This document shows, one piece after another, positions 1-64,000 of a stretch of 64,000 nucleotides of DNA. The stretch spans positions 1 through 64,000 of the forward strand of contig JAHQIW010007221.1 in the NCBI GenBank assembly GCA_019055375.1, given 5' to 3'. The notes under the pieces were generated by a model that saw only the letters and a list, made by a program, of their open reading frames with translations, ran no database searches and was not told where the DNA came from. Made by a program: the position numbers and the translations under genes. The DNA is from Parelaphostrongylus tenuis. Taxonomy: Eukaryota; Nematoda; Chromadorea; Rhabditida; Metastrongylidae. The first letter of the stretch is position 1; every line of letters begins with the position of its first letter.

Positions 1-2240
1 AAGATTGCATTTTAATTTGCTTCTTCCTAATCAAAAAGAACCGATCAACCAACAACGAATACAGTGAAAACATTGAGATCTAAAAAGAGTAACGAGCTTT
101 GAAAAGCTCTTCTGCAATAAAACTTCGTTGTCAGAGGCGAATAATTAGGTGCCACAGAGAATGGAAAATCAAAAACTTCAACAATAATCTTTTACAACAA
201 AAGTTCCAGTTTGATAAGGCAAAACGAGTACAAAACTTTGCGACCTTCTGTCGCAACCTCTGGCTGGTGCTGGTCGAATCGCTCGATTGGAGCTGTATCG
301 GGCAATTTCTTCCGAAGTGGGGGCACTCTCAAATAAGAACTTCACTTGAGAGCACCTCCTTTACATAAGGAGAGTTTTAAGGAGGGGTAGCGAGGTGTAA
401 TCGAGCAACCACTGACGTTGGAGAACGATGGCGTCTCGAGAACGCTTGAGACGGGCGCGATATTCTCACTGGAGCATGGTTTCTTTCAAGGATATGCCTC
501 GGTTGGACATGGGCTTCTAATTAAAACACGGTTCTCTTCCACTTATTGATTGCTGGTCAGCATAATGATTTGCAGGATTGCGAATATAATGTGGTCCAAA
601 TAAGTGAAAAGGCGTGAAAATAAAAGGTTTCATTGTGAAAATGAGAAGAAAAGCTTGAGAACTAATCATTATTTGAAGCTTCACGAAGTTGGTATATTTT
701 TCACGATCGATTGGTGGAAAAGTGAAATCTAGGGCATTAATAAGCGATGACTGAATCAGGAAAAACCAATCACCTTGTGATCTAGTCTAAGGACTACCTA
801 TGTTGTTCGCTTAGGGTGAGGTGTGAATCCACCCCATGTCGTGTGGTCAAATTAGCGATAGGTGTCACTGAAACCCAGGCTAGAAAAGCAGTCTGAGATA
901 AGGTGCCGTGTGGTTGGCTGTGTCAACGCGCTCTCCCTTTTTGCATTAACGGGTTTTTGGAATTCATCCAAAAAGCTTCTAGGGTTTTTCGCACTTTATT
1001 TTCATACATGCTACTCAAGAGTAATGTGTTTTGACAGGCCCAGAATGTCATATCTTTCGTTTTAGGTATTTTTGGGACTTCGCTTAAGACAACGTAGTGC
1101 CAGCTAGTTCAGTGTCAGTCTCTGTTTAGAAAGTAAATCTCCTCGCGGGACCGTGAACCAAAAGATACCGTAGAACTGTCGAAGCTGTAATGCTGAGGCA
1201 CGTGTCTTGCACTGTAAAAGTGTCCATAACACCTCGAAATATGTTATCTGAGTTCTAAACTAAACAAGTGCGGAAACGTTTTAGAAGCAGAATGTATTTT
1301 GGAACCGCGAAATTGTGAACGACTATGAGGGTGAGAGCACCTAAAACGCATCTGGTGGCATTAATGTTACACTATGTTCTTCATAGGGGAAACCAAAGTG
1401 ATCGAGTTCATCCTGTCTTCAAGTTCGGAGTCAAAAATTCTATAGGATAGCTCTCAAAGACTTTGAGATTGGTGCCATTGAATGGAAATGAATGAACAGG
1501 GTAGAAGTGACTCAATTTTCTACGGTTGAAAAACCAAATGAATACACATTTGCATATTCCGTGATTTTCTTTGCTTCAGCACACACAAGGTTTCTAATAC
1601 AAGTTTATTCTGCAGAAAGTAGTGCAATAGAGACGGTATCCGTGGCTAACGTTTCAGCAGTCTTGCCTTCCTCAGAGTCTGACTTGAAAGAGTCTAACTG
1701 ACCTACATCAACTTAGTTAAACACTTCCGTATTCAAAGCAGAAAAGAAGCAAAGGCGAGAAAGAAAGATAAAAAGAAAAAGAAAAGGAAAATATGTGAGT
1801 AATTTTAAATCATAAAATAATCAGCTAGATTTGACTCACCGTTTTGTTGTTATAGTGTCCACTATATATGTAGACAAGCAGCACTGTGTCTTACATGACC
1901 GAGGTGTGCGCTTGACTCAGATCCGTAAAAATCAACCAAAGATATGGCGCCAAATCATGCGTGATTAGGAGGCACTCATCTTTACGATTCATAGCAAGAT
2001 TTTTGGAATGGATTCAGAGCGCCTCAAGAACTTTGCGCGCCGTGGTTGTGCGTTCTTGCATAAGGATATTTACTTTTGCATCAAAGTCATCTCCTCATGT
2101 ATCCATGTCCTGCGCGCACTTAGTGGGGTAATTGGTCTAGAATTACGTTTTTCGTCAAGGTGTTCTTTTATACGAGACGTACGATACAATTTAGCAGTAA
2201 GTTGGGAAGAAATATATGTCATCGATCAAGAAGAAATTGT
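1..2240. other. Intergenic sequence, nothing assignable
   Basis: No open frame here resembles a known family, and none shows a convincing chain of splice sites. A purine-rich stretch lies near 1740-1795. I see no repeat shared with the rest of the window. The short open frames are what random AT-rich sequence would give. Confidence 0.5.
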
Positions 2241-2244
2241 CAAA

Positions 2245-3470
2245 CTGTCTACGACGAGAGCATGCTAGACGAAATCCTATCCAACCATTACTGTCAGATC
2301 AAGTATGATTCGACCGAAGACTATGAGCTGCTTGTCGAATAACTAAAAAGGTTTTATGACTTGTATTTCAAATGACTTAGTTTGAAATGAAAGAAAGAAT
2401 AACTTAGTTCCGCTCACTAAACCCTGAAGAGCCGATCGCATCTTCTCCACCACGATTGGGGTGGTCAAAAAGCTAAGGAAGCTGCAGCCTTGTCCAAATG
2501 CAACACAATTAGCTCAGTTAATATCAAATGCCAGCTGCAGAAGAGCTTTGCAGAAGGATCTACATCCGTATCTACAGGAGAAACTGTTGGAAGCAGCACA
2601 AGAAAGGTCTAGTTTGAAAAAGTGCCGTCGGAATCTGTTGTGATTACAGTGCTCCGCTGTCAGCGTTGACTAACGAAAATGGAGTCATGAAAGCGAGTAA
2701 ATGATTTGAAATTGATTAAAAAATGTTCTACACCAATCTTTACCGTTCCACCATCCCGTCTCGCACCCCGTAATCTCCACTGGGAAAAACCGCTTGGAAT
2801 TCTGTCTTCTGATGTTCGAGTCGCGAAAGAGAGCATGAAAAAAGAGACGCCTGCAGGATTTGATAACATCTCCTAGAATTTGTTGCGAGCCGGAGGCTAT
2901 TTACAAGTACTTCTCGCGGCGCATTTCACATCTTAGCTCTAGAAGGAAAAAATTTCAGACCAATGAATGACGTCTCGCACAGTCATCATCCATGAAGGGT
3001 TAACCGAAGGGATCTTTGCACCTATCTTTCAGTCTGCTTGTTAAACATACCGTACAAGCTTTTTTACAAAGATCATCCTTCTGTGCTTATCAAAAACATT
3101 GACTCAGGCAGAACCAGCTGAGCAAGCAGGATTTCGACAGGGATGTTGCTGCATGGACCACATCCAAACCGTGCCAAGGGTCATAGAAATCTCTCAAGAA
3201 TACCACCCTCCCTCAATCCTAACTTTCATCGACTACGAAAAAGCACCTGATAGCGTCGAAACGAACGCAGTGCTGTCAGCTCTTATCTATCAAGGAGTGG
3301 ATTCGTCTAACATAAGAACTTTATTAGACTACTATCAAAACTGTACCACGAAAATAGAGCTCTTTCATCGACCTATTAGCACACCCATTGAAACAGGGGT
3401 TCAATAAGGCGATGCCATATCGCCAAAGCTTATCGCTCGCATTGCCGAGGATAACGAAGTCGCCTGATTG
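2245..3470 (+). mobile_element. RTE-type non-LTR retrotransposon relic (linker and RT)
   Basis: This is a decayed piece of an RTE ORF covering the region after the endonuclease and the first half of the reverse transcriptase. Recognisable stretches are LKKCRRNLL near 2610-2640 (linker), the degraded thumb-proximal part around 2700-2900, and the RT block at 3099-3420 with AEQAGFRQG, a FIDYEKA palm motif A (normally FxDxxKAFD) and RPISTPIETGVQ. The block ends in a stop where the family has VRQGDTISPKL; GDAISPKL follows directly after the stop. Several stops and frame changes make it non-functional. It stops at about 3470 against an oppositely oriented RTE fragment. Identification rests on family knowledge of hookworm-type RTE elements. 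Confidence 0.88.
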
Positions 3471-4500
3471 TGATGAGGAAGGCATGTGCATTGATGGGCA
3501 GCTTCTCACCCTCTTCATTCCATTCTAGTCTGTGGGTTCCTATGTGTCGTTCTTCACACGTTCTTCTAGGTCCAATTTTTGCGTTGAAATCTCCGACAAT
3601 GACCTTGAAGATTGCATGATCTTCTCTGAAGAATTTTTCGAGGTCCATAGAACGCTTCGACTTCGTCTTCGTCATAGCTTAATGTTGTTGCATAAGCAAC
3701 GAAGATGGTCAAAGCCAGAGCCACATCGTTTCAATCCGTCATCGTCCGATACGTGTTGCTAGATGTTCAAACGAATCAATGCTCGCGGTCAAATTCGATT
3801 TGACGTGGACGCCAACGCCTCCGACACCTCTACGATCGAATGTACCAAGGAACAGTTCTTCTCCGGTGTCATAAACAGCGTGAAAAGGATGGCGCCTTTT
3901 CGTCTCAGCCAGGCCAATGACGTCGTACCTTATTGTTTTTGCTTGAATCGATAGACCTTCTACAGCGAATTCGTGGGCAAGGGTTCTTGCATTGTAGGTA
4001 CAGATCGTCATTTTAGCCCGTTTTCGATCCTGGCAGCCTGGTTCGGCTCTGAGATTTGAGGAGCCTCTCCATATTCGTCGTACCTGGTGCTACCGTCCCA
4101 GAGGCTCTTTCGGGGTCAGGGGAATGAGGCCCATATTTGTTACTGTTTTTGGCATTTTAATATTCCTCGTAGCGCTGGTCAGGCTCTAAGCGTGCAGCTG
4201 GGTACTCACGAGTTGCTTGACAGTCTTTGTCGGAGGAGCGGGAGGAGCTTATTTGTTGGAGGCGACTCCTAACCTCCTCCCATGTACTTCCCAGCCGCCT
4301 GATTGCAGGCTTTTGGCCGACTTGACTCGTAGAAATAGAGTTTCTGTCAAATCGGAGCTACAGAAGCTGGGGTGGTCTTCCTTGAATCCACCTGCCTCTC
4401 TGGGAAGCACATGTCGCTTTTGGTTCACGTTTATTCCCCTATCCACCACCTGGGGACGAGCCACGTGCCCTCGCGACTAACCGGGCGGGATCCCTCAAAG
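3450..4500 (-). mobile_element. RTE retrotransposon 5' end: UTR and endonuclease relic
   Basis: Read on the minus strand from about 4500, the sequence starts with a GC-richer 5' leader. From 4011 it enters an apurinic endonuclease domain beginning MTICTYNARTLA. The catalytic ETKRRHP and the segment GVGGVGVHVKSN follow. After a frame disruption near 3740-3675 come VIVGDFNAKIGPRR and THRLEWNEEGE. These match the N-terminal EN domain of RTE elements. It is broken by a stop and a frameshift and ends near 3450, before the catalytic histidine region. GC content exceeds that of the flanks, as expected for a relatively recent copy. Confidence 0.88.
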
Positions 4501-4976
4501 ACGGAGGTCCATGGAAGAGTCATCATAGATAACAAGAAATGAAGAACAGCTAGTAAATTATCAAAAATGATGATGCATGCTTTATTCGGTGTATGTTCAT
4601 CGAAATCTCTCATTCTAACTAATCTTATAATGATCATCAGAGTTGAGGTACGTGAGAAAAGGTTGAGAACTTATGGATAGTGGGAGCATTCTGAATTTAG
4701 AGGGCAACCGTCTTTGAATGGAATGCTTAGAACATCGGCACTATGCAAATATTGGTTAGAAAAATGTGTGCTTAGAGAAGTATTCTTGGTACTTTTTCCC
4801 TTTCAATGCCCATATTCGAAGAGAGGTATTTTTTTATTCGCTTTCGAGGTTTTAGTAATATTCGACAGCTTAAGTGCTGAGAATCTGAGTGTGTGTTTTA
4901 TTTTCAAATGGTTTTTATATTTTGCTGTAGAGGTGAAGTAAAGTTTTCAGTACTTATATGTATATTTATTAGTCTA

Positions 4977-5808
4977 TCTCATTTGCTCGACAGGATCTTT
5001 TCATAGGAGTTTTATTCATCATTGAAAAACTTGAATTTTTGGTTGATAATCGTTGCCGATTCTTCAAAGCACCCTTTCATAACGCTGTAGCATCCAGAAT
5101 AAGATTTCGGCTCTCACTCTCCCTTCGCCTTCATTCTTATTACGCGTGTATACCGCTGAAAGCACGAAAGGCGTATCAGCGTGTGGACAATTTTCCGTAG
5201 CATCAGAATCTACGATTTTATCAGAAGTCTCTGTCGATGTGTTGAAAAATCTGTTAATGAATAACAACATTTCAAACGCTATCGGTCGTTCCTCCCAGAC
5301 GCCTTTCTCGGTTCTGTGAGCTGGTCGGTAGCCAAATCGCTGAGAAGGTTCATATCCAAGTAAAATAGAAGGGTAACCACAGCAACGACATGCCGGTAAG
5401 ACAATCTGATGAATATAATGAAGGGACAGCGATGACCTGTTGGTATGATAATCGCCTAATCTGTCGTGTATCTCGACAGTGATCTAGCGCAATATGCGTT
5501 GAATTGGCGGCAACTTTTGTTATTTTGATGAAAACATTCCTACCGCATCGGCAGAAATTTTACATGAAAGCGCATGATTTTGATATAGCGGAATTCTGTG
5601 CTCGCACATATGCTTGTCGTGCTTCCAGCGATTTATGCCCTAGTAAAGATGAAGGCGAAAAGCGAGTGAGAAACAAAGTTTGTTTTTGGACGCGACAGCG
5701 TCACAGAGGGGTAAATCGAAAACTGCGATGTATAGTTTGTAGACAGAGATTTGAGCTTTGGGTCAAGTACAAATGCTTCCATAAAATCTTCCTGTCCATC
5801 AAATGAGA
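4977..5808. repeat. Large imperfect inverted repeat
   Basis: The left arm 4977-5271 and the reverse complement of 5509-5808 align along their full length: TCTCATTTG-CGACAGGA begins both, then TTCGCCTTCAT and GAAAGCACG-type blocks recur in the same order. The spacer is about 237 bp. The arms are clearly diverged. The sequence resembles the iterated repeat found again near 21.4, 24.9, 37.1 and 45.1 kb. It could be a fold-back transposon or an inverted duplication; no transposase is visible. Confidence 0.7.
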
Positions 5809-6429
5809 TTGGCTCAAATATTTGTCGCCATTTAACAGTATAAGTACCAAATTTTCTTTCACACTCAACCGTCTTTCGCTGGACAAAGGTTTTCATTCGA
5901 ACTTTCAATAACTATTCTATAGCAGAAATCTCAACGATCTCAAATATAAGCTTAGCTTTTGAGAGCAACGCTTTAATGCGCTGTTACAGCTAAAAAACCT
6001 ATTCAGTTTCACACTCGGCGCCCTGTCGTTCGCGCAACGCAGTTTACACTGGGCGAGCGATGCGCGCCCAGTGTAAAATTCATCTTTGTTGAAAGCCAAA
6101 CACATCTTCAAAATTTAAAAGATTTGCGCTATTAATGGGCCGGGAGAGTCTGAGAGAAAAGCCGTGTCTAGCAAAAAATACTCAGATATGCAATACAGTT
6201 TTGATCCTGCTGTTACAGCTCGCAAAGATAAATTTTTTTCAAAGACAGACGCACTATTGAAATTCTCGAGATTCGAGCTATCAGATATATTAGAATTTGA
6301 GGGTCGTCCTAAGAAAACACTCGAAACGAAAGCACAGATTAGGGCAGTTTGTGAGAATTTTCAAACATCTCTGTGTGATTTCAAAAAAAACTCTTACAGC
6401 AAAGCTAGTTAAAGAGCAACAGTTTCGTT

Positions 6430-6880
6430 TTACTCTTTGGATATCAAATGACGACGATGGAGAGCTTCGAATTTTGATATGCTGTTGCTGGAAGCCACAA
6501 CTTTAGACAAGAGATGCAGCGAAGGAGCTCTGTGATGCACGAAGGTGAACGAACCATGAGTCATGTGACTAATACAAAGTGGTACACACGATTTAAACGT
6601 GGTGATCTCGCTCTCGAAGACCGTCTCCGTTCCACAGGCCATTGAAATTGGGCGATGGAGATCTGTAAGCAGCTTTATATGCATAACAATCATCAAGCAC
6701 TCCTGAATCGGCCACAAGACTTAACGGCGATCAAAAGACGCTCTAGAAATAATTCCAATAACTTGACTTTGTCCACGAGAACCCTTGCCAATATCCGTGG
6801 GAACTGACTGAAACTCAAGCCATTAACAGCGTTGGAGTTTGCCCTCACTTGTTAGAGAGCCTATTGAACGATCGATTGTG
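6430..6880 (+). mobile_element. mariner transposase N-terminal relic
   Basis: Around 6490-6680 the plus strand translates, with stops and frame changes, to the mariner DNA-binding region. Traces of the pattern TVSH-T-KWF-RF--GDLSLED are visible, followed by the GRP-EI-like segment near 6640. The same sub-family occurs at 43990-44660, sharing the AGGCC-ATGAA-TTGG stretch. The catalytic core is not recognisable after about 6750. It is a dead fragment. Confidence 0.65.
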
Positions 6881-6899
6881 GAAATCTTCATTTTATTTT

Positions 6900-7940
6900 T
6901 TTTTTCCATTATTTTGTTCTAGTTTGGAAAATAAGTATTGCTTCTCTTAAATGAATTTGCGCATAAACTTTAAATTTTCAACGGCTCTTAAGGAACTTTT
7001 TTCTCATCTCAATATTTGATGAAGGTTAGAAAAAAGCCTAAGCTATACCCAGCAGATTTCATGACACGTGACCCGTGACACAATTTGGATGCATTTTAAG
7101 CAGTAAAATCTTTTTAGGAATCTCTCTTGTTGAACTGGCTATGCCTCATCCAAGATTTTTATTCATGCAAGGAGTTGGTCTTCGTGCAAAGCATGTGGTA
7201 TAACACTCAACAAACACACCAGACGGTAGTACAAAGATCTCTTCTATCACCTTTCAGGTGGGATGACTGCACGCGATGTCCTCCACCAGAACGGACTTTT
7301 TTCTTCTAAAGATATGATGTCATGTTTTGCGAGAAGTGCATGCAAATTGTAGCCACCAGCTCTAATTAAATCGAAACGATATTATCAAGTTCTGCACCTG
7401 TGCCTCTCTTCGCGTTTTCAGTTGAAACGTGGAACCTCGAACGCTACACTATTGGATGATTTTGCACCATTGAGGACTTCGGCGCCCAAGACGGGGTCGT
7501 GGAACGGCGAGGATTGCTGTATCACTTATCCGAAGCGACGGATGTACTAATGATCTGATCTTCACTCGATATGACGTGCAGCGGAACATGAAATTTGAAA
7601 GGATTTCCACAACAGTTCTTCACACTAGATCGCTTTTGTGTTGCTTCCAGTGCCTTTTTTGTTTGTGCCAGTACAAATTTTCCTCCAAAAATCTTTTGCA
7701 CCTGTAATTTATCATCAGTCTAGTTGGTGTGTTGCAGTAAGATCAACCACACATCCTTTTCTGGTTGAGCCAGTAGCACGAAGTATGTAAGAATAATAAA
7801 TTTAGTCGGGTACCGCTTCGATATGTTTCGCCCTCTTCAGAGCCGATGATTCGAGCCGATTAGCTACAGTCGTCTGTCAAAAGATACCATCAATAACAAT
7901 AATGTCGAAAAAATCCGCTAACTCATGATGTTCTCCTTAC
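6900..7940. other. Gene-free stretch
   Basis: No supported gene. A T-rich run lies at 6890-6910. Near 7820-7850 the minus strand contains GGCTCTGAAGAGGGCGAAAC, a motif reminiscent of the hammerhead-like D motifs described elsewhere, but stem II would be only a few bases. Confidence 0.4.
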
Positions 7941-7949
7941 CATTATGAA

Positions 7950-9020
7950 TGCTTATGGAAGCCTACAGTCCGAAAGTCACAAGACAGGCGTCGTTCGGAA
8001 ACATTCGAGTGATACGCCAACGTGGAATCGCACGAGCAGCAGGCAGCCAAAACCTCACTCTTGAACTTCCAAACGCCACAAAAAAGTGGTAAAAGAAGAT
8101 CACACAGAGATGAACAGGTTTTTTAGCATAAGCTAAGAAAAGCACTCGAAAGCCCACCGACGCTTCGCCAGTCCAAGACCAGAATGATTCAGACGTCGTG
8201 ACGAAACAGTTATAGCTTTAGATGGGCAATGGAAGAAAACATTCACGATTATTACTCAGATGTCTCTAATAACCACGTTCTCTAACCGTCTTATAAAATA
8301 AGGTGGATGAATTTTTTTACTCCACTAGTTCTTCCTTTTGGAGGTCCACATGCCATTTAGTAGGTGAAGAATGGAACAACAGCTAATCCATACAGGAAGA
8401 GACCAGAGCACGTAAAAAAGCCTAACGCGGTTTCTTCATTAAGACATGGTTGAGGTCTTCACTCCTTACCAGTCAGGTTGCAAGTTTCCAGTCAAAGGTG
8501 AACCAGCAGGATCGTTTTGTAGTTCAAAAAGGGAGACCTTCATGACATAGGCATTTATCGTTCAATCTGCTTGCTGTCCGCCGTGTATTAACTTATCAGC
8601 CTAATCAAAATCAACAAATTTGAAGGAACAATGGGCGAACGACAGCTATGAGGACCAGAGTTTTGTAAAGGATATCTTTATATGGACTATGTCCAAACGA
8701 TCACAAAATTCGTTGAGGTTTTGTGAAAGCACAAGGTTCGCTTTGGTTCACTTTCATCCTGAACAAGCTAATTCAGTTGGAACAGAGGCAGTTATAGGAG
8801 CTCTGGGTATCCAGGGCATCCAAACACAAAGCATATGAGTTTTTGAAAGTCGTATATAGGTTTTACAACCAAAATATTTCTGTTCTATAACGATACTGAC
8901 TTCGCCATAAGGAGACTTTTAATGGTCAGTTCCACTTCTCCAAAATTACACTACCATCTTCAAGAACGTTATGCGAAGAATAGAATAGAACAACATGGCA
9001 ATCAAATCATGGCCGGAAAT
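7950..9020 (+). mobile_element. RTE retrotransposon relic, heavily decayed
   Basis: Conceptual translation across frames recovers the RTE order. A linker block IRQRGIARAAGSQNL lies near 8005-8065. Then come QKGRPS near 8525-8545 (family KKGD), the RPICLLS equivalent near 8558-8580, EQANSVGTEAVIGALGIQG near 8760-8820, and a KVVYRFYNQNIS block near 8845-8880. Nearly every block is in a different frame with stops, so this copy is old. The subfamily resembles the copy at 17960-19311. Confidence 0.8.
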
Positions 9021-9244
9021 TAGAACACTTTCTCTGAAGTGATGATGTCACCCATATACTCAGTGGGACAATATTTGGTCGACATTGACACACTCAAAAG
9101 CGATACTTCAGAGGAACGGATTGGTTTTCTCTATTTCTTTCATGTTCGCGGAATGAATGTCTCTGGACACCTGCAGTGTTATTATAATCAAGAGGTCGAA
9201 ATATTAAACGGACTGATTCAAGCATTAAACGGGTGGAAGTAATC

Positions 9245-9405
9245 GTTTATGAGCTATGGGCCCGGGGGATGTCGGGTTCTCCCGATAGGATTGGCTAAAG
9301 ACGAAAGGCCTGCCCGACTGACGAGGCTGCAAGGGCGAAGCACGTGTGTCGGGCGGTACAGGAGCCCATTGCAGATCAAATGTCATGTTGGCTCAAATAA
9401 TAATT
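9245..9405 (+). repeat. Dispersed repeat family B with dead hammerhead motif
   Basis: This is a copy of the repeat that also occurs at 16.1-16.5, 22.6-23.15, 40.6-40.9 and 63.6-63.8 kb. The hammerhead-like block is 9312-9354 (43 nt): stem I GCCCGA with TCGGGC and core CTGACGA. The second core motif reads GAAG instead of GAAA, and the cleavage dinucleotide reads TG instead of TA, so it should not self-cleave. It shares its GC-rich upstream part with the 63.6-kb copy. Confidence 0.75.
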
Positions 9406-10720
9406 ATCCGCTCCGTAGAGATCTAAGTTTTTTTTGCATTTTAATTGTAAAAAAATTAGTTCTGCTGTACTGTAGGCTTGGGCTTTGCATTTTCATTCTA
9501 TTACCCTATAGTGATAGAAGTAATTTGTTCAAAATTTTCTCGATTACCAAGGTCCAGAGAGATTATGGAAGATGGATTTTTGCATAAAAGCGTATTGTAC
9601 TGGAAATGATTGATTGCAGTCTGACATAATAAGTTTACTTTAGTGGTTGTTGATTGCTACAAAGGCTGGCATTCATTACACCAATCCGTTTACTTTGAAA
9701 GCAGTTACTTACGCACTACGGTTTTTTACGGTTGCATTGCATTGAATAGAGAAGTTGTTAAAATAAAAACTAGTATACCAGACCTCGGCTCAAATAATAG
9801 CTTCCCACATTTGGTAGAATACAACCAACTATTTTCAGACAAACCATGGAATCAATATTGAAAAGTGTGGGGCAATAGTGAGTGAATCATGGCTAAGGAA
9901 AACATACAGAGATGTCTCAGCGTCTTATGAAGCCCCTTTTGAGTTTAGCGGCGTTCAGTTGACTTCTTTGTACTGACAGTGTAAGACACAGACTGTTGCC
10001 ATGAAGAGTATACTTTAATATAACGCATGCGTCATAGAAAGAGAACATCGATGGGCACGACATTTTTCTAATTCGCGAAGGAGAAATGCCATGTACCTGG
10101 ATGTGACAATCACACAAAATTAGTTGTCGAAGTCCATATATGAAGACTGAAGGACTTTCATGCTAAAAAGTAATCTGCGTCGTAAGTATCAGTGAACAAT
10201 TGCCATCAAAACCACTTCTTTTCGGGTTTCTTAGATATTACATCAACAAAATTATGTAAGAGGATTATAAGTTATAACTTGTTCTTTCGTTGACTTGCAA
10301 ACTATAACTTTAGGGATATATATATAATACTTATTCATTAGTGAAATTAAACTCCATGAAAACATTGTCTCTTTACTAATTCGTCTACATTCAGTCCAGC
10401 GTTACTCCGCTAGTGATGCTTGAAATACACAATACGTTTTTGGTGTTAGACTTAATCAAGAACATTAATGATGAATTCTTCTTCGTTCACGTAATCACAC
10501 AGATGTTCGATTTATTCTCATTGTTGTAAGAAATTGAACTGCTACTGGAGTTCGTTTCCAAGCTTTCATCCTTCGACCTGTCAGATTTCCGTGATGATAG
10601 AATCTCATGAGAAAACCTGAAGTAGGTAGAATATGATAAAGCGGTAGAAGCAAGATGAATTGTGATCTTTTCAATTGGTCATTCTCTATAAAAAGACAGA
10701 GCGCAGTGTGTTAAAGGAAT
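9406..10720. other. Intergenic, downstream side of the Ras-like gene
   Basis: No gene or repeat supported. The 3' untranslated region of the Ras-like gene must start below 10727 on the minus strand, but I see no clean AATAAA in the next 150 bases. Confidence 0.4.
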
Positions 10721-10726
10721 ATATTA

Positions 10727-12903
10727 TCAGATGCCAAAATTCGCAGAATAAGGACCCACCGCAGATGCTTGATGAGTGTTCGCGTTTTTTGCTTTTCGAT
10801 GTAAATGAATTGTGCTCACTATGGTTTCGAGGAATGTTTTTGCGTCAGCGAATTGTGAGGACGACAATATGATGAATTCGCAATCAGGTCCAAGTTCATT
10901 TGCCCACTTCTGACCCTACATAAATAAAAAGTATTTCATTCATTGCAAAACTGAGCAATTCCTTATGCTGCGATTTCGAAACTAGCATGTACGCGATACA
11001 ACAAGTGAGAACCTGCTCAATGGCGAATGCACTTTCGTCCTGCGTTTTTTCGAATATAACCCATAGAATTGCGACATTGGATCCTTCCATCCCTTTCTGT
11101 ATCGGACTCATAACCTGTAAAGTCCGCATATAAACTATAGTCACGTCAAAGTAATATAGCTAAACTGAATTTAAAATCATTTCAATGAAGTGTTAGACAG
11201 TGACAACGAAACAACTCTAAGATTGACTGAATGTGTCACTTGTCAGGCGGTCATTCGAATGAGGGAGCAATTGTACGATAATACAGAATAAAAAAAGGTA
11301 TTATACGAAAGTTACACTTCATCACCTTCAGAAATCGAGCTGATTACTGTTGAGTCCTTCGTCTTCCTCACAATCCACTACCTCATCAGAGTCACACACA
11401 AGACGCAAAGGCATCTAAAATTTGGTTGAGCATTTACGGAACACTAAATTTACAAAGAAGAATTTGGTTGACTTCATAACATTGAAAGAAACTCCAAAGT
11501 TCAGTGAACAAGAAAGCACTGTTTTACAGACTTTTTCTCGAGAATTGAAGAGAGGATCCATGTACTCGTGCAACAAACCCACTGCCAGTAAATAAAGAGA
11601 GGAAAACGAACAAAAAGCTGTTAAGACAACTGGAGAGTTAGAACGGTTTTTGCTGACGCTCATACGCTCAAAATATTCTGCTCACTATGGAAGTATTGGA
11701 ATGATTGGACATGAGGATGATATTAGGATAAGATGCACGTTGATGAAATCACAACAAATCTTATCGTTCTTTTGTGAGAATTACCAAAAGGCTTCAAAAT
11801 GCATACATCATTAAGCTGCGGTACATCTAGTGCTTTGAAAAAATTCGATATCGCTCTTTGATAGGCAGATTCAACACAGACAGTGACAGCATTTACTGCT
11901 TACATCTATCTAGAGTAAACGTCGCTTTCCACTCTGGATCATGAATACACTGATAGTGCAAAGAAATTTTGTAAACTCTTCAACATCAAATACAATTCTC
12001 AATGATAGAGTGCAGTGTAAGACATCAAATTAATAGAAATACCCACATTTCTTTTCATTATCAAATCCTCATTTAATGTCTGTAAGTTGTGAAGTGATGG
12101 GAGTGAAAGCGCTGAGTAGAAGAGAAGAGCCAAGTCGGCTTCTCTTAATCGCCATTTCTCGTCCCGCCAGTTCGTGCCTAAGTCAAAAGAATTTGAAAAG
12201 GGATATAGTCCATACTTCAGATGTAGTTCGACAAAAATCTCCAGGAATCAATGCAACATTGAGTAGCGATTGGTGCTTGAGAACGACGAATATAACCGGA
12301 ATGAAAGTGTCTACTATTTCGAGTGTTTTTGATGACATGCAACCGAAACATTGTTTGCACAGGCAAAGAAGTCATAACAACTCACCAATCCTGGATCTGT
12401 AATTCCAACAGTTCTTCTTTTCCATCACAGTCAATAGTGAGGTAGTATACATCCTGGTAATGAACATGACGTTCGTATTTTCTAGCAGCTTCACACAGTT
12501 TTTCGAACTAAAGAGAACTAATTGAATTACCTTGAGGTTCGAAAACTAAGATGAAATTTGAAGATCCCTACTTGGTTTATCCATATTGCTGCAAGTTTTA
12601 GCAAAGAAGGTACGACACGTAAAACACTTTGCATGAATATTTCCTAATCATTTTTATTTTCGGAATCACTCAATAAGTTAGACTTTGCAATAGATTCAAA
12701 TGAATGGTTATAGCAGAGTGCTCATGAATTAATAGCTTGTGAGCAGATTAAAAAATCCTGGCAAGAAAAAGAGTGAACGTTTAAATCACTAGTGAGGAGT
12801 ATTACGGAAGTAGAAGGTGACACCTCACCAAAACACTTTTCTGAGGCAATCCGAGCATCACAACATTAAGTTGATTGCAGAAGTCGTCATCGTCTGCTTT
12901 CAT
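10727..12903 (-). CDS. Divergent Ras-like small GTPase (probable pseudo-GTPase)
   Basis: Seven exons (12829-12903, 12386-12507, 12072-12177, 11528-11581, 11382-11414, 11076-11114 or to 11013, 10727-10915) join in consistent phase to about 205 aa, the length of a Ras-family G domain. The fold is visible: beta-1 QLNVVMLG, beta-2/3 VYYLTIDCDGKEELLELQIQD, beta-4 SSLLLSAF, beta-5 PLRLVCDSD and beta-6 CEFIILSSSQ, with a final helix FLETIVSTIHLHRK. The nucleotide motifs are degenerate: G1 is GLPQKSV (no second glycine of GxxxxGKS), the DTAGQE site is DWHELAGRE, NKxD is CDSD, and SAK is SSS. There is no C-terminal CAAX box, so no lipid anchor is predicted. The start was chosen because an AG acceptor precedes it by 8 nt. 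The donor after exon 3 is not GT (see findings). The exon 6 donor is uncertain. I cannot name an orthologue. Confidence 0.72.
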
Positions 12904-12918
12904 CTTAGAGCCTATGCA
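12904..12918 (-). promoter_or_regulatory. Likely spliced-leader acceptor of the Ras-like gene
   Basis: On the minus strand TTTGCATAG ends at 12912, followed by an 8-nt leader and ATG at 12903. A 3' splice site this close to the start, with no upstream coding exon, is the usual nematode trans-splicing arrangement. Confidence 0.5.
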
Positions 12919-12919
12919 A

Positions 12920-15210
12920 ATTCGTTATAAACTGATATAAAAGCAAAAACCATGATAATGTCGAAGCGATTAGAAGGCTGTCAGTGATAATGTATAGTGT
13001 CATGGACACTAAATAAGGAATACTTCAAAAATACCCGTTTGCGAATGATAGACTTTAAGTGGCGTATAAACAGGGAAAATGTTTCACAATGCTAGAATGC
13101 CATCGCCTTTCATTCATTTATGAAAAAACCTGAGATTTTCGATGAAGACTAGTGAAAGGTAGCAGACAATTTCACTAGAGTGTGAAGAACATAAACCATG
13201 AGACACGTGAAGGACCTCTGGTTGGGAGCGTACAAAGTTTGGTGATAACTGGAGGAAAACTCTACAAACATGGATTTGGTGAGAAAAAAATATCGATGAA
13301 AATTTTCCAAGTCAAATTTACGAGCATAGACGGAATGATGCAATGATTGAAACCTGGTAAAAGTACTTTGGATTTTAGAAATTGAGAGCAAGTAAAAGAA
13401 GATGCATTTTGCAAATATCTACAAGGAATCTGCTCATTAAAGTGGCATTTTTTGTGCGATTACATCTCTTCATCACTTCATTCGTAGTATTCGAACAAAT
13501 ACTAATCTGGAACATTTTTTTTATAACTCTTGGTGCATGTGATTTTATGCGATGTCCTATGGAATGGTTGTTATTTCAGATTCACATATGTGTTTTTCAT
13601 GAGAACGGCGGAAGGAGCTCGGCAAACATATGATCGGGTTACGAAAGTTTGTGACATCATTCCGGATCAGCATCATTGCGCTACATAAGATGGCGCCCGC
13701 CCAATTGTAGTGAGTGATTTGAGATCGCTCTGGACCGAAAACCCTTCAACGCCAGAATCACACAGTCGTTAAAAGCGTCAAAAGACAAGTTTGGTAAGAA
13801 TAATTTGCATTTTTCTCTGTAAGCTAAAAACTTGATTGCTATGATACAATTTACTCGGACAGCGAACGAACTGGGTTTCGGCTTACATCAAAGCCTGAAA
13901 AGATCGCGTTGTCCACAACCCAGTCAGTCAGATATTTTCATTACTTCCTTCAACAAAAAACCTCCAACCTAGACTTGTAATCGTTAAAGAGCAGATACAA
14001 CTCTTTGATACGCTCACCGCTATATATGAATCCTTCACCAAGTTGCCTAAATGAGAGAGACCCACCGTGCAAGGTTCATGTGAACTGCAAATGCAACTCT
14101 TACATTGAAGTAGCAATTTGTATGCAGTGTCATAACACTCGTGATGACGAGGTATTCATTCCCTGAGGTTTACGTCCGGAGTCACGCAATTATTCAGAAT
14201 GCTTCTAGGGTTTCAAATTCAAATACTAAAGTTTTCTGTTGTTGTGTGAGGGGAGGGTGGGGGTGACTCATAATTTAAAATGTTCCTCTTATGTGCTTTG
14301 TTTCATATGGTTGCCTACTGGGGTAGTTTAGGTTGACCTTTTCAACTAGATATTTTTTTTACCCGAGCACAGAGGAGCCTATCCGTTTTGGCCAGTGTAA
14401 TCGTCGCCGTACGCTTTGCAAGAGATTAAGCAAACTGTATCCGGATTCACGCAGTCACCGACTTTACCGTTAGGACATTTTGCGGACTTTTCCATTAGTC
14501 AGGAGATCATATATGCGGTTGTGACCTAGCTGGAGCTCAAGATTATTCAACCACTAATTATGCAATAATGTTTGGTGCCAACTAGTTCGCATTCGCTTGT
14601 ATTTCCGTTTATGCAGAACAGAATTGTGCATAATATGCTCTTACGGAGAAGAACGGTGACTGCATGAGTGCTAGTGTAGTTTATTTAATCTCTCACAAAA
14701 CGTGCGGGTGAGAATAAAAGGCGAAGCGGGTATGTTACTCTGCAACGATATGAGATACACCTAGTCGGCAAATCAAAAGTTCTATCAGATATCCAGTTGA
14801 GCCACGCAAAGGCCAATTATACGTTACACGAGAAAATCGGAGCGCGAAAATTCTCGAAGCATTTTGAACCTATAGAAAAATCCGAACTCAAAAATGAGCA
14901 CCTCGTCATCACTCCTAACATTGCACCATATCTCTGACCGGTTTTCGTGGATCTGACACTCCTTCATGCAGGGCTGTATACGACTGGCCCACAAATTTCT
15001 GATAGGTAGCAAACAACAAAACGGTGAGCTCACTACTATGTGATTTAACATTTAAATAATAAGGTCATCTTTGTTTTACTGAACACATTGCACGTCATTC
15101 TGAGTATTCCAGGCTTTACAGAAGGCGAAACCGCCAGAATGGAAGCCATTGCAATTGTCTACTATTTGCTGAATAAAGCGTCTCTAAACAGTCTCGCGTC
15201 CGCTGAATAA
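12920..15210. other. Gene-free stretch
   Basis: I found no gene, transposon domain or repeat copy that I could defend. A small plus-strand open stretch near 13950-14030 and a minus-strand one near 14824-15051 have no recognisable domain. Confidence 0.4.
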
Positions 15211-15217
15211 GAAAATT

Positions 15218-15330
15218 ACGAGATATGTTCTGACAGCATATTTTAAGCTTTCTATGATGCCTGCTATGACACTTATAAAGCACCAGACGTGAGTTTCGGC
15301 CTTTCAGCCTCATCAGTAGCATTATGCCTT
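15218..15330 (-). repeat. Repeat family C copy with hammerhead
   Basis: Matches the 35.88-36.0 kb repeat on the opposite strand (shared GTGCTTTATAAGTG and AAAGCTTAAAATATG blocks). It carries the hammerhead block 15280-15322. Confidence 0.7.
15280..15322 (-). ncRNA. Hammerhead ribozyme motif C2
   Basis: The 43-nt block on the minus strand has core CTGATGA and GAAA. Stem II is GGCT/GGCC capped by a GAAA loop. The cleavage dinucleotide is TC. Stem I pairs ATGCTA with TGGTGC using several G-U pairs, so it is weak. Stem III is CTCACG, only one possible pair. The core is intact; activity is doubtful. Confidence 0.6.
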
Positions 15331-15540
15331 TCGCTTGAGCAATTTTATGCGAAGTCTTAAAAAGCAATCAGATATAAAGATGTAATCAAGTACCAGTCAC
15401 GAGCAATCGACTGTTAATCTTTGCAATGTCGGGTGATTTTTCCTGTAACACACGTGCGGTGCACGTTGTCTGTCGTCAGTTCTTCAATCGTGGGGGTATG
15501 ACACCCTTCAAGGGATTGGGTCAGACCAAAAGCACCGCGC

Positions 15541-15625
15541 TATTGGCGGGCCGAAGGACGAAAACGTGTCTAGCTTTTTGTAAGTGCCACAGTAAAGCTT
15601 TTTAAAAGCTCAAAATATGCTGCGA
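15541..15625 (+). repeat. Decayed family C repeat, hammerhead half only
   Basis: It has the 3' half of the family C unit (GACGAAAACGTGTCTAGC, then TTTTGTAAGTGCC and AAAAGCTCAAAATATG). The CTGATGA side is lost. Confidence 0.55.
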
Positions 15626-16178
15626 GGATCCATTAATTTTAGGCGAGGTTGCAAAAAACAGTTGTATATAAGGAATTGAGGGATATCTGTTATGTTATTT
15701 AGTATACGTTGCCATGTTTCAAAATTACAAATACCACGCTGCCAGCATTTTGAATGGTTTTGTGACGCCTATAATACTTCTATTTTGGTGCTTTCTATAT
15801 TTGCATATTCTTTATAGTATACATAAATCGTCATATCAATGGAAATCAAATGATGGCTAAGTGTTAGTCACATCCCCTGCTAATAACGTTTCTCGAGAAG
15901 AGGTCTTTCGTAGGTGTATCTCAAACACTTTTGTTTAGCTAACTTGGTAATTGCCAAAGTACTAGAAGAAATAGCAAAATAGTTCGTTGGCTGACGTTTC
16001 GGCGATTTCGTCTTCTTCAGAGACTGGTTGGACGCTGCATCACACTACTCTTATGAGTCAGTGAAAACTTGCTACCTATGTACCACCCCGTAGGTCAAAT
16101 TTAAGGATGGAAAATGCCAAATAATCTTGTTTAAGCCGCGCACGTCATGTGGTGTGTTAACATGGGTTGACTTATAGA

Positions 16179-16221
16179 ATCCGATACACGTGATCCGATC
16201 TTACGATCTCGCCAGTCGGGC
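16179..16221 (-). ncRNA. Degenerate hammerhead motif B2
   Basis: It keeps stem III CACGTG, the TA site and perfect stem II GATC/GATC, but the core reads CTGGCGA and the GAAA motif reads GGAT. Predicted inactive. Confidence 0.6.
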
Positions 16222-16313
16222 AGTTACCCTTTCTCGTCTTTTGTCAATTCTGTGTGGGTGCTCCAGTCCACACACTAAGAGATAGCGAGGACGAAGTACG
16301 AGAAAGGGTAACC

Positions 16314-16356
16314 GCCCGACTGAAGAGACCGCAAAGACGAAACACGTGTATCGGGC
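16314..16356 (+). ncRNA. Hammerhead motif B3, core intact
   Basis: Stem I is GCCCGA/TCGGGC (6 bp), core CTGAAGA and GAAA, stem III the self-complementary CACGTG, cleavage dinucleotide TA. Stem II (GACC-GCAA-AGAC) has two mismatches, so folding may be poor. Confidence 0.6.
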
Positions 16357-16750
16357 TGTATAAGTCAACCCATGTTAACACACCACATGACGTGCGCAGC
16401 TCAAAAGTGATTATTTGGCAATATTGAAATTTGAGCCGTGGTCTCAGCAAAACACTCAAAACGAAAGATAAGATTGAAAATTAGTCAAGAGTTTTGCGCT
16501 TTCATGTTTTTGACTTCAGCGCTAAGATCGTGGCAGTCACTTCAAAATCACTATCGTTATGTGTTTGTGCTCTATATGTAACCAGAGGAGTAATTCGCCA
16601 AATTTGATCTCCTACCTAAATTTTCTATAATGCAAACGCAAGGAGGTTTGCCCGTTTCGCCAGCGTACTCATCCTGCATGCCTTACACGACATTAGATAT
16701 GAAGTACACAAACTCATACAATCTCCCTCTGTTCCTCTAGGGCTGATTAT

Positions 16751-16808
16751 AGTTTTCTGAATTGCACAAACAATCGTAGAGACGACGGACCAGCTGACCA
16801 CGCAGTAT
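16751..16808. repeat. Left copy of a 58-bp target-site duplication
   Basis: This 58-bp stretch is identical to 17320-17377. The two copies bracket exactly the RTE 3' fragment at 16809-17319. Confidence 0.85.
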
Positions 16809-17319
16809 CACCTGTATCACCTGTCGTCCCGTTGATCGTCGAGTGACTCGAGCGGGTACCAGCAACTCTTCCATTTTTCCCTATCGCGTGCAAGAGTAGC
16901 CCAGTGGGTCCTCCTTGCTCTAGGAATTCGCTGAGCATCATATCTTTCTTCCATTGCTTTCGTGAAGAAATCGGACCAACGGGTCAGTGGTCTTCCTTTA
17001 GAGCGCTTGACGTCCCGAGGAATCCAGTCGATAACGGCTCTCGTCCATCGGTTGTCGTTGAAGCGCATCACGTGTCCGGCCCAACTTATTTTCGATATCC
17101 TGGCGTGTAGAACGGTGTCTCTGATTTTCGATCGTTGACGTAGGTCGGAAGTTCTGATCCTTTGTCTCATTTGCGAAATACGAGATACTACTAGCATCGA
17201 CCTTTCGACTGCGCGTTCGATAACGGCAAGTGATCTTTCATCCTGCTTACGTAGCGACCAGGTTTCTGCTGCATACGTTAGGGCAGGGATAATTGTCGAG
17301 TCGAAAAGGTGGGCCGAAA
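16809..17319 (-). mobile_element. 5'-truncated RTE insertion, open C-terminal ORF
   Basis: The minus strand encodes the undamaged last part of an RTE ORF, starting at AHLFDSTIIPALTYAAETWS and running through WAGHVMRFNDNRWTRAV and GRPLTRWSDFFTKA to the terminal RTHWATLARDREKW region, with a stop at 16817. The 3' tail consists of short GGTGATAC-type repeats, as in RTE elements, instead of poly(A). Flanking 58-bp identical direct repeats show it is a 5'-truncated insertion. The open frame and perfect duplication indicate a young event. Confidence 0.9.
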
Positions 17320-17377
17320 AGTTTTCTGAATTGCACAAACAATCGTAGAGACGACGGACCAGCTGACCACGCAGTAT
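17320..17377. repeat. Right copy of the 58-bp target-site duplication
   Basis: Identical to 16751-16808. See the RTE insertion between them. Confidence 0.85.
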
Positions 17378-17955
17378 TAGATGATAATTCGATAAGAGTC
17401 ACCAAGCTTTCCATACCACTACTTTTGACGCACGTCTTAATAGTGCAACCGACTTCGTTTAATGGAAATGGCATTTTGAAGGCATTCTTATTCAAATGAG
17501 AAGTATTGTTCTAAAGCCTAAATCTAGCAACTGTATGAACTCATGGCTTTCATGAGGTTTGTTATGCACTTGAGAAGCGCTAAACACGCATTTTTGGCAT
17601 ATTAGCACGGTAGCTTTCACTTTAGTCAGTACGAAGGGCTTAAAATGCGATATCAGGATATGACAATTTTAAGCAATGTTCCATTATAGTGGGTTGGAAG
17701 CGTTGATATATAATCCATGGCTATTTTGTGCATAGAACTTAGCAATTCTTTCCTTTTCTCTTCTCCTCTGCGCACTGTTTTAGCTAGTCGGTACCTGTTT
17801 TTGACAAGTGCTTATTTCGAGTGTGGTGGACGAGTGCAAGGGCAGCGTACTAGTGTATTTTTTCTATTGGATTTTCAATACCATTATGCCAAATCCGCAT
17901 TCTGGAAGCTTTATTTCACGAGAGTGCAAACTACCGCTCTGTCACAGTCTCAGCG
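17378..17955. other. Gene-free stretch
   Basis: Nothing recognisable between the RTE insertion on the left and the next RTE relic. Confidence 0.4.
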
Positions 17956-18406
17956 ATTTGAATAAAGCCCTTGTTTCAGTGGAAACAGAAGCGGTAATAA
18001 ACACTGTGGGCAATCAGGGCGTCCTTACTCGGTACATAACGATCCTTCGTGAGCTATATAAAGATCTCACTACCAAAATGTTGCCATTCTGCAATATTAT
18101 TATCATCGACGTAAAAAAGGGTTTTGACAAGACGATGCAATTCGGCCAAATGACTGCCAGCCTCCAAAACGTCACGCTAACATTAGATTAGGACGATGTA
18201 AAAGTAAAAATCGACTGTTGACAATGAAAACATCTTCGCTTCGCTGATGATATCGTCCTCATAACATCAAGCATCAGCCAAGCAGAACTAATGTTGACCG
18301 ATTTCGATAACGCCTGTGGAAAGATTGGTCTTCAATTAAATTCAACGAAAACGATGTTCATGAGGAACGGATGGGTTTTGAATGCCCCATTCAGCTCAGC
18401 GGAACG

Positions 18407-18666
18407 ACAATCTCCGAATAATCCATTAAATCGACTGTTTCTAAAACCTCGTAATAAACGTTCAAAATCAAATCCAAAAAAAGAATATTCTTAGCCTAAA
18501 CGAGGTTGGTATGCCAGGGCCATACACCGGTGTTTCGGAGGTTCGTCCTCCTCGTCAGTGACCCTCGCCCCATATTAAGCCCTGCATTGTAGCAAGGAGG
18601 GAGGCGTATGTGGTATGTGGTGATGGCATAGTGTACAATACACTGGTCCATCACAATCTCCGAATA
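18407..18666. mobile_element. Hammerhead-bearing unit (family A) inserted with 14-bp TSD
   Basis: A 232-bp segment (18421-18652) splits the RTE ORF and is flanked by ACAATCTCCGAATA at 18407-18420 and 18653-18666. Removing it restores a continuous RTE reading (SGTTISEYSSYIYLGREINM). The unit contains an AT-rich end, a hammerhead on the minus strand, and an end able to form a hairpin (GTGATGGCATAGTGTA against TACACTGGTCCATCAC). Related units lie at 19.8-20.45 kb. Confidence 0.88.
18517..18564 (-). ncRNA. Hammerhead ribozyme motif A1, intact core
   Basis: Minus strand, 48 nt. Stem I is GGGTCA/TGGCCC (one G-U), core CTGACGA, stem II GGAGG/CCTCC with loop ACGAA, then GAAA, self-complementary stem III CACCGGTG and cleavage dinucleotide TA. 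Every consensus element of a hammerhead is present. A loopless palindromic stem III of this kind is expected to fold as a dimer. Confidence 0.78.
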
Positions 18667-19588
18667 CTCCAGTTACATCTATCTAGGTCGTGAAATCAAC
18701 ATGATGAAACGACCTAGCTCCAGAGTTGAGCAGGAAGAAACGAGCGGCTGGGGAACGTTTAAAGCATAAAGATGTAGTGAAGAAGACGAAGAACATCCGA
18801 CTCCGTGTCCACCTTTTCGACTTGACGATTATGCCTGCCCTAACGTATGCAGCAGAAACCTGGTCACTGCGTAAGCAGGATGAAAGATCACTTGGCATAT
18901 TGAACGCGCAGTCGAAAGATCGATGCTAGGAGTATCCCGTATTTTGCAAATGAGAGAAAAGATCCGAAGTTCCGACCTGCGTCAACGATCATAAATCAAA
19001 GACGCCGTTCTACACCCCAAGATATCGAAAATAAAGTGGGCCGAACATGTGATGCGCTTCAATGACAACCGATGGACGAGAGCAGTTACCGACTGGATTT
19101 CTCGGGATATCGAGCGCTCCACAGGAAGACCACCGACCCGACGGCCCGATTTCTTCACGAAAAGGCTGGAAGAAAGATATGATACTCAGCGAATCCCTAA
19201 ATCGAGGTGGACTCATTGGGCTACTCTTCCACGCGATGGGAAAAATGAAAGTGCTGCTAGTACCCGCTTTAGTCACTCGACGATCAACGGGTTGACAGGT
19301 GAAAGGTGATAGAACCGCAGTCTCTGCTGTTTGAACCATTCTTTGTTCGACTTCTGGTATTGAATTTCATACTCGTTTCCAAAGTAACACCTAACTGATT
19401 TGGAATAAAAGCAAACTCTCCACCCATGTCACTAATAAACATTCGCACACTTTGATTCTATAAGCTCTCTGACCGGATGGAAATCACATTTTTGTTCATG
19501 CGCAAAAATAGAAACTATTCTTCTACTTCGATAGCGATTATTTTTCCAAAAAATTTTGTTCGAAAATTAGAGAGAAACAGGGTCAATC

Positions 19589-19775
19589 GCCATTTGATTG
19601 TTTCCTCAAGGGAAGCTCAGGAGAAGGGGATTGGTGGTTGTGCACTTTTTTGCCATCTGATTGTTTCTCAAGAGAAGCTCAGGAAAAGGGGATTGGTGGT
19701 TGTGCCCTTTTTTGCCATCTGATTGTTTCTCAAGAGATGCTCAGGAAAAGGGGATTGGTGGTTGTGCCCTTTTTT
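19589..19775. repeat. 62-bp tandem repeat, three units
   Basis: Units start with GCC at 19589, 19652 and 19714 (63, 62 and 62 bp) and differ at few positions, so the array is young. It lies between the RTE 3' end and the PLE/hammerhead cluster. Confidence 0.85.
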
Positions 19776-19797
19776 GCCGTACATCACCTAATACTTC

Positions 19798-19870
19798 TAG
19801 CTCAAAAGGGGTTGGTACGCCAGGGTCATACACTGGTGTTTCGGAGGTTCGTCTTCCTCATCAGTGACCA
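19798..19870 (-). repeat. Family A unit fragment
   Basis: It shares CTCAAAAGGGGTTGGTACGC and the hammerhead with the units at 18.4 and 20.2 kb. The hammerhead strand is minus. It abuts PLE reverse-transcriptase sequence at 19880. Confidence 0.75.
19823..19869 (-). ncRNA. Hammerhead ribozyme motif A2
   Basis: Core CTGATGA and GAAA and site TA are intact. Stem I is GGTCA/TGACC, stem II GGAAG/CCTCC with one A-C mismatch, and stem III CACCAGTG. Close to functional consensus. Confidence 0.7.
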
Positions 19871-19879
19871 GCACCCAGC

Positions 19880-20028
19880 CTAGCCATCGCTTTCATGTCA
19901 AAAGTGGAAGCTCCAGTTCTCCATCGGCGTCCAATACTCTACTGTCGCTATACAGACGACTGTTTCATCATCTGCTCTACACAAGAGGAGATGGATAAGT
20001 ATTTCGAAATCCAAAAAAGAATGATTTA
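19880..20028 (+). mobile_element. Penelope-like element reverse transcriptase fragment
   Basis: The plus strand translates without stops to a Penelope-type RT palm: LAIAFMSKVEAPVLHRR, then ILYCRYTDDCFIICSTQEEM with the catalytic Y-DD motif. RTE RT has FADD here, so this is a different class; PLEs characteristically read R-Y-DD-F. It is cut at both ends by family A hammerhead repeat sequence. Confidence 0.85.
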
Positions 20029-20110
20029 AGCTCAAAAGGGGTTGATACGCCAGGGTCATACACCGGTGTTTCGGTGTGGTTGGCGTATCAACCCCTTTTG
20101 AGCTTAAATC
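20023..20110. repeat. Perfect 30-bp-arm palindrome of family A ends
   Basis: 20023-20052 and 20081-20110 are exact reverse complements with a 28-base loop that contains half a hammerhead (GGTGTTTCGG side only). Two family A units meet head to head here. Confidence 0.85.
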
Positions 20111-20211
20111 CCTTTTTTTTGGAATTATATTGAATGTTTTTTGGGGGTTTCTAAAACAGTCGATCTTTTGAATTAGTTTCGATCTAACAGCAAAAATCTA
20201 TCGACTGAGAG

Positions 20212-20253
20212 GTGGTGATGGTACAGTGTCATAGTACACTGTGCCATCACCAC
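20212..20253. repeat. Terminal hairpin of the family A unit
   Basis: 17-bp arms GTGGTGATGGTACAGTG and CACTGTGCCATCACCAC (one mismatch) around an 8-base loop. The same hairpin ends the inserted unit near 18620-18652. Confidence 0.8.
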
Positions 20254-20294
20254 ATACGCCCTCTTGCTTCAATGCAGGGCTGAATGTGGGGCGG

Positions 20295-20342
20295 GGGTCA
20301 CTGATGAGGAGGACGAACCTCCGAAACACCGGTGTATGACCC
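20295..20342 (+). ncRNA. Hammerhead ribozyme motif A3, intact
   Basis: The best hammerhead of the window: stem I GGGTCA/TGACCC (6 perfect pairs), core CTGATGA, stem II GGAGG/CCTCC with loop ACGAA, GAAA, stem III CACCGGTG, cleavage dinucleotide TA. No consensus position is broken. Cleavage would fall between the TA and TGACCC. Confidence 0.82.
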
Positions 20343-20454
20343 TGGCGTACCAACCTCTTTTGAGCTTAAATCATTCTTTTTTTGGAATTATATTGAATGT
20401 TTTTGGGGGTTTCAAATACAGTCGATTTTTTGAATTAGTTTTAATCCTTCTAGC

Positions 20455-21390
20455 TTAACCTTATGACGCAGTTGATTTTAGCTCATACAAACCGCATGCG
20501 ATCCTGCGCAGGGTTAATTCAAAGTAAATTCACTAGGCGCAAAACTTTACCCCAGTTCTAATAATCAGCGCGCACTATCCAAAAAAAGTCGTACCGTTAA
20601 CACAGTGACTCTTGATGACTCTCGCATATACTGATTTCCAGAGATATCACCACATCGCGATAACTGATGTTTTTATAATAGCTTGGATGTCAGACTACCT
20701 CCAAACCTTGGGATGGCTAAAGAAATGCAAAATTCCTTGCGAACTGTCCTTTTCTTTATTTGAAACTTGCACGAGGCAGGTACCTCTTTTCCTTAAGAAT
20801 TTGACAGCTATCGTTTCTGCGACAACGCTGTTGTCAGGCCTCATCTACAGTTATATGAAATAGGTCACCGGGTCTTGTGTGACACACTATAAAAAGTAGC
20901 GTTCTTGCCAAAACGTTAGCAATCAAATTTTAAGGAAAAAGATGTACCAACCTCGTGATGTTTTTAAGTTTTGTTTTCATTTGTTAGCGTTTTAGAACTT
21001 CAAACTTTCTCCTTAAATTTTTTCCGATATTGCACCGTATATCATCACAGGTACAAATCTATTTATTGGCCTCCTCCAAAGGTACTTTGCCAAATACTGG
21101 TCACGATGAATCCTTTGGAAACACATCTATTTGAATTTGAAAACATTTTGATTTGTATGAGAGGCAGTGAGATGCGAAACAGTTGTGTCTCTATGCCCAG
21201 TATTTTAGAATTTCCTCCGGTAGGTGCATAGGTATAATTTTCTAGATTTGACGAAATTAAGGATGTTATTGTTTTTTAAACAACGGCAGAAAAGTAGACC
21301 GGGTTTTTTTTTTTGTTATTCGGCAGATATTTTTGAAAGAGATTTTTTCGTTGGACATAGAATTTCCATTGAAATTTCATGGCCATTCGA
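20455..21390. other. Gene-free stretch
   Basis: No recognisable gene or element. Confidence 0.4.
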
Positions 21391-21394
21391 GGTC

Positions 21395-21900
21395 TCAGCT
21401 TTCGAAATTTTCAAGAATGCATTTGTTCTTTTTTTTTGAGAAGGCTTTCTCACAACTCTTTAGCACAAAAAATAAATCGCATTTTACAGGTATTTTTCGC
21501 AAAACAGAACTCCTTCTTTGAACTGCAAGTTGTTTAGTTGATTGAATTTTGAGCAATTCAGGTATGTGTTTATTTAATAGAATTACTTGCCCTTTGACAA
21601 CGCTCTCGCAAAAACAAAAAAGTTTTGTTTTACACAAGAGTTTTTCTTGCAGGACAGAGTTTTCCCCTCAGATCATAAGTAACCATTCGATAGCGTGAAT
21701 TGAGACGATTTGAGGGCTGTCCTTAGTTTTTGCAAAGCTTTGCTGCAGTATAGCCAACAAAATCAAAGTTGAGCTTCAAACATATCATGTATTGCTTGCT
21801 AGCCAGGATGTGTGAGTGGCTGTGGATCGATAATGCTATTGATCGATCATGCAGAGCAATTCGCATTTGATGTACGAATTTTGTTATTGACTTTAAGATA
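21395..21900. repeat. Iterated diverged repeat (family R4) block
   Basis: Two minus-oriented copies of a roughly 130-bp motif (reverse complements of about 21400-21530 and 21585-21665; both contain CTCTGTCCTGC or TTCTGTTTTGCG followed by AAAAA and a later GTTGTGAGA or GTTGTCAAA block) are followed by a 21680-21900 segment. That segment is shared in order with 24335-24545 (plus) and 37560-37740 (minus); all three contain a GAGTGG or GGGTGG then ATCGAT-like core. Similar copies lie near 5.0-5.8 and 45.1 kb. Function unknown. Confidence 0.6.
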
Positions 21901-21931
21901 TCGGATCGCTGTGACAAAATACTCAGATGAG

Positions 21932-22046
21932 TCGTAAGAGAATTGAGTGATGAGCGAAAATACGACCTCATGCGGGAGTCGAATCCGCGTTTTATCCATA
22001 CCGGGGAAGCGTGCTACCACTAAACCACTAACGTACATTCGCGCCA
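21932..22046 (-). mobile_element. tRNA-derived SINE, family 1
   Basis: On the minus strand a pol III A-box-like GGTTTAGTGGTAGCACG and a B-box-like GGATTCGACTCCC are spaced as in a tRNA, followed by CTCATCACTCAATTCTC. Shares sequence with the copies at 25.6, 25.8 and 42.8 kb. Confidence 0.75.
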
Positions 22047-22623
22047 ATTCTGTTTATAATTCGTCATACCCGAAAAATTGCAGGGCTCGTTCAGAGCGGA
22101 TAGTGAGAACAACCTCATATGTATTCCAGGGTAATTTAAAGCAAAAGTTTCATGATCCACCATACATGACTCACCACGCTGACATCTTGGACATTTCCGT
22201 TGGAATAAAAATATATTTTTTGTTATGATAAAAGAAAATCACAATAAAGAGTTTACAGTCCGTATTCCATTATAACGGAAGACAATAGTGGTAAGATTGC
22301 ATCTTAGTCACTATGTTATGAAAGCAAGAAGATGATAACAATTACCGTTACACGATTGGAATTTGCGTCAAAAGTCTAGAGATAAAGGAGATTGAACGCT
22401 ATGTCTAATGAAAAACGGTGTTTAATTTGCGTTAGAAGCCCTTCCCATAGCAACGGACTCACAGAGAAAAGTGTCTAAAAACGAGACCAAAAATGTTTTA
22501 TGCTCTTCATGTTTAGCATCTTCACAAGTCAACGGGATGGTTTCATACAATAATAAATGTATGAAATGATCATTTTTGAACCACGCATGTCATGTGGTCT
22601 GTTAAAAAGGGCTGACTTACAGA

Positions 22624-22666
22624 GCCCGATACACGTGTTTCGACCTTGCGATCTCGTCAGTCGAGC
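22624..22666 (-). ncRNA. Hammerhead ribozyme motif B4, intact core
   Basis: Minus strand, 43 nt. Stem I is GCTCGA/TCGGGC (one G-U), core CTGACGA, stem II GATC/GGTC closed by a GCAA tetraloop, then GAAA, palindromic stem III CACGTG and site TA. The only family B copy with all elements sound. Confidence 0.75.
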
Positions 22667-22994
22667 AGTTACCTTTTCTCGTCTTTTGCCAATCCTGTGT
22701 GGGTGCTCCAGTACTCACACTAAGAGTTAGCAGCGGCGAACATTTTACACTTTATGTCCAGTGAAATTATCACCGAGCACAGACTGTTGTACATCTGATT
22801 GCTCATGGCTACTAAATTCAATATATCATAATTCTCGTTTCGAGTATTTTCTTAAAAGCACAGCTCAAATTTCAACATGTGAAATGATCATTTTTGACAC
22901 TGAACATAGAGTGTAAAACGTTCCTCGTCACTAATTCTTAGTGTGGGGACTGGAGCACTCACACAGGATTGGCAAAAGGCAAGAAAGGCTAACT

Positions 22995-23037
22995 GCCCGG
23001 TTGACGAGACTGCAAGGTCGAAACACCTGTATTGAGC
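22995..23037 (+). ncRNA. Degenerate hammerhead motif B5
   Basis: Core reads TTGACGA (first C lost) and stem I is poorly paired (GCCCGG/TTGAGC). GAAA and TA remain. Predicted inactive. Confidence 0.6.
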
Positions 23038-23154
23038 TCTATAAGTCAACCTTTTTAAACAGACCACGTGACATGCGTGGCTCAAAAATGATTATTTGGC
23101 ATATTGAAATTCGAGCTGTGGTCTTAAGAAAGTACTCGAAACGAAAGATAAGAT

Positions 23155-24330
23155 AAATGCAACAGTAACTGTGAGCTATTCTATCATTTTATTAAAATTT
23201 ATTTTCTAATGAGGTATTGTGAATGTCATAGTGGAGCCTAATAATGTAGGTGTAATTCAATTTGCCTTTTATTCACTAGTTCGTTCAGGTCTCGTATTAC
23301 CGTGCGGATTCCAACAGCTCCTTGATCGAATTCATTATCTTTTGTTAGTCACAAAGATCTTTGGACCGTTATGTGTGTAGAAATCTGCGATCTGCCACTT
23401 CTACATAATGAGCTTTTTTTTGATGCCCTACATTGCTAAATGAGTTTCTTGCTAATTGCTATTGCTAAATGAGCTTCATGGAAATTCCAAATAGCACTGA
23501 TAGGGTATCTCAGGTTTTAATCAAGTCATGTTTGCTAACTTTGTAGATATACGTCGAAACCCGATTAATGAAATAGCTGGTTGAACTGGAAGTGGTCGAA
23601 CGAATGACCATTTGTTATGCTGCTAGTTCTTGTAAATTAGACTAGTAATGAGCCACTAATTAGTAGTAGTCGAATCACTTCGATGTTCGACGAGCATTTG
23701 CTGAAAACCAACGTTCCTACCATGCGTTTTATCACTATTGTTCGTTATAAAAAGGATTAATTTAAGACAGAGACATTACGCTTAGTTCCGGTATCTTAAT
23801 GCAAAACAAAATAGGTATTGCTGACCCAGGAAACACTTACGATTTCTTCCAAGTGTTACGCTTCGAATAACCGCATGCAATGCAGTGGTTGGTGGCGCTA
23901 TGAAACAATACAGGCTCGTTCACATGCCCCGGGGAAGACAATCATCACTGCCCTCAAGCTCGACAACCAGGCTTTCTTGGAAAAAGAGAGTGCCAACTTG
24001 GTGAACAGGTGAGCCACTGAAGTGATACTGAATGACTGATCATTCATTGTATTTAAATGATATGACTTTCTAACAAAAACTTCGAACTCACGTAATGATT
24101 AAAACTAGTTATGAAAAGTACATAACTATGAAGCTGAAACTGCCTTGTCTCAAAGAGACCTGGTAGATGACTTTTGAAAAATAACAGAAGAACCGGTTTT
24201 TTATATATTCAATATGTGGTGTCTATTCAAACTCCATTTCTCGTGAGGACCGCTCTTTATCACATATTTGATAACTTCACCACAACTTCATGAAATTTTC
24301 AAGACCAAAAACTCCAGCTTTTCTTGAAAT
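23155..24330. other. Gene-free stretch
   Basis: A plus-strand open segment at 23905-24008 ends at a good donor (AACAG then GTGAGC) and could be a lone exon, but it has no partner exon or recognisable domain. Confidence 0.3.
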
Positions 24331-24334
24331 TAAT

Positions 24335-25070
24335 CATGAGTAGCCGTTCGATAGCGCAAGTTCTCCGATTCCAAAGTTGTGCTCATTTTTTGGAAAGACC
24401 GCTTAACTGCAGTGTAGCACAAAAAGGAAAATTGGACTTCAAACACTCCGTGCATTGCTTGTCAACTAGGGTACGCGGGTGGCTGTGTATTGACAACGCG
24501 ATAGGTCGATCGTGCGTGCACGCGATTCACATGTGGCACATGACTCTGGTTATTTAATTTATGTTTTTGCTTTGTTTTGAAGAAAACTTATAACAAAATG
24601 TATAGTTCTGACACTTTACGACCTTCTTTAAATTTCGTACGCTTTTCGCGTTTAGGCTTAGGTTGCGTAGGCTTAGATGTGGGCTTAGGTGTGGGCCTAT
24701 TTGGTTAAACAAAACTAAAGAAAGCCTAAGCCCTCAAGGCGATAGGATAAGGCTATCTCAACAATTTTAAGGCAAAAAAGCTTTCAAGTTTTGCGAAATA
24801 AAGAAAAAGTTATTCAAGAATTGACTGAAATCCGCGCCACGTTCTGAAATGCAATATTGTTTTCTCTGCTGCAGTTCTGCAAAAAGTCTCTAGAAAATAA
24901 GTTTATTTCTAATATCCTTGAGTTTTACGAAGTTGAACGATTACTGGTAGTCTGAGGAAAGAGCTCTACGCTACGAAAACATGAGTGATATGTGCAACAT
25001 GTGTGAAACACAATTATATTTTCTCTACTCTAGTAGATAAATTTGTTCAGCGACAGAGGTATCTTTGAAT
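24335..25070 (+). repeat. Family R4 block
   Basis: 24335-24545 matches 21680-21900 (shared CGTTCGATAGCG-like start, TGCATTGCTTG-C-A and GTGGCTGTG). 24870-25060 matches the iterated motif (TGAGGAAAGAGCTCT, GTGAAACACAATTATATTTT). Between them is a GGCTTAGGTGTGGGC-rich stretch near 24660-24710. Confidence 0.55.
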
Positions 25071-25579
25071 ATCCCTACCCGACAACAGAAAAGACCAAAA
25101 ATCTAATATTCTAGGATAGAAGAGAACAAAGCCTTTCCCTGAAGAAAATCTTGATTACGAAATGCGCAAGAACGCTCACAGTGATCTAAGCGAAGAACAC
25201 TTCTCAATAAAATTTAAACTATTCCAGGTGTTTATTACTGGAGCTCAGAAGTGTTGATTTGATTCACGTAATTGCAAATCTAATAGTTTGTAAACAACAA
25301 CGACCAAGTTTGAGAGGACATTTTCCAGTACCTAGTAGTTTGTACTTCTTCAAGAGCACTTCTTGCTTTGAAGTTAAAACTGGTATATAAGTTGGATTCG
25401 TAACTGTTCTCCTTGCCCGCTATTAGTGTGAAAAACCACTTTTTCATTTGCAGCTGAAGAGATGTATTTCTGAGATGCGATGAAGAGAAGTATTCCTGAG
25501 ATGCAATGCTCTGAAATTCTAGTATCTAGATACTATTTACTGCTTTTTTTTCGCAGTGTTATGATGTTACATATATACC

Positions 25580-25705
25580 TAAGAGAATTGAGTGGTGAGC
25601 AAAAACACGGCCTCAGGTGGGAATCGAACACGCGCCTCATCCATGCAGGAGACGCGCACTATTACCACTACACCACAAAGGCACACTTGCGTCACCACTC
25701 ATTCT
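25580..25705 (-). mobile_element. SINE family 1, minus copy of an inverted pair
   Basis: tRNA-like head on the minus strand (TGTAGTGGTAATAGTGCGCG then TTCGATTCCC) and CTCACCACTCAATTCTC tail. Mirrors 25814-25936. Confidence 0.8.
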
Positions 25706-25813
25706 TCATGACAGCCATGGCATGGATTGTTTAGCCAGCTCAACTGGGTTTATGGAGCGAAATTGCATACCCGACCAAACCTGTTAGACGTTGGCGGCTG
25801 ATAGCTAATTTAG

Positions 25814-25936
25814 AAGTGGTGGCGCAAATGTATCTTGGTGGTGTAATGGTAGTAGCACGAGTTCCGGGTTTGGATGAATCGCGTATTCGACTCCCTCCTG
25901 AGGCCATGTTTTTGCTCACCACTTAATTCTCCTAAG
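25814..25936 (+). mobile_element. SINE family 1, plus copy of an inverted pair
   Basis: A box TGGTGTAATGGTAGTAGCAC, B box GTATTCGACTCCC, tail GCTCACCACTTAATTCTC. Together with 25580-25705 it forms an inverted repeat with a 108-bp spacer. Confidence 0.8.
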
Positions 25937-28124
25937 TGAAACCTGAGGTCTAAATTCTTTTTGAGTCAATAAAGCAAATGAAATAGAATAATGAAGTCAT
26001 AGAGGAGACACGACACTGAGGAATTTCATTACGGGCTTATCTTGCTTCTTCTTGCGATCTTTTTGATCGAAAAATTGCAAATGAGCGTTTTTTATATCTA
26101 GTTATTTTCTATCAACATAACTTCTCCTAGTATTAAACGAACAAATGTTTATCAAAGCTGTCGATCAAAATCCAAAGAATGCAAATAATGATTAAAGAAT
26201 TTCTCGAATAAGCACTAAAACTGCATTTGTTTGAAAACGCACTACCATCAGTATTTTGCATAGTGAAGGAAAGATCTTGGAGTATAATTCCTGATGTCAG
26301 CTATCAATGATATTCAGTATATAAGTAATTCCTAATGATGAAATTTAAATCATAGAATTATTTAATGATTCATTAAAATAAAATCTGGCACGTATTACAG
26401 AGTGTTTACATTGATGCTACTTGAGGCAAACATAATCTGTCATCAATAACAAGCGTATCATTGTAGAAATTCTTGTAAAGGATTTAAAGTGAAATTTATC
26501 TGCAGGTGAGAGGCTGAACTAAAAAATTTCTAAAGAGAAGCGTCTGTTGCCAAGAAAGGCGATATTTTCCTTTGCCGCCCAGTTGCCAGGGTGACTTTTT
26601 CCAATCAAGAAATAATCACTGCTATTGCGCTGTCAACGTCGGCGATTGTAGCATGTTATTGAAACTCACTGCGATGAGGGAAAATAGTCTTGTGATTCGA
26701 AAACACTAAACAGCGATACAATCCAGGAAAGAGGTAAACGTTCTGAGGAAAAACCATGTTTCATTTGATGCATTCTTTTTTCTTGTCAGTTATAATGACT
26801 GAATTTTATAAAATAACGGGAAATGCTTAAAACAAAATTATCAGTTGCGCATTAATGTCTTTGATTTTTACCTCTAAGTGATGACCTGGACAACACAGGA
26901 GTCATATGGCGTGAAAATAACCTAAGCAATTCAACATTGAATCAATATTCTCTGCTCACAGTTTAGTTTATCAGATCGAATAAAAACTACAATCATTCCG
27001 GAAATTTTTTAACAAGTTGCATACTGTTTTGTTTTTCTAGAACAAAATTTTACACCTTTTGAACCCTTTCAAACGTTTCTTTTCTCACTTTATTTTTCAT
27101 TAAGGTGGCATGTTTTAATGTATCATTGGCTTCTAAAGCAAAGGCCCTCTAGTGCTTATATGAGAGACTTCAAAAATACAAGTTTTGTTTTCTGCTTTTT
27201 TGATTGTAGGTAAGCTTAAAAGTAAACGACTGTTCACAGTAATTATTCATACCCTGCAATATATATGAAGACATATACAGAGGAATCATAACTCTTGCCT
27301 TAATCCTTTCACAACTAACCATTCAGCGTCGCTGGTTATCGCACTAATTCAGTATTTATTTATTAATCAGTGATCATCAAAGACTTGATTAATTAATCTC
27401 TAATGGTCGTCGTTCCATTCCTCGGTTTGCAAAATCTTGGAGGACTTTAAAAAAGCTTTAGGGGCGTAAAAATAGTTTTGAAGAATTTTGATTACCGTAC
27501 GGCACATGTGATAGTGACAGGGCTAAGGACCTCTACTAAAGTCGAAAAGCTTTTAACATTCTCTTTCAACCTTCATAAGTTTTTTAGCTTCCTCAAATTA
27601 GTGATTAATTTCTAAGCATCTATGCTTTGTGATTTCAGTGATGATGAATTGTGTGGTGAGAACTATATTTATCGCACAATATTACAGCTTAAATCAAACA
27701 AATCAAACGGGATAAGTGTTTCATTCATTTTTTTGCATGGCATTCGTGTGCTGAGAAAGGTCTATACGATTATTTTTGACTGCTCAACCACAGAATAACG
27801 CACTGATTAAACGACTGAATAAAAGTAAAACGTTGTGGAATGAAAGGTTCATGAGAAGAAATGCGAAAACTCCATTGTGATTCGTAAACGCAAAACACTT
27901 GAGAAAGCATAACAATTCTCTACAAGATGAAGCAGAGAAAAAGAGAAACAACATCATAGCTAAGCTAGTTTACATTTAACTCAAATTTGAAAGCATGAAA
28001 AACATACTGCCAGGCTGAGGTGCTGATTTCTTTATAAGGAAAAAATAGAATTTTTTCAAAAACATTTGCTGAAACAGCAAACTAACAAAACTGCGTAATA
28101 AAATGCAAAGTCTGAGATGAGTTT

Positions 28125-28352
28125 GACAGATCACCAAAAATTTTAGTTGAGAAATATAAGGAATCCCACTTTATGATAATATATGCCTTATCTGTAGTCG
28201 CTGCACAATTGTGTAGAATTTCGCAGAATTCCGGAAGTAAACTTGGCAGATCACAAAAGACTATCGTCATAAATAGTAGAAATCCAGTTCATGATGATAT
28301 AGACCTTTTCTGTAATCGTTACGCAATCGTGTAATATCTCAGTTTTCCGGGG
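28125..28352. repeat. Diverged 120-bp tandem duplication
   Basis: GACAGATCACCAAAA at 28125 and GGCAGATCACAAAAG at 28245 begin two units. They share CC-A-TT-ATGATNATATA, TCTGTA-TCG-T-C-CAAT and GTGTA-AAT/ATC blocks in the same order. Confidence 0.65.
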
Positions 28353-29253
28353 AAAAGGTGAGCCAGAAGTTTCATATCAATTCTATAACAATGAATCAGA
28401 AACAACAGTTCTGAATAGCTTGGTAAACAACATCTCCATCACGTTCCCGGAGAAGTTCCGGCAACGTTACTCGATTACCCACAGCCAATTACCTTCTAAA
28501 ATGATCCGCAACGAGAATGACTTCCATAGAAAGAAAGTTTCTCGTATATGTCAAGATTTCAATATGCAAAATAGACGCGCAATAATTCATTTTCAGAGAA
28601 ACGATATCTGCTGTAAGGCTCTATGCAAGAATGAGACATCGCTTCGACGATAGAAAATAGTCGTAGCAATTGAGTTTCATACTAATCTGTCTAAATGGTC
28701 AGTATAATTCTATTCGAAAGAAATCCATGTGCCGCTGACGAGGATTGACATGAAATGCGAAACGTACGTCTAACACTCGAAGTGCCATACCAAACCTCAG
28801 AAAGACTTTAAATATGCTATCAGATTATTTTGACGCAGTCATCTCCGGCAATTGATTCATGAAAAATTCTATAGAGTTTTTCGCCGCGGTTCACCTTTTC
28901 TTGGTGATCACATAGGCTTCGCTACCATCCGTTGAATGGTGGGCACAATTTGATTTTTGAAAATGCATGTAATGCTATGCGATGGGATTTGTTTTTAACA
29001 ACGAAATCTAACTGCCAAATCGATGCTGTGATTGCGCGCCAATTCGCGAATAAGGATCTGCCACTACAATTATTTCATAAAGCAACGATACACTCATGCA
29101 CAGTAGTGCAATTGCCATCTCTATTTCTCATATGTATCCTTAAGGATTCAGCTAATCTCGTTAAATCTCTTTAGACGTAAAAGTTGGTGAGATCGACTTT
29201 CAATTAACTTCGGCATCAAAGTTGACTATCAAGAAACCTAGCTATTTCGCTGG

Positions 29254-29297
29254 CGCGAGGTTGGTAGACGACGCTGGTGTTGACTACCAACCTCGCG
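29254..29297. repeat. Perfect 14-bp-arm hairpin
   Basis: CGCGAGGTTGGTAG at 29254-29267 and its exact complement at 29284-29297 enclose 16 bases containing GCTGGTGTT. Layout and words (GGTTGGTA, GGTGTT) recall the palindrome of family A ends at 20.02-20.11 kb, so it may be a remnant of one. Confidence 0.65.
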
Positions 29298-30189
29298 TCA
29301 TTAATATTGCATTTCTGTAAATATTGGGATGATTGTGCTTTTGGTTCATTTACTTTGTTGACTTTGCTTTCCTGAGATTATTTTGCGTGATAAATTGCTT
29401 TTCATCGGTGTACCAAGTCGTATGCTCACAAACCTTTGAACAACCGTCCATTTCCCTATACAAGTTGCACATTTTCAAATATTAAAATAACACATTCAAT
29501 TTCTTAACGTAAACGGGAGAAATTTTTCGTGACATTTTAGCTGATTTTCTTATCAGCGTGAGAAAATACAACGTTAATTTTCATGGGTATTATTTTTTGA
29601 AGAGTTGCATTAATCAGCTTTACTTTTTGCGGCCACATACTATCTTACGTTATTGCAATTCTACCTTTTAATTTTTTCTTGGGTGCTTGAAAGAGCATAT
29701 CCTTTTGGGCCAGTCAGACACCATTGACCCAGCACTGATTTCCAAGAATCAGTATGAATTACTTTATTTGTGTTGTGCCTACTTTTACGGAGGAAAATCA
29801 AAGTTGATTGCCTGAAACGAGGGAAATTTTTTTGATGATTGAGCTACCTATTTTTTATGTTTTTTTCTCACCGAATCAATCTACTAATTCATCAGGTGAA
29901 TCCACTGCTGTGTTCCAGTTCTCTTGCTGATATTGAAAATCATGAGCAAATATGATTCATGTTTATTAATCGAATCACTAGCTGAAAGCATGAAAAATGA
30001 GAAGTGGGGGAATTATCAACCCCTCGTTTTACTTGGGCGTTTTTTAACATCGAGACCATAAAAGTGAGTTCGATGGACTCTAACACTTTTTCAGACAAAA
30101 GGCACAGCATCAATCACCAAGCGCAAAAAAGTTTAGTTTCAACATTGCCGCGCAAAAAAGCGGTATGTATTAGCTGAAAACCAATAGAT

Positions 30190-30492
30190 AAAGCTAAAGG
30201 ATAAAGCTCTCGGCGTTGATCGATCCCAGAGGGATGCGCCATGCATTCGACTCCAATTTTAAATTTCGTTTGAGGTGATTGAATGCACATCTGGCCTTTA
30301 CAATGACTCGCGGTAGCGTCCCGCTGAACCGAGTCAGTGCTGCTTATCCTCTTAGACAAGTCTGAGCCCTGTCTGGTACCAATTTACCGACCCCGGAGGG
30401 ATGGACGGCTTGGTGAGCCATGAGCGCGAGATTGAGCCACTGACCTCGTGTGCGACCTAGGGCACCTCTAACCACTGCGCCACATGCGCTCT
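30190..30492 (-). mobile_element. tRNA-derived SINE, family 2
   Basis: On the minus strand GAGCGCATGTGGCGCAGTGG starts a tRNA-like head. A long body (GACCCCGGAGGGA-like and GAATGCATGGCGCATCCCT blocks) follows. Closely similar copies lie at 33915-34175 and 38847-39145. Confidence 0.85.
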
Positions 30493-30843
30493 CTACAATA
30501 GAAAACCAATAGAATCAGAGTAAAATAGCGCAGAAACACCTTGAAGGCATCTTTCTTTATTATCCATAATCTGAAAAGAAGTTTTGAAGTCAATACCAAA
30601 CACTGAACAAGGTACTATCGTTCATTTCACAACTCAAGATTGATCAGCGAAGATGTCCGTCTTTTATCTACTCAGTGAAATACGTCAAGTAGCTCCACTG
30701 ATATTCCTACATCTACCTATCCTTCAAAATTCAAAATCATCATCGGCAGTGTTGAGGGATCTAAAGATTGAAGAGCGTAGTTTATAATCCTATTACGAAT
30801 TTTATTGCTGAATCAGTTCCCATTGCATTTCGCAAACACCTGA

Positions 30844-31895
30844 GTGTCTTTCAACTGTATACTTAATGCGTCTCTCAGAAGTGCTCATGTGATGGAGTCT
30901 TTCGAGGTGACCACTCTTTACACAAAAGTGTCCAGTCAACATCTCCAATATACAACGCAAGCCATGCAGAGGCCCTTTACGAAGCACGGAAGAGCTGCAA
31001 GCATGTATTATTTTCTGAATGGGCAGATTATGGCCTCTCCAAAGGAGGGCCTCAACAGTTCAAACCAGATGGTCCGCAGAATATTTCGCACAAATGAGAA
31101 GATAGAGAATAGGATAGCGACTGCCTAAAGCCTTGCCTCAGTCTTTGTGTCTAAGGTGGAAGTTGTATTAACCGACCACTCTAGTGCAGGTTTATAAGTA
31201 ATTGTTTTGCGATCTACTCCACATAAAAGGAAGTCGACAAATGTTCCAAACTGGTGAATGAGTACTCACTATATAAAATCTACGTGGAAGAAAGCGGAGG
31301 TAAATTTGCTTTCATTTTTGAACACTAAATCAATCTATCCAAAAACACCTGGAACAAAGTGTCACCAGGAGCCAAATGATAGAAAAATAATGAGTCATAT
31401 CTTCACCCATCAGCGCAGAACGCGCACTTGTGGAAAAAAATGTTTTGTACAGTTACCAGTGTGTGTGTAACAGAGTGTATGAAGAAGGAGCCTCAAATTT
31501 AGTAAGAAAATAGTCATTTTCAACAGCTACGAAGCGACGGGATTTTCTTCAGTTAAAATTGGGATAAATACGCTCCAGACGACAAGTCTAGCTAAATAAG
31601 GCTCTTTTAACACTCCCTTTCGCATTCAACGAAGAAAGCACGGCCATAAACGCAGCTTGAAAAGGCACCTTCAATCAATTCGTAGCACTGAATTGATATA
31701 CTCCAACACTCTATGGCTCCAACAGGCCCGTAGCCCACTGAATAACAGTCTCTGCATACAAATAACTGGACGATTTGCCAAAATGGAAGAGACAATGATT
31801 GCTTGAACTTGGACACGATGTATCTGAAGTCCTGCAAAGCTTGTGGGGCAAAATACATTGGAAGCAGGCACACCACTTGGCCCGTTTAAGAAAGC
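30844..31895 (+). mobile_element. Penelope-like element relic: RT and GIY-YIG
   Basis: A frame-shifted PLE ORF. 30890-31125 gives SFEVTTLYTKVS (RT palm A, family F-V-SLYTNV) and a PKEGLNSSN block. 31133-31165 gives SLASVFVSKVEV (family LA--FMSK-E). Downstream traces of the RT thumb run to about 31480. 31818-31870 gives MYLKSCKACGAKYIG, matching the GIY-YIG endonuclease start that PLEs carry at their C terminus (cysteine pair then YIG). Many stops; dead. The order RT then GIY-YIG is diagnostic of PLEs. Confidence 0.82.
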
Positions 31896-32229
31896 GCCTA
31901 GTTTAAAAAGCTATAGTCAAGCAATACACTCCATAGTGTATAACTAGAAACAAAAAAACCGAAAAGATTTTGATATATTAGGTTGATGCAAATGTAGTAG
32001 CAAGTTCAACCGTGAATTTAAATCCGCAATTTCTATTAATCAGAGTAACCAATACAAACACTACATTTTTTGAAAAAGAAATTAACTTATGTATATCTGC
32101 AGCTTTATAATCGGGGTCTCAGATTTTGACGAACTCGGGGAAGCGTTTTGTGCACCCTACGGGTTGTAGAGACATTTTCTCTTCAAGAAATTACTGAGGT
32201 TCTTGAAAAAGTACTAATAGGTGGGCGTG

Positions 32230-32990
32230 AGGTTCAGTAGACACGACGGGTGGGATGGAACTTTATAGCTTATTTTGCTAAACTTCATAAGCAAATGTTG
32301 TGCGAGTGGCGCGCTGTCGTGGAGAAGCATGGGGCCTTCTGTGTTGACTTATGCCGGCTGCAGGCGCAGCAGTTTTCGGCGAATCTCATCGGATTACTGA
32401 GTATACTTCTCAGGTGTAATAATGACGCCGGGATTCAAAAAAGTGCAGTGGATTGCAGCAGCAGATCACCACAGAGGACCATGACCATTGCTTTGACGCT
32501 TCGTCAAGGCGCAACTAGTGAGCTGATCGTCGCCGATTCTGGAATAGTATTCATTTTTTGTCACATTCCACAATTCATGCGAGAAATGGCTTGCGGTTAT
32601 TGCGTAGAGTAAGAGAAGACAAAGCGTCAAAGCAATTTTTTTTTAACTTTGGTGAGTTTATGAGACTCCACTTATTGAGCTTTGTCGCATTTCTAGTTTT
32701 CTCAGATAGTGAGCGACCGTGGAATGGTTGATGTTGACTTCTTTTGCAGCATCCTACGTAGTTTTGAGAGGAACAGCTTTGACGATTGCTCTCTTTTATC
32801 CACTGTCAACTTGCTAATGCTGGCTACTATGTTTCTTGTCTTTAAAGTTTTCATATCCTCTACGAAACTTCTTAAACTACCGCTGCACATCACGACCATG
32901 ATCATTGATCTGCAACCACTTGATGAGCAAAGATTAGGCCTTTCTTCCAAAAAAATGAGGTAGGCGATCAAAGAAGTTGGTGAGGTCACT
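32230..32990 (-). mobile_element. mariner transposase relic
   Basis: Read from about 32990 downward with frame switches: FRRGYENFKD, AAKEVNINHSTVAHYLRKL (the second helix-turn-helix), LTLRNNRKPFLA, KLLRLQPA, and PMLLHDSA (family DN-RPH, first catalytic-domain aspartate pair region). The order matches a full-length mariner transposase of about 345 aa. Numerous frame changes make it dead. Confidence 0.82.
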
Positions 32991-32999
32991 TCTGAGGTT

Positions 33000-33910
33000 G
33001 TCATGCCAAAATTTCTGTAGCTATCACTTCAAGGGGCGAAAAAAAATCATGGATCGACGGAGTATATCGCGTCTATACGGTGGATGTGGTACTGTGGTTC
33101 AGCCCACTTTCTCCAGAATGCGTCGAGTCGATTTTCCAGTGTGTGATCGAACTTTCTCTGGAGAAGGACAACACGGAGTCTTTTTGACGCTTCTCTTGCA
33201 GTGCTGCGGCTAATTTTTAGAGTCACTCTCTGCAGACGCCGACATTATTGCTTACCTGTTGTTGAGCAGTTCCGAAAATAGTAGGCCTTGTCAATTCCAG
33301 AAGACCGAAAGCATAATCTTTCGAGCATGGAAATGAGTTTATGCTTAGCTGACGGGTATTTGCTACGAAGGAGTGAGCGTGGCCTATGTTCATCTGGTAG
33401 AAGACTGAGAATTTATCTCCACTTATAATCAACTGAGGAAAGTCTTGCTTGTGCGGTCGCAGCAGAATTTCGGAAATGGCGTGTAGCACGGTCGTGGTCG
33501 CTTTATGCATGAGGTATCCATCAAGACATCACTTTGCAGTAGCTCATCATTTTGATAATGAGCGATGGTGCTATTGTAGCATCGGAGTGTCCGGCTGAAG
33601 CTACTAGAACATTCTCCACCATACCGCAACCTTTTGCCGCAAATCCGATTTGAAAGAGAAAAACTGATTAAAGCAAAAGTGCTAAAGAGATTATGGGCAA
33701 TCAATTTTTACCGACTTCTCAATTTTGTAGCGCACAGCAATGTTAGAACTCATTTCAAATCATGCACTTCGAGCCATAACAAGTCCTTTCGACCAAACAT
33801 TTGCATATTTCTAACACTATTTACGTATCGACACTTCATAAGGGTGACTGTCGCTGCCGCAAAAGCAGCACACAGTCGCCATGTAGTTTTCTACCATCAT
33901 AGTAATGATG
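33000..33910. other. Gene-free stretch
   Basis: No gene or repeat identified between the mariner relic and the SINE. Confidence 0.35.
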
Positions 33911-33914
33911 ACAA

Positions 33915-34175
33915 GCGTATGTAGCACAATGGTTAGAGATGCTCTGCGTGGCACACAAGGCAATGCTTCAATCCCCCGTTTATGGCTCACCAAGCCTTCC
34001 ATCTCGTCAGGGTCGGTGAGTCGCTATGAGACTTGTCTAGGAGGTCAAGTGGCATTGACTTTATACATCGGTAGACTACCACCAGTCATTGTAAAGGCTG
34101 TATATGCATTCAACCACCTCGAGGCTTGAAAATTGAAGACGTATAAATGGCCCATCACTCTGGGATTGAGCAAAA
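33915..34175 (+). mobile_element. tRNA-derived SINE, family 2 (diverged)
   Basis: tRNA-like head GTAGCACAATGGTTAGAGAT, then blocks shared with the copies at 30.2 and 38.85 kb (GGGTCGGTGAGT, CATTGTAAAGGC, TATGCATTCAACCACCTC). Confidence 0.75.
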
Positions 34176-34638
34176 GCGAGAGTTCCAGTTTTCATCTTAT
34201 TTGTAATAGTAGTGATCACCCGCCAGCTCAGCCGGGTTGAGGCTCGAAATTCTAACAGCGAAATCCTATGGAAATTATTCAGTCGAGCTAGATGAGCTTA
34301 CATGGCTTGCTAGACATCTTAGTAATCATGTTTACTTCTTATTTTCTCGTCATGTGTCATGTTTCGTTGCATTTTCTCATTGTAGCTCATCCAATCAATG
34401 TAATCGCAAACCTGAGCTACTAGTAGTTCAATACGCAAAGGAAATTATCGAATACTTCGACAGTTAAACTTGCGTTACAGTAATTACAACACTGATATTG
34501 GAAGCAGCTGAAACTTTTCTCCTTCAGATGAATTTGAATGGCCTCCAAAACCTGTTTCGTAAGATATTAAATATAACATTCTGTTCCATATATGTTGTGT
34601 CGTGATTTTGGACTAAATATGCTCAAATGAGGTTATAA

Positions 34639-34644
34639 TTTATT
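34639..34644 (-). terminator. Polyadenylation signal of the P5CS gene
   Basis: AATAAA on the minus strand, 122 nt after the stop codon at 34766. Confidence 0.6.
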
Positions 34645-34765
34645 CAGATGTAATGCTTTAAGATGAATGCAGTAAAGGTCAGTCGAAGTTATCTTTCAAT
34701 TAATGTCACAGTATTATTATGCTGGCTCAATCACCGCAGAGTATTGATCTGCAATAAGTTTGTCT

Positions 34766-37700
34766 TCATGCACATTTCTGGATCACGTCCAGGGTTCTGT
34801 ACACTTCCGCTGGATTCATAATTTCGTGGAGATACCGATAGCGACCGTTCTAAAGCCAACAATCACTAGTAATGGACACTTTATGAATTATTCGCTGATA
34901 TAAATAGATTAGATGTTGCGCAATGTGCTTTCAATAACATTATGTGGCTACCTACCGGTTTGAAATCGTGTACCGTATGACCATTACCACGTAAGACCCA
35001 TTTGGTCGTAAGTAATCCTTCAACACCAACCGGACCACGGGCATGTATTCTTCCAGTTGAAATACCTACTTCAGCACCTGAATCAAATGTATAAGTACCA
35101 TAAAATAGTGCTATCATATACAGTAACTCACCCAGTCCAAATCTGTAGCCGTCGGAGAAACGAGTTGAGGCATTGTGAAAGGTACATGCACTGTCCACAT
35201 GTTTGATAAAGTGCTCAGCAGTGATTTCTTGAATGTTACGAAAAAAAAACTGGCATTTAATATTTTATATCATCCATTCAATCGCTTTTAACCAAATAAC
35301 ATATTTATAGCTGTAATTTACTATTATCACTATTGTTTTTATCATATCGTTATTATAGGTAGTCGAATACTTGGAAAAATATTTACGTTCTGAAGTATTG
35401 CATTTGCTAAATGCTGAAATTTGTTGAGTGAAACTAGCCGATGAGCTGCAAAGCAGCGCCTTTTGGACTTTATAGTTTTTTCCTTGGAATATTCGAAATA
35501 CTTGGAACATTCAGAAACGTGTACCGTTAATAGTGACGATACTATCGGTATGTCCAGATCCATAACGTAGAATATGTGCTATGGCCTCATCAACATTATC
35601 TACAACCTAAATCACTCAGTAAGAAAGGCATCTATTGATTGAAGTTTATTGAAAATAAAAGAAAAAATGCTAAAATATTGTGGCGCAAAATGGGTTATCG
35701 CTCTGCATGAGAGATTTGATAACTATACCTATCTGAAATATCTGGATGTTATATAAATCAAATAGTCGACTATTGGTCACTGCAATATCTGGGAATTTTA
35801 TCACCTGGCATGCGGTAATTCTGTAAATAATTCGAAGCGATTTCTTTATGTGTAGGGGATATATCACCCTACGAAGGATTGCCTGAATAGAAACGCATCG
35901 TGCTACTGATGAGCCTGCAAGGCCGAAACACGTGTCTAGCACTTTATAAGTGCTATAAGAGACCTCATGAAAAGCTCAAGATATGTTATCAAATCATAGC
36001 AAATAGTATTGAGTGATATGCAAAAATGTGGATCTCGGACTGGATTCGATCACATCTCACATCTTCCAGGGGCACGTGCTAAGCATTAGCAATAATGAGG
36101 CTCCCATTTTATCTCTCTCAGAGATTTCACAGCATTCGTGCTCGATTTAAGATCCTTGTATTCAAGTTGCTTATGAACGGAATCCACTATGGAGATTAAG
36201 ACGATCTTGTTTTTTGCTCGAATGGATAAGAGCCTCACTGGCGCGAGTACAAGTTCAAGCACGATTTAAAATACTCTTTTCTTCGTAGTTTATTTAGAAA
36301 GTTCAGTCAAAGAAATCAACCTCCAGTGTGCACTCCAGGCATCCGTATTCGAATTTGAGGCTTTCAACAGGTGGTGGACCAAATTTCAGCATTGACTGGA
36401 GCTTTGGACCTGCATGTACTTTTACACCTTCCGTCTGAAAACCATGTAGATCCAGTGAGAACAAAGCATTTACAGAATTCTTACACTCTCGACATTTCAA
36501 GAAGTTGAGTTCTTCATCATTCAGGAATTTAGCACTGAACTAACGATGTGATCATGCGATATCAAGATTATCACATTTTAAAAACAAAATTACCCACACA
36601 AGGAACAATAAGCAAAAGTATTGAGGACACGTCCTGTGTCTAAAACATTAAATGGTAACAAATGGTGAAGAACGAGCAATCGCGAATCAAGATGACCACA
36701 ATGTCACATAAAGTTTGTTGTATCTTTCTTGCTCGATCGGTGAGCTAATCGTAGACATGGCTGCCGCGCAGGAGTTATTGTTTCTTGTACAAATTCTAGC
36801 TGAATAGCGACAAACTTTTGTCCGATTCACGAAACATGTGGCTGCCTACTTTTATGTTGCCGGACAGAGAAATTTGGAGAGATCAGTTCTGTTAGATAAC
36901 AACTGTCTAGTAGACCAATAGTAAGCATTTAAAAACTTGAATCTCAAAAAATCAAAAGCTGTACTTGTTTTTAGAAAAGCCTAAGGCGTTGTAGCACTGA
37001 AAAAATTATGTTTTACACGCGCAGCGCATTACCACGCATATATTTATCTGGACAAAGCTCTTCCTTCAAACTACTGCTAACGATTAGATAGCGGAAATCT
37101 CAGAAATTGCAGAAAACGTACTTTTTTCTAGAAAAGTTTTCTCACAACGCTGTTACTGGAAAGATAGAATTGTGTTGCACACTCGTTATGCTTTACGCGT
37201 GCATTTTTTGCAGGATAAAGCTCCTCTCTCAGACGACAGCATGATTCTAGTACTTCTAACTTGTAAGCAGGAATTGTGATGTCGTGTGTCACACTTGTCG
37301 CCATTATCGTGAGAAATTTTGTCACTTAAGTAAAAAAAATTTCCTTGCTGCATAGACATTTTTAGGTGTCCTAGTGAAGAATTTGTAAAAAAAAAAACCT
37401 CTGCCCTATCGTTTTTTGGAGTTAGATTTTTTTCATTTTATCTCACTAAATAAATCTCGATAGTCTAAGCCCAAGCAACTTGAGCCTATGGCCTATGCAC
37501 AAAAACACTTGAGCGTGTAAAGTAAATCTTGGAGTCTCACAGGCATATGCTCTATCTAGAGTTTTTTCAAAGCGGGGAAAAATTATAAATTCAGTCACAA
37601 AAATCATGAGACACTTGTGAATTGCATAGGAAAGTCTATAATCCACCCCATCGATACGCACCCACTCCCACACCCTGGCTAATTGGCAGTACGCGGTATT

Positions 37701-40700
37701 TGAAACCAGCATTATTTTCCTTACTGTGGTACAGTAAAAAGGTTCTCTCAGAAAATAAGCGGTTTTGAAAATGTCGAGATCTACCCTATTAAATGATCAA
37801 TATTATCTTGAGGGAAGAGCTCTGTTCTGCGATAAATAGGCTTGAGTGAAATACAAAGCTATTTTCTTTGTTGCAGCACTATGAAAATTTTTTTCTAACT
37901 TTTAATTCTTGAAAACTCCAAGATTTATGCTGTCGAATGACTATTCGTAGTCCTAATAAGAACTCTGTCTAGCGAAATATAGGCGGGACAATGCGCAACG
38001 CTTGGGAAGACAATTTTATCACCACTGCTACATAGGCGCAAAAGATACATTTTGAAAAGCAGATACATCTCTGAAATTCCGAAGAGTTAAACTTTTGATT
38101 GATCACTGAAAGTTTAATGAGAATCTTTTGTCCACCGAAAATTCATACATATAGACATACTATATACTCGTACATACTCAAACGCATTCATACATACATA
38201 CATACATGCGCGCATATATATATATATATATACACGCAAACTTGAAAACTACATACTTTTAGCATGCCGCAGAGTTGGTCAAAGAAAGCCGTACTGATAA
38301 GATCCTTATGAATGAGAATTGTTTCGGCAGCGTTGCAAGCTGCAGGGTATTCACATTTGGAATCCCGTACAATATTCACAGCCATCTGAAATATATTCTT
38401 ACAGGAAACAAAAAACGCTGAGAAATGTACCAAAGCAGCATTTATTCCCAGTTCTATGCAGGTAAAAACATGAGAACATTAGGAGATCACCTTAGCTATC
38501 CTGTTAAACGACTGCAACTTTTTTCATGCATAAAAACAACATACTTGCTCATCTAGTTCTTTGTCTAAGTAGACATGACAAATTCCTTCAGCATGTCCTA
38601 GTACAGGAATCCCCTTGCTCTGTTCTTGCATTTTTCGTACCAACTCTGATGATCCACGTGGTATTACCAGATCAATGAGATCCTTGAAAAATTTTTCAGC
38701 CTATTGAGCAATTTTCTTTGAAGTGCTATTCCATGAAATGAATGTAATTTCAGCAGCTTTATGCAGCGTTTCAATAAATGAATCATGCCCAAAAACCTTA
38801 TATGCTAAGTAATGAATGACATTTTTACTAATGTAAATATTGAACAGAGCGCATGTGGCGCAGTGATTAGAGGTGCTCTGCGTCGCACACGAGGTCAATG
38901 GTTCGATCTCGCGCTCATGGCCCACCAAGCCATCCATCCCTCCGGGGTCGGTAAATTGGTAGACAGGTCTCGGACTTGTCTGGGAGGATAAGCAGCACTG
39001 ACTCGGTTCAGCGGGAGGCCACCGCGAGTCATTGTAAAGGCCAGATATGCATTCAATCACCTCAAACGAAGTTAAAAATTGAAGTCGAATGCATGGCGCA
39101 TCCCTCAGGGATTGATCAACGCCGAGAGCTTTATCCTTTATCCTTAAATATTGAACTTTTAATAGTTTTTTCAAATGTATGCTACCATGACCGCTATTGG
39201 AAGAGTTGTTGAAAGCAAACGAGTTTCAGCTGAAGTGATGTTAATATCTCTCACTATACTCTACAAGTATTTTTATATCGTCACACGCATAACACTGTTG
39301 CGACGTTGCAATTACGTATCCAAGCACTTCGAGTGAAATGTCAAACTCTCTAACCCACGCGGCAGTTGAAGCAAGTTTCATTCACACTCAAGGAGCGTCC
39401 AACCACTATACCGCTTAGGTCACTGTTGTGCTACCACTCCTTGCCTGATTTAACTTATCGAAGCTCTCAGCATGTCATAATATTAACCAATGGTGGAATT
39501 AAACCGAAACGTACGACCTTAAGTTGAAGTAAATCTGCGACATCCTCACGACTTCGTACCAGCGTCACCGCATCTCGCGTGTCGTATCCGTGTACACCAA
39601 GAGCTTCCTGATATTCAGTCATTTTTCAAGGTTTCGCAAAATCTCAATCAATGTTATCTATCGCCGAGAAGTGGTTACCTACCTGAACAATACTGTGCAA
39701 CATTCTATTACTTTCTTCGGCTTCCTTTCCTCCTTTGAGAAGCAGAGAGTTAGCTGATGCTATAGCAAGTGCAGCAACCAGAAAATTTTGTAGAATTACA
39801 ATTTAGTTTAGTTTACAGCTGTCAAATGAATTTCTTCTTCAATCTACGGGTAAATATACTCATAAGGCTGATAAGACCTAATATTGGGGATGATTATAAC
39901 AATAACGCAGAACTTTTTACAAAATGGCTATCATCTTCAATGCAGATTCGAATTTGGCTTTTCCCATGAGCAGGCGTCGAGAATTATCAGTATGTTATAT
40001 GAACCTTTGCAAAAAATTCATCGAGATAAGTAAAATAGAACAAGTTATATCAGGCTGCCTAGATTAACCTTACTGATGCAAATAATCTATAAATTCTTGG
40101 AATAAAAAAAGCGAAAGCGATGAGTCATTTGCTATGAAGAAGGCAAAAAAAAATACCTGAGGCAAGCAATCGGGACGTGACTCGAAGATAACCAATAACG
40201 TACCGATTGGCACACTAACTTGCTCAAGGACAAGTTCGTCGCTTACCTTTATCTGAAACACAGAGATGAATGTCGCAGGACAATTCTCACTATTGCGCTT
40301 GTGTTCGAAATTATGAGGGCCTCCACCTCATTGGCATACTACCTTATTTTGGCCTTTGGATAATACTGGCTATGAAGCAGCTATGTACAGCAGAGGCTCT
40401 TCACCTGCCAGTTGGACCTCCGGTATTTTCACTAGGAAACTCCGCTAGGACTAAACCCATGCTAAAAACAAGTTAACTGAGCTCTCCTCAGATATAAAGA
40501 GTTGAAAAAATTGCCTTACAGGAAGGCCACCACCAACTGTTTGACTTGAGCTACATTAAGCAACGACCCCCGGCGCATAACAAGAGCAGATTGAGAATTC
40601 AATGACATAACTTTCGTTTCGAGTGTTTTCTTGAGACCACAGCTCAAAATTCAATATGTCTTGCAATCATTTTTGAGCCACGCATGTCAGTGGTCTGTCA

Positions 40701-43700
40701 AACAGGGCTGACTTATAGAGTCCGATATACCGAGTTTTTCACTGGACATAGAGTGTAAAGCGTTCGTCGTCGCTAACTCTTAGTGTGGGGACTGGAGCAC
40801 CCACAGAGATTAGCAAAAGACGAGAAAGGTTAACTGCCCGACTGACTAGATCGCAAGATCGAAACACATGTATCGGGCCCTGTTTGACAGACCACTGACA
40901 TGCGTGGCTCAAAAATGATTGCAATTCAATGACATATGTTCAAAATAATCACTGGTTAGCAAAATTATATTTGATCTGGATGCGATGAAGAAATTAGCTG
41001 CAGGTAGGACTTTTCAAATGGAACTCCAACAATTGGCGCTTTTCAAAATTTCCCAGTGAACCCTCATTCTTTCAATCAGTACAAGTAACACGACCTTTCT
41101 ATGGCATCGCCCAATGAGAGTTTCTGCTGATTCGGCAATGGTATTCAATCCATTATAGAGGTCCATAATCTTCTCCTTGGTCATCTTCAAGCGATTCAGA
41201 AGCTGAGGCTCCAGACCTTTAACACTAACCATAATTGTACGAATAATATCAAAATGATTACAGGAATGGTGTGGTACGAGCAAGATCAGAATATCCGGTG
41301 ATCTTACGATTAGTTCTCAGGAACTCATATACTATCCAATACAACTCCCAGGCACCTACTTTGCCTTTCTTTCAGTTCATTCTTACTGTATTAGTGCTAT
41401 AAGTATTCAGCTGTCAGCGAGGATGATCTGAGACCACATATCGGCATTGTATTAGGTTGAACCTGCTGTTGAAATCACTGTATTAACTTCTGTTCATTGC
41501 CTTCTATACTTTCTTCTGGCAGGATAAAAAATCAAACTATTTCATGATTCTTTCTAGCTGCAAGAACAACCGCTCTCCTTCCAATGCCGTTATGAGCAAT
41601 TTTCAGTACTTAGGACCAATTCATAGTCCTTACTGTACGTTCACGGAACAGACATATCTATACCAAGACATGAAATCGATATATTTCAGATGATTTCCTA
41701 GTTATTTGTGATATAGTGGTTAATTATTTTGCTTATTCTGTATTTGTTACTCTATATGAGAAGAAAATCTTACCACTGTTTCTGGCACTATTGACGTCTA
41801 AACGGTTCGCCTCCATGATCTCATTTTCTCTCTGAACCAGAAGTCCGGCTAAATGTCGAACGATCGAAGCTCGCTCGGTATTGTTAAGAGAGGCCAAATG
41901 ACGACCAGCGTCACGACCTAAACTTTCAGCCTATTATTATTGTACATGGAGCATGAAAGGCATAACAGCCACATTTGATGGCGACTTCTTCCACTGGTGG
42001 TCCTTCGTAGCGCAGTGTTCGACAAAGCATCGTACCAATCTTCTTGCCTTTTACCACATCTGTTATGGAGTTCTGTGTTAAACCGTTTGTAATCACAGTC
42101 GTCACCCCGTTTTCCAATGCTTTTACGCTAGCGTTCACCTAAAATCACAAGCAAGAAATCTATTTTTTTTTTACCTTTTAGCTAGATGCATCTGAAAGAA
42201 AAATGTCACCACTTGGTTTCGCATGCCTAAAATACCGTTTATGTTTTGTATCAAAATGGAATCAAGATTCATGCTGACCAATAGTCTAATGAATTATTAT
42301 GAAGTTTTTATAAATGACATTTTTCATGAGAAGTTTCTCATACTATTATCAGACTGTAACGTTTGAGCAGCCGAAACGTTGTCTTAAAATCACTTCATGG
42401 ATGAAAGGCGAGAAAAAATCATTGTCTCAAGCTAATTTTCTCTCTTTCACTATCATGGTATTACCGTTATTGATCTCTTCAATTCTGTAACTTCTCAAAA
42501 TTATTCTTCTACGCATGAGATATTGTCGATACTACGTAAGTCATGCTAACAGAGCACTGGAGCGAATACTCCAATTACTTCTTGGAAAGCCTAGAGGATA
42601 CCTAAAAGAGCACAATCTTTGATACTCCGATGCTACTAGAGTGTCGCAAAAGTGTCGAAATCCGCAGTAATGAAAGGTGGTGATAAATGAAAGAAACAGC
42701 AAATCTACCATTGGTGATCGTTAAGAAAAAGAAGCCTACGCAAATTTCTGATTTTTTTTTTGTTTCTGATAAACTACTGATATGTTTCATTTCATTAGAA
42801 TGCTCACCTTCCTCAAAAAAATGCATATTTACAAGCAAGAGAATTGAGTGGTGAGAAAAACCTTGACTTGAGAAGAGAGTTGAACCCGATGTATTTAAAA
42901 CGTCACAAAGCTGCGAAAAACCAGTAAAACATCAGAAATCTTGAGTATTACAAATGCTTATTTATGCTCATTCAATCCGTGTTTCATTCATATCTGAGGC
43001 GCGCGCTACCGCTATACCACCGAGAACCGTTTCTCCACCACTCATTCCTCAATGTTTCTATCATAGCTATCAGCAACCAACCTTTCAAAGGTTTGGTCTC
43101 GTAAGCAACATCGCTTTATGAATCCGGTTAAGCTGATGGACATTGTGATATGTGATACTCAAGATTTTTAATGTTTTATTTCTTTTCCGCAGATTTATGT
43201 TTCCAATGCACCCAAGAGACCACTCACTTCTCTTCGATGTATTTAAAATGTCACAAAGCTGCGAAAAAGCAGTAAAACATTAGAAATCTTGAGTATTACA
43301 AATGCTTATTTGTACGTACATTCTAAATCACGTATTATTTACTACCTTGCTTTCCATGCCACCTGTTCCAAATTTACTGTTTGCTCCAAATACAACATGA
43401 GAACTTTCAGAAGGCACAAACGTGTGGAGCAGGCGAGAGCCATCCATACCGGGAGGACCTTTAAAAGTGCTCTCCCACCCATCAAGTGGTACAAATTTTG
43501 TGACAATCAATGAAATCATACCTGTATATACACCGTTTACGTTTGAGAGAATTATAAGTAGTTCGGCTTCAATCTCTGATGAAAGTCGTGCAGCTAATAG
43601 ATCGTTGTCGGAGATATGCTTCAATGAAGTGCTATTGTTATTACCCTTTTGAACTTTTTGACCGTCTGATTACTTGTGGCAATATAATGATGATTTGTTG

Positions 43701-44892
43701 ACCTATATTATGCGGTATGTACCATAAAAATACCATATCACACGTGTTCGAGATGTTCACTACAATGTAAGATTTCATTCCAATGCTCTCCAGAAGTAAT
43801 TTACAAAAAATTCCACTTCGACAAGTGCATGGACTGCAAATTTGACTAGCAGTTGAACATTATTTCATTTTTATCACGATAATGACTCATGGTCAATGTA
43901 TGGCATGTGCGTATCTATAAGCAGGATTATTAGGCCGAAGAAACAGTTTCTTAACACATGCTGAAAATACAAAGTTTGTACATAAATTCAATTAGAAGCA
44001 ATAATAACTATTTTTCAAAATAAGGCCCATCATAATCCACGATCTTCTGCAAACGATCTACAAGCTGCCGGACCTGCTCGAAATCGCCATTACCTTGGCT
44101 TCGAACCAAATACTCCTGACATGCCTATTCAACTTTATCAGATGTCTCGAATCGGCGTCCACACAGGGAATGATCCACTGACTGGAAGCGTAGGGCATAA
44201 TAGGACGGCGCAGCCTCTGGATTGTAGGATAGGTGAGACAAGAGCTCAACTCTCTCCAATTCTTCAAAATTAGTCTTAGCTGAGTGCAGTGTGAAGTTTG
44301 GCATTGTCTTGCTAAGGCAGCGCGCTTTCGACGAATCAATGTCGGGTACTTTTCCTTCAACGCATTATAGACTCGTTCCAGCTGCTCGCAGTAGAGTTTG
44401 AAATTGATCGACGCTAAGTTGTGTTGCCAGTTCAGCTGCAGATCTCCAACGTCCAACTTCATCGGCCTGAAGGAACGTGCCTGGACTCTGAAACTAAGAT
44501 CACCACTTCAAAACGTCTGTATCACATTGTAACAGTCACATGGCTCACTGTTGCTTCATCTTTGACAGCACACATCTCCATCGCAGCATCTTTTGTTGAA
44601 AGTTGTCGCCTCGAGCATTAGCGTATCAAAACTCGAAGCTCAATTCTTTCCATCGTCTTCATTCCATATCCGTGGAGTAGGTCAAAATTTAATGCACTAT
44701 AGCTAGCGTCGCCGTGGGAGTTTCTTATGGGAATATCGTAAGTGGGTTGAAAGGATGACGATATGTCTTGGAATTTTGCGCACTTGGAACGCAAGCATCA
44801 TTATTACCGTAGATGCATAAAGTAGCACACATTCACTGCACATACACACATCACGCACACATCGCACGCTCGTGACACATGCGCTCAATACA

Positions 44893-44941
<49 letters not shown>

Positions 44942-47900
44942 TTTTCTGATTATAAAGGAGCAAATGAAAATCCCATAAAAGTGTTAATAATTTTAGAAGC
45001 TAAGACTTCAGGTTGAAGCCCCACGTCGCCGATTTTCGAAAAAGCCTTGTTTGACGATGCTACAGGGATATTTCTTGCGTTGCAGACGTGCATATTTTTC
45101 TCTCCGGACAAGTTTGTTTGGACTATTAGTATCATTTGATAGCGTAATCGTTTCTGATTCCAACGACTCGCTTATTTCCTGCAAAGACCGTTTCTCTGCA
45201 GCGCAACAGGGAAAATAACAGTGATTCACATACGCGAAAAGGAGTTTTATGGCCAATCGATGGGGTGGTAGGAGGAGTGGAGATGGCCGATGTGGCCGTT
45301 TTCACACGACCACCGATCGATTAGCGCTTTGGACGGTGGCATATCTTCCTGCTGCACTGCACAAAAACGGTCATTCTAGAAACTAAACACAGCGTTGGAA
45401 TCAGCAAACTTCACGCTATCGCATGATTACTAATAATCTAAGAAAAGAGCTTTGCCCGGCAAGGTTCAAAGCACAGATCTTTTCTGTCCTACAACGCTAT
45501 CAAAGAGATCAGACGACAGATGGACGAAACGAACTGCAGAGTGAGATTACACCTGTCACCGAGGATGATCACCTAACAAAAAATTGGGCGGATGTGTTTG
45601 CAAGAAGAATTAATTAAGCGTATTTTGCAGCCGTCGATATTTTGCGGATCATGTACAGATTTCCTACTAGCGGCACATTGAATCAAATCATCATCATGGA
45701 CGACGACCGCGAGAAGAAGAAACAAATGGAAAATGCGTTGTGGCCCGCATAACTGGTGAAGACGGACCTTGCAAGTAATATATATGTGAGTGAATATACT
45801 AAAAATATTGTTTGTCTATATATATATATATATGATATATTATATGCCACAAAATCTACCGTGTCAGAACAGATCACGATAATCACGGATTTCTAAACTC
45901 AATAAAATTCTTATGAAGTGTTACCGTTTGTGCACTGCTACCCAAAACTCATCACAATGCTGCCTTTCTAACATGGTGTTTCAACTAGATGTCTGGAAGC
46001 TGAAGAATTATTGTTTGCACAAATCCTCAGTGTCACAGGCTGTTAGATTTTCTACGTGTATGCGCCTTGATTAGTCTTGACCAGTTCTGTTTTAACGCTT
46101 TGAGAAAATTTGTCTACTGACACAATTCCACACAATCCTGTTGACTCTGATAGGAACAAAACAAAATGTGGACCGAAGAACAAGCTCATTCATTCTATCC
46201 TATGATATGATGTCACTTTCGTTGCGGAAGGAAAACCAATTCATGAATTTAACGCAAATCATCTTTTGCTACGCTACGTACCATGTTTAGTTTTGGATCC
46301 GGTGCTACAGCATCGTTAGCGTTAACAATGGGAATAATATTGAGAGATAGAAGACTCTCAATAGTATCGTGTAGGTTCTTGCGACGCTGAGGATCGTCTA
46401 TATCTGGTTTCGTAAGCAGTACCTGAAAACGTTGTAATCCAGTAACTCTATAGACTAGGTCATTTCAAAGCGATAGCAAGATGGTGTGGAGCTTACGTTT
46501 GAATTGTAACTCAATACCATAAAACTTTCGCAGATACGAGATAAATAGGAACTTCATTAGTATTTCCAGACTCAGTCATTGTGACAGGTATCTCGTTTTG
46601 TTGACTCACTTTATAATTTATCTACAAAGTGGAATTACAAGGAAAATAAAACAGATCACTACCTGGGCAACAGTGATTCCATATTGTTGGAAAAAGTTGT
46701 TCATAAAGTGACATAAGACCAGGCATTCCAGACGCCGCACAGGCACGTTTGTCTGCTGTCATTCCAGATGGTCCTCTAAATTGGAGTCAGATCTCAAAAA
46801 CAGGTTTATTAGAATCTTATCAAAAAAAAAGTAAATGGCGAGAAATATCAGAGGTAGTTGTGTATTTCATTACTTCTCATAATCTTTCACAATTTACAGA
46901 GAAGAAGTAGACAGATCTTAGTACATAAAAGACTTGAATCTAACAACCTCAGTGTTTGCCTCATGCTCATACTCATAACAAGTTCTTGCCGGAGTTTTTG
47001 TCGACCAAACGCTACCGCACCTGACGAAACTATTAGCATCTGACGACCAGCTTGTTGCAATTCTGCCACCTGGGTTTCAAAAGCAACACATTGAGCCAAA
47101 CTTCAATTCTAGTACTTGAAAAATTCCGTTGGAGAAAGTATTTAAAATCTATAGTACAACACTCCTACACAGATACAAATCTATTTATCATCGAAATGCG
47201 TGCCATTCATGAAATCTTTAAAAAGTCTTCCTAACGCGCCTTCTATTTTTTTTTAGAAAAGTATTTTGTGGATACTGCAACTGTTCAGTAGCGTATATAT
47301 ATTATCAATAAGTTTAATGCCACAGTGAGCTTCTTTCAAAAGCGATTTTTGACAAAACAAACATCATTTTTCTAATAAGAAGAAGAACGGGGTTACAACG
47401 CAAGTTAAACTCATTCAATATTATTTGAGAACGAAAACCTGTCAGAAAGTGTCACGGACCTGCTCGACAATAGAAGCAAGTCTACCGAGAGCTAGACCAC
47501 ACTCATCTTCTCGGGTGATCACAGCGCTGCCAAGTTTCACGACTATTCTCTGTGCTTTGTTTAACTCCTCTCGTGTATTAATGAGTAGATGATGCTTTCG
47601 GTACTTTGCGCTAAATATAGAAATAACAACGGTGCATTCAACAAAAGGTTGTAAGTCAAATTCGTACCATTTTCGGATAGCTTAATAAACTTAGTTTCTT
47701 GTTTTACTTCGTTAGTCGAGGCGCAAAAAGCCCAGCAGTCAGAGATGCCATGAAGTACATGCATTATACCTGGTTGGATATCGCATCTAATCAAAAAACC
47801 TTTTATTGCCGTGCGGTATAAGCGAAGGTGACAGATCTTCTGGACTGACACTCCTATCGACACACAAAAAGATGCATCTACATATAGTGAGATTTAGGAA

Positions 47901-48344
47901 TATGCTAGCATGGATGCTCCAGGACTCCAATGAACACAGGCTCGACATCAAACGACTTTCATTAGAAGGACAAAGTGCTCAAGCAACAGCCGAATTCACC
48001 AATGAACCCGAATACCTTTGTGAATGACGATAATACGAGGTCGAAAGAAATAAGTGCTACCAATTGACAGTTTGTAAAGTAAATAGGAAAATTAACGCGT
48101 TCCCTTCTACCATTACCTGAAATTTCCGCTCGAATCACCAATTGGTGCCACAGAGACAGGTGGTATAACTGTTAGAGCACGTGCATCTGTTGTAGGCACA
48201 GAGGAAGAGATCCGACAAGGACAAGACTGGAAAGTTTCCACACATTATCACCTCAGTGATTGAAATAGATAACGATTTATGAACCTGGATATTGATCCAG
48301 TTTCGAGATGATAGACGGCGAAGCGGTCGGACAGCCCACAACAT
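34766..48344 (-). CDS. alh-13: Delta-1-pyrroline-5-carboxylate synthase (mitochondrial)
   Basis: Bifunctional enzyme of proline/ornithine synthesis: an N-terminal glutamate 5-kinase makes glutamyl phosphate and a C-terminal NADPH-dependent reductase makes glutamate semialdehyde. Exons, 5' to 3': 48285-48344, 47460-47603, 46948-47069, 46663-46775, 46282-46422, 43522-43645, 43346-43458, 41986-42138, 41774-41930, 41095-41216, 40157-40252, 39683-39778, 39518-39607, 38545-38682, 38257-38385, 36321-36434, 35525-35606, 35132-35227, 34956-35077, 34766-34849. Phases agree throughout except for one extra base in exon 4. The product is about 764 aa (human 795). Residues 1-20 form a basic leader ([16 protein letters not shown]), typical of mitochondrial import. 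Kinase: [58 protein letters not shown]. Reductase: [33 protein letters not shown] with catalytic Cys near residue 573, [28 protein letters not shown]. The exon 2 start is uncertain (47603 or 47610). Exon 12 has a TG acceptor. Confidence 0.93.
35880..36000 (+). repeat. Family C repeat in P5CS intron 16
   Basis: Contains the hammerhead C1 and the tail TTTATAAGTGCTATAAGAGA ... AAAGCTCAAGATATG shared with 15.2 and 15.55 kb. Antisense to P5CS. Confidence 0.75.
35900..35942 (+). ncRNA. Hammerhead ribozyme motif C1, intact core
   Basis: Stem I is GTGCTA/TAGCAC (6 perfect pairs), core CTGATGA and GAAA, stem III CACGTG, cleavage dinucleotide TC. Stem II GCCT/GGCC has one C-C mismatch under the GCAA loop. 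It lies on the strand opposite to P5CS, so the pre-mRNA does not contain it in sense. Confidence 0.72.
36005..36115 (-). mobile_element. Diverged SINE family 1 copy
   Basis: ATTGAGTGATATGCAAAAAT, TGGATTCGATCAC and GGGGCACGTGCTAAGCATTA keep the tail, B-box and A-box order of the family (minus strand). Confidence 0.5.
37020..37900. repeat. Family R4 block in P5CS intron 15
   Basis: Two minus copies of the iterated motif (about 37050-37210 and 37130-37320, sharing GTTGTGAGAAAACTTTTCTA and GAGGAGCTTTATCCTGC words), then 37560-37740 (minus) equivalent to 21.7-21.9 kb, then a plus copy at 37810-37890 (TGAGGGAAGAGCTCTGTTCT). Confidence 0.55.
38196..38234. repeat. TACA and TA microsatellite
   Basis: CATACATACATACATACATG followed by (TA)n, just inside P5CS intron 15 next to the exon 15 donor. 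Confidence 0.9.
38847..39145 (+). mobile_element. tRNA-derived SINE, family 2, in P5CS intron 13
   Basis: The best preserved copy: GAGCGCATGTGGCGCAGTGA head with B box GGTTCGATCTC, a body with CATCCCTCCGGGGTCGG, and end CTTTATCCTTTATCC. Antisense to the gene. Confidence 0.85.
40610..40925. repeat. Family B inverted pair in P5CS intron 10
   Basis: A minus arm (about 40612-40735, ending abruptly within its hammerhead at CCGATATACCGAG) is followed by a plus copy from 40745. Shared words include CATTTTTGAGCCACGCATGT and its complement at 40895-40920. Confidence 0.8.
40836..40878 (+). ncRNA. Degenerate hammerhead motif B6
   Basis: All stems pair (GCCCGA/TCGGGC, GATC/GATC, CACATG) and GAAA and TA are kept, but the core reads CTGACTA instead of CTGANGA. 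G8 is catalytic, so this copy should be dead. Confidence 0.65.
42838..43060 (-). mobile_element. SINE family 1 copy interrupted by a 90-bp insert
   Basis: The tail part (AGAGAATTGAGTGGTGAG) at 42838-42887 and the head part (GAGGCGCGCGCTACCGCTAT) from about 42978 belong to one SINE. The bases between contain a copy of 43236-43311. Located in P5CS intron 7. Confidence 0.7.
42888..43311 (+). repeat. 76-bp direct repeat in P5CS intron 7
   Basis: 42888-42963 and 43236-43311 differ at three positions only and are 348 bp apart in the same orientation. The left copy lies inside the SINE. Confidence 0.85.
43990..44660 (-). mobile_element. Internally deleted mariner relic in P5CS intron 5
   Basis: Minus-strand N-terminal traces ([16 protein letters not shown], then VSH-TVT--RRFE-GDLS) are followed after an internal deletion by [20 protein letters not shown], a frameshifted DNARPH region, and the C-terminal [18 protein letters not shown]. 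The end near 43990 gives the usual mariner C terminus. Confidence 0.78.
44897..44937. repeat. (AT)n microsatellite
   Basis: About 20 uninterrupted AT units. A shorter one lies at 45780-45845. Confidence 0.95.
45005..45255 (-). repeat. Family R4 copy in P5CS intron 5
   Basis: The minus strand has GGAAATAAGCGAGTCGTTGG ... AAATATGCACGTCTGC, in the order of the iterated R4 motif of 37.1 kb. Confidence 0.4.
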
Positions 48345-48358
48345 CACTGAAACTATGG
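48345..48358 (-). promoter_or_regulatory. Likely spliced-leader acceptor of P5CS
   Basis: CATAGTTTCAG ends 2 nt before the ATG at 48344, a near-consensus nematode 3' splice site. This supports exon 1 as the true 5' coding exon. Confidence 0.65.
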
Positions 48359-48359
48359 A

Positions 48360-51300
48360 TGAATTGATCTTCGCATTGGAAAAACTAAGATACGGAAGGT
48401 AATCTTATGGATGGAAGTGCTCAATACGGAAAAGGCAAGAAATTGAGTGTATCCGAAAGCGTCGCCTAATTTGAACGCAGCAAGGAAATGACCGACGACT
48501 AACACAGTTCATTATCAATGGTGTCACTAGTCGGCGATTGGAGCGGACAACAGTATTGCCTTAAAAGGTCATGGTGTTATCAGTGTCAATGAGAGCACAG
48601 AGAATATCTTGTTATAGGTCATTGTGATACAAGAACATTAAAATGCAGATTTTTACATTATCAACAAAAATAGAGTACTGTGAATGCAGTATCGAAAATT
48701 CCCATAAGTTCTCTGAGCTTCTGATTTCTGTTCATTGTATAGCAAAACGTAGAAAATCGTGTCCCTAAACGTATTTCTCTGCACTACAAGGTTATCTCAT
48801 TCGATTTCAATTGTTAGTTATAAATTTATAACTTTCACTTCTTTAGTTAATAGCTGCATCGTTTACGAACTTCTTGCATGATTGAAATCCACGCGTAGTC
48901 TTACCACGCATTCATTTCGCCTACGTCCTAATTTGATCCTTGTTAATGCCACCGTCAATGTTTCAGTAGATGGAATTGCAAATGGCTGTATGCTATAAAA
49001 ATAACGATTGAGATATAACTTTTACAAGTTCTTTCACGAATAGTAATGCCACTGAATGAAGAAGATGACATTTTCGCGCATATTCCTATGACAGGTCTGA
49101 TATCAAATCATTAGTGTTGAGGTGTAGAATTTGCGACCTGAATTGGGAAGATGCTGATGAATCATCTCTTAAATGTGCTCAAATCTTTCCTAAAGCACAC
49201 AAAACCACATTTATTTGCATGATGCAATACTTCTTTCGTTCTGCTTATTAAGGAAAAAGGAGTCAAAACTCAGCATTTTAGAGTTACTTGGAGATATATC
49301 TGTGATTTTTTGATTTGTTTGCCTATCCACAATAATATTTCGGCATTTTTAGCTTTGAACCCCCAAGGCTATTCGTCATGAGTAAAATTTTTTTGCTGCT
49401 GCTTTAATGTTCACGTGGAGCAGCTTGCAGCAACATGTAGAAATACAAGATTGATGCGCCTTGATGAGCGCACCAAGGATCCCATAACAACAATTGTTCC
49501 ACAGCGGCCTTGATTTCTGGTACTGTCAACCGCTAGCCACGTCAACTGCGAGCTTACAATAAAGTGATTTGTATACAATTGTGGAGGCAGTTTGGAATGA
49601 TATCTAACAGATTAATCTCGCTCAAAATGAGCCCAATAACCCAACAGTGAAACTCAAATGAAATAGACTAACAAGATAACAGCAAGAAATTTCTGAGTTT
49701 TATGATTTCACGGGTTCACATGGTGAGCTCTAAGACATTGTTAACGTCAAGATTGATTCTGTTACCATTCCATAGAACTACATTTCAAGTAACTCTTTTG
49801 CGCATGCCACAGTCCACAGCAATTTTGCTGCTTCAAAATGGAGTTTTAGTACGATCAGTCCAATATTACCAATGATTTAATGAGGCATCAGTATGCTTTC
49901 AGTATGAATTTTCCAAGTCGGGCACAATACTCACCTGACTTGCATTTCACTGAATAAACAAAATTTTGTTTGCAACAATTTAAACATAGCTGTGTCAAGA
50001 TGTTCTTACAGGGAGAACGTGAAAGATCTTATTAAGTTCTGCAACTCACTGCAACTTTTCTCAAAAGGGTGATATAATTAGAGTAATTATCAGGCTGTGT
50101 CACATTTCAGCGAATGTCATATAGGTAGTTAGACGCGACACAGGAGTTACCATGGACTTGGCATTAAACAAATGTGACTCAGATGGTGAGCTTCAAGTCT
50201 CTGTTACTATTGTAACACTAAAATTTTGTTGAAAAAAGTAAAATTGAAGGATTTGTGGAAAATAGTTGTATTGATTGAAGACATTGTCGAACCCGCATTC
50301 ACCCAGGTGAGATCTCTGAAGCCCAATATAGATGAATAGACTTTGGCGGCCAGCATGCTAGTCATTTGATAACTACTCGAATAACGCTAGAAGGGTGATA
50401 ACGGTAAATAAATCCATTGTCGTTGTTGCAACATTTCATTAAATTGCAATCAGATTAGATTACTCACATCACTGGTGGTCACTCATATCATTCGTATTGA
50501 GCCAATTTCAAAATGATTTCCAGAGAAGAGATCCACTCTGTTGTCCTCTGAAACTTATGATCATCTTTATTCGTTATGATGTTTCACTGAACACTTGTAC
50601 GCGACATTATCGAAAAACCAATATCATAGAAAGTTTCTATGCTTCTTTGTCGCTATGTTTAAAAATGTGAGATTTACGATCGATTAGTTTGCATATACAG
50701 TTTTTCAATTGTAGCTTCATTCTTTGCCAGTTGATATAGTTCTTTTGCTTTCTTTTACTGCGAAAATATTCGACAAATAGTTAACTAAATGTTGTCCACT
50801 AGGCAATAACACTTGTCATCATTCAATAATGCCGTGTAAACTAATTAAAAAATTGAAATTGACAAAAATTCGACGTTGTCAACTAAAATTACCACTCACT
50901 GATCACTCTTTGATGGTAGTAATCCTGCTTCAAGTAGATTTTTCTCATCACATTGACGACAATGTAGACATACACGGATTACTTTATTTTCGCGTCACAG
51001 ACGTATTGTCAAATCTCTGCGAGATGCGCCACATTTTTATATTCGCTTGTCATTTATTCACATTTACTGATTCAACTTAAATATAGAAGTAACAAAATCT
51101 CGAAGAAATCACTCTATTGCTAATGTACTCACACTTGTCGTTGGCTCACCTTCTATGCAGATGGTGATCAACCAAGTTTTTTTCCAACAGTGAGTACACA
51201 TTTGAGAGCTGGTTCATCAGTTAAGTAACTTTGCATATAGCTTACAAGTAGAATTCAATAAAGCTATCTATGTATTTTTCGTGAAATATTTTCATAAAGA

Positions 51301-53580
51301 AGTATGGAAATTCATAGCATACCTTATGTTTAGAACACCTTCCATTAGACTCGTCAGGTAATGTTTCATGTTTTGTCAACTCATTGCTAACAGGCTGCAC
51401 AAATACAATACTCTTATATTTTAGAAATTAATGGGGATTATTTATCCCTTGCTAAGATGACCCATGCTGGGAAAGAGCTTTATTTTCTAAAAACAAAGAA
51501 TTACCGTACAGATCAGCCACACACAAGCTAAATTACCACAGCCAGGATTAAGTCGTCTAACATCTTGTGGCTTCTAATACATATTGTCGTTCCTTATTAC
51601 TGGGATCGGATATTACCCAAGAGCTGATCAAAAACCTTCTCCTCACTTTCCATAGACTCAACGCAGAACTCAAAACTCTTTAGGCTTGACTAACGTCTGA
51701 ATCATAATTATAATGACTTCAGGAAGGTGTAGTTAGTGTAGCATAGAGCTACCGACCTTCTCTCACGTTATCTCATGTGAGTTTCTATATGACGTTGTGA
51801 AATCTCTTTATGCCGACAATGGACGATGGCGTTATAGAATGATAGGCCTTTAGTCATGGAGTTAATATTTACTTAGTATAGAACTTTTCCATTCTAATAA
51901 GAACACATTGAGTATTCAAGTCTTTCATGACCGTCTTAATCAAAACCGAATCGAAGACCTTCTTCATCTCGATTTAAGTAAGTAAGCTGCATTTTGTACT
52001 CCCACGAAAATTCTATGAGCTCATATGTTGTTTATACATGAATCATAGTTGTGATCGTTGAAGAGAGAATAGATTATTCGAATGGCCACATTTAGCCTAA
52101 TGCCCAATCGACTTTGGTGACGACGACTCGAAAATGAACTTGTGAAAAACGGTCAACAGATGGAACAGGAGATGATTTCCAGGCTCTTATAATCCGTCCT
52201 GTTTGTCGGAAACTATGCCTTGTTAGTTCACCACTAATCACAAAACTTGAGTTCTGGTGTAAAATATCGCGATATTTTGTTTGGAACTATGTGGTCATCG
52301 CCCCGAGAAACAAATGTAGCATATAAGTATCCCCAGTAACTTCTTAAATGTTATCACTGCGGTAACCATGATCGGTTAAGCTAGTCGTGCTATTGGTAAA
52401 GTTCTAGCAAATGGTGCAAAACTATTTGAACTTCTGCCACTTTGCCCAGGAACACTGCTTCTTTGTCTGATTCAAGTTTTTAGATCCCGACCGGTAATTT
52501 ATATGGTCTAAAGTGAGGAGATTCACTCGCATCAAATTGTACGTTTCTGGTAAATGATGCCTGGTTGCGGCTGGCCTTCAAACTCTTAGCATTGTCAGAA
52601 CTATCGTAAAGGTTTGGGATAAGTCAATTGTTACTTTAGTTATTACACTTCTTTGAAATTCCTTGTCTTAACTTTTATGATACCACTTTTTCAAGAAAAT
52701 GATGTGTTTTATGATAATATATAGCAGTAACATGCTGTTCAAAAATTGAGCGCAATAACGATATTAGCCCAAGTAACGTTTCATGCTTTTGACTCTGATT
52801 CACTACTATGCTGCCACATTTTCTGCACTGCTCTCCAGAAGGGAAAAAATCTATTTTTTAACGAGAGAGAACGTCTGATACTGAGAAATAGGCAGCGCAT
52901 TCCCTTGCGAATAGATTGGTCGTTAGTAACTACGAAACAGGATGCATGTCTAATCCCTGAAGCTTTATGTTAACTCTGTTCAGGATTTAAACAAGTTAAC
53001 AATCGACCAGAGTTATTTCAGAATGTTGCTTCTCATTTCGAAGCGTTTTATTCAACAACGAGGAAGTGTATTTTGTGGACTCTACGAAAATTTCGATGTT
53101 TTTTGGCCTTTCCTCCTCATTTTCTTAGCTACTAAGCTAAAATCTAGGCAAGTTGTCTTATTTGAGCGGTCTAGTATATTCAAACTCATGTTCGTTTGCT
53201 CGGTTTGAATAAAAAAATAAATTTTACAACTTCAAATAAAAAAAACATTTATTTCCAATCTTGTTGGATACACCGAAAAAATCGTCCAAGTTAAAACCAT
53301 CGCTTACAAACTTTATGTGACTTTTTGGTCAATGATAACGCATTTGCTATTCAATTTCGCACTTTCTTGACTTTCTTCAAATGCATAGATTTTTACGCTT
53401 CAAAATTTCAAATTAATACAACATCGCTGATTCAAAGCATTCAGAAAGAATAATACTGACAAAAACTACGCTTTTTGCAACAGAAAGCTCTGAAATGTAT
53501 ATTTTACAAGATATCTTTTTTCCCGTTTTTATAGCAGTTCTGTAATGCTGTCACAATATATCCAAGACTGCTGAGAGATA
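48360..53580. other. Long intergenic region upstream of P5CS
   Basis: No gene, SINE or hammerhead copy supported in 5.2 kb. Any P5CS promoter would lie in the first part, but no clear element is visible. A possible very old mariner trace (AQYSPDL) lies near 49925. Confidence 0.45.
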
Positions 53581-53589
53581 TTTGAAACT

Positions 53590-53805
53590 CAGAACCTCAG
53601 ACTAGAGCTGTACCTGCGTTTCACCTTTACAAGATCGCGTCCTCACCACTATACTATCGAGAACCTTTCTCTGCTATAACTCTTTCTGCAGAGTATAAGC
53701 TATCGAAACTGTCAGTAACCAATGATCAACAAGTTTCACCTCGCAAGCACTCCTCACGGGAAACTAAAAATTGAACTTGTATGCATGACGCATCTCTGGC
53801 CAAAA
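53590..53805 (-). mobile_element. SINE remnants (family 1 then family 2 tail)
   Basis: 53600-53740 resembles the 42.98-43.11 kb SINE segment (CACTATACTATCGAGAACC, CTATCGAAACTGTCAGTAACC). 53757-53805 resembles the family 2 end (AAATTGAACTTGTATGCATG, CGCATCTCTGG). Confidence 0.5.
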
Positions 53806-53819
53806 GGCTATGGCATGTG

Positions 53820-54560
53820 AGAGAATGTACTGCTAGATTCAGTCAGTGGGCTATAGCACCATTGCTCGTTATTTCTAATGAAATACGCTAATGCACAGTG
53901 ACGCCTCGATGAAAACCTCATGCATTGACCGCTTCTGTCGCTGACGCACAGGCAACACTTTCGCAAGTCGAACACCACTGAAGATGAGTACCAGATCACT
54001 AGGGAAACAATTCGCGCCGCGCTCTTCTGGTGGCCTTGCGGTAAAGAGCCGCCATTTTCAAGCAAACCCAGATTTCATGCTTGAAAGATAGTGCTTTCAC
54101 TTTTCTGAGACTGGCGGGCAGATGTTGTTTTGAAAAGTGCTCGACAACAACCAGACAACCATTGCCTACTTCTGTGTGGAACAACTTAAGGAGTTAGTCA
54201 AGCTAGTGCGTGAGAAGCGTACAAAACGATTCTCTGTTGCCCTTCTGAGAATAACTCTCGACTACATTGCATTGTCGACTCGCCACCCACATTTTGGAAA
54301 AAGTGAGCTAAACCACGGCATCACATACGCTGTATATCCCTGATATTGCCATATCGAGTTACCATCCTTTCCGCGCCTTGAAGCGGCATCTGCTCGACAA
54401 AAAAATTTAAAGACTACAGCTCTTAAAGCTTGCTGCACTAACTTTTTGATCGCCAGTCGTTCTTTCTAGGAGGAAGGTTTCCAATCGTTGCCTAGCGAAT
54501 GGTTGTCATGATAATGTACGTACTTAATTCTTTAGAGATAAATAACAACTGAACTAACAC
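53820..54560 (+). mobile_element. mariner transposase relic, C-terminal half
   Basis: Across frames: KPRFHA then a VLSLF-DW block near 54060-54110 (family KPGLH-KKVLLSVWWD), EQLKELVKLVREKR (54185-54222), then PDIAISSYHPFRALKRHLLD (family PDLAPSDYHLFRSL) at 54340-54400, and a degraded end to about 54540. Frame changes make it dead. Confidence 0.75.
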
Positions 54561-54561
54561 A

Positions 54562-57480
54562 AGTGTCGGAATGAGGAAGATTGTGGGACAAGCCTATGTA
54601 ACTCTCAAGAATTCTTTGATTCACCTCTCTTAAACAGGCGATATGATGTTACAGTCATGAATCTTAGAATAATGTGTCATATGCGAAACTCACTTGCTGG
54701 CAGTTTAGACATGCTATATCGCTGAAAGATTAATAATTGGGCAAAGGCCTCGGTAGTGCAATGGTTAGCTTGCTCCCCGGGTAAGAGCTCAATATATATG
54801 CGTCGCAATCCTTATGGTAAATTTACTTGAGAATCCTGGAAATCATGGATTGCAGTCTTATATCCGTTGACCTGTGTAGCGTATTTGGAACATGACTGCT
54901 GCTTGATGATTATGAAAGAAAACTTCCTTGAAAAGTTTATTTTTCAATGTATTTTGAGTTATTGGCACTATCAAAAGTGTAGCATCTGAGCATATATGGA
55001 TAAATGGCTACCATTTGATAGACATTGTGATCCAGTTGTATTCGGTCTAGTGCAATTTACTCAAGATAGGGCCATTTGGATCCTCACATAGTTCTCACGT
55101 GATCGAAATGTTGTTGAAGTATTCGAGCCATTGGCCACAGAGAATAGTGATAAAAAGATTGATGGAGGCTACAGTTTCAACTTCAATCTTCAGGCGAATT
55201 TTCATCCTAACGATGTGGATCATAACTATAAGTGCAATGTGATACGAGCAAGATTGGAACTTGATGCTTTTGTATGCCGCATATTTGTGGTGTAGTCAAT
55301 AAACATGTACGCAGCTTGTTAATTTGAACATAAGTGTCATGTACTAAAAAACAAGCACTTTAGCAATATCACAGCGTACCATCACTCACTTAAATATTGA
55401 AGTGGTCTTCGTAAAAATTTCACACACATTCATGATCATTTTCTCGACTCCAAGAGAATATTTGTGATTGGACTTCGGCGTCGATCTATCCATAATCAGG
55501 CTTAAGCAAGGTCTAGAAAGCAAAAAAGTGCCATGAAGTAACATATTTGCAAAAATACAGAAAAGGTGCACTTTCGGTAGAATAGCCATAGATCAGGCAG
55601 GGTTACCCAGCTTAATCAAACCACTGCGCTTTTAGCTGAGCAACATTGTTGTGCACTAAAATTAATCCTCCTTCGTAGTTAACTCCGGACAGGCTTTTTT
55701 AGGAACAATTTGCAGACGAAAAACGATACTTTCTTGAAACGATTATTTTGCTGAAATTTAATTGAAAGGATGATTTAATTAGTTGCCAGCAAGAGCTGGT
55801 AGCTCTGTAGAGGGACCTATTTACCCAAGTGCTAGTTTGATCCTTGCCTTAGGAGAATTGGGCCTTTCACCGCTTCACCGCACCGGTATTGAGAAAGTGG
55901 AACCAGATTTAATTGGCTGACGAAAGCTCATTCGCCCTAACACCTGTCGGAGCACTGTAGTACGAGTGTTTAGGATTCTACAAGAAATCGGCTGGACCAG
56001 CATCGAACGCCATTCGTGACAAAAACAAAAGATCTTAGACAGCATTCGGATCTATTCGCAGGAGTTTGAGGACTTTGATGGCTGCATGTGAGAGAAAAAG
56101 AGAATGGAAGTGTTAGAATCCGCACACGGTGATACTGTTGAAATTGCGCCATTGAACAAAGAAAAATTTTGATTTAAAAAACAAAAGAAATTGAACAAAA
56201 TAAAAAAGTAATGAATTTTACTGCGAACGAAAAATTCACCTCTTGATGAACAAATCGCATCTCTTTCGAAAGTATGTTTGCCTATTTTATGAGGCATTTA
56301 TATATTTTCGTCTTACCGTATAACGAGCGGAAGTTCAATGTTAAAAATTAAGTTGTGAATTCGCCCCAGTTTTTGCAGAGGGTCAACTTTGGTATTGCCT
56401 TCAGGTCGTTCTGTTCAACTCAACTGCACCAACTAACTAACATATCTCCTAAGTGCTTGTTTGATCTACGCTAAAATGAAAGTTTTGTGTTTTTTTCACA
56501 AAAGTTTGCCAGATTGAAGCTTTTTTATGAAGAAAAGCGGCGAGATTTTCTTATGAGGTGCTTGATTGCGAGAACTTAGCAGAACTATGACAAGCCAAGC
56601 TTGTAAACCAATAAAAGATTCTTCATTTTCGGAAAAGATTTGATAGTTCATTCCTGAAGAAATCTGTGGTCTTGTAAGCCATTGACTTGATCTGATGCAC
56701 GGAAAACTTGATTACTTTCGGTTCCTTATCGAAGTTGCTCAGTGGCTGTAACTCATTCTATGACATAAGAAGCGCTACGCTTTTGGTGTGATGCTTTTTC
56801 CTACTACCGTATGTGTGATAAGGCAGCCGCAGATAGTTCACCAGGATCTCCCGTAGCATGCTTATTCGCTTTGCTCGCTTTCCGTAAGGAAATATTGACA
56901 CAATACTTAGGTGGAAAACGATTCTATGAGGTTTACTAATCTGGAATACTCAAAACTCTCACTTGACTTTCAATGAATGGTTAAACTTAACTTAGAATTT
57001 TGAAGCCTGTCAATCTAGCAAATTCTTGCTTGATAGCAGTTCAGTAGCGAAAATGCTGTTAAAGTAATATGTGATGTCTTTTGCAGGATGACTTTTGAAC
57101 AGACGGATTTCTACGAAACGATCTGAAAATGGAGTCGAATATGTGAGGGGAAGTTGGGTTTGTACTTTCTAGACTTGCTCTACAATGCAGGTTGTTGGCT
57201 CGATCTGGTTCTCATCAAGCAAATCAGGTCATCTATCTCTTTGTTATTGAGAGCTCGGTGCCCTTGTTTATGAAGATAAATGCACTGCTCTGATACATTG
57301 TCAAATTCTCGCTATAGTGAGAATAAGCATTCAACCACATTTAAAATGATTAATAAAGTCGAATGTTTAGCAATGAGTTGTAGAAAAAGTTCTGGCATAA
57401 TGCCTTAGAAAGCGATTTTTACACAAGTATTTTGTGCGAATTTAAGCTCACCAGAAAACTTGCTTTCTTGCATATCAAAC
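54562..57480. other. Gene-free stretch with two tRNA-like scraps
   Basis: 54745-54835 (GGCCTCGGTAGTGCAATGGT head) and 55790-55860 (AGCTGGTAGCTCTGTAGAGG) look like decayed tRNA-derived sequence. Neither folds convincingly. No gene found. Confidence 0.35.
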
Positions 57481-57499
57481 GAAATATCATTTATCTTTA

Positions 57500-57900
57500 C
57501 AGCCTTCAGAATGGAAATGTCCAAGGAAGAGATTTGTCTGCTGCTTCACTTCCACTTAAATTTAGGTGTCAACGCTTCTAGGCTCACCGACAAATCTGCA
57601 AAGCTTATGGTGCAGAATGTGCGATGTACGCACAGCTTAGTGTTGGTTCAAGACATTCCATGGAGAAAGAGACTAAGTGACTGATATTCCAAGAGAGGGA
57701 CGCCCAGGAGAAGTCGATTATCAAGCAGTCGTCGATCAAATCGAAGAAGATCCATCGATGAGTTGTCGAATGTTGGTTGACGAATTTGATTATGATTCAC
57801 TGATGATTTGGCACATTCTCCAGAAGACGGCAAACAATGTTTGACGAAGATGAGAATGTGGCTGAATGGTCCTGATGTGAAGAAGACTGCTTCAGCTAAG
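57500..57900 (+). mobile_element. mariner transposase N-terminal relic
   Basis: MSKEEICLLLHFHLNLGVNAS (family first HTH), then after a gap and a frame change VDQIEEDPSMSCRMLVDEFD and MIWHILQKT. The same subfamily as 61205-61600. Dead. Confidence 0.75.
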
Positions 57901-57904
57901 AAAT

Positions 57905-59000
57905 TGTCCTCTGTTTGACCCTAATTAGTGGGCAAATAAAGTTTTTCTGTGCATTTCAAAATGCCATAGAACTTTTCTTACAACCGACTACGTCCTTTAG
58001 TGATTGCTCAACGCTGAACGCTTTTACTCTTTACGCTTGCAGCTTTTACTCTTTACGCTTTGAGCATTATGATGAAATGGTAATTTTTCTATTAAGCTTT
58101 GTGAAGTGTTTTTTACGGAAAATAACGTCATTTTTCATCCTGTGTTCATGGAGTTGCAAAATAAGTTGCAACCAGAAAATAAACTGCTCAATTAGATTGT
58201 TTTTTAATCCCTCCAACCACACTTTCGTATCGCACTATACCATAATATGAGATAGAATTTTTAAACTCGACCACATCCTATGAATTTTCACAGACTGCCT
58301 CTTTTCAAAAAGGTATACGTGAGGCTGACATCTCTTCAACATTGTCCTTGAATGTTTCTCAAAAATTACTTTTTACCCCAACATTTCTCGCGTGAGTTAA
58401 TTAAAGGGCAGTGTTGTAACACAGTCTTCATTTTTTAAGCCGAATAGTGAAAATCGGCCTTTTGATTGGTAAACTCAGCAGCTACTTTTCTTGGTCGCAT
58501 TCAAACTGACTATTGATTAGTAAATCAACATGTTTCAATGCGACATTGTGATTGGATCAATCACTATGGGTCAATGTGGCGAAATAATGAAAACAGCCCA
58601 TGCAGTCTGTTTCCAGAGTTTATTTTGAGATCTACTGGATAGCGTGAAGTTGATAAGTGAACTTTATTTGGCCAGCGTTTTAACACCTTCGTCTTTCTCA
58701 GATTCGACGATCCGAGCCAAATGTCCACAGCTCTTCGCCGTCGTTATGCATCTTTTTTCGTTGTCTTTCGAACCCGATGTTCTTCGGTAATGCAGAGCCC
58801 ATTTCCGGCGTAATTTTTTTTTTTGAGAATATCTCACTAAAAAGCAACACTCTTCGTTATAGATAAAAACGCTGAAATACATGGCGTTGTTTTGACGTAT
58901 ACTCTGGATCTGAGTTTGTTCAAAATGCCTTTTTAATCGGAATTGAGGTGATTGTTCTCCTTTTTATTTGCATTCTAACAAAGTGCTGCCATGAGTGATA
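57905..59000. other. Gene-free stretch
   Basis: Contains a duplicated 20-bp GCTTTTACTCTTTACGCTT motif at 58018-58058. A minus-strand 72-codon open frame at 58664-58882, basic and without a known domain, is unsupported by splice sites. Confidence 0.35.
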
Positions 59001-59614
59001 TTTTTTGCATGTATGCCGTGCGCTTCAATATTTGAGAATTCAAACATGTGTGAATATCTCAAACGAGTTTGAAGAAAAGGAAATTTTTATGATCTTTCAA
59101 AGTGATACTCCAATACTTGAAATACAGGTGCGTGTTTTAAAAAAAAAACGATGCGTCATGCAACAAATTTTCCAACGAACTGATGTACATACGTGTATAT
59201 ATGCATATACATATACATGTATATGCTTGCTTAGTAGGATTTTTTCCACGTGGAAGCAGCATGCTAGATCGATTCTAGGTTGCCACCACGGCTATTCACT
59301 AATTTCTATAAATCGAACGACGATATGTAGACTGTCGAGTGGATTTATCTCAGAGTGCTGGCGATTCCTTATGGTGGTTTTGCCTCAACGATAATCAAAA
59401 CACATTTCTTCCGTCTTATGAATAGGTTTTTTGATGCGCACTCAGCAAGGTGGTAGCAAATTTCAACTTTGATTTACTGTAATGGTTGCTCTAATAGTGA
59501 ATTGTTGGATACTTTCTCAGCTTGAGTTAATATTGGTAAGTATGAAGGGTCAGGATTATATTGCAGGTTCGACAGCTAGGCTAGCCTGACTGTCACGTTG
59601 AAGGTGTAAACTAT

Positions 59615-60082
59615 TAAAGGTTGTTGTATGAATATAATTTACGGTTTCATTATGCCTTGGAACTAGTTCTTGGTGTTGAGATGTGTTGTACAGCGGTAAA
59701 GGATTTACAACACAGTGAGATCACTGAAACCGAGATATGCTTCAAACTATGTCTCTCTTTGTGCTACTCATGGCCACAATCTGGTCACATCCTTTGGAAG
59801 AATATATCCACCAAAAGTGCGGTGCCACTTCTCCTGAGTTCCTTGATCGAAGGAAGATTCCCAAATATTCTTGATAAGAGTATAGAATTATGGAAAATTA
59901 TCGTTGAACTGTCGAGTTACTTGGTATTTAATGGGGCTGAAGGTGTTAGAGATTTCGTTCTGGTTGTTCTCAATCAAATTACCTATAGAGTGATAAATAT
60001 TGGTTTAGTTGAACGGCAAAATAAAAATACTCCAATAAAGTCAAAAATTTCGATCCCCCCGCAAATCAAATTTGTTATTTAG
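59615..60082 (+). CDS. Putative terminal exon, product unknown
   Basis: An open frame of about 150 codons with protein-like composition, rich in predicted amphipathic helices (FHYALELVLGVEMCCTAVKD, SAVPLLLSSLIEGRFPNIL, SIELWKIIVELSSYLVF). This resembles a HEAT/armadillo-type helical repeat protein, though no family can be named. An acceptor ATTAAAG lies at its left edge. The stop at 60080-60082 is followed by AATAAA at 60221, as for a last exon. Upstream exon candidates near 59035-59129 and 59430-59453 have plausible splice sites but could not be joined with certainty. Confidence 0.45.
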
Positions 60083-60220
60083 ACATCGCTTCTGTTTCAT
60101 ATAGATTTACCTGATTATTTGAAGAGTTGCTCATTTACCGCAAACTAATCCAGTGCAGTTATATGCTATATTCAAAATAATGCTAGCATTTCAAGTGTTA
60201 ACTTAAGTGTTTTAAACAAA

Positions 60221-60226
60221 AATAAA
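60221..60226 (+). terminator. Polyadenylation signal after the putative gene
   Basis: AATAAA, 139 nt after the stop at 60082. Confidence 0.4.
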
Positions 60227-60899
60227 CTTATAAACATCGCTGCTACTAATGTTCTGGACTCCGTTCAACTCCAGATTTTATTTTTACTGGAGTTGTTAGT
60301 AGCTCCAAGTATTTCTCAAAATGACTTAAGATAATTCCTTCTCGTTCACATGATAATTTTCTCTGCTCATTTATTACTAAAGCGGTAACTTAAACGATGC
60401 ACACCATATTCCATAGGGGATATCAATTTGTGTAATAGGTGGCACTACCAACTTTGATTTCTAATTAAAATCAAACCGAGTTATTGACTCATAATTAGAC
60501 ATAGTTGATTCAAGTTCTGCAAGTGGCTGATGAAAAGACATCTACTTGTTTATTATCTTTTGTCAAACAAAATACTATAAATTCACTGATGAGCCCGAAA
60601 GACTACAGGATGAGCAAATTTTAAAGATCAATCTTTCCCTCGTTTTTTTTTCCTTTATCAAATAAGTGATGAATCGCTCCACTCAAAGCCATAATTAATT
60701 TTACACTTTTCTACCAGAACTGAATTAGATTCACCCATTATTTCAGTGGCATAATGGTTTTTCAAGTACATGAATAGCCATACACGTCCCACTCACAATA
60801 GGTTAACCGTAATTGTTTTCTACATCATTAGAGTGGGAGATGATTGATGTCATCTATACCTACACATCTATATAAATCTATTCATATGTCCGTACAAGA

Positions 60900-61134
60900 A
60901 AGCATATATATGTATATATATATATCATATGTATATATATATATATACATATAGTAGAAGAAGTTCTGTCGTATTTTCAAATGCGTGGGATAATTTCATT
61001 TGTAAACCGATTAAGCTCAAAGTAATGACAAATTAATAGTCCACGTACCCTATTTCCACAGCAAGACAGTTCGGCCACATATCAGGCAGCATAAAAATTT
61101 TGCGACCCACTTTTTGTCACACGTCGCATATATA

Positions 61135-61182
<48 letters not shown>

Positions 61183-61192
61183 GCATATATAA
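60900..61192. repeat. TA-rich microsatellites
   Basis: (TA)n tracts at about 60904-60952 and 61128-61192 interrupted by TATG units. Confidence 0.95.
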
Positions 61193-61204
61193 TAGCACAA
61201 TGTG

Positions 61205-61600
61205 CATCAATTTCAACTGATCACAACTTTACCCCTCGAACATTCGAACACAAGTACTAAATCGATCTTCGAGTTTTCGCCGTCGATCTATTGTCAATTC
61301 ATGTGGGACCCATTTGAACGTCAAACATTGCTTGCCAGTCTTCTGGAGAATGTGCCAAATCGTCACTGGATCACAATCAAACTCGTCAACCAACATTCGG
61401 CAACTCATCGATGAGTCTTCTTAATTTCGATTGACGTCTTCTTGGCGATCGACGTTTCGTGGACGTCCCTCTCTAGCTTGTTGGTCAATCTGTCTCCTTC
61501 CACGGAATGCCTTGAGCCGAGCTGAGCTATGCGTAGATCGCAAATTTCGCCACAATGCGCCTTGCAGATTTGTCGTATTTCTTTCTTGGATAGTTCCATT
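61205..61600 (-). mobile_element. mariner transposase N-terminal relic
   Basis: Minus strand: MELSKKEIRQICKAHCG at the start, then MSCRMLVDEFDCDPVTIWHI and LTFKWVPHELT (family KWVPHELT after the second HTH). Nearly the same layout as 57500-57900. A frame change follows the first 60 codons. Confidence 0.8.
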
Positions 61601-61699
61601 CTGAATGCTCTATGAACAAATGATATATCGTGCGATGAGCAAGAAAACGAGTTTTATGATGAGCTCAAATTCGCACAAAATAGCTACGTAAAAATCATT

Positions 61700-62290
61700 T
61701 TCTAAGCATTACGTTTTTGTTCAGATTATATACATATGGATATATAGGATATATATAAATATGTGAGTTGAATGACAAATATCAAATGTGTCATGCCTGA
61801 TAGTTATTTTTGAGCAATGCATGTGGTCTGTTATACTCGGAAAAGTGGAAGGCTTGACCAGCACAGAGTGCTTAATAGTATCAAAAAACGTCTTTCTCAT
61901 GCACTACAGTACACGCTCCGGGCAGTCGAATATTGCCAACAAAGCGTTCCGAAAAAATTGTATCGTTTTAGGCTTTTGAACTCAACGATAATTTATTAAA
62001 GATGAATGCTGCATTTAATAGTCACTGAAGCATAGTCTAATAATGATTCATTACTAATAAAGAACTATGTCTATTTAAAATTCTTCGACAAGCTTTTTCC
62101 TCATTGAAAGTTTCAAATGTCAGATGGTGAACTTTGCCGAAGAAGAAATTGAATTCAATAGAGCAGAAGAAATTTGAAACACCCTGCAGTCAATGATACA
62201 AAAAATTTTGTGCAATAAAAATAAATTATCAAGCTGAGAAGTTAGCGGAATTGGAACAATATTTTACTATATGAGAATGATCACTTGAAT
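61700..62290. other. Gene-free stretch
   Basis: Nothing recognised. Confidence 0.35.
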
Positions 62291-62292
62291 AA

Positions 62293-62475
62293 TTAAGAAG
62301 ACCACCAGTTACTATTTCGGTGTACTTCAATTTGGATAACATCTTTTACACTATCGACGTGATGATTAAAAACCATCAGATAATAAGCTGAGTCTAGTAA
62401 GATCATTGAAGGAGCACATGCAGCCAGTAACAATCCTGCGTGGATACAACAACCAGATAATCTCAATTTCATCAG
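62293..62475 (-). CDS. Possible terminal exon with hydrophobic segment
   Basis: The minus-strand open frame has a good acceptor inside it (GTTGTATCCACGCAG ending near 62444) and encodes LLLAACAPSMILLDSAYYLM, a possible membrane segment, then a short tail ending at the stop at 62293. No partner exon or polyadenylation signal was found, so this is a weak call. Confidence 0.2.
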   Translation of the reverse strand: MMKLRLSGCCIHAGLLLAACAPSMILLDSAYYLMVFNHHVDSVKDVIQIEVHRNSNWWSS

Positions 62476-62489
62476 TTTAAACATAAGCT

Positions 62490-63595
62490 CAAAATTGACC
62501 AAGTTGACCTTTCCAGGCTCTGAAGAAGACGAACCGACAAAACGTCAGCCACTGTTGCCCTGATTAAATCTTACTATGAAATTCGTGCCTGCTCATCAAA
62601 AAAACAGTGAATTATTTGACGACTGCCGATGTTGATAGAAAGTCCGGTCCTCTCAAAAAAAAATGTTACGATCATTTTCTACGTACCTCATTTTGAACAC
62701 ATTCTTCTCGTAGTCAGTCATAGTTGTCAAATCTCAGTCAACTGGTGTTGAAAACTTCAACGATTTGCCTTTACGACAGTCGCCTCAAGGAACTAGCGCA
62801 ATATCTTCAATGTGACCGTTAATTTGCAAGCTGGATCTGACATTTCTTTATTGGGATTTGAAAAGCGTTTCAACACAATCACAAGTTTTCGCCATTTTCC
62901 GGCTAGAGACTGCATTAGTGCTAAGATAACTTTGATTGTTCGAACTGATTTCCTCATAAGCGGGCTTGCACATGTAAACGTCAATCAACTTCTAAACTTA
63001 GCAGGTCGTGAGTGAGATATCTTGCCTGCATTTATTGTAGCAACATTTCTCGAAATTTTTTTTCTTTTCCGGCGCTCCTTGTTATGCGTTTTTCACAGGT
63101 CATCTTTCATTAGTTTACCTCAGCAGTCAAATACCTCTTTTTGGCAGAATATACTGCCTACAGATTCAATCTGTTAAAAATTTTTTAAATCAATTGACTC
63201 TTGCAGTTTTTCCCACTCAAAGCATAAAAAACTGAATCCACACAGCCGGAAACTTAACAGAGATCGATGAAAAGCGTACTTTTGAAAACGGTAGCAAAGG
63301 AGGGTCATATGTTCCACTCCATCACCTTATGGAGTATATTGAAACACTTTCTAACCTACTTACTGTACTTCTAGTATATTTTTCTTGAAATAGGCATTAT
63401 TTTTCTCTTTTTCATTAGTTAGCACAGCAAGAAGAACTGGTAAAAGCTGGCTCAAATTATAATTATGAGATATATTGAATTTTGAGCGTGGTCTTAATGA
63501 AACATTCGAAAAAAAAGCTATATTGTTGCAAAAATACTAGCCAAGAGCAGTCGAGTGTCGATAATGCCGATCTTGTGACTTTCACTCAAAGGCGA
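62490..63595. other. Gene-free stretch with one hammerhead-like scrap
   Basis: 62515-62552 on the plus strand reads GGCT, CTGAAGA, a poor stem II, AAAA, CGTC, AGCC (family D motif). No gene found. Confidence 0.35.
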
Positions 63596-63599
63596 TCGT

Positions 63600-63835
63600 G
63601 TAAATTGTTTGTCGTCGCCCACGTCTTTATAGGGGGAGCAGGGCCCCCGAGGGGAACGGCTAAAGACGAAGGGCCTGCCCGACTGACGAGGCCGCAAGGC
63701 TGGAACACGTGTATCGGGCTATACAAAACCCATCAACAGACCAGATGACATGTTGGCTCAAGTAATAAACATGAGATATATTGAAATTTGACCATGGCCT
63801 TAACAAAACGACCGAAATAAAAGGAAAAAAGTGTC
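63600..63835 (+). repeat. Family B repeat with dead hammerhead B7
   Basis: The hammerhead block is 63677-63719: GCCCGA/TCGGGC stem I, CTGACGA, stem II GGCC/GGCT with GCAA loop, CACGTG, TA. GAAA is changed to GGAA. The tail ATGACATGTTGGCTCAA matches the 9.25-kb copy. Confidence 0.75.
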
Positions 63836-64000
63836 TTTTAGTCTTCTCTAGTATAACAAATGCATGATTTATTCCTCTCGTATCATTTTCTTCTAGTTTT
63901 TCCTCAGAAGTGAACCTCCTTTTTTCCTTTTTGTAAAGCACTAATCAGGTTTCACCGTATATATTCCCTGTATATATTCAAATGGATAAGGCACATTTAA

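Follow-up and report, generated by a model that had tools for sequence, protein, structure and literature searches.

Hammerhead retrozyme copies in a nematode genome carry Penelope-like, two-site insertion scars

What is a short, ribozyme-bearing segment doing inside an RTE-type retrotransposon copy, and which enzyme would have put it there? The segment lies in a 64,000-nucleotide stretch of DNA from the nematode Parelaphostrongylus tenuis, hereafter the window. The original prediction of a 232-bp insert bracketed by 14-bp repeats proved exact in its coordinates (Table 1); with one duplication added, the insert measures 246 bp. For comparison we used 32 insert-free RTE copies, 29 from a genome search together with those within loci L007, L018 and L027. 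In 31 of these copies the overlap between the two flanks of the insert is exactly 14 bp; in the remaining one it is 15 bp. Removal of the insert, which had been said to restore RTE coding exactly, thus restores the RTE at the level of DNA continuity. Most insert-free copies read ..AATG.. where the window reads ..AATA.., so the window duplication is 13 or 14 bp long.

Table 1. Features of the insert, its target and the neighbouring composite insertion, in window coordinates
Feature	Position	Strand	Basis or remark
Left target-site duplication, ACAATCTCCGAATA	18407..18420	.	identical to 18653-18666
Right target-site duplication, ACAATCTCCGAATA	18653..18666	.	identical to 18407-18420
Truncated alpha retrozyme monomer, single site-A cDNA arm	18421..18652	- (RNA sense)	unit coordinates 1-242
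RTE-type retrotransposon copy (target)	17700..19314 (nominal start; 3' end ~19314)	+	3' end common to copies
Site A, inferred reverse-transcription start at tailed end, RNA GGAUUA	18419..18424	-	26/27 left outer ends
Site B, second inferred start, RNA UUUUUUUGGAUUUG	18468..18482	-	16/20 right outer ends
3' strand of predicted stem around site B, RNA ACGAGGUUUU, in tail	18443..18452	-	minimum-energy folds
5' strand of predicted stem around site B, RNA AACCUCGU	18500..18507	-	minimum-energy folds
Type I hammerhead (predicted)	18515..18564	-	descriptor
Predicted self-cleavage site, after GUGUA and before UGGCC	between 18523 and 18522	-	predicted hammerhead fold
Second, diverged (alpha2) two-armed insertion, tailed end right	19789..20455	-	duplication TAATACTTCTAGCT / TAATCCTTCTAGCT
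Hammerhead, alpha2 left piece	19821..19870	-	descriptor
PLE reverse-transcriptase fragment, 143 bp, inside alpha2 insertion	19862..20004	+	tblastn E 1e-18
Hammerhead, alpha2 right arm	20295..20344	+	descriptor

The insert contains a predicted type I hammerhead. Our descriptor, defined by CUGANGA, GAA, three stems and H17, identified five motifs within the 64-kb window and matched 1 of 120 random strands (60 sequences of 64 kb, both strands, generated with the dinucleotide frequencies of the window). In agreement with the earlier reading of a complete minus-strand hammerhead, every core position is present in the window copy, with stem I GGGUCA/UGGCCC, a 5-bp stem II GGAGG/CCUCC and a short, capped stem III ACA/UGU. 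In this family, which we call alpha, 46 of 54 copies retain the strict core pattern (seven partial matches were set aside), and stem pairing reaches 95% across copies. Covariation is weak, with two pairs showing double changes, a level equalled by 45 of 500 shuffles; strong covariation is lacking because the copies are too alike. The proposed check against Rfam came back negative: the hammerhead models had no match in the window stretch, neither at the gathering score nor at E<=10, and none at E<=1 in nine other loci. Rfam miRNA families matched most strongly in the inverted arms of L009 and L027, and we took these matches as chance.

The window holds further hammerhead-like motifs. A beta family is represented at 22622-22666 on the minus strand, with stem I GCUCGA/UCGGGC, stem II GAUC-GCAA-GGUC and a predicted cut after GUGUA; L005, L007 and L078 contain relatives, and L084 a degenerate one. 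A gamma motif at 15278-15322, also on the minus strand, combines CUGAUGA, stem II GGCUGAAAGGCC and GAAAC with a weak stem I.

A search of its own genome with the alpha insert gave at least 109 matches. The COX1 of this genome shares 93% identity with Angiostrongylus. Hammerhead cores with at most one mismatch occur 2,392 times in the 481.5-Mb nematode assembly (1255 forward and 1137 reverse), against 0 for a control pattern. In the first 100 of these 2,392 places, taken in contig order, the spacing between same-strand neighbours is 269-278 bp in 22 of 23 cases and 539 in the remaining one, and the alpha unit is thus ~270-272 bp long. Since the window copy covers only unit positions 1-242, it is a truncated monomer. 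Where the strand changes within 1.5 kb in the same 100 places, the order is '-+' in 22 cases and '+-' in none, so that inverted neighbours always diverge. The claim that the ribozyme unit is itself the mobile entity is borne out by the 2,392 cores of this tandem family. The further claim of a self-contained 232-bp unit survives in part, in that the unit is mobile; in full it is tandem and 270-272 bp long, and the window copy is ~30 bp short of it. Alpha is best read as an animal non-LTR retrozyme, here in a nematode. It has one type I hammerhead per unit, tandem units within 170-400 bp, low GC (0.46) and no coding capacity to speak of, with an open frame of 63 aa at most in a dimer; its target duplications exceed 4 bp and mostly measure 10-14 bp (18 of 27 loci).

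The architecture of alpha copies was read from the 30 best matches to the window copy, chosen by similarity. Removal of duplicates before any counting left 27 loci; L004 is the same place as L003, and L016 and L026 duplicate L015 and L023. The left outer end falls at site A in 26 of the 27. A second, inverted arm is present in 20, and the two arms stand head to head inside duplications of 10-14 bp. The outer end of this inverted arm falls at site B in 16 of 20 loci and at site A in none, B lying ~50 nt from A on the RNA; the windows that define the two sites were set after the ends had been seen. The other four right ends are atypical and start at unit positions 71, 76, 122 and 205. By end pair, the 20 two-armed loci are thus 16 A+B and 4 A+atypical, and no A+A or B+B insert exists among the 27 alpha loci. 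Duplications score at least 10 in 18 of the 27, with a mode of 12 bp, against 3 of 180 mis-paired flank controls, so the search for more copies with defined ends and duplications succeeded. L107, a locus fetched later, has A at its left, B at its right and a 13-bp duplication, ACTGATTTAGAAT. The window copy consists of a site-A arm only (242 nt), with site B unused. Another retrozyme copy, flanked by duplication CATCTTTGCTTT and having a very short B arm, lies within RTE-like sequence at 1501-1768 of L007.

Many left arms are longer than one unit (654 nt in L003), so the alpha template was probably longer than a monomer, or circular. Within single insertions, tandem units are 93.5% identical (27 comparisons, some misaligned) and arms 96.2% (35 comparisons); between loci, identity is 93.8%. 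These values fit a circular template and a tandem transcript alike. The inner ends bear on the idea, set aside here, that a ribozyme-cut linear RNA serves as template. They cluster at unit positions 71-106, just short of the predicted cut, in 17 of 47 cases (P 6e-5, for a window chosen post hoc, in L001-L030). In L009, L013, L023, L024 and L027 both arms end at nearly the same place, and in some loci the alignments overlap there. At the outer junctions, 17 loci show a mean of 2.3 nt of microhomology at A, where shuffles give 0.5, and 15 loci a mean of 1.9 nt at B, where shuffles give 0.6; the procedure for calling duplications inflates both means, and we do not use them as main evidence.

The same genome contains Penelope-like elements (PLEs) with GIY-YIG domains. 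We scored 150 matches out of 1723 candidates and found open frames of up to 902 aa; one 608-aa frame carries both RVT_1 (reverse-transcriptase) and GIY-YIG domains. Neighbouring matches within 5 kb among the 150 are arranged '-+' in 20 cases, '--' in 1, '++' in 1 and '+-' in 0. At the PLE 3' ends that we read, the minimal hammerhead is CUGAAGAAGGCGAACUGCCGAAACGUC. Ends were determined for 17 two-sided PLE inserts, namely 11 of the 20 divergent pairs (picked without sight of their ends), a small insert in L013 and five other two-sided inserts from loci of the GIY-YIG match set. One end carrying a tail of ~45 nt and one untailed (site-B) end were present in 16 of the 17. The exception lies in L078, where the left end is tailed and the right end atypical; L071, whose right end lies beyond the fetched stretch, was excluded from the count. 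PLE duplications score at least 11 in 9 of 10 pairs, again with a mode of 12 bp (control 1/90), the L087/L088 pair being the miss with a score of 7. Further duplications measure 12 bp in C4986, 13 bp in L013 and 12 bp in L083. The inserts in L083, L079, L077 and L070 each have one tailed and one untailed end; a search that assumed an untailed end on each side found no duplication in the last three, because one end of each insert is tailed.

Other traces of PLEs are scattered through these data. In L096 and L102 the tailed ends run ~15-18 nt longer than the others, with sequence common to both, which hints at a third start site. The window itself holds the tailed 3' end of another PLE family at 62586-62653 on the plus strand (72.4 bits to a profile of PLE tails whose training set included it), and tblastn detects PLE coding relics at 1927-2205, 14298-14705, 16478-16771, 17719-17883 and 30525-31865.

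The retrozyme copies thus show a PLE-like scar, with two sites and one site per end. The duplication mode is 12 bp in alpha inserts and resident PLEs alike. All 32 inserts that end in one or the other site at each side (16 alpha, 16 PLE) are discordant, that is A+B, which has a probability of 2^-32 if ends choose sites independently; the figure leaves out the four alpha inserts and the one PLE insert with an atypical end. The original prediction had taken the target duplications as pointing to retroposition. Together with the paired start sites, the duplications point more narrowly to insertion of Penelope type than to generic retroposition.

Do alpha and the PLEs also have a start module in common? 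In minimum-energy folds of alpha1, alpha2, PLE1, PLE2 and PLE4, site B is enclosed by the same predicted outer stem, in which ACCUCG pairs with CGAGGU (or U-G variants occur). Fold z-scores for the five range from -0.95 to +0.45, none better than shuffles, and the PLE1 centroid fold is without the outer stem. Module alignments were matched in score by 5 of 2000 shuffles for alpha2-PLE4, 8 for alpha2-PLE1 (an alignment that takes in a few flank letters), 11 for alpha1-PLE4 and 15 for alpha1-PLE2; two other pairs are weaker, alpha2-PLE2 at 139 and alpha1-PLE1 at 586 of 2000. A profile HMM of 15 PLE tails, which reaches 14.5 bits on 10 Mb of random sequence, misses the alpha tails, with alpha2 at -0.9 bits and alpha1 not among the best 40. 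Alignments and predicted folds are thus suggestive of a common module, and we count the negative profile search as evidence against its homology in sequence.

A second insertion in the window, the diverged alpha2 copy, is a composite. It is two-armed, and its 14-bp duplication has one mismatch. Between its retrozyme pieces sits the PLE reverse-transcriptase fragment, which is 77.6% identical in nucleotide sequence to positions 772-914 of PLE1. The simplest reading of this one case is that cDNAs of both a PLE and a retrozyme arose at a single target and were then joined; alternatively, the PLE fragment may be a later, separate insertion. A 62-bp tandem repeat in three copies (19589-19778) lies directly left of the composite.

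With good confidence, we interpret the window insert as a truncated copy of a 272-bp non-coding tandem retrozyme whose RNA likely cuts itself and is likely copied by the reverse transcriptase-endonuclease of a resident PLE. Because the insertion scars match within the same genome, PLEs are the likely agents that copy alpha into new places. The PLE enzyme would cut the two target strands at positions staggered by ~12 bp. Each 3' overhang would then serve as primer for reverse transcription from an internal site of a multimeric or circular retrozyme RNA: site A for one target strand and, within the predicted hairpin, site B for the other. Head-to-head joining of the two cDNAs between the duplications would follow. 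In the window copy, a lone site-A arm would have been joined straight to the other target end. Among the points against this reading are the four of 20 right ends that lie off site B and the window copy itself, which has no B arm.

Could a LINE have done this instead? For animal retrozymes, LINEs or PLEs have been proposed as movers (PMC7229834), and RTE is very abundant here, with 4768 first-look candidates in the genome. The head-to-head arms would then be ordinary LINE inversions arising through twin priming. Twin priming does yield 5' inversions, but it is not known to fix more than one end, whereas both outer ends are fixed in alpha (26/27 and 16/20). The RTE 3' end (..GGTGATAG), compared by eye, is unlike site A or site B, and the tail rule agrees with that of the PLEs (16/17 inserts). 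A LINE as driver of alpha is therefore disfavoured, and we consider it improbable.

A quite different possibility is that alpha is no independent retrozyme at all, and instead a solo or tandem pseudo-LTR of a PLE family that has lost its coding part. PLE pseudo-LTRs do have hammerheads, direct and inverted orientation and a tail (PMC3846280, PMC11167929). The alpha units, however, mostly abut in tandem at 269-278 bp with no coding sequence between them, and leave no room for a PLE open reading frame. In 0 of 20 PLE loci fetched (~3.2 kb each) does an alpha unit form the PLE's own 3' end; L082 and L084 hold diverged alpha pieces nearby. Minimal hammerheads in PLE pseudo-LTRs were reportedly described by Cervera in 2014 and by Lunse in 2017. 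They are cited as such in PMC7761336, and they are found at PLE 3' ends here; alpha differs in its longer, 5-bp stem II and its capped stem III. The solo-pLTR identity, one of the two offered originally, is accordingly very doubtful. Least credible, to the point of being negligible, is a DNA-level repeat (foldback, MITE or expanding satellite) with a chance hammerhead-like sequence: inverted arms and tandem arrays do resemble foldback or satellite DNA, but the variable 10-14-bp duplications, start sites fixed on one RNA strand, the '-+' over '+-' order (22 versus 0) and single truncated arms fit reverse transcription, and the core is kept in 46 of 54 copies.

The PLE-driven retrozyme that we favour has close relatives in the literature. 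The animal non-LTR retrozymes of Cervera and de la Pena (2020) are tandem units with type I hammerheads (PMC7229834). As described there they resemble alpha in unit length (170-400 bp), GC under 50%, lack of coding sequence, target duplications longer than 4 bp, high copy number and coexistence with PLEs. Alpha differs in its nematode host, nematodes being unmentioned in the main text of that paper, and in its head-to-head arms with paired start sites, the word 'inverted' occurring 0 times in that text. That paper calls PLEs 'a strong candidate' for the driver and draws the link through coexistence and common features; here it is drawn through insertion scars. A 2024 review still gives LINEs or PLEs as retrozyme drivers (PMC11722881).

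On the PLE side, work in vitro with the Anolis Poseidon element (Frangieh 2024; PMC11167929) reports that both target strands are cut and extended. Reverse transcription starts at two adjacent internal sites, and the interval between them is the PLE 'tail'. Hammerhead mutants were without effect on insertion in that assay, and completion of insertion was ascribed to additional steps not yet validated. Rotifer PLEs (Arkhipova 2013; PMC3846280) have inverted pseudo-LTRs, a tail on one of them and duplications of 8-10 bp. Alpha thus resembles Penelope/Poseidon insertion in its two adjacent internal starts and its use of both strands (PMC11167929), and PLE insertion more broadly in its single tailed end, inverted head-to-head repeats and duplications (PMC11167929, PMC3846280). 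Its RNA, by contrast, is non-coding and not that of a PLE. The resident PLEs differ from Poseidon in vitro as well: one tailed and one site-B end mark 16 of 17 inserts here, whereas the Poseidon reaction showed no difference between strands in start site (PMC11167929).

Tandem units with type I hammerheads have been described from animals before; what is new is the head-to-head placement of two cDNA arms with paired start sites A and B. Among worm repeats, SM-alpha is a Schistosoma satellite repeat with a hammerhead. Schistosoma W-elements, like alpha, are satellite-like hammerhead repeats of a worm and putatively mobile; they differ in their flatworm host, and the available text on them describes no two-site, head-to-head PLE scar (PMC8490949). 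A literature search, with most subscription papers outside it, found neither a retrozyme in nematodes nor a retrozyme inserted head to head from two sites.

How far might the dependence on PLEs go? We lean slightly towards regarding animal retrozymes as the 'SINEs' of PLEs. Under such a relationship, RNA units made by the ribozyme would bear a copy of the PLE start hairpin, and the PLE enzyme would prime one target strand at A and the other at B on the same RNA. Retrozyme and PLE RNAs would share one particle, which could give rise to chimeras like the one with the PLE reverse-transcriptase piece in the window. The stop point of both cDNAs would be set by the ribozyme cut.

What drives animal retrozymes has been an open question. 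Here, one genome holds both a retrozyme and PLEs, and their scars agree in start sites, orientation and duplication length. The question of the driver can now be tested with the existing in vitro PLE reaction, and the rule of one site per end bears on how PLEs themselves complete insertion.
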